A stretch of 64,000 nucleotides of DNA from Cytidiella melzeri (Eukaryota; Basidiomycota; Agaricomycetes; Polyporales; Irpicaceae), in assembly GCA_022592445.1 (NCBI GenBank), contig JABYQR010000117.1, forward strand, positions 1 to 64,000, in the 5' to 3' direction. The notes under the pieces are model-generated. The model did not search any database and was not told the origin of the DNA. It worked only from the letters and a program-made list of their open reading frames with translations. The translations under genes were made by a program, and so were the position numbers. Position 1 is the first letter of the stretch; each line of letters starts with the position of its first letter. Shown piece by piece: positions 1-64,000 of this stretch.

Positions 1-57
1 GCGTGACTTCGCAAAGAGCGCGGTTCAAACTCCGCTGAGACGCATATTGCAGCCTCG
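1..57 (+). repeat. 3' part of a tRNA-like dispersed repeat (SINE-like)
   Basis: The first 54 bases align with one gap to 18474-18528, and most differences are transitions. Both copies contain a B-box-like GGTTYRAACTC stretch and end in GCATATTGYAGCC. The copy is cut by the window edge, so its 5' half is not visible. It is probably a fragment of a tRNA-derived SINE or a decayed tRNA family; the T-arm pairing is imperfect, so it is not called a functional tRNA. Confidence 0.45.
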
Positions 58-721
58 TCGTAAACGTGTTGATGGCAGCACTACATATAGTAAGTCTTGA
101 TAATCTGCCGCCTCGAGCCGGTGTGACTAACCGTGACATTTTTACGAACGCCCCATGTCTTTCATGCCCTTCGCCGGCATCCTGCCGTAGCCCTCTCTTC
201 CTCTCTAGACTGTCTGAAAAGATTACAGTGTGTTATACAGATGCACAGGTATACGTCCATGTACTTTTTATCTATTTTTGCTGAAAATATTCAGCGCAAT
301 GGGCTGAGCGCCGAAGTTTTACGAACAGTACCTAAAGCATAGTAATCCATTATTCACTTACAGTAAATTACAACCCTATTTTCGAAGCAACACCAGTCTT
401 CACCGTGAAATGTCGGATGTTTCAGGGGAACGGTCTGTGACGATCCGCAAGACCAGACCTGCGGGCGGTGACGAGGAACAAACACCAAAGTGTGTTTTAT
501 CGAGATCATGAGTCTCTGTGCTCCTGATCCTCTTCTCGTCGTCGACGCATACATAACTAGGTCTCCCCGGACTCTTCACACCGTCTTTTCCCTTCTACTC
601 CTCCGTCGCAAGGTTGTCTGGCTTATTTCTCCGCAGATTCCTTCGTAGGTGGACACTTCCCACACCCATACCATCTCTTGTCGTGACCAGTTCATGAGCT
701 AAGATCTGGAGCTAGCCCACC

Positions 722-2854
722 ATGGTTGCCGTGAGTTCACTGTTCGCTGGCGGTTCCTATTACAAGAAATTGAAGGCCACTGTTGTCAACGACATCTGGC
801 CAGAAGTTCTTTTCTTCGTTCTTATTGCAACGAGTAAGTGACACACTTGTTATGAAATGTCTTGCACGACTGACCATGGCTTAGTGGTTGTTTTGGTGTC
901 CGAGTTGACAACTACATCACTGGCCATATCTAACCAGATGTTGACTGTCCTCGGTATAGTGCTCGGTCTGGTTATATCGTTTAGGACGTCGACGGCATAT
1001 GAGAGGTTTGTCTGCGATTCCCATCTCAGAATGTTTGTGCTAACATTGCATGCTATTCTTGTTGAGCTTCTCTGAGGGAAGAAAGCTGTGGACGAACATT
1101 GCTATCGCGTCTAGGAACCTTGCGCAGATTGTATGACATGCTTCCTTTTTCATTAGTTTGGGCACGTTTTGGATTCTGAAAATCGTCATGGTAGATATGG
1201 ATTGTTGTGCCTTTCGATCGCGTCGACAAGGCCACGGGTGAGAAGAAGTCGCATCTCGAGGTAGTGATAGAAAAGAAAAGCATGATTAATTTGGTGCAAG
1301 CATATTCGGTTTCGGTCAAGGTAAGCATGTCAAACATACGCGCTACGTTCTGACTCTTACCCTTTACAGCATCTCCTGCGCGGCGAAGGGGGTGTCTACT
1401 ATGCGGATCTGTATCCCCTCATTTCCTTCCTTCCACGTTTCAGCGTTCACACAGGTAAAGCAACAGAGGATGATATGCTGCCGCTGTGGAAGGCCTCCGA
1501 AATGGATCACAAGACACACAGGTCCCTCCGCAAGAACACTGTCATCTTTCGCGCTGCTACTATGCCTCGTACAAATTGGGAGCCATTCCCCAGTACCAGT
1601 GGCAGCGACGAGATAACCGAAAGCGAGAAACGTGACTCCGAAATGTGGTACACCGGACGTCTCAACCGCTTCAAGACGTTCGATCCCGAGGCGGCCCTGC
1701 CCGTGCTGCCCAGTGAACGCCCTCTCCAACCCGCTCGCAACCCGCCGGTCACCAGCATTTATGACTACTTCCCATTCTTGCGCATTTTCAAGCTCGTCTT
1801 GAAGCCATTCAGACGCCATAAGCACAAACTTACGGAACCAATATCGGCCCGCACACGTACGCTTACTGGAAAGAAAATCAAACCTGAGGCTGCGGATTCG
1901 AACGTCCCCGTTGAGATCACCCTGTTTTTGATGACTTACTATGCCTCATTGTTGAGGCAGGGATTTTTGGCTCCCCCAGTGGCAACTGCGATGAACAACG
2001 CAATTGGAGCTCTCCAAGATACGGTAGTTCACCTGGAGAGAATCAAGAACACTCCGTTGCCGTTTGCTTACCAGGCTCATTTGAGGCTCTCGCTCTGGTG
2101 AGTGCTTTTGTTTATCGCGCATCGACGTCATTGCTGATACGGTGTAATGTCTCTGCAGGCTGTACTTGTTTCTCCTTCCGGTAGGCTGATACAGCTGTCG
2201 TGAGTGTCATACCAGCCTCTAACAATTTGCTCTGCGACACAGTTCCAAATCTACGATGCCTTCAAGTGGTTGACCATTCCGTAAGTACAGTCCACAATAT
2301 CAGATGCTGAACAAGTCGCTTACTATGCATACACAGTGCTTCAGCATTTGCATCCTTCTTGCTGCTTGGCTTCCTCGAGATTGGCCAAGAAATGTGCGTA
2401 CAAAATCTGGATTTTCTGTCAATCGACAGTGACTGATTGCGCGCAGTGAGAATCCCTTCAACTACGACCTCAACGATCTTGGTAATTTGACGCATATGCT
2501 CTCCTCAGAGACGTGACATATTCTAACCCGAGTAATCGCAGATCTTGACACTTTCTGCCTCGCCATTCAACGCGAATTGCACGAGATCACCGCTGTGAGT
2601 TTTCGTCACCATCTACGCCTGAGCCTCGACACTTACGCCAGCTTCCGCAGCATACCTCCCCCGATCCCGAAAGCTTCATCTTTACCGAGTGGAACCAGCC
2701 TTTCGCGCCTGCCGATCGCCGTAGCGCCAAAGAAATGATGGAGGACGTCGAGCACTCGTATCATGGCGTCGACACTGGCGTACACCATATTCGCCAGACG
2801 CTGCTCAGGAGCTGGAGAGACGTGGACGAAGTGACCCGCCATTATACCCACTAG
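722..2854 (+). CDS. Bestrophin-family (UPF0187/YneE-like) membrane anion channel
   Basis: Predicted chloride/anion channel of the bestrophin family. Eleven exons join in frame to 519 residues: 722-833, 885-1005, 1067-1130, 1195-1320, 1370-2097, 2159-2180, 2243-2280, 2337-2393, 2447-2481, 2542-2594, 2651-2854, all with GT...AG introns. The N-terminus carries the family's hallmark block: a hydrophobic segment followed by LGIVLGLVISFRTSTAYE and SEGRKLW. The C-terminal half has the bestrophin calcium-clasp-like run IENPFNYDLNDLDLD, here spread over three small exons. Hydrophobic segments near residues 25-75 and around the 2159-2393 exons fit a multi-pass membrane protein. The start is the first ATG in a good CCACCATGG context. 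Which ion it carries and which membrane it sits in cannot be read from the sequence. Confidence 0.9.
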
Positions 2855-5699
2855 TTGCGTCCGCCCGGACAATTCCGCTTATGCGCCTGAAAGGAGTTTT
2901 CCGGCGCTGACGGTCTCACACCTACCACCCTCAACACAATTTGGAACGCATTGACCCGGTTTGCCTCAGAGCAGGCATACAGCCGACGCTTTTTTATAAT
3001 GCTGTTCATGACTTTCCTCCGACGCCCCTCACTCACGAATTCTTATTCCATGCAAGGGGCTAAGTTACGACTGGCTCTTCCACGTACATAACAATATCTG
3101 CGCTTATTCCTGCATCCCGTCGACATACCTCATGGACTCTCTCAATCACGCACGGACATACATCCAAATGCATTCCATCCGCAACGTATAATACGACTTG
3201 GCACGCTTTCACGCTTACTCTTCTTATTATCTTCCCCTTGGCTCCAGCATAATTTATAGTATTGTTTTCCGGCTCGTGGTTACTGTACTCGCGTTGTTTG
3301 CGGTAGGCGTCGTGGAGCGCAAAGCCTCGGACTCCGGCTCCCTTTAGTAGAGATGATATCAGTGCTCATTTTATTGTTATCTTAATCTACCAGCTCGTAG
3401 TGTTGAACATTTAAAGCGTTGCAAAACCACAACTACTTATCATAACTCTCACCTCTCCAAAGCCCACTTCTCAAAGCCCACCACAGGAATCATATGCATG
3501 AAAAGAGAAAGCATATGGCATAATTGCGGCTGCTGCCCCGCCCAGCCTACAGGTTTCGGCTGTTGGGATTTTTACGTGCTACAGTTTTCACACGGTCCAG
3601 CACCCATCGCAGCTATCTACTGGAAATCTGAGGAACACAATCACTATCCGTAACCCAAACCTAAGCACTATCACAAACAGAAACTCGAAGCCGAACCTCA
3701 CCAACCAACCCCGGGGCCCCTCCTCTCCTGCGCTCCACTCCTCTCCTCACCACAACGTATAAAGCTTGTCTGGGTTTTCTGTGTAACCGCGGATGAACGG
3801 TTGCTTCTCGTCACCATCTTGTCAAGCCACATCCCCCGCTTCGAGCGGGTACTGTCATTGTCCCAGTCAGGTAGAACGAGCGTGCGTCGGTGCCGAGAAG
3901 AGACTGAAAGTCCAATTCTGTGCAGGTGAACCAAAGTGTCAGTGGCCGCAACAGATGGTCGAGCTAAACATGGGTACTGACAATGAGTGTGCAGGAACCG
4001 CCAGGGTTCGCCAATATGATGACCGGTCGTTGTCGTCTAATTTGATGTTCGTATTCCCGACGTCAAAGGGTCGTCTCTGAATAACGAGTTAGCCTTCGTA
4101 TCGTGACATGAGACTGAACACTTACTGTCGACAGTTGCTTCGGTGTGCAGCCGTCGCCGAGGAATATTTCTAGGCTCTACAACAGGCGTCCCCGTTGCAG
4201 AAGCCTAGGACAATATGTAACAGCGAAGCACTACGAAGACAAGGACTGTGACGATTGAACGTCAGCCCCAAGCGATTTCAAAAGCTTCGGACAACTCACC
4301 GAAGGTCGGAGGAAATTCTCTGCGTATTTCGCCCTCAGCGCATAGAACGCTTGGGTACCAATGAATCCCGTCGCGAGAGAGCCAGTACACTGCCGAGTCG
4401 TCTACTGTGCCAGTCCTTGAGACACCTTCGGATGGCCTGGCCGAAGGATGCTTCAGAGCGCAGGACTGTCTAAGACGAGACAGAGTTGACCGATGAGATC
4501 TGGCGGCGGCGAGCAGCGAGGAAAGATGATAGTGGCCAAACGTGGGAAGGAGACAGCTAGTCCAACGTCGAAGGGAAGCCCGATAGAACAAAAGAGTGTG
4601 GTGCACAGGAGCTAGAGTACAGCGATGAGCAAACAGAGAAATCGTTCGGGTGTACAGGCACTCACCGACAGACACAAGCAACTGGATTTAACCTCTGAGG
4701 AGCACGGACGACAATCTTCATGATGCATAGAATCGAAGACTCGCTGAACCATGTTCCCGTTCGTGCCCAACCGGCGTCGGCCTCGGATGCATACGAGGGT
4801 AGACAGTGGCTGAGACGAAGGAAGTGTTTTGGTTCGAACGGCAGACCGGCTGCTACGGAGGGTGAAATTAAGGTTGCTTGAGCTATCGATGCAGGGGTAT
4901 TGTGCGAGTGGGCTTGGACGGGGAGAAGTATCTCGATGCCGTGAACTAGGGTGGGTGAGGAGGATAGTGAACGACGACGACGGATGTTGAGAGATATATG
5001 GCGGTGACGAGTGGACTGTCGCAGGCACAGACAAAAGCTCGCGCATTCTAAGTGAAGAGGGACAGAGACAGAGGTGTGAAAAGCAAAGGAAGGTGGTGGT
5101 GAGAGAGAAAGCGCGGTGAAGAAATTCCAACGGGATCGACGCCGTTTTATGCACATCCAGCCAAGCTTCGTAGCTGACAGAAGCACGAAGCTGACACGAT
5201 CGTCATCCCAGTCAGGAAACTTGGCCAAATCTGGAGAAACTATTCATAAGTTTCGCTAGATTCGGCGAAGTGGCCAGCCTTGACTGGCTGACGGTCCTGT
5301 ATTCAGGTAACGGGACGCTGGCCAGTAGAAAGATGCGTTGTGGTATGCCGGTTCTGCATCTTCGTCGTTAGTTTGACAGTGCGCTGCAATGGGTCGTACA
5401 TCAAGGACTAGACGAGCTTACCAAATTTGTAAGACACCACTTGCATGGCCAGTTGACATCCTGTATGCGTACGAAAAGCTCAGTGAAACAGTGTACTGCA
5501 AGTGTTGTGGTAAGTAGTGCTCTACCATGGATATGATCGCGTGTAATCCTTTGGAAACCAGATGATCTGAGGGATGTTGTAGGCTTACATATTGTGGGGG
5601 AATGCGTCAGAGGGAGGCAAGACACACTGTGCAATGGCGTTTTCAAGGTCTGACCTCCGAGTTCGACTAATTTGAGTAAAAAGACTGCACACGGTAGTG
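2855..5699. other. Anonymous intergenic stretch, no convincing gene
   Basis: I see no recognisable domain here. On the minus strand, 4262-5228 keeps overlapping open frames. A short spliced model is possible: ATG at 4721, donor near 4663, acceptor near 4615, and an open frame to 4262. It resembles nothing I know. The pyrimidine-rich minus-strand run upstream of it (4950-5110) could be a promoter or 5' leader. Coding status is unresolved. Confidence 0.3.
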
Positions 5700-6038
5700 A
5701 TGATATGCTCCCTTACGATTGAGAAAAATGCCGTCCAGGACTCGGAACCTGAACGGTGCACACAGCTCAAGAACCTCTTAACTGTGTCGCAAACTTGGCG
5801 TACCTTGCCTGCACACCATGACCTTTAGAGTGACTTCCTGTCGATAATCGTCGCTTCCTCGCCGGGCAGCTTCTATGACTACAATAACTGGTCAAAGCAC
5901 TTTGCAGAAGAAGAAAGCATGTTTCCTGACGCTCTCGTCGAAGTCCTCGATGAACTCACTGAATGCGATCGCCTCCTGCGGAGGTTGAGACCACTTGAAG
6001 AGAGCCTCGACGCTGAGGAGTACCCGAGGATCATATGA
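5700..6038 (+). pseudogene. ORF-like remnant with one in-frame TAG (unknown protein)
   Basis: One reading frame runs from ATG 5700 to TGA 6036-6038 and is broken only by TAG at 5826-5828. The text on both sides of the stop looks like real protein: the part before contains NLLTVSQTWRTLPAHH, and the part after contains SFYDYNNWSKHFAEEESM and an acidic/leucine-rich helix-like tail. It may be a decayed gene, or two exons if a weak GTGTCG donor near 5774 joins the acceptor CTTTAG at 5828. No family recognised. Confidence 0.35.
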
Positions 6039-6684
6039 GGAAGTCCCCGACGTATATAACACAGAGCACAGAGAGGTTCAACTTATCGTGTATGCACAAC
6101 GGTAAGCAGTCTGCAAAAGTTAAGAAGTAATTACCGGCGAAAGGTTGGCAGACCAAATAAATAATCTGTCGATTACGTAATACTCGGATTACAGTCTTAT
6201 AATTAGGTCGTCGCGCGTGGCTTGGACGCCTTTTGCTCTCTCGTGGTCCTTTTTACTAGCTATAGACTACTACAAGCTCGAGAGACCGTTCGCGTTGCTG
6301 CTCGCTAGACAACGCACGGGTGAGAAAGCCTGTGAACCGTATTTGTGCTGCTAGGTGCACGAGGCAAGAGAACGGCCGCTGCCGCTGCACGAGGCCTGCG
6401 ACTGCACGAGGCATCCAGGCTCTGTTGCGTTCAAGCGTGTCTCATTATTCGACTAGAGCAGGATAGCGCTACCAAGCAGGAGAGGCATGAGGTGAGAGCC
6501 TCTGCACGCGTCACGCATCAGTAACACGCTATAAAGATCCGGGCTCGTCGTCCTCCGCCCCGATACCTCGACAGGCGATCTTCAACGCCTCGCGATAACG
6601 TGCTCCTCAACGTCCAACTCGACATCGAGGTGGCATCGTCGCGATCACGACGCCCTGCTCGTGCATCTCGCGTCGGTCTGTCGA
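6039..6684 (+). promoter_or_regulatory. Upstream region of the coiled-coil gene with three TGCACGAGGC boxes
   Basis: This is the gap before the large coiled-coil gene. It holds three exact copies of TGCACGAGGC at 6356-6365, 6386-6395 and 6403-6412, all in the same orientation. They could be binding sites for a regulator. No ORF of note is seen. Confidence 0.35.
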
Positions 6685-6762
6685 GTGAGTACGCCCCTCT
6701 GCGCCCGATCGCGCTGGGATTATTTCGATGCTAGCACTCACCACGACTTTGCAACGTTGCAG
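6685..6762 (+). other. Candidate 5'-UTR intron of the coiled-coil gene
   Basis: A strong donor (GTGAGTACG) at 6685 and an acceptor (ACGTTGCAG) ending at 6762 bracket 78 bp in the otherwise ATG-poor leader of the gene starting at 6924. This is an inference from splice consensus only. Confidence 0.4.
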
Positions 6763-6923
6763 GTCGCTTTGCTCCTCGTCATCCCAAAGTAAGGCGGAGC
6801 GGTTCAGTCCGCGAATCCCCTTGCGCAGTTCTGCACAGGATACCACCTGCACTTACGCGACTCCCGCACGATCGATACATCGACCTCAGCGACGCACATA
6901 GTGCTGTCTCGTCCTTGAGTCTC

Positions 6924-9900
6924 ATGTCTACGTCGTTATCGAGGGCAACTGGTCGGACTAACCGCCCTCCGTTGGATACTGCTGCCGACCCCAGTGATGA
7001 GTGGATAGCAGCCCTGCGCAAGACGATCGAGAATGAGCTGCGTCCAGACGTGAAGAAGGCAGAGGACATTAGGGATGCAAAGATGGCAGAGGCGGGGTCA
7101 GACGAGGCAGCTAAGCAGGCTATTGAGCAGGAATACAATGACATGAGGGCGACGTACGTCACCATCGCCACCATGTATTTCAACGACAGACTGGAAGCTG
7201 AGAAGAGGAGGAGGAGGGGACAAGATCCCGGGGATCCCAACAGTCTCGTAGAACAACAGCGAGGACAGCTCGACGCTGCTCAGAGGTCTCGAGGGACGAG
7301 AGATGGTTATTCGGCGACGCTCGATGGAGCATTTCCTTTCGCTAGCGACGGTGGTACCATAGATCCTGCTACAGGCCCAGACGACGACTCAGCACGTACC
7401 TCACAGGAATATGCGAGCAGATATGGCCAAGCCCCAGCATTTCGTCGTTATACGGGCGATTCTGATAGCATGTCGAGCCCTAGCTCAAGTTTACCGAGGC
7501 ACATACCGAATTCACGCAGAGAAACAGCCGACACGTTCGATGCTGAACAGGACGGGAGCGAACCTGGCTCGCTGGGTGCTCACGGCGGTGTCAGTCGCAG
7601 ACAGAGCTCAGGTTCGATGAACAGCTTAAGGTCGCGACATGCCTATTGGCGGGACGGCCCCGGCGTGCAAGTGTCACCCAAGGATGCCCCTGTGTCTCGT
7701 ATCAACGACTTTGCCCCTTCCCCTTCAACATCAGCTCCAAGGCGGGATATCGGCACTTCTAGCAGGTCAGGTATCACCGCAGCGTTTTCACAGTCATCTC
7801 CCTCGGCCCCTCCCATCACTCACCAGCCTGTTAGACGAGATAGTAACGCAAGCTTGGCATCTTCGCGGTCTGGAGGCCCTGGCTCTCTCCCTCGCACCGC
7901 GCCTATAGCTTCGCCATTCGCTTCTCGTACACACATCACTCCTGCTGCCGCTGCCGTACCTGTATATACTCCTCCACCCCATGATTCCTTGGGCCAGTCT
8001 CCAATCAAGAAGGAGTCCACATCGTCGGACTTTTATGCCGCCATTCCTTTGGCTTCTCACTCACGGTCTGTGTTGCCCCCTGTCTCGACTGCATCCGACT
8101 CCAATAGGACACTCGATGATTTGGACGATGAGCCGTTGCTTCAGCGTCCCAGTCCAGATGTCGACACTGGAAAGTCTTGGTCTGCGCGATCTAACATGCA
8201 ACGACCCGTACGCCATCGTACCTCCTCCAGCGATTTCCACACACGTCGCCTCACAATCGACGCACGACCCAGTTCGACTGCATCAAAGCCCAGCCCAATC
8301 GTCGTCCCTTCATCCCCCGAATCCTATCGCGCCCCTCCATCAAGCTACGCCGCGAGCCACATGCGCCGTTACGACGACGATTATGGTAGCCCCGGCATCC
8401 CTATTCCCTCCCCCTCTGATCCTGCTACCGGCGCAGCCTCCCAGGCCTCCCCGGAATGGGCCAAATCATACTCCAACAGGTCGATGATGCGCAGGAAGAC
8501 GTCCTTCACGGTCGATCACCACCACAGTAATAACAACCGTGACACATCTCAGAGCCCTGAGAGCGCCCGTGTGCCGTACAGCGCTGGTTTGGGGATGGGG
8601 GTGGGCCGTAGGAATTCTGTGAGCTCGCACCATTCTGGGAAGTCAGCCAAATCGTACGGTGGGTCGTACCCGGACACGTATTATCGGAGTGCGAATCAGA
8701 ATGAGGATTGGTCGCCGATGCCGCCGTATGCGGAGCAATCGCATGATGGGTCTGCCAGTGAGCGTTCGGACGGTGGTGGTGGGGAGGAGTTTTATGACGA
8801 TCAGGAGTTCTATGATGAGTTGGTTTGGAGAGAGGGAGAGATGTTGAAAAGGGAGGAGGAGTTGAGATTGAAGGAGGAAGAGGCGAAGCGGAAGGAGGAG
8901 GAGGCGACGCGTAAGGAGGAAGAGGTTCTTCGTAAAGAGGAGGAGGCGAAGCGTAAGGAAGAGGAAGCGAGACGGAAGGAGGAGGAGGTGAGGCGCAAGG
9001 AGGTCGAGGCGAGGAAGAAGGAGGAGGAGGCGAAACGCAAGGAGGCGGAAATCAAGCGGAAGGAAGAGATCGCGAGGCGCAAGGAGGAGGAGGTGAAGCG
9101 CAAGGAGGAGGTTGCAAGACGCAAGGAGGAAGATGCGAGACGGAAGGAAGAAGACGCGAGGAAAATGGAGGAAGACGCGCGACGTACGGAAGACGAGGCT
9201 CGCAAGATGGAGGAGGAGGTTCGAAGGATGGAAGAGGATGCTCGACGGAAGGAGGAGGAGGTTCTCCGGAAAGAGGTAGAGATGAGACGTAAGGAAGAGG
9301 AGGCGGAACGTAAGGAAGAGGAGGCTCGACGCTTGGAGGAGGAAGCTCGTAGGATTGAAGAGGAGGCTCGATTGCGTGAGGAGGAGGCTGAGCGTAAAGA
9401 GGAAGAAGTTCGTAAAAGAGAGGAAGCCCTACGAGTAAAGGAGGAAGAATTCGAGCGCATGGAGGAGGATGTACGCCGGCTGAGCGACGACGCTAAGCGG
9501 AGGGCTTTCGAACTCAGGCTCAAGGAGGAGGAAGCTGTGCGGAGAGAGGAGGAAGCAATGCAGATGGAAGAGGAGGCCAGAAGAAGGGAGGAGGATGCAC
9601 GTAGACGGGAAGATGATGCCCGACGGAAGGAAGAAGATGCTCGACGGAAAGAGGACGATGCCAGACGGCGAGAGGAGTATGCACGAGTCAGAGCGGAAGA
9701 GGCTAAACAAAGAGCGGACGAAGTTCGACTACGGGCTGAAGACGCAAGGATTCGTGCAGAAGAGGCGAGAGTCAGGGAAGATATATTGCGGAGACGGGAA
9801 GAGGAGTTCAAGTTGAAGGAAGACGAACTGATGAAGAGAGAGGAAGAGCTTGAGCGACGGGAGGCAGAGACAAAGCGGCTCGAAGAGGAGAAACGCGAGA

Positions 9901-11189
9901 CGGACTTTCTGGCCGAATTTGCCCGCAAGGAACGACGCCGGTTAGACGAACTCATCGCTGAGCAACAGCGCATTGCCAGCGAACTTTCTACCCAGCGCGA
10001 GGCTCGAAGACAGGCGGAGCAGCTCGCTGCACGACTTCAACAGGAAGAGGCCCAGGAGGCCCTTCTCTTGGCTGAACAGGAAGAACTCAGTCGTACGGAG
10101 TTTTTAGCTCAGCAAGAGGAAGCGCGCAGAGCCGAGCGACTAGCAGAGGAGCGTAGAGAAGCTGAGGCTCATGCTGCGGAAGAGAAACGCAGAGCCGAGG
10201 TGCTAGCTGAGGAGCGTCGCCGAGCTGAGGCTCATGCTCAGGAAGAGAGACGACGTGCTGAACGAGCGGCCGAGGAACGGTGGAAAGCAGAGGCCCTGGC
10301 ACAGGAAGAGAGGCGTAGAGCAGAGATTGCAGAGGAAGAACGTCACCGTAAAGAGCTTGCACGGCAACTAGAAGAGCAGCGACAAGATGAGGTTCGTCGT
10401 CGTGCTGAGCAGCAGAGACGGCAGGACGCCTATGGAGGTAGTGCGACGCGTTCTGGAACTCCTTCCTCTTCTGCTTCCCAGGCCGCGTATACAAACTCGA
10501 GTCGCCATAATTCTGCTGGGAGCGCAACCTCGGATCGTTCGAGCACCGCCTCGAATTCTAGCTGGGCAACTAACTCTTCTTGGACGAGCTGGGCCAGTCA
10601 AGGTTCTGGGTCATCATCTACGCCGACTCCGTCTACCGCAAAGGCCACGCCTCCTCGTAGGACCACTAGCACAACTTCTCACACACCGACTGAACCCTCT
10701 GCATCCCGTCGAGCTGCAGAAGACGACTACCTCAAGTGGCAAGAGCGGCAGGAGGAGCAAGCTAGACGTCAAGCTGAAGCGTTCCGCAAGGAGCAGGAAA
10801 GACTAGAGCGACAGCGACAAGCCAAAGCTGGGCAGATGCTCACCAAGGAATCGGTTCTGCAACTCTTTGACGACCACGACCGGATGTGGTCTCGTCTTGC
10901 TGCCCTTGACTCTGCATCCTGGACCAGCTTCCCATGGCCGATGCTCAAGAAGGCATTTGAGCCTGAGGACTTGACAACCACTGCAATTGCGGCATACGTT
11001 CTCAACCCTTACAGCCCGAGCGACAAGCCGGAGAAGGATCGGATTAAGGAGCACATCCGACGCTGGCATCCTGACCGCTTTGAGACCAAGCTGTTACCCA
11101 AGGTCAGGAGCGAGGATCGCGACAGAGTCAAGGAAGGCGCTGGCCAGGTCGTTCGCAGCCTGAACGAGCTTCTGACTCGAAGTGCATAG
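6924..11189 (+). CDS. Large coiled-coil protein with C-terminal J-like (HPDRF) domain
   Basis: Intronless gene of 1421 residues. The first in-frame ATG is at 6924; an in-frame TTG nine bases upstream is not used. Three regions follow. Residues 1-110 are a charged helical start. Residues 110-620 are Ser/Pro-rich and probably disordered. Residues about 627-1170 are an extremely long charged helix of repeated seven-residue units of the RKEEEAR type, so the DNA shows a matching 21-bp periodicity. A Ser/Thr-rich linker then leads to a C-terminal domain with RRWHPDRFETK near residue 1379. This HPD-containing segment resembles the divergent J-like C-terminus of NFKBIL1-type proteins and could contact Hsp70-class partners; that is inference. 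Role unknown; a scaffold or cytoskeletal function is plausible for such a coil. Confidence 0.85.
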   Translation: MSTSLSRATGRTNRPPLDTAADPSDEWIAALRKTIENELRPDVKKAEDIRDAKMAEAGSDEAAKQAIEQEYNDMRATYVTIATMYFNDRLEAEKRRRRGQDPGDPNSLVEQQRGQLDAAQRSRGTRDGYSATLDGAFPFASDGGTIDPATGPDDDSARTSQEYASRYGQAPAFRRYTGDSDSMSSPSSSLPRHIPNSRRETADTFDAEQDGSEPGSLGAHGGVSRRQSSGSMNSLRSRHAYWRDGPGVQVSPKDAPVSRINDFAPSPSTSAPRRDIGTSSRSGITAAFSQSSPSAPPITHQPVRRDSNASLASSRSGGPGSLPRTAPIASPFASRTHITPAAAAVPVYTPPPHDSLGQSPIKKESTSSDFYAAIPLASHSRSVLPPVSTASDSNRTLDDLDDEPLLQRPSPDVDTGKSWSARSNMQRPVRHRTSSSDFHTRRLTIDARPSSTASKPSPIVVPSSPESYRAPPSSYAASHMRRYDDDYGSPGIPIPSPSDPATGAASQASPEWAKSYSNRSMMRRKTSFTVDHHHSNNNRDTSQSPESARVPYSAGLGMGVGRRNSVSSHHSGKSAKSYGGSYPDTYYRSANQNEDWSPMPPYAEQSHDGSASERSDGGGGEEFYDDQEFYDELVWREGEMLKREEELRLKEEEAKRKEEEATRKEEEVLRKEEEAKRKEEEARRKEEEVRRKEVEARKKEEEAKRKEAEIKRKEEIARRKEEEVKRKEEVARRKEEDARRKEEDARKMEEDARRTEDEARKMEEEVRRMEEDARRKEEEVLRKEVEMRRKEEEAERKEEEARRLEEEARRIEEEARLREEEAERKEEEVRKREEALRVKEEEFERMEEDVRRLSDDAKRRAFELRLKEEEAVRREEEAMQMEEEARRREEDARRREDDARRKEEDARRKEDDARRREEYARVRAEEAKQRADEVRLRAEDARIRAEEARVREDILRRREEEFKLKEDELMKREEELERREAETKRLEEEKRETDFLAEFARKERRRLDELIAEQQRIASELSTQREARRQAEQLAARLQQEEAQEALLLAEQEELSRTEFLAQQEEARRAERLAEERREAEAHAAEEKRRAEVLAEERRRAEAHAQEERRRAERAAEERWKAEALAQEERRRAEIAEEERHRKELARQLEEQRQDEVRRRAEQQRRQDAYGGSATRSGTPSSSASQAAYTNSSRHNSAGSATSDRSSTASNSSWATNSSWTSWASQGSGSSSTPTPSTAKATPPRRTTSTTSHTPTEPSASRRAAEDDYLKWQERQEEQARRQAEAFRKEQERLERQRQAKAGQMLTKESVLQLFDDHDRMWSRLAALDSASWTSFPWPMLKKAFEPEDLTTTAIAAYVLNPYSPSDKPEKDRIKEHIRRWHPDRFETKLLPKVRSEDRDRVKEGAGQVVRSLNELLTRSA
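8805..10430 (+). repeat. Heptad-encoding 21-bp-periodic tandem repeat
   Basis: Purine-rich (GAGGAGGARGC...) degenerate tandem repeat encoding the Lys/Arg/Glu coiled coil of the gene at 6924-11189. The low complexity keeps other frames open too, including a long serine-rich antisense frame, which is an artefact. Confidence 0.85.
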
Positions 11190-12047
11190 CTGGGTGCCTC
11201 ACTCTGATCCAGTAAGCAGTTTGTTTCAGCCTGATAACGCGCTAGCCGACTCACCGTCATTGTCCAGATCGGTTTCCTCCCACACGATACCCCCCAACTC
11301 ATGCACACAACTGTATTATCTATCAAGCAAATCTCACCTCATATATCATACTGGACCTGTTTGTACGCCCGCTTTGTACAACCTACCCACATTTTCTCCA
11401 TCATCTGCAACCATGACCTTACCATCAGTATGGATTATCATGTAGAGTAAAGCAATCTCACTCACTGTACCATCCCTGGCATTGTATTATCGCACCGTGG
11501 CTCATAAATAGGGCTGTAAGACCTTTAAAGGTTTGTACTTTCGATCCAGGGGGCTTGATTCTGTGTCGAGCTCCCGCTGGGCATCGTGAGTCAAGGCCTT
11601 TGAGTCTTTAGCGACCCTCTCTCTTAAGTATATACTCTGAAATGACGCTGCTTTACCGTGGATCACTCAATGATGTCCAAGAAAGTAAACATGTGAGGCC
11701 ACGGCGAGGCCTACATATATCAAGTTCTGGATATTGCCCAAGCTCAACCTTTGTACCGGTCGCACGGTGTTCACTCGGCGTTCCGTCGGTAAAGTTGAGT
11801 TGGAGCAGTATAGCGAGAAATAGTAGGTGAGTCCCCTAGGTCGCGAAACGTTGCTCGCGAGTTACGTACAGAACGTATCGCTGATAGGTCAAGGCTGTCG
11901 GTCTCATTTACGTGACCTAATCTCAGAGAGAAAGTTCGAGGATCACATGGATTCGGCGGAACCTTAGGTGAATTAATGTACAAAGGTCAGGCTGTACAGC
12001 CTAACTTCACTCCATTGGCCGCTAGCCTCTTCAGCAAACAAAGCTCT
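11190..12047. other. Intergenic region between convergent genes
   Basis: Contains the 3' ends of the coiled-coil gene (plus strand) and the amidase gene (minus strand). I see no gene, RNA or obvious repeat in it. Confidence 0.5.
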
Positions 12048-14040
12048 TCAATCGGTTTCAAGGAGCGTGTAGGCCTTTCCAACATCCTTCAAGCAGCGTT
12101 CCGCAATCTTCATACCCTCCAGTACCTTCTCTTCTTCCAGTCGGCGGCCGACGATCTGTACACCGACAGGGAGGCCGTGCATTTGATCGGCGTCGTACAT
12201 TCGGTACATCCTCCGTTCGATTTGGTTTCTCGGAGCGAAACCTTTCAGTTGATCCGTGAGACGGTTTAAATGCGTGACTGGGATGACACCGGCGGTGTAA
12301 TCAAGCTGATAGTAAGTGCGTCAGCTTGCACGAACATCGCTCATCACTTCCCATTTCAAGAACTCACGATATTAAACAAGAACGTATAAGTGCATCCAGT
12401 CCAGCCGTTGCTCCATCCGCGGTGAGGCGAAGCAGGAAGAGGGTTTGGAACGGTCAAGATGAAGTCAATTTCTTGCTTTTGCCACATGTTCCACCACTGC
12501 TCGCGGATGGCTTCCCGCTGTGCCACGAGGGAGAAGTACTCTTCGACCGTCTTTTCATGGAAGCCTTCGATGAGGTGCGCGTACATGTTGTCTCCTTTGA
12601 TGTAACGCCAGTACCAGGCCCATGCTTTCCTGAAAAGCCACGGAAGGCGGAGTACGCGCAGAGCATCCACAACGCCTGGGTCGTTCCACTCCCCCCACCT
12701 AATAGGCTTTGCTACAGTTTTGCCTATTCCAATGTTGAGTTAGGCTCCGGCGAATTACAAAAGAGACAGCCGTGAAGACCAACCTGCATCTGCCATAATC
12801 AATTGACTACCCACCGAGATAGCGTCGAAAGGTGTTGGCGGGTGACTAGAAGTGGTTGTAGTGATCTTGGTCGCTTTTTAATGAGGATCAAGGACCTACA
12901 TGGTAACTATCTCGTGCCCAGCTGCCTTCAAAGCGAACACCGTGTCTTCGAGCGCACGATGGCAGGCGGGCGAAGGTTTGATGATTCCTAAACCTCGTGT
13001 CAGCAACGTCACCCATTCATGAGTACATGCCCACATACCATCGTCCCACATAACTCCCCATCGAAGTTTTTTCGCAGATATATCTGCTTCCCGCCAAGGA
13101 AGTACCAAACACTACTACAATGTCAGAGCCGGAAAGGAAAGGTGCTATTATGTGCTGACCGAATAATCATACGTCCAAGGCTTCATGCTCACTATTGCGC
13201 GCCACATCGTCTCGAGGTCCTCAAGCGTCCGGGTCATGGGCGAATAGACCGCAGGAACGCCTATTTGTCCAGGAATACTGGTAGCATTTCCGGCCTTGGG
13301 GAACCGCTCAGACGAAGCCTTTATGGTGTAGATCCCTGAAAAGTGACTAAGTATACGCGCTGCATCAGCTCTCAACCTAGAATACCTCAACCAAAAATCA
13401 CCTACGCTGGACCACGAACGGAGCCAGCAACATCTGTACCAATACCAAGGCGGGAGCCTCCATACGCTAGGAGAGCGGCTTCGCCTCCAGTGGATCCACC
13501 TGGCGTATACTTTGGGTTGTGAGGGTTCCTTACAGTACCGAATACGTCGTTTGATGATTCCAGTGAAAGTAGTGTGATGGGAATATTAGTCTTCACGAAC
13601 GGGACTGCACCGGCGTCTCTTAATAGACGCACGAGAGGGGAGTCTCTCAAGGCGCGTCTGCCAACCCAGGCAGAATACCCGATGCAGCCGTCAAAGCCAG
13701 CGACACTCACTGTGTCCTTTAGGCTGACGGGCATGCCAGCGAGCGGTCCCTTTCTATTGCAGCTTTTGGCCCATCCCTCTGCCTCTGGTAGGAGGATCTC
13801 TGTCAGGCAATTCGTAGCTTCTTGCGCCTTGAGTGCCTTCTTGCCAAACGCACGCACCACGTCCACAGGTTCTAGGATACCCTGTTGAACTTTGACGATT
13901 GTTTCCGAGGCAAGTTGACTCAGAATGGTCTCGTCTTTAGCTGTCAACGCAGCGTGATAGGCAGGTGGAAGACTGTCGATACGCCCCTGTCGTTCATTCT
14001 GCTTGCTGGCGCTATACGCAAGATAAACGTTGGTTAGCAT
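12048..14040 (-). CDS. Amidase-signature family enzyme (fatty-acid amide hydrolase/acetamidase-like)
   Basis: Predicted amide hydrolase. The first exon (14040 down to about 13409) holds the catalytic triad in textbook spacing. Lys108 sits in PVSLKDT, the cis-Ser183 in the glycine-rich GGSTGGEAAL, and the nucleophile Ser207 in GTDVAGSVR. The intervals of 75 and 24 residues equal those of mammalian FAAH (K142, S217, S241). Further exons carry AHFSGIYTIK, SPMTRTLEDLETMW, RWGVMWDDG, SPACHRALEDTV, and the C-terminal HGLPVGVQIVGRRLEEEKVL, ending at TGA 12050-12048. Introns are short (about 50-60 bp); I count roughly seven to nine exons but did not fix every junction. The start ATG has an ACCATG context. 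Substrate unknown; such fungal enzymes act on acetamide-like or fatty amides. Confidence 0.88.
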
Positions 14041-14265
14041 GGTACGCGAATGTGTAGTCTTCAGGCTTACCAGGCTCTGCGGTGTGCCAGATAATCGAAA
14101 AGCATGCTGGCAACGAGCTACGAGTAGAAGCCGCTGCGCAAGGACGAGCAGCTGTTGACTGCCTGGGGGAACATGGGGGTGGGTGTTGGTATACGTCTAC
14201 TATGGGCTTCCGGTCGTTTGCCGATTCCCACCGCCAGACTTCTCGATATCTAGACTTACGTTCGT

Positions 14266-14500
14266 GAGATTATGGTCGACGAGGAGTTGAACGGGGAGGA
14301 GCTCACTGCGACCGAAGATGTGACCTCATAGACATCTCCTGTTGTTTGGATTGGTGAATCTCCGCTCAGAATCCAATGTCTGAGAGGCAGGAAGGGCTCT
14401 ACCATGCTGCACGCCCTCTTCCAGTGGAAGGCTCAGACGACATTTTCTGGGATAATAGTGAGCTAGTATAATCATACTATAGAGAAAGGACGTGGAGCTG
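14266..14500 (+). pseudogene. 3' end relic of a secreted-protein paralogue (SSP0)
   Basis: A short in-frame peptide tail ending EELTATEDVTS and stop TAG (14328-14330) matches the tail ending DELAATEDVTS at 27175-27219. The sequence match continues downstream (TCTCCTGTT, then ATTGGT...CTCGCTC-like runs) for roughly 150-200 bp, so this is a copy of the same 3' end including 3' UTR. No upstream exons can be recognised. It is most simply a decayed older copy of the SSP2 gene. Confidence 0.5.
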
Positions 14501-14957
14501 GATGTGTGCGAGGCACCGCCCGCACCTATGGACCATGGCACGAAGCGCATAGCCGACGAGGACGAACGTTGCCGATAGAGTTGCGGTGGTGGAAGCCCCC
14601 TCAAACACTGTACGTCCAGTACTGCGCCTGCAAGTCACAACGAAACTCTGTTCGCGAACTCTGCCTTCACGTTTGGTGCTCCTTCGACGCCGACCACAAG
14701 CACAACGGCTAGCAGTGTCTTTGATAACCCTCCTACAACGCCTGAGTCTCCTTCATAGTTTTTCCTCGCTCGCAACCATCCCATCGATTATCAGACTTTG
14801 TTTTCCCCTATGCGTTACCTGGCTATGCATCCTCTCGTTTTGCAACTTTCATTTGTATCACTAGCAACAATACCGCTCTTCGGATGCCCATGACGACTGT
14901 TGTATCTCCTCACCAATGGCTGTGAATAAATTTTGTTTTCGTGTACTGCCCCATGCC

Positions 14958-15296
14958 GTACACCTGACTACACACAGCACAACGGACTCGTTTCAACAGT
15001 CTCTTGGCACGAGTGCGGTGTATGATAGGAGGTGCTCCATACTGTACACCTAACTACACACAGCACAACGGACTCGTTTCAACAGTCTCTTGGCACGAGT
15101 GCGGTGAGTGATAGGAGGTGCTCCATACTGTACACCTAACTACACACAGCACAACGGACTCGTTTCAACAGTCTCTTGGCACGAGTGCGGTGTATGATAG
15201 GAGGTGCTCCATACCACACACCTCACTACACACAGCACAACGGACGCGTTTCAACAGTCTCTTGGCACGAGTGCGGTGTATGATAGGAGGTTGCGG
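14958..15296 (+). repeat. 86-bp minisatellite, four copies, upstream of SSP1
   Basis: Units start at 14958, 15044, 15130 and 15216 with exact 86-bp spacing. The unit runs from GTACACCTAACTACACACAG through GTTTCAACAGTCTCTTGG to TGTATGATAGGAGGTGCTCC. The same repeat recurs in about one and a half copies at 20033-20150 upstream of the SSP2 paralogue. The core TGATAGGAGGT is repeated once per unit, and GATAGGAGGTTGAGG follows again at 15338. Confidence 0.92.
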
Positions 15297-15590
15297 TACG
15301 TTACGCACGGACCTCTCATCTAAAGGGAGCAAAAAAGATAGGAGGTTGAGGAATGTTTCAAATCTTCAGCAGATAAATACCGCTGCTGGCACACTTCTGT
15401 CTCCCCAGCTCTGAGAGTCCCCCTTCGTTCGCAAGCTAGCACTGGTTGGTGCGTATCATACCCACTATGCGATTCTAACAGCTCATGATACACTTTGTAG
15501 CTCACGACGCGCTCCACACCACCCACTGGCATACCTACGCCCGAACCAACCAAAACATTCCATATCGTTGTACCTTCCTCATTCGTCATC
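15297..15590 (+). promoter_or_regulatory. Promoter/5' leader of SSP1, near-identical to that of SSP2
   Basis: This block matches 20150-20435 almost base for base, including GGAATGTTTCAAATCTTCAG, a TATA-like AGATAAATAC (15371) and GCACACTTCTGTCTCCCCAG. The match covers the whole interval between the 86-bp repeats and the ATG, so the two genes share one duplicated promoter. The transcription start has not been located; the TATA-like box lies about 220 bp upstream of the ATG. Confidence 0.7.
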
Positions 15591-16201
15591 ATGCGCTCAG
15601 ATTTCGCTGTCGCTCTTGCGTTGCTTGCTATTGTTGGACCCGCTGTGTCTGGGCCCGTCGCTTCTCCCCTTGTGTCTTCGGACGCACCATCAAACAATTC
15701 TTCCGCGGCCGCTTCCCAGAACAATGTTGACGATAGCAGCGCAACACAGCTGCTGCCTGCGCTCACGTTCAACAGCCAACTCTCGTGAGTCGACTCTGCT
15801 ACATTAACACTGCATGCAATACTCAGTTTGCTTTCAGCAGCAGTGGAAAGTCTGTGGATCTACTCCCACGTGGCGAATTGGCATCTGGTTCCAAGCCTGA
15901 CCCCATAGAGGAAGCCAAGCGAGCCAAGGACAGACTCATGATAGGATTGCGTACAGCCCGTGAGCAGCACATAACCCGCTTGCAGAGGTTTGAACAAGAA
16001 CAAGCGGAAGCAGAAGCAGAATGCAGAAGACTTGTAGAATACCATGGACGATCACCAATGACTGAAGGTATCTGCAAGCAAATAAAATTGACACTTTTCA
16101 ATCGTCAAAACGGGCTCCGTTTGGAAGGTGGCCATACCTTGCATTCCATTTCAGCTGAGATTGCCAAATTGGATGCGTATATCGATCAACAAGCACACTG
16201 A
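15591..16201 (+). CDS. Small predicted secreted protein SSP1 (intact family member)
   Basis: Two exons, 15591-15784 and 15838-16201, encode 185 residues. The N-terminus is a clear signal peptide: MRSDF, then a hydrophobic core of about 12 residues, then VSG near residue 21. A Ser/Asn-rich linker follows, then LLPRG, and then a charged helical C-terminal half with an Arg/Glu-rich stretch. There are no TM segments and very few cysteines. No family is recognised. The first exon and promoter are shared with the broken paralogue SSP2, whereas the C-terminal regions are unrelated after the short KPDPI...EEAK stretch. It sits alone in a transposon-rich block. An effector-like or cell-wall role is possible but unproven. 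Confidence 0.75.
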
Positions 16202-18430
16202 TTTTGTGGCCATGGATCTGTGAGCCAGCTTGTCAAAAGTATATGTCACTATTTAGTTTCCCACACCTTCTTTCAAGGATGTTTCAAGGTAGCAAAGTTC
16301 CTGTGGTCTTATATGGGAATTATGCAGCTGTATGGTAACTGTAGTAGTAACCATCACATTAGCTGAGACATACAGATATGGGTTGTGTAGACTAAGTAGC
16401 ACATAGCACTATAGAAGAACTGCACATATATGTATACCATAGGAAATGACATGGAAAGTGTGCAGTACAACTCCAGCAGAAGATGCGTATGTCTGAGGCC
16501 AAGTACTAACATGAGTCATTGACTGAATTGTACGCCTCTGGTACAAGTGCTGAGCATAGTCATACACTGAGTAATACACTTAGTAATACATTATAATAGC
16601 TGAAGTAGACATGTATGGTAGTTGCTTACATAAGTAGATACAGACATGTATATAAGCAGAGCTGTTGAAGCAGCAAAAAAAGTAAGACTTGTCTTCAAAG
16701 CTTAACAGCCTCTGCCCCTCGCACACAACTTCCACTTTGTTACAGCTCTGTTCATTGCTGCTTCACACAATGTTGAGTTTGCTTTCTAGACCTTCCTAAC
16801 ACTAAGCTAAACCAGACTGTTACAATCACGAGCCACCAGCTTGGGTACTGCAAAATTCCACCCAAGATTTGGCAGCTTTTTGAAGCCAGTTTTTCCCAGT
16901 CTCTGCATAACCACAAGGATTTAACCCCTTGAAGAAGGCACTGAAATGGTTCACATTACTTCCATACATCTTCTATCTTGAATATGTTTACTGTTGACTG
17001 CATAAATTAAAGAAAAGCACTTATTTGGCTTCACTTTGTGTGGTTTGACCTTGCAGTGTGCAGCCTGAGGTCTATGGATAACATCACAAGCTCTAGTGTC
17101 TGTGTGTGGTGGTCCTGGTATATCACTGTAGTATACTCAGCTTGTTGTCAATACCTATTCCATATCTGCCAAGGGAACATACTCACAAAGCTGTGGAATT
17201 CTCACACAACTTGAAGGCTTGCATCCCTATCCTCTTCCATTAACAAGGTTACTCAGCACAGACCATTGCACATGTCAATACAAGCTCTGGTACTGGCACA
17301 GCATTGTAAGAGATATAAATTGATGCACTGATACAAATACAACACGAACACAAACCTGGTACAGCGTTGTAAGAGATGAGGAACACTGTACCCAGTATTT
17401 GCCCACATATGTCCAAGTCCTTCTATGGGCATCCTCCCCTGTTCCCTTTCTCCTATTCCGTCCATACAGGCAGGTCAGTGTCTGACACCCCCCTGTCATG
17501 GAGCCGGAGCTTGACACAACAAATAGGGACATGGTGTGGACAACAACAACAACAAGGTGGTGGCAGCTGTGAAGCACAATGCTCTCACCAGCTATCAGAC
17601 TTATGCAAAATTCTAGCCTAGTAAAGACAAAGTTAGTATTGGTACTACCCACTATGTAGTACAGGAGGGGGTTGCTTACCTAGCCCAGTAAAGACCAAGA
17701 GGTCAAGATGGGGGACTAGAAGTGTACATGCAGCAGTATATATAGACTTCAGGGACCTGTGCACAGACTATGTTAAGGGCAGGCTTTGCAAGAAGCCGTG
17801 TGAACAAAGAACAACAGAACTACCTAAAGGAGAAAGTTTAGCTATTGTCTGGACTCTGCCAAGACCTCTACTCTATCTAAAAGGAGACCAGTTATTGTAT
17901 TCCATTCCCACACCTGTGAGAACATTCTTCTATAAAGAGAACAATAGCAAAAAAACAATAGGAGTCCATGTGGTTGGTATCTATGACGTCAAACTCTAGC
18001 TATGGGCTGAGCCATGTGGTCTTACATAAGCTGAGTCATGTGCCAGTGTGATGTAGCAGCAAGTAACGTGACCATGTAGAGCATCTAAGCCACGTGATAC
18101 GGGCGCTTAATAGACATGCAAGGGGTTTGTGCAGAGAGGGTTGAAAACTGAGTTGCAGCCCGAGTTTTAAAGATAAAAACAAGAGGTAAATTGCAAAAAA
18201 TAAGGACTAGTCAGGCCATCCACGACAGTGAGCAATAGAGGACTACTATAGCACTCTTTTGGTGTAGAAAAAGTAATCAAAACATGAGGTGTGAGGTTGT
18301 TAGAGATGAAGCAGTGGGTTTCTGCACTCTACTTGGTCTGATGGAGCCAGATTTGGGTGATGTAGTACATATTTCAAATTCATATTGTAAAGCATAGTAA
18401 TGAATATTGCATTAAAATCTGCTCAAAAAG
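16202..18430. other. AT-rich gene-free stretch, probably decayed mobile sequence
   Basis: No coding region is seen. Base composition is lower in GC than the flanking genes. A TATA-type promoter-like run (ATGTATATAAGCAGAGC, 16649) is followed by a short leader and by CTGTTACA at 16816, which is reminiscent of LTR ends, but no partner end or target duplication was found. A short internal direct repeat (GTACAGCRTTGTAAGAGAT) occurs around 17290 and 17357. Confidence 0.4.
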
Positions 18431-18538
18431 CCCAATATGCATAGAGTAGTGGTCACAAGCATTGTTGAGACTTGCGTGACTTTAAGACCAAGCATGGTTT
18501 GAACTCTGCCGGGATGCATATTGTAGCCATCAAAAAAA
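18431..18538 (+). repeat. tRNA-like SINE copy with A-rich tail
   Basis: Shows an A-box-like GAGTAGTGGTCA, a B-box-like GGTTTGAACTC and a run of eight A at the 3' end. Its 3' half matches the sequence at the start of the window (1-54). The cloverleaf is degenerate, so this is a tRNA-derived dispersed repeat rather than a working tRNA gene. Confidence 0.45.
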
Positions 18539-18577
18539 ATTACTTTATTTTGCACGGCGAGAGTTTACCGCGCGACC

Positions 18578-19281
18578 TGTCACAGATTTTCAATGTTGCT
18601 ACAAGACTTGCCTTACCAGGCAATGGTATTATTGGGAATATTTAGGCACTTATCCAGCGCTTATCCGGCGTCTGTTCAGGCGCTTAGCCAGCGCTTACCT
18701 GGTGCTTATCAGGCGCTTATCAAACACTTATCAGGCACTTATTCCAGCGCTTATTTCAGCACCTATCAATTGATGCGCTGATGCGCCCTCTGTCTCTGAT
18801 GTGCTGATGCGCTTCTTTCCTTATCTGTGTATCACATGATAGAACTCTCTGGAACCTTGTGGAACATGCTGGAACTATGATGTCATACTATAGAACATTC
18901 CATTAGATGATGTCATAGTTCTTAGAACCTTCTGGATAAGTCTAGCCTTGGGACTGGGTCATGGGGTCAGGTCATGGGGACAATTGCTATTGGTTGATTA
19001 TTGAAGCAGCACTACTAGGGCATAGGGCATGCTTAGTAAGGTAGATTACTTTGCTTACTCATGTAGGTATTAGGGGTCTTAGGGTAGTACCTGGGGTCCT
19101 CCCCTTCTTGTATTTATAGAGGCACTCCTGAGGGCATATCCCCTTAGTCTTATCCACTCTGTTGAACTAGGATTACTCAGTACCCACCAGTACTTCGCTC
19201 ACCACCACTCTTACTCTCTATCTCACACTATCTCCCCAAGTTTATCAACTTACCTGGTGAGTAGTAACCTTGACTGTTACA
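18578..19281 (+). mobile_element. Solo LTR, copy A (704 bp)
   Basis: Nearly identical over its length to 22911-23635. Ends are TGTCACAG and CTGTTACA, an imperfect inverted terminal repeat typical of LTRs. A TATA box (TGTATTTATAGAGG) near 19109 sets the orientation as plus. It is flanked by CGACC (18573-18577) and CAACC (19282-19286), a 5-bp target duplication with one CpG-to-CpA change. No internal retrotransposon sequence adjoins it, so it is a solo LTR. Gypsy or Copia cannot be decided from the LTR alone. Confidence 0.85.
18647..18772 (+). repeat. Short tandem repeat in the LTR (GCGCTTATC units)
   Basis: About ten degenerate units of 10-13 bp built on GGCGCTTATCCA lie in the U3 part of LTR copy A. 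The same array, with different unit variants, is in copy B (22978-23090). Confidence 0.8.
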
Positions 19282-19497
19282 CAACCTAGAAATTAGCTAG
19301 ATATCACAATGCTATACAATGGCAGCCAACATGACCTGTAATTTGAAATGCACAATGATGTGCAGTGGCAGCAATATATTGCATTGTATGCTAAGAAGAT
19401 ATACAGTAGCTTGAATATGTTGCACATCATGCTAAGATAGATATGTAATTAATTCTCTGGTGCTGTCTATATAGTTTAGCTGTACAATTGATGAAAG

Positions 19498-19570
19498 GGC
19501 AATATAGTGCAGCGGTTCCAGTGCTGAGCCTTTCACGTGATGGGCAAGGGTTCAATTCCTGAGCAACGCA
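19498..19570 (+). repeat. tRNA-Glu(UUC)-like sequence, probable SINE head or pseudo-tRNA
   Basis: Has an A-box region ATAGTGCAGCGGTT, an anticodon loop CTTTCAC carrying TTC, and a perfect B box GGTTCAATTCC, all spaced as in fungal tRNA-Glu (ATAGTGTAGCGGTTA...TTTCAC...GGTTCGATTCC). The acceptor ends do not pair well. This argues for a tRNA-Glu-derived SINE or pseudogene rather than a functional tRNA. Confidence 0.6.
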
Positions 19571-20032
19571 GAAATGATACAAATGAATGATGTCAACGGT
19601 TGCAGTAGAAAATATTTTCTTGACTGTCCTAATACCCTTACCTATGCCTACCATTTTAATTTATACAGTGAATCATTATAATATCATCTGCGGACCATTA
19701 TAACAAGTGCTGGGTATTATGACTGGCAGGTCCAAGATAAAGTGTGATAAGGTAAGGCTGACTTTATATTACATGCTGGGATTTATAATGGTAGCTAATC
19801 ATTTGTTTATTTTCTTGATGTTGCGCGTTGTGTCTGGCACTAGCTCGTTGCAGCTTTCAGCAACTGCTTTGCAACCCCTCCTTTCTTAATTTATATTGAG
19901 AAAGGAGGGTGGTACCTATATTATCACCATATAATCCTAGAATGGCATGGGATGCACAAACCTCACAGCCGCGCTCTGCTCGTTACCAAGGCAAGCAACA
20001 GAATGTATATACGCCATAATCTACCCAAACTT

Positions 20033-20150
20033 TCAACAGTCTCTTGGCTGTATGATAGGAGGTGCCCCCTACTGTACACCTGACTACACACACCACGGCG
20101 GACTCATTTCAACAGTCTCTAGGCACAAGTGCGGTGTATGATAGGAGGTT
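20033..20150 (+). repeat. Partial copy of the 86-bp minisatellite upstream of SSP2
   Basis: Holds one truncated and one full unit (TTTCAACAGTCTCTTGG ... TGATAGGAGGT; GTACACCTGACTACACACAC ... GTGTATGATAGGAGG). It lies in the same position relative to SSP2 as the four-unit array does to SSP1. Confidence 0.85.
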
Positions 20151-20435
20151 GTGGTACATTGCGCACTGACCTTTCATCTAAAACAGGGGGCAAAAAAGAT
20201 AGGAGGTTGAGGAATGTTTCAAATCTTCAGCAGATAAATACTGCTGCTGGCACACTTCTGTCTCCCCAGCTCTGAGAGTTCCCCCTTGTTCACAAGCTAG
20301 CACTGGTTGGTGCGTATCATACCCACTATGCAATTCAAACAGCTCCTGACACACTTTGTAGCTCACGTTGCGCTTCACATTACCCAAACCAAACCAAACA
20401 TCCCATATCATTGTGTACCTTCCCCATTTGTCACC
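20151..20435 (+). promoter_or_regulatory. Promoter/5' leader of SSP2 (duplicate of the SSP1 promoter)
   Basis: This is the second copy of the block at 15297-15590, with the same TATA-like AGATAAATAC and the same CTTCTGTCTCCCCAG run. The strong conservation contrasts with the decay of the gene it precedes. Confidence 0.65.
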
Positions 20436-20580
20436 ATGCGCTCAAATATCGCTGTTGCTCTCGCATTGCTTGTGATTGTTGGACCCGCTGTGTCTGGGCC
20501 CATTGCTTCTCCCCTTGTGTCTTCGGACGCACCATCAAACAATTCTACTGCGGCCGCTTCTGAGAACAATGTTGATGATA

Positions 20581-20850
20581 AGGTGCAGTCAATTCTAAGC
20601 TGTTCATCGTGTTTGTCTGTTTGTTGTGTTTGTTGCGATGATGAACTTGTTTCTGAGAGCATGCCAGCTTTCCGAGATTTGAGTCATCTCTTGCAGATCT
20701 TGCACGCCCACCCTGCTGGCGGGAGTCCACTGGTTATCCCGCCTTTGGGATGCCCGTTGGGACTAGCTTCCATGGTTTTTGAAATATTACTGATATTCGT
20801 ACGAGGGATAACAAAATCAGCTTGTGCGCACTTCCCGCAATAGACACCAA
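20581..20850 (+). repeat. Left long inverted repeat of the Harbinger element
   Basis: Matches the reverse complement of 25470-25765, including TTGTTTCTGAGAGCATGCC and CCTTTGGGATGCCCGT. An open frame runs through both arms because they are homologous; I do not regard it as a gene. Confidence 0.85.
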
Positions 20851-20936
20851 ACGTTTCCCACGACAACAAGAGAATTTTGAATGACCTGTTCCGCGGTTTC
20901 CTGGCTGCTCCCAAACATCTTCCTCCTGCTACCAGT

Positions 20937-22465
20937 ATGAGCTCTCGTCCTATTCCTCACACTCAGCTTCAAGATATTCTCTGTCCCCACAGTGCCAACA
21001 TCCAGTTTCTCGCAAGTTCTCTTGAAGATGAATTGGATATTGAGGCACTTGTAGATAGCCTTGTGCCAGACGAGGTACTAAACAACATTCCAGATGAAGC
21101 AGCAACTTTCCTGCGCCATCTAGGGATTGACATTCTTTCAATGGCATACATGCTAAATACCAGAGGTCCGCGGGGGCCTTACAATCAGATTGAGAAATGT
21201 CATGAGTTCTTCGACAAAGCACTGTCATGGCCTGACAGCGATTTCCGTCATGAATTTTGGTAAGCTGTTAATTCTATACTATGTGAGCTATAGCTTGCAA
21301 TCAATATAACACAGAGTTAGCCGTGCAACCTTTGATTTCTTGTTGGTTGTTTGTAGGAAAATGATCTTTTTCTCTCAACTGGGCGTAAGCCACAGCATCC
21401 TGTCTGTTACCAGCTGGGCTGCTTTCTCATGCGGTATGGGCAGCTTGGTTCAAATGCACAGTCGGTAGCGCATTGTATGGGTCTTGGAAAAGGTACAGTG
21501 CATGTATTCTGCAGGTATGTGACTTGACTTTGTAGAAGAAATTGAGGTTCTTCATAAGCAAGTATGTTATACAGGCGAGTAACCCGAGCTCTTCGAGAGC
21601 TTGGTCAAGACATCCTGGTATGGGGAGACAATGCTTGCCATGAGGAGTCAAAGCAGCATTTTGGTGCAAACAACTTTGACCAATGCATTGGTATTGTTGA
21701 TGGAAGTCTTATACAGCTTACTAGCATGCCTCACAAACAAAGACCATCATATTTATGTCGCAAAGAATTTCCTGTGGTATGATTTGGCTTTGCAATATTT
21801 AATGACATTTGTGTAACACTAATGTAAGGTTAATATTCATGCTATTGTGGATCACCAGAATAGATTCATAGCTTTTGAAGGTGGTTGGCCAGGATCTGTC
21901 CCAGATGTTACAATATGGAAAAGATCTTATGTCTGGATGCAGCGACATTGACTATTCCAGCCTGGTGAATACCTGCTTGCAGACAAAGGTGTGTACTTAG
22001 TTTGACAGGCTGTATGTATACTAAAAACATGGTATAGGGTATCCATCAAGCCCATTTGTGTTACGACCATTCAATGAGCCTGAGGTCCAGCAAGCAAACA
22101 GCAATGAGAAGATTCATAGATGAGAATTCAACAAAAACCTCTCCAACAAACGCATTAATGTTGAGCATGCATTTGGAATGCTCAAGCGCCGGTTTCCTGC
22201 ACTGGAACTCCTCTCAACACTGCAGGACATTAATGATGCCAATTGCATTATTGAGGCATTAATGGTTCTTAACAATGTTTGCATTGATCTTGAAGATCAT
22301 CCACAAGTAACTGGAGATTACTCTTCTGATGACTTGCAAGAAGATGGTCTGGAGCTGCCTGCCTATGGGGGAGACTTAGCAGAAGATGAAGAGGTAGACA
22401 TTCCTGATGGGGAAAATGATGTGGTTTGCATCTTGCAGGCCTGGCATTTTGTAACACAATGCTAG
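20937..22465 (+). pseudogene. Harbinger transposase (DDE_Tnp_4 type), degenerate
   Basis: Nuclease of the transposon. Apparent exons are 20937-21259, then from about 21315 to 21558, 21575-21776, 21829-21988 and 22038-22465. Catalytic landmarks are GIVDGSLI (first Asp), LLADKGYP (second Asp, split by an intron) and INVEHAFGMLKRRFP (Glu). The N-terminal part has the family's STGRKPQHPVCYQLGCFLM region. Lesions: a one-base deletion in the A-run near 21360, TGA at 21949-21951 and TGA at 22121-22123. Both stops look like CGA to TGA changes. The 3' end at 22465 faces the Myb/SANT gene tail to tail. Confidence 0.85.
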
Positions 22466-22544
22466 ACAAACTATTTCCTGTTTAGATCACTTGAACATAT
22501 GACTAGACTCCTGAACTATAGATGTAATTAGATATCATTATGGA

Positions 22545-22795
22545 ACAGTAATGAGTGAGTAATGTGGGTAAGTAATGAATGAATGATGTGGGTAAGTAAT
22601 GAATGAATAATGTGGGTAAGTAATGAATGAATAATGTTGGTAAGTAATGAGTGAATTAACTAAAGAGAATGTAGGGGGGTAAGTAATGAGTGAATTAACG
22701 AAAGAGAATAATGTGGGTAAGTAATAAGTGAGTTCAGCTCAAGAGAATGTAGGGGAGTAAGTAATGAGTGAATTAGCTAAAGAAAATGTAGGTAT
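22545..22795 (+). repeat. Minisatellite with GTAAGTAATGARTGAAT units
   Basis: At least seven units start with GTAAGTAATGAATGAATAATG or variants. The early ones are spaced 24 bp and the later ones 38-40 bp, the latter with an added TAACTAAAGAGAATGTAGGGG. It fills the gap between the two convergent transposon genes. Confidence 0.85.
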
Positions 22796-22831
22796 GTGAA
22801 TCCAATGCTAGCCAAAAATTCAAAGAGGAAA

Positions 22832-25009
22832 TCACATATTGAAATACCTTGTAATAACTTGGCGAGCATGGGCCTTGAGTTCTTCATCAAGATTTGGATC
22901 TCCAAGTACCTGTCACAGATTTTCAATGTTTCTACAAGACTTGCCTTACCAGGCAACGGTATTATTGGGAATATTTAAGCGCTTGTCAAGCGCTTATCCA
23001 GTGCTTATCCGGCGTCTATTTAGGCGCTTATCCAGCGCTTATCTGGCGCTTATCAGGCGCCTATTCCGGCGCTTATTCTCAGTGCCTATCAATTGATGCG
23101 CTGATGCGCCTCCTGTCTCTGATGCGCTGATGCGCTCCTTTCCTTATCTGTGTATCACATGATAGAACTCTCTGGAACCTTGTGGAACTTGCTGGAACTA
23201 TGATGTCATAGTATAGAACATTCCATTAGATGATGTCATAGTTCTTAGAACCTTCTGGAAAAGTCTAGCCTTGTCTTAGAACAAGCTAGAACAAGTCTAG
23301 CCTTGGAGCTGGGTCATGGGGTCAGGTCATGGGGACAATTGCTATTGGTTGATTATTGAAGTGGCACCACTAGGGCATAGGGCATGCTTAGTAAGGTAGA
23401 TTACTTCGCTTACTCATGTAGGTATTAGGGGTCTTAAGGTAGTACCTGGGGTCCTCCCCTTCATGTATATATAGAGGCACTCCTGAGGGCATATCCCCTC
23501 AGTCTTATCCACTCTGTTGATAAAGGACTACCTTGTACTCTCCAGTACTTCGCTCACCACACCTCTCACACTCTATCTCACTCTATCCCCTCAAGTTTAA
23601 CAACTTATCTGGTGAGTAGTAACCTTACTGTTACAGTACCTCACATGCCTTTGAAACCTGCCACTCCATGATTTTGAAATCAACCTTGCATTTGCTGAGT
23701 TCCAGCTTTCAATCCTCATTGACAGTATGAGATGCCATCGCAGCTGCACTTGCCTGAAAGAATGTTCCCATGGCTGAGGTGGTTTTGGACTTTGGCATGC
23801 GAGGCTTATGAGCTGGAACTGGCACACCAGGTTGTCAGTGAAGTGGAACAGACTTCCTGGACCCCTCTGCTGTTTTTGAAGCTGGCATGACGGAGCTCAA
23901 CCTAGCAACAGAGGATGGTGCAGCCAGAGGATGAGTATCAGAAGAGTGGAGAGTTGAAGCAGGATTTGAAGTGATCTCAACTTCAGAGTCTGAGCTGCAG
24001 GAGATGTGGTCGTCGTCTTTTCCCAATAACTCCTGCCTGTCCTCACTGCCACTGCCAGATCCACCAAGGCTGTAGTCTTCACGGTTGCTGAGAGCTCCCG
24101 AGCGGAAAGTACGGTCACAGACAAACCCGCCGTGACTATCAAACCTGGATGACACAAAACTCAACTAAAAGCAGACTGCAGAGGGATATATGCACACCTA
24201 TTAATGAAGAGATCATACCACTGGTTACTCTTCCACTCCACATATCTCTTTCCTGACATTGTGCCGACCTGTTTCCCAGCCTTGGCTGCAGACTTGAGTC
24301 GAGCATCAGTGCGGACAACCTCCTTATCCTCAGTCACACCTTCAGTTCCGGTATTGTTGGCGTCCCCACTCCCGCCCGTGGAGGACTCCAGCTCAACAAT
24401 CTGCCTGAACTCTACCCTCATACGAGCGTACTTGCTTCTCAGTGATGTGTCATTGAGAATGCCCTTCCCCATCCCTGCTGCAAGCTATTGCATTGATGTT
24501 AGCCTGTAGTGATGAGTGAATGAGTGTATTCTTTACCTTCTTGAAGTGGTGATTCTTTGGCAGTTGACCGTCCTGAAGACGTGAGCAAATAACGCCATTG
24601 GGGTCAAACAGCGCATGGAAAAACCTACACGTTTCCTCAACAGTCCACGGGAGCCAATTTTTGTTGGCCTCTGTTTCGCATCAGCTCCAAACAGTGGTCC
24701 ACCCAGCGTGCCAACTGATGAGACCAGACACTTCTTCAGCTCCTGTGTGTGCACGGTGCGCGGTGAGTTTTTGTTGGTGGGACCAGTCGGGCGTGCTCGC
24801 TTTGCCAGGCGGTTTTTGGAGGGAAGCGGTGGCGAATCCTCACGAGGCCTGCGGTGAGTGACCTGCTGAGTAGTGTACACTGCATGCTGTTCAGGAAGTG
24901 GGACAGCGGGCGGGGCCGGGAAGAGCATTGGTGACGGCACATTGTTGTCGACTGGCAAGAGGGTATCCTCGACAGGGTCTGCAGGAGGACGGAGCGCGTC
25001 ATCTGTCAA
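22832..25009 (-). pseudogene. Harbinger Myb/SANT-like DNA-binding protein, split by an LTR
   Basis: Second gene of the Harbinger element, thought to guide the transposase to the ends. It begins at ATG 25009 with a Pro-rich leader. The trihelix/SANT core follows a frame change near 24690: NWLPWTVEETCRFFHALF, then GMGKGILNDTSLRSKYARM, then WKSNQWYDLFINRC. An acidic Ser-rich linker leads to a C-terminal helix. The LTR at 22911-23635 cuts this helix: it reads VDFKIMEWQVSKACE on one side and VLGDPNLDEELKAHARQV on the other, ending at TGA 22834-22832. Premature TGA codons lie at 23837-23835 and 23712-23710. The gene is dead in this copy. Confidence 0.82.
22906..23640 (+). mobile_element. Solo LTR, copy B, nested in the Harbinger Myb/SANT gene
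   Basis: The LTR is 22911-23635 (725 bp), TGTCACAG...CTGTTACA, and is the same family as 18578-19281. A perfect 5-bp target duplication GTACC occupies 22906-22910 and 23636-23640. Removing the LTR and one GTACC restores an open C-terminal reading frame of the Myb/SANT gene. Plus orientation, by the TATA run near 23466. Confidence 0.93.
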
Positions 25010-25469
25010 TTGCGCATGAGTGGGTACTACCGCTAAGTCAATGCCGCTCGAGCAGCGCCAGACACAGCATCATCTTGTGCGCAACTTCCGAGTGGTGTAC
25101 TCAGAAAGAGAGTGACAGCATTGCGCTGTACACTGGGTGAGCCTAAATCTTCACTCATATGTGCCAAGACTTACCTCACAGGGTTCCAAAATTGATCCAA
25201 AATCGTTGTTTCAAAGGTAATCAAGCAGCTCTCCAGTAGTTATATCCAGGATTCTGCTCGGCAGGAATGGTTGAGCAGCTCGGGACTGACAGTAGCAAAG
25301 CAAGACTTACCCCCCATTTTTACCCCAGTTGTAGCTGGACATCCCTCCCCAGCTCTTGAGGAAGTCGATTAAGATTAGATGGGTACAAGTAGAACAGAAC
25401 CAAAGGAGACTGTTTGAGTTTGCAAGTCCCAACTGGTGTCAAAATTGCCATGGTGAATGTTTGGCATCT

Positions 25470-25765
25470 ATTGCGGGAAGTGCGTGCAAGCCAATTTTGT
25501 TATTCCTCTTCCGAATATCCATAATATTTTAAAAACAACGACTATTCTTTTGTACATGAAAGCTAGTCCCGACGGGCATCCCAAAGGCAGAATAACCAGC
25601 AGACTCCCACCAGCAGGACGGGCGTGCGACATCTGCGAGAGATGACTCAAATCACGGCAAGCCGGCATGCTCTCAGAAACAATTTCATCATCGCTACAAA
25701 CACAACGAACAGAAAAACATGATGAACAGACAAACATGACGAACCGCTTATAATAGACCACACCT
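25470..25765 (-). repeat. Right long inverted repeat of the Harbinger element
   Basis: Reverse complement of the left arm 20581-20850, with scattered substitutions and a small insertion near 25530-25555 (AACAACGACTATTCTTTTG region). Confidence 0.85.
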
Positions 25766-25972
25766 ATAGCAGTGCAACACAGCTCGGCATGCTGCTGCCT
25801 GCGCTCACGTTCAACAGCCAACTCTTGTGAGTCGACTCTGCTACATTAACACTGCATGCCATACTCAGTTTGCTTTCAGCAGCAGTGGAAAGTCTGTGGA
25901 TCTACTCCCACGTGGCTGTTGCGCATCCAGGCTCAAGCCTGACCCCATAGACTCAGAGGAAGCCAAGCCCAA

Positions 25973-26885
25973 CCCCATAAAGGAACATCCCTTCTTGGAC
26001 CTGTACCACCACCACCTCATTAGGCACTGGAGCCAATGAGCCATACTATACCAAACACCTACCACTAATCTCATTTGCGATGCACTTCTTTCATTGCTCT
26101 CCGATCCAATCCTACACGTCCAAGCTGGCAGAGGCAGTTGATCCCTCTGGACTGAGCCAGATCTCCCGCCTCACTTGTCATCCCTGTGTGGATCGACAAT
26201 TCCAACCAACTCAACCTGTCCATTCCCCCCCTCGACAACCCTCTTGTGCAGCGCTTTGCAGCATAGTCCAAACTCACCATCCTTCTGCTTCGCGCAGAGC
26301 TGTCCAACGTGGAAGTGCGGGATGCACTCTGGAGACCAGGTCCAATGTTGGGAAGGCCACAGGCCGATCAACGACGTACGCCCACACGGCAGGCCTGTGA
26401 GCAGATGTGCAGCATTATTTTGCAGGGAGGAAGCCCAATGGCGGTCATGGCTGGCGAAGGGTAGGGCGTCAACAGTGGAAGTTGGGATGCTGAGGAGTTT
26501 TGGTTGAAGAAGACAGGGCACTTGTTTCAAGCCTCTCTCTGAGGGAGAGTTCATTTTCTATCCCCCCGACTACTTTGAAGCTCACAGGATGAGCTACTGC
26601 TCTCCTGATGGGATTACATGCATTTAACCGACCCCCTCCCCAAGGGTTATGGCAAGCACCTGGCATTGTTACCCAATTGGGAGACTCTGGTCACGCTCTA
26701 TTCACACACCACTGAGGGGAGGAGGTGTCCTTATCCAATCCATGTTGCTTGTGCGGTGTGATGGTTCGTAGTTAGCTCTAGTGGTGTATGTTCGGCTGTC
26801 GTGCGCCCCTAGCTTTTGCTGGCGCCTTTCAATTTTTATTGGAAAAAAAAAAAAAAAAAAAAAAAAAAAAGACCCCATAAAGGAA
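25973..26885 (+). mobile_element. Poly(A)-tailed retroinsertion in SSP2 exon 2
   Basis: The insert is about 25986-26870 and ends in 28 consecutive A (26843-26870). It is flanked by the 13-bp direct repeat CCCCATAAAGGAA (25973-25985 and 26873-26885). A 3' A-tail with a long target duplication is the mark of target-primed reverse transcription. The body has no clear long ORF, so it is a truncated LINE 3' end, a SINE, or a processed copy of a cellular mRNA; I cannot say which. Confidence 0.85.
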
Positions 26886-27522
26886 GCCAAGCCTGACCCC
26901 AGGCACAAGCTCGAAGAAGAAGCACGAAGGGCCGAGTATAACTATGAAAACTGGAACAGGAACCCGGAGAACGTACACTCCCAGTCGATTCAAATGTGCC
27001 AGAGGATGTTTGGTCCGAAACATCCTCAGGAGCTCGGTGTTACAGCGCACCGCTATTGTCCGCGCTCATGTTCCTACAACAGCTGAACTCTTCAGGCTCA
27101 GTGATAGACTCCTGAGCCTTTTAGATCAGTTGGGTTATGAAAGTGTTGAACCGTTACATCGAGATGGACGAGGAATTGAGCGGGGATGAGCTCGCGGCGA
27201 CCGAAGATGTGACCTCATAGATGTCTCCTGTTATGTAGATTGGTAAAATTTCTCGCTCAATCCGTTCTACGCCTTCTGAACGGCTCGGACTGTTATAGTC
27301 AGCCAGTATATTATAAACTGATAGAGAAAAAAATGTCCGTCAACAACATGAGTGTATGCGAAAGCGAAAATGCGGTGAGAATGTCCATAAAGTCCCTACC
27401 GAGTCCGTCTGGATGGTGATGCCTGATGCCTGCTACCCACTGTGCTCAACTCTCAGTGTTACAACACAGCCTCCTCGCCTATACCTGCCCTCACCCAGCA
27501 ACCCATCTGGTACGCTGTGCGG

Positions 27523-28341
27523 CTAGTGTCCTGTGTTACGCAGTAGTTGGTAGCCGGAGAGGAACATAACGACGAGAGTGACAAGGAGACTTAGAAACGC
27601 TGGGTGTGCAACGTAGTCTGACAGCGATGCGTTGGTGTTGCACCCTGGACAGTTCCAGCCTGTTTGAATTGGTATGAATGAGATGCCTTTGAATTGAAAG
27701 ACGTGTGACATACTTTGCAACGGCGTGTACGGCTGTGGTGAATACAACGCAAACTGCAGTCCAGTGTTTTCTTGCAGAACACCTGGCGATCGCTGGGCTC
27801 CGGGGCCCTGATCACCCCAGATGTTCAAGGTACACTTCTCTTGCCCCAGAGGCGTTTCAGGAAACGCCTGTTCGTATGACCAGAGATCCCATTGCACAGA
27901 CGTTGCTGTACCGGGTATCTTCCCGTCGGAAGGACCCACAGGATACGTGTTGCCGTTGTCGCATATGGCAGAGACCGTGAGAGAGGAGGGCTGGACGAGC
28001 ACGTAACTGAAGTTCCAACCAAAAGTAATCGTTTCGCCTTGTGCAATCTTGTAGTAAGAAGTGGCGGTTTGTGGCGGTTGAGTAATCGTGATCAATCCAG
28101 CGGGGGCAGTCTGAGGAATGCTCGATGTGCTCGACACAGGTGCTGATGAGCCACTGGGCTGCGGTGAGGGAGATGCATTGGTCGACATCGAGAGAACGTA
28201 TGTGTATGTCGATGCGTGGTTGTCGACTGCGAGCTGCAGGAAAGAATGAACTGTGTCGAAGACGGTGGCAACGAGCAAGACGACCGTAACGGTGAGCAGA
28301 AACCGAGACGCGAGAGCTTACGTGACAAAGTCACGCGTCAT
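27523..28341 (-). CDS. DUF7137 family secreted/membrane protein
   Basis: Carries the DUF7137 features: ITQPPQTATSYYKIAQGE at the domain start, TFGWNFSYV, YPVGPSDGKIPG, FALYSPQPYTPL, then WNCPGCN and a C-terminal hydrophobic helix (AFLSLLVTLVVMFLSGYQLL), likely an anchor. A 54-bp intron with GTATGT...CAG ends falls in frame between QPYTPLQ and WNCPGC (near 27660-27713), so the domain stays open even if it is read through. The start is uncertain. ATG 28341 is followed after seven codons by an in-frame TAA (28320-28318) sitting in a GTAAGC donor, and downstream of it is a signal-peptide-like LLTVTVVLLVATVF run. Either a small intron removes the stop or the first exon is elsewhere. Function of the family unknown. 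Confidence 0.8.
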
Positions 28342-29705
28342 GGTGTGACACTTGTAAGTAAGATTCTAACGGTCGACAGTCAGACAGAGATCCTGAGGCA
28401 CGAAGCCGTCGTATCTGCCTCGGGGAGACTACGTCGACATCGTACAAGTCTCTGGACGTGGCAGCAAGCGTGTTCGGATGCTATGAGTGCATGGCGCACT
28501 GACTATCGTAAACGTAGCTAGTCGCGCGATGACTCTTCAGGGCCTTGCAATCGCGAGTAGTGGTGTGTCATATTATCAAGCATACAAACAGCGCAGACTT
28601 ACCACCACTTCAGAACTATTACAGCTGGAAGATAAGAATCAACCTGGCCATGGCAGTCAACGAGGCTCATCCGAGTCTACGGTGTTGAAGCGCTACCTCC
28701 TCCATCAAGCTTGACATGTCGATGTCACTTCACTGACTCAGGAAATGCCTGTCTATGTATGTCGACCGCTACTCACAAGTGCCATTCATACTCACACAGC
28801 GAGAATACACGTGTCAGTTGCTATGATAGCTTCCCCACGTCGTTCGCCCTACTTGATGTTTAGGCTCGTCTGCCTCCATGACATTCAGGCGCGTTGCTGA
28901 CTCTTTTCTACAGCTGAACCTCACCTCACAATCGGCTTCAACAATACTAGTTTATGTGGCTTCTTCCAAGTGTCCACTCAGCGGACGTCTCAGGCGAATC
29001 CGAGACATAGACCGATCTGGCGCACGCTGTTGGATCATCGCATTTTATTGTGTATCAGGTAATCGCCACTGGCATTTCCGCCTGAAATCGGCTTAAATGC
29101 TGACTCTCTACGACAGCCAATTGCTGTCAATTGCAAAAGCCCGGTAATTTGCAAACATGGACGGCCTGAGCAGCACTATCTACGCCTCTGTTCCACAGCT
29201 CAGATCCCTGAGAGTTATGGCTGGTATGTGTCGCCTTACCAAGTCGCTTGTGCGAAGTCGCGTCTGACCCCAGGCCCAACCCGTTTCAGGTCAGCAATAT
29301 ATCAATGCGTTCAACGTGCACGTATTGCAACCGTCAGATGTAACGATGAACTCACATTGGGTTGGCCGACTGTTTCATACTTTTAGGCTCTTGTAGTCGG
29401 AATAATCACTGATCGGCACAGCTATTTGTTCGCTGACCTTCAGACTTCTGAAGACCAAAGAGACACGGTTTGGCACCCCTATATACATAGCAGCGTGGTG
29501 CATAACACCTCACCCCGCACCACCCCCTTTCTATCGACTGTGTCTTGTGTTTGTGTCCTAATTCTCTGATGTCCACGGTCGTCAACGTTCCTTTATAACT
29601 TACCACTGTCTTTTCTCCCTGCTCTCCAATCTCTCAACTCCCCAACGCAACCTTTTACGGACCTTTACGGGCTGATCCCTTCCCTCAATTTCCTCAATCA
29701 CAGCA
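28342..29705. other. Intergenic region, divergent promoters
   Basis: Separates the minus-strand DUF7137 gene from the plus-strand gene at 29706. The last 150 bp are pyrimidine-rich, as is common upstream of fungal starts. A short plus-strand frame (28532-28714) looks protein-like but has no support. Confidence 0.4.
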
Positions 29706-31004
29706 ATGCAGCCCGTCAATCGAACATTCAACAGCTCATATCAAGAACGTTTACTCACGCCGTTCTCCCACAAGCCGCAGAACCCCACAAAACGCCTGAG
29801 GGCACCACCGCTTGATATTGCATCTATCCACCGGAACGCTTCGTCTGTCCCTCTCCAAGTTGAAAGCCCCATCGATTCTACTAGTCCTGTGGTTTTCCGT
29901 CCACTCAGTGGCGCTTGGGATGATCACGACTACGACCACGGCTCTGGATCAGCCAATGCATGGGCAATGACAACTCCATCTCCATCAAGACGAGCGAGCG
30001 CTGGCCATGATCAACACCCACACATCGCATCTTCAACAGATGACATGGCCTTCTTGGACATCTCTGAACCAGGTCCTAGCTCCGACTATAACTTCCTCTT
30101 ATCTCGGCTGGCTGGGCAAGACGACCTTCATTTGCCACGTCCCTTGCCACCACGCTCGTCCTCTCTACGCGGTCTCTTTGAGGCTGTCAATCATTCTACC
30201 CCGATGTTGCGAGCTCCGTCACCATGTCCACCTCACTCGATGGTGGACGACGACCGCTGTAGCGAAAGCATGGTTTTCGCGCCAAAAGACCCGAACGAGC
30301 CTGAGTATGGCTCAGCTTCTCCTGCCTTTCCTGACCCGCCGACTCTATTTGTGCCTGTGTTGCACAGGTCGATGGGTTCACAGAAGAGACGCACACCCAA
30401 AACCATGGTATGGCCGAAAACCATATCGCCATCACCACCCGAAAAGTCCCGTATTTCTCTCCCGCAGACCAACGTTCGCGTACCATCCGATGCTATGCTC
30501 GCAACGCATGTGCCGACCACTCTGGCGACAAGAGGCGCTTCGCGCATGCCACTGTGTGGAGCGCCGACTCCTGTCGTGGTCCCCAGAAAGCCAAAGCCAA
30601 AGCCCATCTCATTCGTCGAGACAGCGTCAGACGCAGATAAGTCCTCCCTTTTTTCGACTATCAAGAAAGTTCGCATGGTTGTGGCGCGAAAAAGTATCTC
30701 CTCTTTGGATGCGATGGTCAGGCCTGTGAGGAGTAGTAGCCTGGATCAGGCTCGGATAGGATCTTCATCCGTCTCATCATCAACGACTGTCGAATCGACC
30801 TCGACTTTTTCCATTCCCTCCTCGTCGGATGAGGACGAACTCCCGGATGGACCTAGCTGCGAAATTCCCTCAAGCGAGAGCCGTCGCAGCGTGGACCTTG
30901 ACCATGCGTTTCACGCGCATGTCGTCGTTGACGGAGTGTGGCACAAGCAGGAGATTAGCCAAGTGATTCCTGTGCTGCGGTCCATGAAGTTCGGGGGAAA
31001 ATAA
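29706..31004 (+). CDS. Hypothetical Ser/Pro-rich disordered protein
   Basis: Intronless gene of 432 residues, not recognised. It is rich in Ser, Pro and Arg, with predicted disorder through most of its length. Short features are SSLRGLFEAVNHSTPM (about residues 149-165), a basic proline stretch VPRKPKPKPISF (about 297-308), an amphipathic FSTIKKVRMVVARKSISSLDAMV segment (about 319-341), an acidic SSSDEDELPDG (about 375-385), and a compact C-terminus HAHVVVDGVWHKQ. The C-terminal tail and the mid-region SLRGLF motif are the best candidates for conserved contacts. It could be a phosphoregulated adaptor; this is only a guess from composition. Confidence 0.7.
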   Translation: MQPVNRTFNSSYQERLLTPFSHKPQNPTKRLRAPPLDIASIHRNASSVPLQVESPIDSTSPVVFRPLSGAWDDHDYDHGSGSANAWAMTTPSPSRRASAGHDQHPHIASSTDDMAFLDISEPGPSSDYNFLLSRLAGQDDLHLPRPLPPRSSSLRGLFEAVNHSTPMLRAPSPCPPHSMVDDDRCSESMVFAPKDPNEPEYGSASPAFPDPPTLFVPVLHRSMGSQKRRTPKTMVWPKTISPSPPEKSRISLPQTNVRVPSDAMLATHVPTTLATRGASRMPLCGAPTPVVVPRKPKPKPISFVETASDADKSSLFSTIKKVRMVVARKSISSLDAMVRPVRSSSLDQARIGSSSVSSSTTVESTSTFSIPSSSDEDELPDGPSCEIPSSESRRSVDLDHAFHAHVVVDGVWHKQEISQVIPVLRSMKFGGK

Positions 31005-31807
31005 CGGGGCTTTGATGGGTGGCGGTGGACGTGCGTATGATGAAGACCTTGATGGAGGAGGCTAACAAGTATATTGTCATGATTGTCAGGCAATTGTAGG
31101 GCTAGCAAGGTGGGATCTTCCTTGTTCGTATTTCCAATTGCTAGCGTGCTGATTGTCGCATCTTGCAGGACAAACATTATGCACGACTTCTTTACCGGAA
31201 TTATTATAAGCTTCCGCAGACACGCTGTATGACTTGGGTGATGCGACTGCCAGGCACTGACATGTACTTGTTTATTCTGTGACGGGCGATATGGGACAAC
31301 GCTACGTATATATATATACTCACTCGTACTTTATAGTTCTCATGCATACTATTTTCCCATTAGGCTTCAGAGTCTCATGTCTTTCTGTCATCACACGACA
31401 CGCTTTATGCTGCTGAGTCGACTTGTTGTGAGCGATCTTTACCCACAACGCCTACAGCATTGCACAAGTCGCACGGGCCTAGGCATCCCAGTAGCACTCG
31501 TATTGGGAAAGAAATTTGGTGATATTCCGAGACGTAAGATTACTGTTGCAAGGATACAGGACATCTGGTTGCGGTGATAAGGTATACTAGGAGAAAGTAC
31601 AAACGTGAAGGGCGATAACATCGACGGCGAATAATTGAAGCATGGTAGAAAAACAACTTACACGATACAGACGATAAAAGATACATAGCAAGGATATCGA
31701 TGTGCAAGAGACGTTGTACAGATAGGTGCGATCAGTAGACTAGTGAAAGCGGGTAACGACAGGTTCAAGGGTATCGTTTGAAACACGTCCCGGCATACGC
31801 ACTGCAA
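31005..31807. other. Gene-free stretch between convergent genes
   Basis: Lies between the 3' ends of the genes at 29706-31004 and 31808-34264. A short TATATATATA run is at 31309. No gene or RNA recognised. Confidence 0.4.
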
Positions 31808-34264
31808 CTACTTCTTCTTTCGAGTTGAGGTAGCGAAAGATTTCGTGTACGAGGACATGAGGTTTTGTACGTCGTTTTGGTCATCTTCATCGTCCTGACA
31901 GAGCTGCTGCATAGCAAGATTTGCCATCTTGGTGGTAGTTTCGTTCGTATCTGATTTTACTATAGAAGAAGGTTTCCAGGGTGTGAACCGACCGTCAAGG
32001 TCGGATCCAGTGTGCGCGCCCGAGCTAGGGCTTTCGCTCGCGGTTCTGGTGAACGATGAATCGTTCGGCCAGAAAGAACCCGGGCCACCAACAGGAGGTG
32101 ACGATTTGTGAGAAGGTCTCGCAGACGCCCCTGCCCTGTCACCGCTGATTGCGTTCACGGCGAAGTTCCAAGCAGAGGCAGCCCCGCCTCGCGCACCTCC
32201 CAAACGATTCTGACTCCACATCGCGTCTTCTTCCGGTTCGTCATCTTCGTCCTCAGCATTGGCACCAGCGCTGCTCGCCCAAAAGTTTCGGTCGATCTTC
32301 TTGTTTTGCGACTCATCCCATGGGAGAGGTGTAGCAGTTTTCCTGTCAGGCTCGGCGCTGGGTTCTAATGCGCCCTTGCGCATACCCCCTACAGGTTTCT
32401 TGGGCTCGTGAACGTCGGACGCCTCAGATGCCGAATTGCTGGCTCTACCCCAAAGGCTGGATAACAGGCCTGGTGCACCTTTCGCGGCGGGTGAATCTTT
32501 TGAATAGAGGGAGTCGGCGCCTACCGAGTCTTTTCGGCCGCGGGCTGGCTTGGATCTATCCATAGACACAGGCGTAGCCGACCGTTCCTCCCACTCTGAA
32601 CTGGTAGCATCTTCGACGGTAGCCACATTTCTCCTTGCGGGAACCTTGCGCTGCGGCTGGGCTTTTTTCGTTTCAGGTGCAGTCGGCTTCTTCGCTGAGG
32701 CGAGCACAGGAGGTGCTGGAGATGGAGAACGCTCTGCTAATATCGTGTCGCCATATCTCCGATTACCACTCGTCACGTTTCTAATACCCGCTAGCCGCCT
32801 CTGCTTGTCCTCCTTCAGCCGCCTCCCCTTCTCTGCATCCGACACACTCTTCCAATGTCCCACCACCGTCCTCGCGTTCCTCTCCATCTCCTGCACGTGA
32901 CTCCCAAGCAACTCGTCCCAGTCACGTTTCGCCCAATGCATGGAGACGAGCTGCTTACGAAGCTGAATATCAGCTTCCGCAGCTTGCATATGCCACTGTC
33001 GTATAGATTCCTCAACCAGCTCGTCGGTCAGGATGTCCTGCGGGGCTATTGGAAAATCGTCGCATTCGAGTTCAATGAGTAGAGGAGACATGTATCCATG
33101 ATTGTGAGCTGACTCGAGGGAGTTACCGGTATGATTTGGGGTAGCGATTGGTGGTCCGGGCGGCGAAGTAGCGGGAGTCGCGCCCCAAGGATTTTGAGAC
33201 GGAGCTGGTTGATTTGCCTGCTTGCCTCTCTTCAGCGGTGCTGGCGTGGCTATTTCTCTTATAGGCAGCCTTTTCACTACAGAGGGCTCCCAAAGCGTGT
33301 CTGGTGAGACGGGTTCTGTAGGAGGGGGCGTCGGTGGCGGTAGAGCCTTTTGTGGCATGTGCATGTCCCATAGTGTGTCTGATGGAGGTAGAGCTGACGA
33401 CATGCTGTTGGAAGATGGAGGAGTTGGTGGTTTTGGAGTGCTGCTCTTGGCCCTGTTCATCTCCCAGAGGCTTTCAGGCGTAGGCAGATTTGGCTTATCA
33501 GCAAAGAAGCCCCATCCATTCTGAGATTTGCGTGAGTTTGCGTTTATGAAGGTAGGGGCAGAACTTACGGATAGCGGACTACTACGAGCAGGAGCAGTAG
33601 AATCCGTTTGGCGTTTGATGGGCGCTTTCGGAGGTGCACTAATGAGCGGTGTGTCCCACCCACCGGGAACTGGTGCGGCCCAGTCCATATTTCCAACCGA
33701 AGACGAAAGTATGTCATTTGTTGCTGTCTTCGCGTCGTTCACAGACGTCGTGGATGAGGACTTCAGGATTTGAGCCACGCTGCCGGGCTCTGGCGGAGCA
33801 AAAGCAGCCTCAACGGCATTCATCTCATCCTCGGTGATGTCGACCCAGTCCTCCTCATTCAACCCTGCCGCCGCCAACCGCTTCAGCCATTCCGCCCTAG
33901 CCTGCTCAGCCAACTCCCGGTTCAACGTAAGCTCGAAGCTTGCCATGTCTGTCGGTTGTTTCTGCAGTTTGCTTCTGCCTGTCGCCGACATCAACTCCTT
34001 CAGTCTCTCGCTTACCCGCTTATCGCGTTCCGCCCGACGAGCACTGAGCCATATCTCGAAGCTTTTCCATTCTTTACGCAGCCTCGTTGATGTCGACACT
34101 GACTGTGAAGGTTTTCCGAATTGTGATGGGCCTGCTTTCGCGGCAGATGGAGGAATCTGTTCTGGAGGTGGCGTGGTTTTCGATGGCGGCGGTGGCTGCT
34201 TTGAAGTTTGTGCTGGCTTCACCGTCGCGTTAGCAGCCGCCTTGTTCTTGTTTCGTCTGTTCAT
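31808..34264 (-). CDS. Hypothetical disordered protein with repeated LW(E/D) motifs
   Basis: Open frame of 818 residues from ATG 34264. An upstream in-frame TTG at 34288 is not a likely start. The N-terminal 70 residues are Lys/Pro/Gln-rich. A charged helical domain follows (WKSFEIWLSARRAERDKRV to DWVDITEDEMNAVEAAF, about residues 63-160). The middle has three copies of a short motif with a common core P-x-(S/T)-LW: PTPESLWEM, PPSDTLWDM and VSPDTLWEP. A second helical domain (VEESIRQWHMQAAEADIQLRKQ ... WKSVSDAEKGRRLKEDKQRR) and a Ser/Pro-rich tail follow. No family recognised. In-frame introns cannot be excluded, because the frame is open throughout. Confidence 0.7.
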   Translation of the reverse strand: MNRRNKNKAAANATVKPAQTSKQPPPPSKTTPPPEQIPPSAAKAGPSQFGKPSQSVSTSTRLRKEWKSFEIWLSARRAERDKRVSERLKELMSATGRSKLQKQPTDMASFELTLNRELAEQARAEWLKRLAAAGLNEEDWVDITEDEMNAVEAAFAPPEPGSVAQILKSSSTTSVNDAKTATNDILSSSVGNMDWAAPVPGGWDTPLISAPPKAPIKRQTDSTAPARSSPLSVSSAPTFINANSRKSQNGWGFFADKPNLPTPESLWEMNRAKSSTPKPPTPPSSNSMSSALPPSDTLWDMHMPQKALPPPTPPPTEPVSPDTLWEPSVVKRLPIREIATPAPLKRGKQANQPAPSQNPWGATPATSPPGPPIATPNHTGNSLESAHNHGYMSPLLIELECDDFPIAPQDILTDELVEESIRQWHMQAAEADIQLRKQLVSMHWAKRDWDELLGSHVQEMERNARTVVGHWKSVSDAEKGRRLKEDKQRRLAGIRNVTSGNRRYGDTILAERSPSPAPPVLASAKKPTAPETKKAQPQRKVPARRNVATVEDATSSEWEERSATPVSMDRSKPARGRKDSVGADSLYSKDSPAAKGAPGLLSSLWGRASNSASEASDVHEPKKPVGGMRKGALEPSAEPDRKTATPLPWDESQNKKIDRNFWASSAGANAEDEDDEPEEDAMWSQNRLGGARGGAASAWNFAVNAISGDRAGASARPSHKSSPPVGGPGSFWPNDSSFTRTASESPSSGAHTGSDLDGRFTPWKPSSIVKSDTNETTTKMANLAMQQLCQDDEDDQNDVQNLMSSYTKSFATSTRKKK

Positions 34265-34725
34265 CGCTAGGGAGTGCGAGTGTTGCAAAGATGAAGCAGG
34301 TGCGAAATGTCACTGCGCACGCCTTGCCCGGCAGAGATCATGCATCGGGTCGGTTCAACAGAGGTTTCCAAAGGTGAGCAACGCGGATAACGCACTGGAG
34401 GAGAAGAACTGAGTGAAGAAAGTGTATGTTGAGCCTTCAATTGACAGTGGCTTGCAACTAGTGTAGTCAATAATCAGCACTACAGCCTGACGGGGCTGCC
34501 CGGTTGATGATGCGTACTTCGAGGACAATCCCGCCGAGAAGGATATCCAGCTGACCGACTGTCGAATCTTGGCAATGTCGAGCCTCACTCGAAAGCAGCT
34601 GCGGTCGTCACGGTCGTGAATAAAGCAGACATTGATGGACCCAAACGCCCAGCGAAGGTATTTCTATCCTTGGCTTCGTCACCCCTCTTCTTTCGCTGCC
34701 ACCACCATCCTCTCAGCAGGACAAG

Positions 34726-36525
34726 ATGGGCACGACCGCTAACACTTTATTGCCCGCCTTCGTGGTGTCGAAACCTGCGAGAGTCTTCACGACCGTCTCT
34801 TTCATCTTCGCCTTCTTTTCCCTGACTCCAACCCCAGCCTTCATCGCCATTGTGGCGCTCTTGACTGTCTTGCGCCTTTCTGCGCAGACTTTTGTCAATC
34901 GCAAAAACGGATATCTGAAAGGCGCAGCTCAAGCCGTCCTGATATCGATTGCTGCGGGTGCTGCCCACCTCGCGCCGAGTATGGAGGCGCTTTCCACACC
35001 GAACGTTGCGCTAGCCGTCTTCAGTGGCATATCACTCTTGGCTTCTTCTGTAGCAGTGGCAATCATATATGCAAGTGTCCATCTCAGTAAACCCTTCGGC
35101 AGTGCGTGGTCTCAAATCACTCTGTTTCCCGCACTGTGGGCCTCGACATGGGGCTTCGTGTCACAAGTAAGCCCGGTTGGCCAACTTGTGACTTGGAGCC
35201 CCGTTCTCGGGCTAGGCCCCTACAGTTGGACAAGACAGATATTAGGACAATGGGGCGTGGACTGGATTGCTGCTGCTTGGGCAGTCATCGCCTCAGAGGT
35301 ATTGGGGGATTGGCTTATTGGCGCCTCTGCCGGTCAAGAGAGCCTGATCGACATGGAAGGCCCTCTCATCGACCACGAAGAAAACGCTTCATATGGCGCA
35401 GTCGCTCGTCCGCAGACCAACTCAGCCACACCACGATACCATTCGCGATCAATCACCCTATCGTCTCTCTTCACTATCCTTGTGCTGATCATGATTCCAA
35501 CGTACTTCACTCCATCACTTCCTGCTCCGCGAAACGCAGATAACAGCACACCTCTCAGTGTCGCGTGCGCTTTACCTGACCCGCGTTTTCTCAAGCACAA
35601 CAATCCAACTTTTGAGGATTACCTTATGGCCACAAAGCAATTGCAAGACCAGGCGAATATGATTTTCTGGCCTGAGAGCGCCGTTAAATTTGAGACCCCA
35701 GACGACCGCACCGCCGCCTTCGCCAAAATTCAAGACGCTACTCAAGGTGGGAAACTCATCGGTGTATCATTTGAAGAGTTTGTGTCCAATGAAGGAAAAC
35801 ATCGTAACGGGTTCGCGCTTCTGGGTCCCAGTGGTCCTCCGGTCTTGGAGTATTACAAGCGAAACCTAGTTCCCAGTTCGTCTTTCAACTTCATGTCACT
35901 CTTCAAACCGTGTTAACTGGCGTCGTTAGTTGCCGAGTCTTTCTCTCTCACCCCTGGTCACACAGCACCGGAAATTTACACCATCGAACTCAAGAAGCCC
36001 TTCAAAGGCAGGACAGTCCCCGTCACCGCGGGCATCTGCCTCGACTTTGCTTCTGCCTCCTCATTCACCTCTCTTGAGTTCCGCCCCGCTCTCATACTTG
36101 CACCAGCCAGGACATGGCACATCGGTGTCGGTCTCGCCATGTGGGAGCAAGCAAAAGCCCGCGCTGCAGAGACAGGCTCGACCGTCGTATGGTGCGACGG
36201 CGGGAAAGGCGGCATCAGTGGCATTGCTACTGGGGCCTACAGCGAGATTGTGCAGGTCGGTCCTGGTTCGTGGGTGAAGAACCTAGGTCTTCCACACCCA
36301 TTCGACGAGAAGCGCACATTCTTCTCGTGGGGAGGCAACGCGACTGCGTTTTTTGTCGTGTGGGCGACCTTTGGCACAGGCTATCTGGTACAGGTCCTCG
36401 TTAGGCGTACGCAGCGCGCCCGCATTGGCATTGCTGCGTCCGCTGTGCGCGTGCTCAATACTATCACGCCGAGTCGAAGCACTATTGGTCCCAGTGCCAA
36501 CGAGCAGACGTCGCTCATTGAGTAG
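34726..36525 (+). CDS. Apolipoprotein N-acyltransferase-like membrane protein (nitrilase superfamily)
   Basis: Two exons, 34726-35875 and 35930-36525, give 581 residues. The N-terminal 200 residues form several hydrophobic segments, as in bacterial Lnt. A CN-hydrolase domain follows the membrane part, with the whole triad: Glu317 in FWPES, Lys378 in YYKRNLVP and Cys420 in GICLDF. The order and approximate spacing (61 and 42 residues) resemble E. coli Lnt (68 and 52). A final hydrophobic helix (TAFFVVWATFGTGYLVQVLV) also matches Lnt topology. Lnt acylates bacterial lipoproteins, which fungi are not known to have in that form, so the fungal substrate is unknown. The catalytic set is complete, which argues for an active enzyme. 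Confidence 0.85.
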
Positions 36526-36930
36526 TCCCGGGCTCGTACAAGTTGCCGCCACGTTTTATTCTGTTCTTTTTCCGCTGTTTCAACTCTACCATTTTGATGA
36601 GGTTCGACGACTGCTGTGTAGACAATTATCTTTCGATTGACGTGCTTAGCATACTTCAAGTATTCAGTGTACAACAGCAGTTTGAGCGATGTAGCAGTAC
36701 CCTTCCTGTCCCTGGACCCAGTACATAGTAGTGGCAGATGAACGCTACTGTTGGTACTATGTATTAACATTCCCCTGCTTGACAGCTCCCTCGCTAGTTT
36801 CGTGGCAAGACAGCCATAACAAATCAATGAACAGGTGACAAAACGTTCCGACGTTCTTCCTAGCCCAAAAAAGCTCACAATGAAAACCGACGCTATAGAA
36901 GGAGGATTAGTCAAATCACCAACCAAAGAA

Positions 36931-39587
36931 CTAGTAGTGTTTTCTTACTCTCAAAGATCTCCCTTTATACTGCAGAATCGGAACGACAAGAAGGAACAAA
37001 CCTGCGACGATCGCTGCTTCGCAGCCAAACGTCTGCAACGCGCCGTACTTGGTTGCCCAGGGAATTTGAAAGTACGCGACACTGAATCCACCAAGCACTC
37101 GAGCTAAAGTAAGCAACGCAGAGATTTCGCCCTGACAAACAGGTCAACCAGTATTGAGGAAAGCTCATGAGTAGAGCGTTACCTGCAGTCTCGGGAAGCA
37201 ATCATTGCAGTATGCATCTGAGTATCAGATGATCAGCTCGACGACAAACAGAACAGGAGTCTACTGCAACACTCACAGACGGCGACGGTGTTGATCATGA
37301 CAGCCGCTTCGGCGATTCCCCAGCCCATGACAAGCACAGCGACGCTAAGATGATTTTGGAATGCAGCGCCGATAAGGATGAACCCGCACATGTACAGCGG
37401 AACTGCGATATAGCACGTCCTGTAACAATGTTTTCAGTGGTGTCTTGTTCCAATGGATCAAGGCAAACTTACCATAGACGCGACTCCACTTCGAACACAC
37501 CGCTGTTGCGCCGGACACAGGTCCTCATCACCCAGTCGTTGAAATATCTGCCGAGGAGCTCGCCAATAATCACGGCCACCTGTGGACAGCAATAGTAAGA
37601 GACAAAATCTGACTGAAGTACCAGTTAGGGGTGTAACTGACAATAGGAGTACCGTACACGCCGGCAGTAGCAAATTGACTGAATCCGTAGCCCAACGGAG
37701 GTGCAAGTTGCACAAATACTGCGTTTGTGACCTAGGATGGCCTGTCAGTTCACACGGACCAAGTTCCACGAAAGTTACACACGTTGACACCGATGCTGAA
37801 GCCAAAGAGCATTGCCTATATGACAAGTCAGCAAAATCTCGCGCGAACACAGAGCAATTTGAAGGTGTGCATACCTCAAAGAGAAGGATGCTGAAAAGAT
37901 GAGGACGCCAGACAAGTTTGAACCAGACAGAGATGACCTCCATCCAACTCGAGCGGTACTTCGCCATTCGAGCACCGGTGATACCTACGAGGTTCTCAAC
38001 GCGGTATCGCAAAGTAGATGCTGGACGGGGAATCGGTTTAGGGTCAGACAGTCTGCGGTCGTACATTCTGGTGAATGGTGTCAGTGCAACGATGACATGA
38101 GGATTGAATTGACCAACGTCTCTTCTCCAAGAAACACAATGAGTATGACGACGACGGCGCCGTAAATCGAGCCTATACCATACGTCCAACGCCAACTAGA
38201 TCAAACTATGAGCTTCAGTGATGTATGAAAGTGTATCTTTCTCACCCTGTGCGTGCAACCATGAAGCCGAAAGCGAAGGGAGAAACGAACGGCGACAAGA
38301 TGAAACCCATAGTCCAGATGTTGAGCTGCATGTCAAGTATGATTTGACCCCCGAGTAAGAGCTAGAATTAGTTTTGTGGCTAATGATTTTGTGGCTAAAG
38401 CTCGCCTTCCTAGCCTGCAAGTGGAATGGGAATAGATCCGTGACGATGTAAATGCCCTAGATAGCGAATTTCGGTGACGTGCAGCGTTTTGTTCAGACAG
38501 ATGACGCACAGTGACTTGAGGGCAGACCCTGTAGGACGAAATTCAAGGTCAAAGTCGAACGATGCTGAGAGGCGCACGCACCCGAAAAAAGCAGTCAGAC
38601 ATCTCATCGCTGCCGTTCAGGATATAAGCCGAAGGGCCGGATTATTGAAATGTTGAACGTACATACCAGTAAAGGTCTTGAGATTAGGTGCCAAAGCGCA
38701 TTGAACAAGGAATCCTTGAGCAAGGAACTGCGTGATGAGTCAGCGTAGAGTTCAATAGCACTGGGGACGATTGGCCTACCTGTGACCAAAACAGAACGGG
38801 CAGGCGACCGTAGCGACGCGTCAACATAACGCCAAATACACCACCCCATCCTAGTCGTCGTTCAATTTTTTAGCTTGAAGCGTGTGTGTGAAAATCTATG
38901 ACTGACCCATGAGGAAGATGCTCCAGCTCGAGTAATGACAATCAGCTTAGCACTGTAAGATACGGGGCACTATCTAGACACGTACTTGGATGTAAGGTTA
39001 TTGATAACGCCAGTCGTGGTGTCATATTGAACAGACAGTGCAAATATATCCGCAATCCCTGTTGGTTAACAGTCTCAATGCATATTACTCGACCATGTAA
39101 GGCGTTACAGAACTTACCGATGCCTGAGTCGAAGTCTGGGACGATTGCAGCCAGTGTAACAATGATGAGTTGGAGATTCTTTCGGAAATTCGACCACTAC
39201 CGTGATAAATAGACGATGAACAGACACGTCATTTTTCGGAAGACGGTATGGCAAGGAGAATATAAACGCACGTTTTGAGGGTCCTCAGGGTCATCTCTTG
39301 GTTGTGGCCACAGCACTGTGGTACCGTCCTCTGAAAGCTTCAGATTGTCCGCGACCTCGTCACCAAATTCAATTCTGGCCTCGCTGCAGTCACAGAGAAA
39401 GAGTCAGAATAGCGACTCCTTGGGCAGCAAGTAAATGGTCACCGTACGCGAGGTCGATAACAAGACGTCCTGCGTTCGTCTCGTGGTACGAGAGCAGGTC
39501 GAATTCGAAGGAAGGTCTTATCACTTCTTCAGTTACGAGAATTAACTCTTTGTCGTCATTGTACTGTGCTTTTGTTTCTTCGGACAT
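36931..39587 (-). CDS. MFS transporter, tandem paralogue A
   Basis: Major facilitator superfamily permease, more than ten short exons. The start at ATG 39587 is set by alignment with the paralogue MSEETK start at 43739. Shared family text includes YHETNAGRLVID, LWPQPRDDPEDPQN, VPDFDSGIG (near 39120), GWGG...RRYGRLP...FWSQ (the loop 2-3 region, motif A equivalent), VTDLFPFHLQARK, YDRRLSDPKPI, GVNVTNAVF, RYFNDWVMR and the final helices LGGFSVAYFQ and CEAAIVAGLFLLVVPIL, ending RVRKHY and TAG 36933-36931. About 12 TM helices are expected. Substrate unknown. It is the downstream member of three head-to-tail copies. Confidence 0.85.
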
Positions 39588-41042
39588 TGCGCAGACGATG
39601 AGGATGGGAGGGAGAGCAGACAGGAAAGTTGCTACAATCGATGCTTGGCGAGGGAGTTTAAGTATGTATAGCGTCAGACGCAGCATAAGGTAGAATACCG
39701 CACACTAGAATTGAAGGCCCCAAACTGTATGTGAACCTTTGAGCGGGTATGTCCACAGGTTCCGAATCCACGTTAGGCGACTTCAACTGAGAGGGGTCCT
39801 GTTCAAAAAGGGAGCAGTGCGTGCTAGAGCTCTACACGACTCTGTGATCTCCGTCGTATTGCCCAGGCTGTATAGAGGAGTCTACAACTTGAATGCCCAC
39901 CATATGCCGTGAAGCGCGATACAGTCGAATATCTCCTAGGGGCTCCCTGATAGTGGCGTTTGCGCTATAAGATATTCGAATGGAAAGCGACCGGTCACGG
40001 TGTGCATTGTAGAGACCTGTCAGTAACTCTATGTAAAAGTTACAGAGTGATGAATTCTTACTGTAGGTTACATAGGTCCCGTATGCTAGGAATTTAAGAC
40101 CTGGCGGTTCAACTACTACACGACACTGCAGCATATTCTGTCAACTTACCTTTCGACGCAGAGGCTTTGCTGTACAAGCCGAACGTGGTATGAACAACCC
40201 GGCGGAGTTGCAGGGATTCAGGATGGATAGAAACGTTGACGTTCATAGCGCGGTGGCATCCTTGAAGTTGGCACATGTTTGCAGCGCTTGTACCTCGACA
40301 CGGAGCTCCTGTACGTCCAGGATTCTACAATATACACCGGCCATTGTATTGATGTATAACAATGCTGTCTCTCCGCGAACTCAATGTGATCTATAGTTAT
40401 GAATCAGGTTCAACAGCGCACTCACGGTGGACACTATGGAGCTATAGATAGGGTCTCACAATGTACACCGGCGATGTCGTTTTGCAGGGTTATGAGGCTG
40501 AGAGACCGCTCTGGAGTACGCCAAGCATCGATAGCTACTGTATATCAGCCATTTTGAAAAAGGTGCGAGATGAACGGCCAACGAACCTCAGAGCTCCTCG
40601 AATAAAATGAGGTACTTACTGCCAGTGAGGAAAGAAATGTGTACGAGTAGGTCGCCTGGTTGATGTTGAAAACGCGGGCGCTAATAGTTCAACTACACGG
40701 CAGTCCGTATGAGGAAGGTGAGTTCGTACTTGGTGTCCCGAAAACCAAAGCAACGTGTCGAGGTACCCAAGCTGAGCATATATTGACCGCTGATATACCG
40801 CACCCCCAGGTAATCATGGAGTCTTGTACAAGTCATATCGCTTACAGATGTCCTGATACCATGGAACGAGCCTCGCGAAAAATCACGCTACCTATAGGCC
40901 ATCGTCCCACTCTACAAACGCAAATCCCGAAGTCACACGTTACAGAGACACGTTAAAAACTCAATACAAACAGTTCATCATGAAACTCATCGTCAAAACC
41001 AAACATCATCTTACAGAGAAAAGCGGTGCTGCATGAGTATAA
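39588..41042. other. Intergenic region between MFS A and MFS B
   Basis: About 1.45 kb holding the presumed MFS A promoter and the MFS B 3' flank. No gene seen. It shows no obvious similarity to the spacer 43740-44807, so the duplicated unit covers little beyond the coding part. Confidence 0.4.
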
Positions 41043-43739
41043 TTAGTCAACTATCACTGTAGCCAAGAGATCTCGTCTGCTTACCCTCAAGGATCTCCCA
41101 TGGTACTGCACCAACGGGACAATGAGGATAAACAAACCCGCAACAATCGCTGCTTCGCATCCAAAGGGTTGCAACGCGCCACTTTTCTTGGTTGCCCACG
41201 GAACTTGAAAGAATGCGACACTGAAGCCGCCCAACGTTCGAGCTAAGTTGATCATCGCAGATATTTCTCCCTTTGAATGATGCGTTAGCGTTACATTTCG
41301 GTGTATGCATTACATAGAAGAATCATACCCGGAATCTCGGGAAGCAGTCGTTACAATAGGCATCTGCGGAACGGTCGACTAGTTTGAGAAGCACGACAAC
41401 GGGGATTTTGCTAAGATACTCACAAACGGCGACAGTATTGATCATGACAGCAACTTCGGCAATTCCCCAGCCCATCACAAGTGCGCCGACGCTGAGATGA
41501 TTCTGGAATGAAGCGCCGATGAGAACGAAACCACAGATGTACAGCGGTATCGCGATATAGCACGTCCTGAAGATTAGTCGTAGGTGAATTTTCGTCACAT
41601 GAAAGCAAAGAAAACGTACCATAAACGAGACTCTACTTCGAAGACACCGTTGTTACGCCTGATGCAAAATCTCATCACCCAGTCGTTGAAGTATCTTCCG
41701 AGAAGTTCACCAATAATGACAGCGACCTGCAAGGCAATAGAAGTGATGAGTTATCTGGGCAGAGAAGCTGGTCAAAGACCACTGACGATCGGGGTGCCGT
41801 AGATTCCAGCGGTAGCAAATTGACTGAACCCATACCCTACTGGTGGTGGCAGCTGGACAAACACCACGTTCGTGACCTGAAAGACCATGTAAGCCCACGC
41901 TGAAAGAAGTTCGTCGAAGCTTCTTACATTGACACCAATACTGAATCCGAAAACCATTGCCTGCACATAATTCAGTCAACTTCGGAGTGGTTACTGTGTC
42001 TGCACGAACCTCGAATAAAAGAATGCCTAGAAGATGAGGGCGCCAGATGAGTTTGAACCAGACAGAGACGACGTCGGTCCAGCTCGAGCGGTACTTCGCC
42101 ATACGAATACCGGTAACACCAAGCAGGAGTTCTGCACGATACCTGAGATACTTGAAGGATCGTAGAGAGAATGCAGGACGTGGAAACGGTGTAGGGTTAG
42201 GTAGTTTGCGGTCGTACATTCTAGTATAACACATCAGTACAGTTATCACGCCAAGGGTTTTAAACATCACGTACGTCTCCTCTCCAAAGAGTGCAATAAT
42301 CCCGGTAACTATGCCGCCGTAGAAGGTACCCACACCATAAGTCCAGCGCCAACTAAGCCGAGCGTGAGAGGTGATTTTCGCAATAACCCAACTGTACTTA
42401 CCTTGTACGTGCGACCATAAACCCAAAGAGGAATGGAGAAAGGAAAGGTGATATAATGAAGCCCATGGTCCAAAGGTTGAGCTGTCAAGTCAACCTAGTA
42501 ATTAAGCCCTGAGTGGACAACAGTATAAAACGATGCATCTCGCCTTCCTAGCTTGCAAATGGAAAGGAAATAGATCTGTAACAATGTATAGACCCTACAT
42601 GTCAAATGTGGGTCAGCCTTCGGATATCTAAGCCAGTCAGAGAACTTACTGTGACTTGGGGGCATGTACTATATGAGAAGAAGTTCAATATCGAAGACGA
42701 GTGAGACAGGGTAAAGTACTTGCGCGAAGAAAGCAGTCAAGCATCTCATTGCTATAAGATCGAAGAATGATGAGATGATACTATCACCGACATCGTGAGC
42801 GCACATACCGGTGAAGGTCTTCAAGTTGGGCGCGAATGTGCATCCTCCAAGGAACCCGACAGCAAAAACCTGTGGTACGGGCTCAGGTCAAGAAAAGTCT
42901 CAAAGAAACAGTAGCGCTATTGTACCTGTGACCAAAATAGAACGGGCAAGCGACCATATCGACGCATCAGCATCACAGCAAATATGCCGCCCCATCCTAA
43001 TCAACGCTTGAAACCGTGAGCATTGTGCAACTGAAGAAGTGTAGGAACTATGACTCGCCCAAGAGGAAAATACTCCAGCTGATTAAACCATTCATGTTAG
43101 CGACTTGAGAAATTGTTGGTAATATTATAGACATACTTAGATGTTAAATTGTTGATAACACCAGTCGTAGTGTCGTATTGAACAGAGAGAGCGAAAATAT
43201 CCGCGATACCTGTTGATCAACATTCTCGATGAATAACTCTTGAATATGCGGGGCAAATCAGAGCTCACCAATGCCTGAGTCGAAGTCTGGGACGATTGCA
43301 GCCAGTGTTATAATGAAAAGTTGAAGGTTCTTGTGGAAATCCGACCACTACCGTCGGAATGAGACGATAAACAAATATGTCAGTTTCGAGAGGTCAGTAT
43401 GACAGGAAAGCTACAGACGCACGTTCTGAGGGTCCTCAGGATCATCTCTGGGCTGTGGCCAGAGCACTGTGGTACCGTCCGCTGAAAGCTTTAGTTTGTC
43501 CGCGACCTCATCACCAAACTCGATCCTGGCCTCGCTGCAGTCGTGAATCAAGTCAGGATAGCGAATCCGATGATAGCGCGCAGATTGTCAACGTACGCAA
43601 GGTCGATAACAAGACGTCCCGCGTTCGTCTCGTGGTACGAAAGCAAGTCGATTTCGGACGAAGATCCGGACATCTTTTCTTGAGTGGTCACGTCTACCCC
43701 TTTCTCGACATCGGACTGTGATTTCGTTTCTTCAGACAT
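41043..43739 (-). CDS. MFS transporter, tandem paralogue B
   Basis: Same architecture as the genes on either side. Starts MSEETKSQSD at 43739 and ends at TAA 41045-41043 with a C-terminal extension (RVSRRDLLATVIVD) about nine residues longer than in the other copies. Distinctive pieces: YHETNAGRLVIDLA, VPDFDSGIG (near 43272), RMAKYRSSWTDVVSVWFKLIWRPHL, GVNVRSFDELL-type junction text around an intron at 41880-41930, QLPPPVGYGFSQFATAGIYGTPIV, VMGWGIAEVAVMINTVAV and CEAAIVAGLFILIVPL. Numerous introns of about 50 bp. A multi-pass plasma-membrane or vacuolar carrier is likely; the substrate is not predictable. Confidence 0.85.
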
Positions 43740-44807
43740 TGCTAGGACGTTTGTGGGTACCGTTACGGTGGAGAACCAGAAAGGATATCTGGAGGAGTAG
43801 CGGAAGGCCGAGTCGCCAAACCCACACTTGGTTAGAGGTTATATACAGCGCTACACGCGGGATACAGGGATGGGAATGTAAACATGTTCACACCACTAGT
43901 GAGTTCAGGTGAGCGTGAGATGATTCATGTTTAGAATTGCTGCGCTCACCGTGGTCCTGTAATGATTTCTCAGCAGCATGGGAGCCCTAGAAGACTACTC
44001 ACGTGTCCGAGTGGATTGTCAACTTGTTTAGTTGGGAGTTTTCTCCCGCAGCTGCGGTGCTTTTCGAGGACCTCCTCACGAAAACCCCCGTACGTGAGAG
44101 ATGATTCCTTTCATCGTTGTATAAATAAATTCAGAGTCTATCAGCGATGGATTCTGCAAGGCACGCCAGACGTATGCGCAGTGCCACCCGGTGGATAACT
44201 CTGAATTTTATTCAAATCGCGTGTGAATACTCGCATGCATGAACAGACTGACCAGAGAACGCGGAGAAATAGTACTGACCAAGACAATGCGCTGGCACAA
44301 CGACGAACACTGTATAGACGACAAGCTGAACAGGCATCCCGGACGCCACGACGCCGGCTGATTCTATTTCCGGCTGGGTTTGATTCAAGACACAAATATT
44401 CATCATTTTGCCAAGAAATCATTGCTGGTAATCACCAGGACTAGGCCGAGCTATGCAAATCAAAAAGATGATACAGAAGCTAACTGTAGGGGTTATAATC
44501 TTTGTGCCCGCCTATAATGAGCTGCGGCTGCTTCGCCGCGCTTCAGTCTGAGACCCGCAAAATAGCACTACAGAGAGGCGTGTGGGCAATGTCGTCAAGC
44601 AAGACCCTGTGCAGTGTGCACGACATAATAGTGACTCTTTTATTCCTAAGCTTGCGTGTAGGCTCACAGCGACAAAAGCGTACAAATCGCAACCACGCAG
44701 ATTGTGCCAATACACGCCACGGTGTCAACACCTCAAGAAACCGCTTACAGAGAGAACCGTTTCTACAAACAGGCCATTAGCCACATAAATACAAGGTGCG
44801 AAGAGCT
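43740..44807. other. Intergenic region between MFS B and MFS C
   Basis: Contains the MFS B promoter (TATA-like run near 43838 on the opposite strand) and the MFS C 3' flank. No gene seen. Confidence 0.4.
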
Positions 44808-47446
44808 CTACGCAATGCTTACCCGCAAATATTTCCCTTTCAGCTGCAAAACCGGAACAGTGAAGAGGAACAAGCCCCCAACGATTGCGGCTTCGCATCC
44901 AAAGGTCTGCAACGCGCCGTTCTTAGTGGCCCAAACTACTTGGAAGTAGGCAACACTGAACCCGCCAAGCGTACGAGCTAGATTAAGCAACGCGGAGACT
45001 TCGCCCTTGAGAAACAGATATCAATGTACTTCTAGATTAGCCAATGGACAGAAATCTTACTTGGAGCCTCGGGAAGCAGGCGTTACAGTAGGCATCTGCG
45101 GAGGGATGAAAAACTATGGGGATCGGGTACACTTGAGATACTCACAGACAGCAACAGTGTTGAACATGACAGCAACTTCGGCGATTCCCCAGCCCATCAC
45201 AAGCGCACCGACGCTGAGATGATTTTGAAATGAGGCCCCGATGAGAACAAACCCGCAAATGTACATCGGTACCGCGATATAGCAAGTCCTAATTCAGTGT
45301 TCTTCAACTTGTCTTGCCATGTGACGCGTTGACTGTATTTACCATAGCCGCGATTCCGCTTCGAAAACACCATTGTTACGTCGAATACAGATTCTCATCA
45401 CCCAATCATTCAAGTATCTTCCTAGAATTTCGCCTATAAGTACGGCAACCTGTGAAGCAAACACGGTCGGTCAATGAAGTGTAGACGAAGCAATTCAAGG
45501 GACACTAACAATCGGGGTTGCGTAGACGCCAGCAGTGGCGAATTGACTGAATTTGTAGCCTAACGGAGGAGGCAGTTGTACGAATACTGTGTTTGTGACC
45601 TAAAAATACCGGTGGTCTGTCATTTTGAACTCGTACGTGGATGCATGGTGATACGTACATTGACCCCAATACTGAATCCGAACAGCATTGCCTACGAGAA
45701 ACGGTTCAGCACAATCGTACTGTATCCACAAAATGTGAGAGTACCTCAAACAGGAGAATTCCAAAAAGATGAGGGCGCCACACAAGATTGAACCAGACCG
45801 ACACGACGTTCGCCCAGTTTGAGCGGTACTTTGCCATGCGAGCACCTGTAATGCCGACGAGGGTTTCTATGCGATATCGTATAGCGGAAGCAGGACGAGC
45901 AATCGGTCTAGGGTCTGTCAGCTTGCGATCGTACAGTCTTTACAAAGCAGTACCATAAAGATTAGAGCGGACTTCATCACCAAAAAGAAGATGACCTACG
46001 TTTCCTCCCCAAATAATGCGATAAGTCCGACAACAATCGCAATGTACATTGCGCCTATACCATAGGTCCATCTCCAGCTAATATAAGCGTGTCATTTCAG
46101 CACATAAACTTGTCACATTTAAGTTACAATACCTTGTACGAGCTACCATGAAGCCAAAGGCAAACGGAGAGAGGAAAGGCGAGATGATAAAGCCCATGGT
46201 CCAGATGTTGAGCTGCAATTTCATTTCAGCTCTGCGCGAGTACGATCCATTTCGGCACTGGACTTACTTTCCTAGCCTGCAAATGGAACGGAAATAGATC
46301 TGTGACAATGTAGAGACCCTGCACGACATGAATCAGTACGCTCTCAGATATACAGAGTCGTTTGAGGGCTTACTGTGGCTTGAGGGCAAGTCCTACAGAA
46401 CGTTATTTAAAGGCAGGGAGGCGGACGCATAACAAACACTTACGCGAAAAACGCGGTGAGGCATCGCATCCCTGTCAAACGAAATCAAATGAAACCATGA
46501 AGCATTAATCAGTTCGATGTACATACCGTTGAATGTTCTCAAGTTGGGCGAAAAGGTGCAGCCAATGGCAAATCCGAGAGCGAGAAGCTTGGCAGCGAGT
46601 GAGTGAAAGGATGTTCATAAGCGTTGATGCGTACCTGTGACCAGAATAAAATCGGTAAACGGCCATAACGGCGCATCAAGATGACGGCCAGCATACCGCC
46701 CCAGCCTAATTTGATGATACGACACCGCTCAGAATGATGTACGGCGATTGTGGGAAGTAAGCACATACCAAAAAGGAAGATACTCCAGCTGGCAGCAGTA
46801 GACGAATAAACCTGGCCAAACGCTCGTGCTGCGCGAAGATGGCACGTACCTAGATGTGTGGCTATTGATAATGGTAGTCGAGGTACGAAATTGAACGGCC
46901 AAAGCATGGACATCCGCAATACCTATCATCCCACAAAATTTAAACCAAAGTATCCATTTCAAGAGCTGCATGACTCACCGATGCCTGAGTCGAAGTCTGG
47001 GACGATCGCAGCCAACGTTATTATGAAGAGTTGGAGGTTCTTGCGGAAGTTGGACCACTGCCAGCCAGAGTCACCTTTTGATATATTTTCCGTGGTCGTC
47101 AAACCTGAAATTTCCACGTACGTTCTGTGGGTCATCTGGGTCATCTCTAGGCTGTGGCCATAATACAATTGTACCGTCTTGCGAGAGCTTCAACTTGTCC
47201 GCAACCTCGTCACCGAACTCAATCCTAGCTTCACTGAAGGCAAAATGTACGTTAGGGCATCAATTCACTTGAAAAATATGGCGTCACCTACGCGGGGTCG
47301 ATAACAAGACGTCCAGCGTTCGTCTCGTGATAGGAATACAAGTCGATCTGTGAGGAGACTCCCTCCACCGTAACCTGCTCTTCCCCGACACCAGCTTTCA
47401 ATTCTTTTTCATCGCTGTGAGGATCGGAATGGGATATGTCGGACAT
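44808..47446 (-). CDS. MFS transporter, tandem paralogue C
   Basis: The most upstream member of the tandem array in transcription order. Starts MSDISHSDPHSDEKELK at 47446 and ends KGKYLRVSIA with stop at 44810-44808. The N-terminal 40 residues differ from A and B, but SYHETNAGRLVID onwards is shared, as are VPDFDSGIG (near 46981), WGGMLAVILMRRYGRLPILFWSQ and LGGFSVAYFQVVWATKNGALQTF. The helix after the first TM segment (IADVHALAVQFRTSTTIINSH) is more diverged than its equivalents, which suggests a different substrate. A TATAAATA box on the minus strand near 47571 lies about 125 bp upstream of the ATG. More than ten exons. Confidence 0.85.
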
Positions 47447-48295
47447 TGCGGAGATGCTGGAACTGGTTCAAGTCGATGTATCTATCGGGAAGCCTAAAGG
47501 GGGCCTAATGAAGGGTAACGGGAAGGCGAAAGGCCACGCACACACATTTGTGAGAGAATAACGCATGTTATAAATACACCTTGAGGGGTGCAAAGTAATG
47601 GGAGTGGGCAATGGAATTGACAAAAGGCTTTTGTTTGTAAGCGCAGTTCAGCGTGAGAACAACACTGACAGTCATGGAATCATGCAGACTCATCTTGGTA
47701 GTGTCGTGAGAGCTCTTCGAGTCTACAGACCCCGTCCATACAGTCATACCATGTCGGCGTTAGAAGGACTTGATCTCTAGACAAACGTTCCACCAGCTTC
47801 AGATGGCCGCTTTACACGTGTGGCGACATGTGAAGATGAGACTTTCTCGGGAAGCGATGAAATTCCATCGTGGGCTTAAGCAAACAATCATCTGTTGGAA
47901 AGGATGGAAAACACCGTAGATTCATGGGAGCTGCGGCTCCTGCAATAACGTATGCCTATTATAGCGATAACGTGAGGGGTACGCGGCGTGCGAGGAGTCA
48001 CACGTACCATTAATAGATTATATAGTAGTACACACCTATGCCAATAATGCTGACCTGCGTGGCAAAAATATGCGGCGACGTACCAGCATCAGCATGAGGG
48101 ACTCGGAGGAGCGTAAGACTGGGCACGGCACTGCTGGCATTTTGCAAGCGCTTATGCCGACGCCACAATGTGAGCCATTACCTAATCTGGCTGGTATACT
48201 CAACCAAATTCAACCTGCATATCTACTCAACGAGAAGAGTACTGTAACGTAGTACAACATGATGGTGAGCCAGCGGATCCCAAATGAATCCACAC
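47447..48295. other. Intergenic region, MFS C promoter and SDR 3' flank
   Basis: Holds the minus-strand TATA box of MFS C near 47571. No gene or repeat of note in the remainder. Confidence 0.4.
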
Positions 48296-49712
48296 TCAGA
48301 GATCCTTAACCTGGTCTTCCAGCCAGTCCCACAACCTCTTTCCGATCTCAGGGTCGTAGGCCTCTTCTCTCATCCTTCCAAGTCTGGCCCAAGGTATAAA
48401 GAACTATTCGGATCATTCAGCAAGTTGATAGGCAGCAAAGAGATATGTATGAGAGCACCTCTCCATTGTACTTCAGAGCCTCCGGCATAGTGCCAGCGTA
48501 GAGCTGGGTCAGAGCACCCATGGGGGTTGGGAAAAGGAAAAGAGTATCCTGCAACTAATGCGTGAGCGGGGTTCATAGGGTCACACATGAAGATCATAAA
48601 GTGATGGCGTGTTGAACCTTTGACATGTGACGTTGAAGCTCCGATCTAATGTTTCCTGTACAACACTTAGCTCGCTGAATCGGTAGGAGTACTCAAGGTC
48701 TGTACCGGGGTTGACAAATATCGAGATGATTCCTTGGTCAGAAAAGCGCCTGAAGAATTCTACTGCAATTACCGCGTTCCCCTACGAGCTGCAGTAAAAA
48801 CATTTTCGGTCCGATGATATGCAAGCAGTGGACGCACAAATTTGCTCTGCACATACAGCCTTCTGGTGCCAAAAGCTTTTCTGGCCGGACCGTCCTTAAA
48901 TGTATCCCAGTTCAAAGTGCCAAAGTAGGCGACTGACGAGGATGTCGTGATGATGCGTGCATGTTTATCGGGGGACGTCTCTTTGCCGCGAAGAAGAGCA
49001 GGTAGGAGGAGTTTTGTGAAGTACCAGTGCCCTGTCGTCACATATCGGTAAACGTGAGGTGTGCCACCAGTCACAGAACTTACCCATGGTGTTGGTACCA
49101 AACTGCATGTCATATCCATCAGCAGTGACATACTCGATCGGCAGCGACATCACGCCCCTGAAGGAAAAGAATATTTGAGCTGCACCGCCTAACAGAGGCT
49201 TCAGGTGTACGCACGCGTTGTTGAATAAAATATGCAACTCCTTCTCCTTGCTACTTCGCGGTCAGAAACATAGTATTCACGATACACGGCTGACAGGCAT
49301 ACCTGAGAAATTCTTGCGCGGAGCGACGAACAGATGCCAAATCTGCAAGGTCAAGTTGAAGGAAGATCGGCTCATGACCTGTCAGGTCCTTCAACTCTTG
49401 TATCGCAGAGTTAGCTTTCTCTTTGGACCTGGAAGCAATGTATACCTTCGCATTGCGATTGAGGAGGGCCTTCACCGCGTGTAAGTTCACTGTGTCTTTC
49501 TACGTACGGTACTGCATACCTTTGTGGTCTCCTTACCAATACCGACATAGCCACCTGCCCGCCATCAGTTATACTTGTGCTTGTACGAGTGTACGGATAA
49601 CCAACTCACCGGTCACACGACCCGTTAGGTCAGGGATCTGGTCGACCGAAAATTTGGACTTTGGAGGGCGGGACTGGCTCAACACCTGGCCATAGTTTTT
49701 CAATGCGCTCAT
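48296..49712 (-). CDS. Short-chain dehydrogenase/reductase (retinol-dehydrogenase-like SDR)
   Basis: NAD(P)-dependent oxidoreductase with a Rossmann fold. Exons on the minus strand give the full motif set: TGGYVGIG (cofactor loop, split by an intron near 49570-49610), [27 protein letters not shown] (usual NNAG with Cys replacing Gly), the TSSS motif in [13 protein letters not shown], and the catalytic YVQSK (YxxxK). The C-terminal part reads [27 protein letters not shown], and [19 protein letters not shown] to stop at 48298-48296. Start ATG 49712. This is the arrangement of fungal retinol-dehydrogenase/light-dependent protochlorophyllide-reductase-like SDRs. Substrate unknown. A divergent promoter region separates it from the kinase at 50280. 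Confidence 0.85.
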
Positions 49713-50092
49713 CTTGTGGTGTTGAAGAAACGTAGACAGGAGGGCGAGGAATATGAGGAAGACAATCGACTTACCGATCCTTATATACCTTAGCATCCTG
49801 CCTAGTTCTCAGACTCCTAGTATGCTACATGCGAATTGTTTCATCTCTGGCCCCGCTTCCATAGCCTATCAAAACCGCGCTATGTTGACTCAGCAGTACA
49901 ACAGACTCCGGCCGGCTAGAGGGCGTAAGCTGACCGTGTAGAACGAGGGTCACGGCTACCAGACTGTGGCAGTACTACTTCAAGCATAAGTTGTGATGTT
50001 TGTGTTGAGTGTCATCAGCGGTGAGTAAGCGACCTCGGTGATCTGGACGGCCCGCACATCAAAATCCGGCAAGCCACGCGGCAGGCCGTAAG

Positions 50093-50107
50093 TGTCGTCG
50101 ACACTGG
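50093..50107. promoter_or_regulatory. Perfect inverted repeat in the divergent promoter
   Basis: AGTGTCG-T-CGACACT, 7-bp arms with a 1-bp spacer, lies in the 568-bp gap between the divergent SDR and kinase genes. It could bind a dimeric regulator; only the symmetry is seen. Confidence 0.35.
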
Positions 50108-50279
50108 CGTTTACTGTAACTTTCCGCGCAGCTACAGCGTCGGACAGCTGGAGAACATGCTATAGCTCGTAGTCACATCTTTGTAGGTATGTAAACCACG
50201 GCCAACACGAGCTGTCTCTGATTATTGCGCAGAGTATCCCTTAATACCGCGTGACCCTCGTGCGTACTGTAGCAGCGCC

Positions 50280-52971
50280 ATGTCAGACGACAACATAGCC
50301 AGTCCACACTTCACCATTGCCCCCTTGGAACCCGACTGGCAGCCCATACTACACGCAGAGAATCAGGTCGTGCTATACCACCCTACCTCTCATGCACTGT
50401 CTATAAGGCAGCACCCATCCGCACCCAGAGCAGCTCATGTGGTGAGAAGGAACCCTCAGGTGGGCGATCAATGCCCATACTGCCACAGACCAATATCAGC
50501 CAATGGTCCCCTTGACGAAGACAGCAGAGCAGACCTCGATGACATTGAGGCAGAAGACGACGGCCAGACTCCGAGGACTCGAGCACCAAACTACTTTCAA
50601 CTTCTGCAGATCGCGAGCGAGACTGGCTCGGTTCCGTCCACTCCTGGATCTTCCCGTAGAAGCTCTACTCCTACGTTCTTGCACAATGACCCCCAGGACG
50701 CACGCGGCGAACATCCGTTCAGGCCTGCAAATATGGCAGAGGGATATTTCAAGACATTTTTTCAAGAGGAGTGTAGACTAGGCATGGGAGCTAACGGGAG
50801 TGTATATCTTTGCCAGGTGAGTAATTGTTTGCTGACAACTCAATGTTCTGTGCTCAGTACGCTATCTATGAAGCATGTGCTTGATGGAAACCCTCTTGGT
50901 TTGCATAGCTCACTCTATGCCAGGAAGAGGTAGGCTTAACACCTGAATTTGACAACAGGTCGCTTTGCGGTGAAAAAGATTGCTGTGGGCCAGTCACATT
51001 CCTATCTCTTCAACATCCTGCGAGAGGTATGGCGGCACAACCATTGCATCTCAAGGCTCCCTAAACGTCGATATAGGTCCGCCTTCTTGAAAAACTTCAC
51101 CACCCAAACATTGTCACATACCACCACACGTGGCTTGAAACGTGCCAATTTTCGTCATTTGGGCCAAAGATACCGACGCTACAGTATGCACCAGCAATTA
51201 AGCGTGTTTTCTTCTGCTGATCTGTCATCGCAGTGTCCTCATGCAATGGGCCGAAGGAGGAAGCCTTGACGACTTCATCGACGCCCGCATGGGCCGTGCG
51301 TCCGCGACTCACCTCCCACAGCTCCACTCCGACACATCCGGATCAAACGAGCACGCATCGTCCGACCCAGACCCTTCTGCTTATTCTCGAGGCGCAAGAG
51401 TGCGCGCATTTCGAGCGATGCAGCATGCTGCTCCGGAGGAACGAGAGCGCTTGCGACGTGAGATGTCTGGCATGGGGCTGCGCGGGAATGCACGCAGCAA
51501 CGTGGAGTGGAAGCCAATACATCTGCTCAGCGCTGATGAAGTGAAGAGTTTGTTTAGGGATGTCGTGGAAGGCTTGGCTTTTCTGGTACGAGAGCTTTCT
51601 TCGTACGCTCATCGCAACACTCAGACCAGATATCGTTCAGCATGATAAATCTATCCTCCACTTGGATCTCAAGCCTGGTAACGTGCTACTCACCTGGGAT
51701 GAAGGGATATTGTTAACGTGAGTTTATCAGCCATGTTCAGAGCATCTCAATTTACTTATCTCAATTAGGCCGAGAGCTATGCTATCTGACTTTGGAACAT
51801 CGCAAGATATGCTGAACTCCCGGGCACGGTCTGGGAACACGGGAACGTACGTGCATCTATCAGAATTACAGCCGTGCACTCACATGAGACCACAGGCTGG
51901 AATACGCTTCCCCAGAATCTCTTCCATCTCCGACTACTGGTCTGCTCTCACAGGTCGACTCCAAGTCTGACATGTGGTCGCTAGGAATGATCCTCCACAA
52001 GATGCTCTTCTTCCGGTTGCCTTACCAACACGCCTCAGGGCGCACCGACAAAGGCACAGATTCGAGACGAGATGAGCGTGAAACCGCTGAGCTGCTTGAG
52101 TGCGAAGTTTCAAGCTATCCTGGGTACGCATTTCTGGTATGCCACGTATCTCGCCTATTTACCTCTAGTCACCATGCAGCTTCAAGTCATCTCCAACGTT
52201 GGTCACTGCATTTGAGTCCCGGTATCTCCCAAGGGCATTTCTGGTCCTCCTGGAGAATCTTTTGCACCGCAGGCCATCGATTCGACCTACATGTGAGAAG
52301 GTCTTGGCGGCTATTCGTGAAGGCGCAGTACGTTGTCCGTAATTTGTTCCGCGCTGATTTCACAATATCTAAAGTGACAAATACTCTCCAGCTTGACCCT
52401 TTAACTCCACCGAGTGCGGCTGACAGTCGGGCCAGCAACTCTCTAGTTCCAGCTCAAAGGTCTAGCGACGAAAACATCTCTCGCCCTCCTCTCCAGGCCG
52501 CGACGTCGAGCAATATCGAGGAAATCGAGCTTCCGCAATGGGCCGACGAACCATCTCGAGAAGGACAAGTCGGAGATGAAAGTGAAAAACGTGTTCCCTT
52601 ACGGCTTCCTTCCCCTCCTCTGCCACAAAGAGCGCCTCTGTTGAGGTTAAGGTTGTGGCAGAGGGACGTACTGGTCTTACAAGGGCCCCCACCGAAGACT
52701 CTAGTGGTCCGCACTATCAAATCCGTGCTGCTCGTTGCGAAGGTTGGTGAGAAAACTCTATGCAGCGGGCAAAGGTCACTAAGGGGCAAAATATTCACAG
52801 GCATTTTCGATCTTCTCATTGTCTCGAAATCCTAACGTCAACAGCGGCCTGCTGACGCTGGCTCTGGGGCCTGCAATCGCGGATACGTGGTACGACGGGA
52901 TTGTAATATCGATATTCCTAGGCTGTGTGCATGTTGGTATCATGGCAGCTGCTTCTTATGGTGGTCATTGA
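50280..52971 (+). CDS. IKS1: IKS-family serine/threonine protein kinase
   Basis: Protein kinase of the IKS group (S. cerevisiae Iks1 type, cellular role unclear). The N-terminus has a CPYC pair (Cys65, Cys68) followed by an acidic and Ser-rich linker and a NYFQLLQIA run. The kinase domain begins near residue 170: glycine loop LGMGANGSVYLCQ, then after an intron FAVKKI (catalytic Lys), LHHPNIVTYHHTWLET, MQWAEGGSLDDF, a long insert with a charged helix, HLDLKPGNVLL (HLD in place of HRD, as expected for this group), SDFG, and a YASPE-type APE equivalent. After a Ser/Pro-rich linker, the last exon ends in a hydrophobic segment (GIVISIFLGCVHVGIMAAA), a possible membrane anchor, stop 52969-52971. 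About nine exons. Confidence 0.85.
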
Positions 52972-53329
52972 CATGCCGCATTGAACTTGTTCCACGACTG
53001 TAACACTCACCTCGGTGGTCCGACACATTTGTTCTAATGGACGTCTGGGCAGTTCGAATTGGAAATCATACATGGATACACACCTCTTATATAAACTATC
53101 TCAGGAACGTTTTGCATGCACAATGTACTCCAGGGCTCGAGATGCATAATTTTATGACCATGCTTCTGTTCCTCTCGCGTGTGGGTATAATCGCTCATGC
53201 GCGTATATTCACAACATCAAGAGAATGAAGCTAGTCCAGATCCTCACGTATCGCAAGTCTACAAGTCAATTACATTGCACCTTCGCTTCTGGCGACAATG
53301 TACCTAACGTTTTCGCGGTGAAACGATGA

Positions 53330-53692
53330 CTACGGGACATGTAGGTTTCTAGTAAGCACATACCACGCGTGAATGACACCTGGAATCCACCCAACGAAGC
53401 ACAGCAGGATGTTGATCCAAAAATCTACATTGAGAAGAGGTTCAGCTCGGCTGACGTCCTAGTCTGCCTCCGATTGCGTACCGGCAGCCAAACCACGCTC
53501 TGAGGTGAAGAATTCATGGGTTAGCATACCTTCGAAGCTGCTGAATGGCCAGACTTACTGAGGAATACAGTGAGAGGTGGAATGAAGCTGGTGAGAGATG
53601 GTCAAGGTGAGTTTGTTCATCGGAGATCATGGAGCTTACATAGCCACAAAGTAGAGTAACACGTTGCCGGTGCTTGAGACAGGGGCGGCCAT
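53330..53692 (-). CDS. PMP3: PMP3/UPF0057-family plasma membrane proteolipid
   Basis: Tiny membrane protein of 64 residues in four exons (start ATG 53692, stop TAG 53332-53330). The product reads MAAPVSSTGN, then hydrophobic helix 1 ending in IPPLTVFLKRGL, then the second helix FWINILLCFVGWIPGVIHA and WYVLT. This is the full UPF0057 signature; the family's best-known members, yeast Pmp3 and plant RCI2, affect membrane potential and salt tolerance. The exon junctions fall in LYFVA|IFIPP, VFL|KRG and AAD|FW. A gene-fragment-carrying transposon has inserted about 130 bp upstream of its ATG (53824-56562), which may affect its promoter. Confidence 0.9.
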
Positions 53693-53823
53693 CGTTGTTC
53701 GGGGGTGTGCTGAAGAGTGCGGTTAGGGACGGAGGTGGTAGTTACTCGTATGAGACTCGGAAGTAACGGTGACATCATTCTTAAAGCTTGGAATAGAAGA
53801 TGAATGTCCCTTTTACTTATGTT

Positions 53824-53945
53824 CACTGCACGTTAGCCCTGAATTCCCATCGTGGATATCGCGTGTATATTAGTGATATCCATCCGATATCCACCCTATA
53901 TCCATTCACACTTATTTCCATGCAATAAAAATGTAATATCCATAT
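53824..53945 (+). repeat. Left TIR and subterminal repeats
   Basis: CACTGCACGTTAG terminus followed by GGATATCGCGTG and at least four copies of ATATCCA within 120 bp. Confidence 0.8.
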
Positions 53946-54127
53946 AAGCGCCCACAACTATAATCCAGACCCGCAAGGAGCGCCCGTCGGCATTCTCCCT
54001 GCAACCATGAATTCGACAAACGCGTCATAACTCCACACACCGCACCACAGAAACTCATCAGAAACCCAGGCCCGCTCTTCCCCAAGTGCGCGCCTGTACA
54101 CCTTTGTTCTTTCTCTGATGCATCGCG

Positions 54128-54489
54128 ATGTCTCAGCTTGTTCCTCACTCCCTCCCTCGCGTCTCACCCTGTGTTGCTCCGTCGCTGATGGAGTTGCCCA
54201 CGCCGTTCAGATCCAGCTCTACTGCAGTCACCCTACTCTGTTGTCTCCTTAGGACCGCTGATAGAGCCCTTCCGGTGAGTGTATGCGGTGCCTTCATCCT
54301 AGTTCCACATTGCTGACCCAAATACGTACGTAATGTCTCAATCATTGGTGACTGATAACGCGCACTGTGTCCGTCGCAACGAGCTCTGGCGTTAAACGCT
54401 AGCAGCCCTACTGTTGATCTCTACCAGGACGCTTACTATTTGACAGGCAGTGGGCATACTCCCAAACGGTCAGCAACAACGCATGACGT
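54128..54489 (+). pseudogene. Captured exons resembling a FunK1-type leader (weak)
   Basis: Two open segments joined by a plausible intron: MSQLVPHS...LPTPFRSSSTAV...RTADRALP (54128 to about 54271) and DAYYLTGSGHTPKRSATTHD (54430-54489, flanked by CAG and GTGAGT). Ser/Thr-rich leaders of this kind occur in front of some FunK1 kinases, and a FunK1 fragment follows at 55057. The assignment is from memory and weak. Confidence 0.35.
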
Positions 54490-54559
54490 GAGTCCCTGTG
54501 GTAAGACCTACAATGCATTCTATCTATGCGGCACTTTCGTGTTGACTGACTCTTCTATG

Positions 54560-55056
54560 GCAGGAGTAACGCTTCCGCAGGCCCGTCTAATAACACTGGA
54601 TCTGCTACCGCTTTCCAATATGTGCCCACGTCCCTGGATCCGGAGGAGCTTATACAGCTCTTACTCTCGGACCAGGAAATCACATACGTGCATCAAACAC
54701 TGAAGACATTCGCAAAGGAGACTACCACTCGCCATTACACGGCCGCCTTACCTAATCTCACCGTTCCAATCCTCAACGTCGATACCAATCTCTCCGATCT
54801 GCACTACAACGATAATCTGTTGTACGATTACGCCGGAGGCATAGCACTCGGTGCGCTCAAACGTTGGCGCGAGGCAGAAGAGTTCTTCGAGATTGTTGTC
54901 AGTGCCCCTGCGCAAGCGGCAGCTCGAAGCTTTGAAAAAGCTGACTTTGGTACAGCTGATCTTATACGGAAAAGTACGTGTCGCGCTCGCCATACTTGTT
55001 TCAACACCGGAGGTTTAGCCTGAGACTTACATACAGGCACTACCACCTCCGCAAAG
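54560..55056 (+). pseudogene. COP9 signalosome subunit 3 (CSN3) fragment, first part
   Basis: Reads RHYTAALPNLTVPILNVD, NDNLLYDYAGGIALGALKR and EEFFEIVVSAPAQ, then after a frameshift near 54915 QLEALKKLTLVQLILYGK. This is the helical-repeat region just before the PCI domain of CSN3. Intron signals (GTACGTG at 54975, CAG at 55036) are kept, so the capture was from genomic DNA, not mRNA. It lies inside the TIR element and is followed abruptly by FunK1 sequence. Confidence 0.7.
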
Positions 55057-55735
55057 GTCCTCAACTTCGTGTATCGCCTCGCCCTCATGTCACGAGACGA
55101 GCTTGGCTACGATACTACGGCCGAGCCTGCGACTTCGGCCAAGGTTCAGATGTTGAACAGGAATTCAAGAATCCCTACGCTGCCTCATGCGCGAAGGATA
55201 TCCTGGACAACCAGGTGCTTTACCCTATCTATAAGGTCTGGATCTTCCCTTCATTCGTTCGCGGACCGACGCTCTTCACTGATCAAAACCCGTAGGTCAC
55301 TTGTACCAACGTCGCGGACACTGATAGGGGGGTGTACTTTATCGGGAAGCATAGTGTAGCCTCATATTCGCCGACGGGCCGCGCGACCAAGGGTTACGTG
55401 ACTTTCAACAAGCAGAAGCCGACACGGCTGTGCTTCATGAAAGACTACTGGCGCCCCAACTCGAGCAAGATTCCCAAAGAGTTGGATGTATACAAGACGC
55501 TGAAGACAGCGGGAGTTCGCAATGTCGCGACTGCGATCGGAGGCGGGGATATTCCGGGCCAATACACCGTTACTCGGGAGTCTTTTGACCTCGAGAAAGT
55601 ACCATTAGAGCGTGTCCATTGTCGCCTTGTGTTTGAGCAGCTCGCACGACCGCTGGAGGCATACAGGAGCTCATCAGATATGATTGTGGTGTTATTCGAT
55701 GCGCTACAAGGTGAGCACATAGGGGATTCAGCGTC
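55057..55735 (+). pseudogene. FunK1-type protein kinase fragment inside CSN3
   Basis: Contains VLNFVYRLALMSRDELGYD, DILDNQVLYPIYKVW, GVYFIGKHSVASYSPTGRATKGYV, CFMKDYWRPNSSKIPKELD, RNVATAIGGGDIPGQYTVT, HCRLVFEQLARPLE and VVLFDALQ, the order found in FunK1 (PF17667) kinases up to just before the catalytic HRD region. The catalytic loop itself is missing. The fragment sits between two CAAAG pentamers (55052-55056 and 55736-55740). It cannot be an active kinase. Confidence 0.72.
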
Positions 55736-56199
55736 CAAAGTATATGAATTCTGTCCTCATAAAGCTAATGAAAAATTCTCCGTACTTCAATTTTACGAAA
55801 TCGTACCCGCGGACAATTAGTAAGCTCACAGCCTTAGCAACAAAAGATGAAGAGCTGTACAGGACGGTGCGTTGCCTCGCGGTACGTGTTAGGCTTCAAA
55901 AAATGACGTCCTACATTGTAGGAGAAAAACTGGGGTCTGGTGCAGCAAACCATCGCAAGAGCATCACAGTGGTTGATCAAGAAACTCACCTTGACGTACC
56001 TGACTCTTGGCTTGGGCGACATTGCAAGCCTCATCAGTGTTGCTACCGAGCATGAAGTGCGAGCATTGATACTAGACATGGTGAGCTCTTTGCCAAACGA
56101 CCGTCGATTGTGAATACTCACGATAGCACTGCTGACGCATAGATTGAGAGCGACGAGATAACGGCAAGCATATCCGTTGACGGGACTGTAACGCGTTAA
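55736..56199 (+). pseudogene. CSN3 fragment, C-terminal PCI part
   Basis: Resumes CSN3 with PKYMNSVLIKLMKNSPYF and KSYPRTISKLTALATKDEELY, then WLIKKLTLTYLTLGLGDIASLI and ILDMIESDEITASIS, closing at TAA 56197-56199. This matches the winged-helix/PCI end of CSN3 (human: TKTFLTLSLQDMAS and MIEDGEIFASI). At least two introns with GT...AG ends are kept. Together with 54560-55056 it gives about the C-terminal half of CSN3, split by the FunK1 piece. Confidence 0.72.
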
Positions 56200-56399
56200 C
56201 CTTCTCCGACTCTGTCGCTCAATGCTCGAAAGCCGACGTAGACAATTTGCATTAGTATTACAGGTCATCAACTCGAAGTAATCTATGTATACTGTATACG
56301 TACATGCATGGTCAGCTCGCGCGTGGTGTGCAATGGCATAGTGGCCAAAAATCAATTAAATTCTGAATATTAATATACTGCCCGATTATAATTATCGCT

Positions 56400-56562
56400 G
56401 ATCAGGCGTCTACGTGGATATTGGATGGATACAGCATGGATATTCCAACTATTCTAGGCTCTATCCACGCAATATCCATTCTGAGAAGTGCATGGATATT
56501 GCGTGGAAATTTTCCATATCCACGCAATATCCATCGTTGATATTCACGTCTAACGTGCAGTG
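56400..56562 (-). repeat. Right TIR and subterminal repeats
   Basis: On the minus strand it begins CACTGCACGTTAG and continues GATGGATATTGCGTGGATATG, then CACGCAATATCCATG and further GGATATTGCGTGGATA units. About seven copies in both orientations fall within 160 bp. Confidence 0.82.
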
Positions 56563-56780
56563 TGTTGTAAGCGTTGTATCTGATGAGTTGAATCTCCGAT
56601 GATGTTTATCAAGTCAAATTGATAATGTACAACGTAAGTGCTTAGATGCCGCGCGTTGATATGCCGAGGGGCGTCTAAATGCCGCTATGGTGTGTAACAG
56701 CACTGCTTCCGGTCTTTCAATATTGTACTACTTACACTGCTAGTCTTGCTCTTTGCCTTGAGTCTCTTTTTTCTTTTTCT

Positions 56781-59700
56781 ATGTCGCTGCTTTCGCCGCA
56801 GTCTACAAACTCGATGTTTAACTCGGATGTGGGCCCTCAAGACCTTGCGTCAGCAGCCGCACTCTTCAAGAACCCTGTCCCTTTACATGGGTCCAAGCGA
56901 AATACGGTACGCGTAACTTGATTCCCTTCTAACTGTCTATCTGAACGCATGTCAAACAGGCTTGCCAGCAATGTCGTAAACGAAAGCTAGTACGTGTTCC
57001 AGTCTAAACGAGCTCCCCAGGCTGATTTCACGTGTTTTTGCCATCGCCGCTTGTTCAGAAATGGTCAGTACGTTGGTTAATTTGAACTTTCATCTTCGGC
57101 TAACCATGGCTTTGATATAGTGACACTAAGAGGCCTTGTTCGACCTGCAAACGCTCGCATCACTATGCCCGAAGCCACGTTCACGAGGGAATGAAAGCGT
57201 CCAGTGAGATAGAGTGTACGTATGCCGACGGTGAGTATCGTTAACTCGTTTCAATACTCCCGGGTATGACACTCTCTCCTGTTTCAAGAACTAGAACCAT
57301 CTCCGCCGCCAAGTAGCAAGATCAAGATACTTGAGAGCAGGGTCGGCAAGTCACTCCTCCTATGTTGCTCTATGGTCTATTGATCATGACTGTCTCCATT
57401 ATAGTCGAATTGGAAAGCATGCTGCAACAAATGCAGTTAGCTCTCGACGAGTCGAAGCGGAGTGTTCAACCTGAAATTATCAAGCAGACGGCTACTGTTC
57501 AAGCTGAAGAGCCACAAACGGCTTGGTTGGACGGTTACATTGCTCAGGACGCCGGAAGCCCATTCGGAAATTTAGACTTTGCGTACCACCATGGTTCTGA
57601 CACCATTCCATCAACTTCCCTACACACTACTCCAGAGCTTGGAAATACATCAGGGCCAAATGCTTTGACGGTCACCACCTACAAGCAGTCGCAGTTACTG
57701 CTCTTGGGATGGCCACATGGTTTACCCGACCCAGAGGTCACTCGACATTTGTATGTATCGTCTGCTACAATCCCTGCACTCCGGGAGTCATGGTTTTTGC
57801 TCTATAGGGTCCACGCCTTCTTTGCTTTCTGTACACATGCCGGACGTTTGTTTCATGGACCCACATTCCTGTCATCGCTTGATTTACCCCCAACCGATAC
57901 TCGTTTTCCGTTTACGGGTGTCCTACATGCAATGTGCGCAGTCGGAAGCTTGTACACGGCTGACATCCCTCAGCCTTCTGTGCATGACCGAATGTCTTTC
58001 GCCAGTACGTCCCTCTCATTCCTCCCACAGACGTGGAAGATATGATTGGATTGATCATAGTCTCTATATCAGCCCGGTGTAATGGATCGTTCTTTTCTGT
58101 GGAGGAATTATTTTCAGGAAAGTGGAGGCAGTACGATCAGCGCCCCGATTCGTTCGCAGAGCAGCAGGCCAAGTTGGCGAGATTGGCTACTGAGCTTGCG
58201 ATTGACCGCGGAGAACACCTTCGGGAGTGCATGCAGGGTGACGAACCATTGAACAAGAAACAAACGAGCATGAAGGCTAACATCGTATTGAACAGCCCAA
58301 ATCATTTTGACGTGGTTTTATCTTACTCAAGCAAGGTCAGTATCGATGTAGTATCTTCCGAACGCAACTGATACGATGAAACTTGGCGAAGGTGGTCAGA
58401 GGTACATCGACCTGTTTAAACAACTGCAGTATGACTAAATACGACGATTTAGGCGTATATTTCTTCTGGACACGCACTACGAGGGACAGTACCATTCGGG
58501 TTTAACATCTCACCTCCGTTCTTCAATACGGATATGCCGCTAGGCGCAGCAACAAACTGTATTCCGTCAGTCTTGGAGCAAGCACATTCTGTAACAGAGG
58601 TCGAGATTCGACGGAACGTGTTTTGGATAGGTAACTGTTAGCTTAATTATTACATTGAGGACGTCTGCTAAGTAACTCTACTAAGCATATGCCATGGAAC
58701 GACAACAGGCCGTTGGCAATCCCTTCGCCATGGTACTTGACGACATGGACATTTGTCAACTGCTCCCTCTCCGTGGGGACCAGTTTGAACAAGGCGTAAG
58801 TCAAAATGTATGTGGCAACTAAATTGCGCTAATCTCAATAACGCATAGGTCGACGTACCCACAACAGAACGCCAATGGTCTCACGACCGCACGATGTTCC
58901 TCATTCACCCACCCGCGCAAACAGATTCGTTCATCCTATTCGTTAAATCCACGATACTACTCTCGCACGTCAAGAACTTCAACATCCGTGTCCGTGGGCG
59001 TTACTTTACTGGGGACCCAGCTGTTTACCCGCAGTACCCCAATGCGGAGCACGAGATGAGTAACTGGGATCCTAGGGGCTCGCCGGCATTTCAGGAGCTT
59101 GAGCATATCACGGTGATGTTCAGACAGAGCTTTCCGAGCCATATGAAGAACCCGATGCAGGATGATACGGTCGATCCGTACCTCTTCAACGCCAGTACAG
59201 CAGCACATCTGTACGTATCAACAGAATCCTCTCTTCGTCGATGTGTGGTTGCCAAACAGATATCTATCTTTTTCTTGCAATTCAGGTCCCAGTTGATACT
59301 CCACGAGCCGTACGCGGATATTAGTGACAGCAACTGCGTGTCACGACAGCAGATCCTCAAGGCAGTGAGATCGATCTTGGACTTGATGTATAGCCTGACT
59401 GCGACAAGCTACGACGTCTCGCTTTTGGACCATCTTTGCATCGTACGTTCGTCTCCTTCTGCTCCACTGTCTCAGCGCATGAGATTGATGTTCTTGCTAG
59501 TTGTCGTTGAACATATGCAACCGGGTGCTTGTTAGAGCACTCAAGGCTGCCATCGACGAGAACAACGCGGAAGAAATCGTTGTGTTACATTCCGAGATCA
59601 TATACATCTAGTGCGTAGCCGACATGGAACAGATGCACTATACACACACGCTGATCGACTTCCTCTAATTTAAGCGGCGTGCTCGCACAAGCCGGCGAAC

Positions 59701-59990
59701 GCTTACCTCTCGCATGTACGTTCTCAAAACAAACCAACACCATATCTACATATATCCTTCTACTGACACACTGCACTTGGACAGATCGCTACAAAAAGGT
59801 GGTTTACGACACCCTCGCGAACATCTGCGGCCCGCAATTCGTGGAGAACATCCGTGTCCAAGACTTGCCCTACCGCAAATCTCGCGTCCCCCCGTCTCCA
59901 AGCCAAGCGGACATGTACGATCCGATGATGTTCGTCCAGAACGTGTATTCACCAGGAGCGTTGGCGATGAGTGCTGTACCTCAGGCTTGA
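56781..59990 (+). CDS. Zn2Cys6 fungal transcription factor with middle homology domain
   Basis: Nuclear DNA-binding regulator. Starts MSLLSPQSTNSMFNSD at ATG 56781. The zinc cluster is assembled from small exons: ACQQCRKRKL, then a five-base exon (57059-57063) giving KC, then DTKRPCSTCKRSHHYAR, with the sixth Cys in ECTYAD after a long loop, as in many basidiomycete members. A short coiled coil (ILESRVG...ELESMLQQMQLAL) follows. The fungal-specific regulatory domain covers HAFFAFCTHAGRLFHGPTF, AHSVTEVEIRRNVFWIAYAMERQQAVGNPFAM and DMDICQLLP, then helical segments to SAVPQA, TGA 59988-59990. More than twelve exons. Target genes unknown; its closest downstream neighbour is PEX13, but no link is shown. 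Confidence 0.85.
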
Positions 59991-60330
59991 GTCTGAATTG
60001 GTGGGTGGTGTTGTGCAGGTGAACGTGTAGCTATATAATATAGATTGGGACGGATCTAGACTTGGTGCATCTTGTGTATGAATATGCAACAGACTAATAC
60101 CGATTGAACATCTACCCCATCGCATTCTCGACGATGATTGTGTCGCGTTGCATGAATGCTTACCTGCCAGTGCTGCACATAGTCTATTCTGGTTGGCTCA
60201 GCCACACGCCAAACTGCGCAATAGAGACATATGATCATAATATCACCATGAGATGTTCTCGGTAAGGAATAGTGTACATGTAGCCCAATTGAGAGAAAAA
60301 AAATGCGACGAGACGAGAGAAAGCGGTAAA

Positions 60331-61550
60331 TCAGACAACCTTGACCTCAGCTTCCGCAGGCTTTCTTCGTTCAATAATCTGTACCCATTTCTTCGGGAAC
60401 CAGCCCTCGCGGCCTTCCCGCGTCCTGCCTTTCCACCATTCGCTTCCCTCCACCTGTTCAAATATAACCAGAATCGGTAAACGTCTGTAAGGAACGCTCC
60501 AGTGAAACGCACCTCAATCCTAGGATCAACCTCTGCGCCAGTAGCAGGATCCAACTTGCCCATGACAGCGACGATCTCGTTCTCCTTGAGCGATAGCTCT
60601 GCGGGAGAGGACGCCTCGAACGGATAGAGTGCTCTCGCAAACGTCAGCTGGGACGGATCCAGAGGCGGCAAGCCACCCGCCCCGGGAAGCGCTCCGAGCA
60701 TCCCTGCTTCCTGCTGCAACCTCTGTCGCTCATTCAAAAGCTTCACGAGCTTGTGCATCGCATATGGCACCCCGAATATCGCGAGTAAGAATATAATGAG
60801 CGGTTTTTTGCTCGCTTTTGGTGGGGGAGGCTGGTTAGGCCCGGGTATAGGCCTGCCACTGACAAAGTCCCTGAACTCGCCGCCCAAGCTGCCTGACGAT
60901 CGCTGACCGGTGACGAGCTCCCTCATCCACCTGATGAGCCCGAACAAACCCAACACGCTCCCCAGTGCGTTTCTCAACTGGCCAAACTGGTCGATGACGC
61001 CTACCATGGCGAAGAAAGACGAATGGGTCGCCATGAACGTCGACTCGAGCATTTGTGAAACCCCAGAGAAGGTCTGCACGATTGATTGCAGGAGCGCGAA
61101 GGTGTGCTGGGTGGAGGACTCGAGAGCTTGGGTGAGAGAGGGGTTGTTGGGGTCGAAGGGCGGTTGGCCGTACATGCCCATTCCTGGACCGTACATTCCG
61201 TTCATACCGTACCCTCCACCATACCCACCCATTCCGTACCCACCACCGTATGCCCCTATTCCGCCGCCATACATACTGTTCATGCCGTAGGGAGAGTAGC
61301 CTGTGCCCATACGGTTGTAGGCAGAGTTGTAGCCATAGGGAGAATTGTAGGATGTGCTTGCTAGTGCTGTCGAGGTCGCTGGTAATGCTGAGGTTGTCGC
61401 GGTAGTGAGAGCAGCAGGTCGTGTGGGGACAGGGGGGGCAGATGACGATGTGGTTGTGGATGGGTTTGGTGTAGACATCGTTGGAATCGTCGGTGCCGTC
61501 GCCGCTGCCGCAGTACCTGCGCGTTCCCAAGGTTTTGGAGGCGAGGCCAT
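60331..61550 (-). CDS. PEX13: Peroxisomal membrane protein PEX13 (docking peroxin)
   Basis: Component of the peroxisomal docking complex that receives import receptors Pex5/Pex7 together with Pex14. Two exons (61550-60513 and 60453-60331) give 386 residues. The N-terminus starts MASPPKPWE, the classic PEX13 opening, then Pro/Thr-rich and a Gly/Tyr/Met-rich repeat region. A conserved helical block (ALESSTQHTFALLQSIVQTF to LGLFGLIRWM) precedes the hydrophobic PLIIFLLAIFGVPYAM segment. A C-terminal SH3 domain has ARALYPFEASSPAELSL, the acidic RT loop, EWWKGRT and GWFPKKWV. The ORF read through the intron gives a false C-terminus. Shares a 180-bp divergent promoter with the TIF35 gene. Confidence 0.92.
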
Positions 61551-61730
61551 CGTTGTGGGGGACGATGGCGAGAACGGTGAAGAGTAGCGTGGGAATCTAG
61601 TACCTCTCCCCGCTCAGACGGAAATTGTGTGACATCGGTATTGATGCGCAATGACTGTGACATACTCCGGTGCCGATCTGTGACACAGATTTCCAAGTGC
61701 GCATTCCATCGCACTCACTAAAACACCACC
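61551..61730. promoter_or_regulatory. Bidirectional promoter PEX13/TIF35
   Basis: Only 180 bp separate the two divergent ATGs. No TATA box is evident. Confidence 0.5.
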
Positions 61731-62955
61731 ATGGCTAACGGGTATGTATAAGAGATCTATGAGTCAAAGACTTACCGTGCTCTAACTGCATTGCTAGAGT
61801 ACCTAAGACTTCATGGGCGGACGAGTTTGACGAGCCTGGCAAGTTGCATTTTTATCAACATCTTTTCAAAGCTCTCATGCAAGATCTTTTGTCTTAGAGC
61901 AGCCCAAGGGCGAGGACTACGTCGATGAGAACGGGGTCAGAACGACGGTGGAATATGTAATCAATGATGAGGGCAAGAAAGTAAAGGTACGTCTCCCCAC
62001 TGCCTACCAGCATGGCTCGAAAGAGATTACTAAACTATCCATTAGATTACACGAAAGATCAAGCGAACGCTGCAAAAATCACTAGTCGACCACAGCGTTG
62101 CGGAGAGACAGACATGGGCCAAGTTTGGGCAGGAGAAAGGAAACAAGCCTGGACCGGATAGGGCGACGACCACGGTCGGAGAGGCGGTAATGCTGAAATT
62201 GAGCGCAGGCAACAAGGTGCGCAGCGCGCTCCTTCAACGCAGTCTTTGCTGACGTTTGACAATTCATTGACACGACCAGCAATCGGAACCTGAGCCGTCA
62301 GCCGAACAAACGGTGAAGGCAAACCTTGCAAGAGCAGGAGCCGGAAAGGTCGTCTGTCGTCTGTGCAAGGGCGATCACTTTACCGCCAAGTGTCCGTACA
62401 AGGACTCTCTAGCAGGAGTCGATAGCACAGGTACGTTATCAACCGACCGTGTCAAAAAAGCTCTGTTTGTGACTTACGGTTGTGGATTTAGACTCTCCAA
62501 CTTTTGGTGGAGACGACGTCGGTACACCCTTAGAGCCAGCAGCAGCCCCGGCGGCTGGTGGAAAGTACGTCCCACCATCGATGCGTGCCGGACGGGGTCC
62601 TGGAGAGTCAATGGGCCGCCCAGGAGGATCACGAGACGACCTGCCCACACTACGTGTGACCAACATATCGGAAGATACGCAAGAAAACGATCTGCGCGAC
62701 CTGTTTGGTACGTTTGGTCGGGTGGCGAGGGTGTATGTTGGTAGGGACCGGGAGACGGGTGCGGGCAAGGGTTTCGCGTTTGTCAGCTTTGAGGAAAAGG
62801 CTTTCGCACAAAAGGCTATGGACAAGATGCACGGTCGTGGATATGACAACCTTATCCTGAGCGTTCAGTGGTCCCGTACGTCTTGATTTCTTTCTGCAGT
62901 CGCGAGCTCGTTTGCTTACCTTGACCTGATTACAGAACCGAGAGAGCAGCGTTGA
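61731..62955 (+). CDS. TIF35: Eukaryotic translation initiation factor 3 subunit G
   Basis: RNA-binding subunit of eIF3, which helps scanning and re-initiation on the 40S ribosome. Starts MANG at 61731 (CACCATGG context). Small exons then give [54 protein letters not shown] (CCHC-type zinc knuckle of eIF3g: CxxC...H...C), a Gly/Pro linker [12 protein letters not shown], and a single C-terminal RRM with [19 protein letters not shown] (RNP2 region) and GKGFAFVSF (RNP1). The last short exon adds QPREQR and TGA 62953-62955. Domain order and length match eIF3g. About seven exons. Confidence 0.92.
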
Positions 62956-63617
62956 TTTCCAGCCATCTCACGTCCTTACTGCGTCGACCTGAGTTGTATC
63001 CGTAGCGTGTATACCGAGCGATTTCTACTAGAGCCATGTGACATATGGATCAGTGATCGGATAACGGCGGAATAGACGCCTTTACTGCTTCTCTATGAAA
63101 GACAAAGAAGCTCTGAAGAAAGAACGACTAAGAACGTTAACGCTCGCAGCAGTACTACAACGACTCTACACTATAATTCTCCATCGGTCCCCCGCTGAAG
63201 CTGCTGTTCAAAATAGAACAATTGAAAGCGCGTGGTACACCGATTTTGTCCGCTGTGTGAGCTGAAAGTACGTCATCTCAGCCTTTGCATAGCCATTTCG
63301 GCGGTACTCGTCCATAAAGCTCAATTCCGAGCGATTCTAGCTACGAGCCAGACCAATTATAACTGATCTCGGAGATAATCAGGAACTGTGCAAAGCACGA
63401 GCTTAGGTAATCTACGCTCATCGTGTCTCACCCATAGGGCGGCGATGACGATATCCGCCGTCGGAATATCATATAGCTCGGGCAGTACGTCCGCGGAGGT
63501 GGCTTGTGCTATATAAACAACGACCACCACCAACCAACAACTGATCCTCACAAAACTCGTCCCCCATACCTCCTTCAACACCTCCTCCCAACTACCCATC
63601 CCAACTACATATCTGCA
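62956..63617. other. Intergenic region with TATA box of the next gene
   Basis: No gene seen. TATATAAA at about 63510 lies about 108 bp upstream of the ATG at 63618 and is a good core promoter candidate. Confidence 0.5.
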
Positions 63618-64000
63618 ATGCCTGCCGTTCAAACAGGAAAGGTCTTGGTGTCCGGTGCCAATGGCTACATCGCCTCTTGGCTCTTGCAAAAACTGCTCGA
63701 CCAGGGTTACTCTGTTCGCGGCACCATCCGGTCTCTGAAGAGCGCACCGCATATCCAGCAGCGTTTCCAAAAGTATGGCGACAAACTCGAGCTCGTTGAA
63801 GTACCCGACATCACACAGGTAAGCCATCGACCATCCCACCCGTCAACCTCAAAAAGCATGAGCTTATCCCTTTGATTTCTGCAGGGTGGCGCATTCGACG
63901 AGGCCGTCAAGGGTGTCGATGCAGTCGCACACACTGCATCTCCATTCCATCTCCACGCAAACCACCCCAGGGAGATGATCGAGCCCGCTCTTCTCGGCAC
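63618..64000 (+). CDS. Extended SDR reductase, GRE2/dihydroflavonol-reductase-like (partial)
   Basis: N-terminal part of an NADPH-dependent aldehyde/ketone reductase cut by the window end. Exon 1 (63618-63818) gives MPAVQTGKVLV and the cofactor motif SGANGYIASWLLQKLL (GxxGxxA type), then VRGTIRS, whose Arg is typical for NADPH binding. After a 66-bp intron, exon 2 (from 63885) reads GGAFDEAVKGVDAVAHTASPFHL, the conserved strand-4 region of the family. Yeast Gre2 (methylglyoxal reductase) and plant DFR share this layout. Substrate unknown. Confidence 0.88.

Follow-up and report, generated by a model that had tools for sequence, protein, structure and literature searches.

INTRODUCTION

The closest described relatives of the locus reported here are the Pack-CACTA elements of plants (Arabidopsis, rice and maize). 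These are portrayed (PMC8903248, PMC13317346) as having CACTA-type ends and no transposase, as carrying fragments of at least one locus and as occurring in several copies, and some are described with fragments from several loci (PMC8903248). The element treated below shares this make-up, but its host is a fungus and its ends read CACTG rather than CACTA; one of its captured fragments moreover is nested within another captured gene that has lost nothing to it, and copies free of that fragment persist.

Animal Pack-TIR elements, as presented in PMC8277862, are similar in having filler between intact ends, and the junctions show short microhomology, with a median of 2 bp; the model offered for them is one of gap filling. 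In that account 160 (56.9%) of those counted lie within 15 kb of the parental copy, and cases present once are attributed to repair in which no transposition took place. Our element, by contrast, has moved as a whole, and the contigs that carry its donors are different ones.

The first report of transduplication by a fungal DNA transposon concerned a histone-bearing hAT element (PMC3538342). The hAT elements with histone H3 in Pyrenophora tritici-repentis (PMC3538342) and Pseudocercospora fijiensis (PMC6710886) are, like ours, fungal DNA transposons that multiply a host gene. They belong to ascomycetes, however, and the captured copy in P. fijiensis is described as being without introns (PMC6710886), whereas ours is a CACTA element in which an intron is kept and the pieces, from several genes, are frameshifted. 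CNIRT6 of Cryptococcus neoformans, a member of the CACTA superfamily, resembles ours in its basidiomycete host and CACTG ends but is described as full-length and transposase-bearing (PMC12810828). Helitrons of Pleurotus ostreatus also capture gene fragments in a basidiomycete (PMC4289320), but as rolling-circle elements, unlike ours with its inverted ends and target duplications. Fungal EnSpm elements with 3-bp duplications are described from rusts (PMC12730594), and gene families near Mutator-like elements from Rhizophagus (PMC8647823).

The way in which inverted-repeat transposons come to carry host genes is under debate, the proposals being tandem insertion with faulty excision in plants, and gap filling or fork switching in animals (PMC8277862). 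The Pack-CACTA kind is known in plants; the fungal host and the surviving intermediates are what is unusual here. Our searches of open-access literature, which leaves out most subscription papers, turned up no fungal Pack-CACTA, and the present case would extend these elements to a fungus. Because donors or their close relatives, together with pre- and post-capture elements, are found in one small fungal genome, each breakpoint can be resolved to the base.

The DNA analysed is a 64,000-nucleotide stretch of the genome of Cytidiella melzeri, termed here the window. In our judgement its positions 53824-56562 probably constitute a 2,739-bp non-autonomous CACTA-type (Pack-CACTA) transposon, containing a patchwork of host-gene fragments that was likely built by successive rounds of break repair, and predicted to be mobilised by a tnp2-type transposase.

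RESULTS

Boundaries and classification of the element

The element ends in terminal inverted repeats, CACTGCACGTTAG at 53824-53836 (plus strand) and the same sequence inverted at 56550-56562 (minus strand). The initial annotation of the window had pointed to these inverted ends, and they hold up: 13 of 13 bases are identical, and the match continues as 37 of 47 and 51 of 70 bases. It had also placed TGTT on both sides, and this motif does lie immediately outside the left and right ends (53820-53823 and 56563-56566), as a 4-bp target-site duplication. The flanks of the window copy fit TGTT and show no 3-bp match, whereas perfect 3-bp target duplications flank 11 of the 11 other members examined (10 elements with two exact ends, plus C39, whose duplication is AAA, a weak motif, and whose right end has two changed bases). 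The 4-bp duplication is thus atypical in a family with 3-bp duplications; for the wider CMCT group, lengths of 2 to 5 bp are given (PMC12730594).

The dense subterminal repeats seen at first inspection are GGATATTGCGTGGATA-like. With up to three mismatches allowed there are eight matches in the 64-kb window, all in the end regions of the element: three at the 5′ end (53854-53869, 53877-53892 and 53888-53903) and five at the 3′ end (56416-56431, 56427-56442, 56462-56477, 56494-56509 and 56517-56532). Chance yields far fewer, with a mean of 0.38 and a largest value of 3 in 100 shuffles.

Arrays of short subterminal repeats are a feature of the CACTA/EnSpm superfamily, and the element carries such arrays. 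Helitrons have neither terminal inverted repeats nor a target duplication; the inverted ends and target duplications present here speak against a Helitron. Through CACTGCACGTTAG at both ends the element has the 5′-CAC..GTG-3′ termini by which CACTA/EnSpm elements are defined in PMC12730594. Plavaka elements were considered and rejected, since they require TGT..ACA or CATCA..TGATG termini according to the same source (PMC12730594) and the termini here are CACTG..CAGTG.

An empty site was sought in the assembly with flanks of 1,024 and 1,038 bases. Only C21, the contig of the window copy, matched them among the 40 candidates scored out of 65, so no second-haplotype copy was found for comparison.

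Copies and large relatives

The draft assembly comprises 49,687,580 bases (49.7 Mb) in 731 contigs. The exact 13-base end occurs 35 times genome-wide, against 0 occurrences of the reversed control. Twenty-two of these ends pair into 11 complete elements, on C11, C21 (the window copy), C38, C80, C96, C178, C190, C232, C401, C501 and C715; the other 13 are single. The copy at C11:62633-65370 is a near-twin of that in the window at 99.93% identity: across 2,740 aligned columns it shows a single mismatch and a single gap. The alignment halts at the element ends, beyond which the flanks are unrelated, and the C11 copy has a CAT duplication of its own. The element therefore moves as a unit, as read from these copies. 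A second twin pair, C38 and C715, is 2,375 bp long and 99.96% identical, with cargo unlike that of the window. A search for other copies had been proposed at the outset, and the C11 twin, the 35 exact ends and the sister elements in the same genome are its outcome.

Autonomous relatives had likewise been proposed as a thing to look for, and three candidates were found, on C96, C178 and C501. They are 13.6-14.0 kb long and have ends in common with the window copy at 97-98%. Only element positions 1-169 and 2470-2739 align with them, in agreement with the early remark that the window copy has no transposase. The subterminal repeats of the window copy also align to the large relatives in inverted orientation.

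No transposase family was matched by individual frames of C96. Five C96 frames joined by eye match Transposase_21 (tnp2, PF02992) with E 3.4e-7 and 30.1 bits, which for this hand-joined query is just above the cut-off of 28.6 bits. In a protein search the joined frames had 34 matches, six of them with PF02992 recorded; the best was a protein of Irpex rosettiformis (49% identity over 98%), and the named matches, all but two, are from what we take to be mushroom-forming and wood-rotting basidiomycetes. Together with FunK1, these matches point to an Agaricomycete host. When the entire genome was searched with PF02992, 20 places were listed, none of them in C96, C178 or C501, so this tnp2-type family is a divergent one. 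The positions of the frame breaks differ among the three. A tnp2-type transposase in autonomous relatives, a further property of CACTA/EnSpm elements, is thus seen in the joined frames of C96. The large relatives presumably supply the transposase for the window element, and their tnp2-type enzyme is predicted to move it.

Captured fragments and their candidate donors

All internal segments are given on the plus strand. The common 5′ end of the family, common to the large relatives, spans 53824-53992. It is followed by a piece shared in whole or part with C80, C401, C39, C247, C239, C88, C216 and C577 (members and relics), at 53993-54374, for which a source was sought and not found. A 118-bp fragment at 54375-54492 matches C412:5863-5982 at 97%; this third captured piece adds to the cargo first listed for the element, and another C412 piece is present in the C80 element. 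There follow CSN3 fragment 1 (54493-54723; native C157:110261-110037, 94%) and CSN3 fragment 2 (54724-55050; native C157:109436-109108, 93%), the latter including an intron, with a deletion of about 600 bp inside the CSN3 piece at 54723/54724. The FunK1 fungal-kinase fragment (55049-55734; C168:182854-183549, 94%) has TCC on both sides and is frameshifted. CSN3 fragment 3 (55734-56245; native C157:109110-108607, 96%) leads to the 3′ end region at 56246-56562, of which 56293-56562 is common to the large relatives.

The order CSN3, FunK1, CSN3 in one direction with the intron kept, as initially described, is borne out by the alignment to native CSN3. Because this alignment crosses the intron, the captured source was DNA, not mRNA. 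The CSN3 piece that precedes FunK1 was scanned and matches the helical-repeat domain PF22788 (E 3.4e-10), and the FunK1 piece matches the fungal kinase family PF17667 (E 7.7e-8); the CSN3 part 3′ of FunK1 was identified through alignment to the native locus, not through a family match. The FunK1 piece falls 10 bp short of C168, there is an 11-bp gap in the CSN3 piece, and the frames of the element show no coherent fusion protein. Judged from these frames, the cargo most likely encodes no working protein. Any effect of it would be on neighbouring promoters, on RNA or on later gene shuffling.

Intact donor loci for both genes had been suggested as a check. CSN3 is uninterrupted on C157, where one frame matches COP9_hel_rpt (PF22788, E 3.6e-22); the other three of the four native frames examined gave no credible Pfam family, and a PDB search with a native CSN3 frame gave no match. 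For FunK1 the same check yielded close relatives, the best being C168 at 94% (all 13 candidates scored). In C168, PF17667 is found before and after the right junction, and the kinase domain extends past the captured part. Since the nearest FunK1 reaches just 94%, the actual source may have been a different copy or one since lost.

C412, C168 and C157, which are donors or resemble them, lie on contigs other than that of the element.

Host-gene fragments thus lie between intact ends without a transposase, and copies of them exist outside the element (CSN3 on C157, FunK1-related sequence on C168, and C412), which is the composition of Pack-TYPE elements. The initial annotation had proposed such a Pack-type element, and the copies, the large relatives with transposase-like frames, the uninterrupted CSN3 and the FunK1 relatives in the genome all agree with it.

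Sister copies and order of capture

A search with native CSN3 identified five carriers (7 of 7 candidates scored): the window copy, C11, C39, C247 and a remnant on C124. In all five CSN3 starts at the same native base (query 376), and in the four that reach the other side it ends at the same native base (query 2030). These common outer breakpoints point to one capture of about 1.65 kb. Native CSN3 601-1200 is missing from the window copy, C11 and C39, and C247 has a different CSN3 loss of its own together with a partial duplication.

Neither C39, a complete element, nor C247, which extends off its contig end, has FunK1; both have native-like CSN3 across the insertion point. Since these elements share the CSN3 outer breakpoints and have an uninterrupted target, FunK1 would have been added to an element already bearing CSN3. 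The order CSN3 then FunK1, one of two histories suggested from the window alone, is by parsimony the one that the sister copies most simply imply.

The CSN3 copies do not share a single history. An 8-bp insertion and five substitutions in the 3′ CSN3 part are common to C247 and the window copy and absent in native CSN3 and C39; in the middle part, changes common to C39 and C247 are absent in the window copy; and the loss of about 600 bp is common to C39 and the window copy. A single tree was therefore rejected, as segments group differently, and these conflicting groupings suggest that the elements probably exchanged sequence.

The FunK1 junctions and the mechanism of capture

Native CSN3 at the insertion point reads CACCTCCAAAG, and the junctions in the element read CACCTCC-GCAAAGG ... 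CAGCG-TCCAAAG. In the C168 relative, CCC precedes GCAAAGG and TAAATGG follows CAGCG. At the FunK1 insertion CSN3 has lost zero bases, and at most 3 bp are doubled. These bases can be read as a blunt insertion of 686 bp, placed between T and CC; as a 683-bp insertion with TCC doubled; as a staggered break of 3 bp with filling from either side; or as a template switch that would leave CSN3 at CC, also present in the kinase relative, and return at T, giving TCC twice. These readings are indistinguishable from the bases. Junction overlaps of 1-2 bp are weak on their own.

We propose that the element was likely assembled in successive rounds, its internal breaks being mended with sequence copied from other genes, and that capture presumably took place through template switching during break repair. 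In a stronger form of this proposal, which we put forward tentatively, the CACTA family would act as a layered gene assembler: each internal break would be filled with a gene piece inside the prior capture, the earlier layers surviving as copies, and the breaks would perhaps be 3-base staggered cuts made by the element's own transposase.

The main competitor, which we regard as rather improbable, is tandem insertion, in which two related elements insert on either side of a gene and are then fused around it by an aberrant excision that leaves complementary deletions at their ends. This is the mechanism stated for plant Pack-CACTA and other Pack-TYPE elements (PMC13317346, PMC8903248), and for the initial capture of CSN3 it could serve as an explanation no less well than repair. 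For FunK1, however, it needs two independent deletions ending at complementary CSN3 bases, with nothing missing and no more than 3 bp doubled; that no CSN3 base was lost argues against such a fusion and favours copying into a single break, the route put forward for animal Pack-TIRs (PMC8277862). Nor were family ends found around the C168 kinase in the 3.7 kb of that locus compared.

A far smaller chance attaches to the FunK1 fragment having entered CSN3 as a mobile unit in its own right, with TCC as its target duplication. The 3 bp of TCC do equal the duplication length of the family, but the two ends of the fragment do not form an inverted repeat, the kinase of C168, the single relative inspected, runs on beyond each junction, and a blunt insertion explains the same bases. 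Still less credible is the mobilisation of a whole resident or fused FunK1/CSN3 gene, the alternative entertained in the initial annotation: the common orientation of all pieces and the kept intron would suit it, but the CSN3 gene of C157 is uninterrupted, there are elements that lack FunK1 and the frames do not join, so we set it aside. An assembly artefact or chance inverted repeat, conceivable in a draft of 731 contigs, is next to impossible given two copies on different contigs with different flanks, and 35 exact ends against none in the control.

Other family members and surroundings

Four cargo types occur among the members examined, three of them with a piece lying inside pieces of another locus. 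In C38/C715 a 908-bp stretch matching C135 (97%) lies between two stretches matching C721 (96%), a layout taken from alignment coordinates, with 40 candidates scored out of 54; in C721 itself the two stretches are 184 bp apart, as they are in its relative C414, which has no C135 match. Frames of C38 gave ChaC (E 0.0012) and a MUG190-like SMP domain (E 1.5e-4), both of which fall short of the curated cut-offs; another two frames of C38 matched no Pfam family.

The C80 element carries, between two stretches matching C412 (97% and 96%), a TAF2 stretch matching C729 at 96% (Pfam TAF2_3rd, E 7.9e-11; PDB Taf2, E 1.2e-20) and a TFIIS-like stretch matching C257 at 91% (Med26/TFIIS domain, E 3.2e-8). 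C401 has stretches matching C312 (95%), C28 (97%) and C656 (89%). Its cargo, which we presume to resemble a GH79 glycoside hydrolase, gave no match in Pfam and PDB searches with two frames.

The neighbour of the window element on one side is a minus-strand Pmp3 gene (E 4.3e-13). That on the other side reads like a zinc-cluster transcription factor; its zinc-cluster frame gave no match, and Fungal_trans (E 0.012) is below the cut-off. The element lies about 131 bp from the assumed start codon of Pmp3 and 218 bp from that of the zinc-cluster-like gene.

Genomic setting and captured CSN3

The window element sits in the short gap that separates two divergent genes, Pmp3 (53333-53692) and a probable transcription factor gene (from 56781), and lies near the assumed starts of both. 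Its CSN3 segment has changed to TG or CA at 3 of the 32 CpG sites of the native gene; the same comparison gives 6/32 for the sister element C247 and 16/32 for C39 (7253-7745), the other sister that bears CSN3 without FunK1. The changes in C39 resemble those that methylated, decaying DNA would be expected to accumulate.

Insertions and open frames within family members

An insert of ~1.85 kb, which looks like an LTR-type repeat, is found inside two family members (C39:4934-6806 and C190:212659-214492), the two copies being 90.8% identical to each other; it begins with TGATACG and has CCGC on either side. In the member on contig C190, an open frame of 746 aa (C190:209916-212153) also encodes a DDE_3 domain and probably belongs to a nested Tc1/mariner-like transposon. 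Within the large relative C501, a 1,044-aa open frame (C501:69415-72546, + strand) runs against the direction of the transposase-like frames. At a similar position in the large relative C96, two frames matched no Pfam family.

Short member and related dispersed repeats

The family member at C232:31435-31999, 565 bp in length and flanked by TCA at both ends, joins a large relative's left ~552 bp to a bare 13-base right end and lacks the right subterminal region. Dispersed repeats on four further contigs (C88, C216, C577 and C239) share positions 130-669 of the window element (C577 only to 620) and also parts of the cargo of C80, a family member carrying TAF2 and TFIIS-like pieces among others; where the family's left end would stand, these repeats have other sequence.
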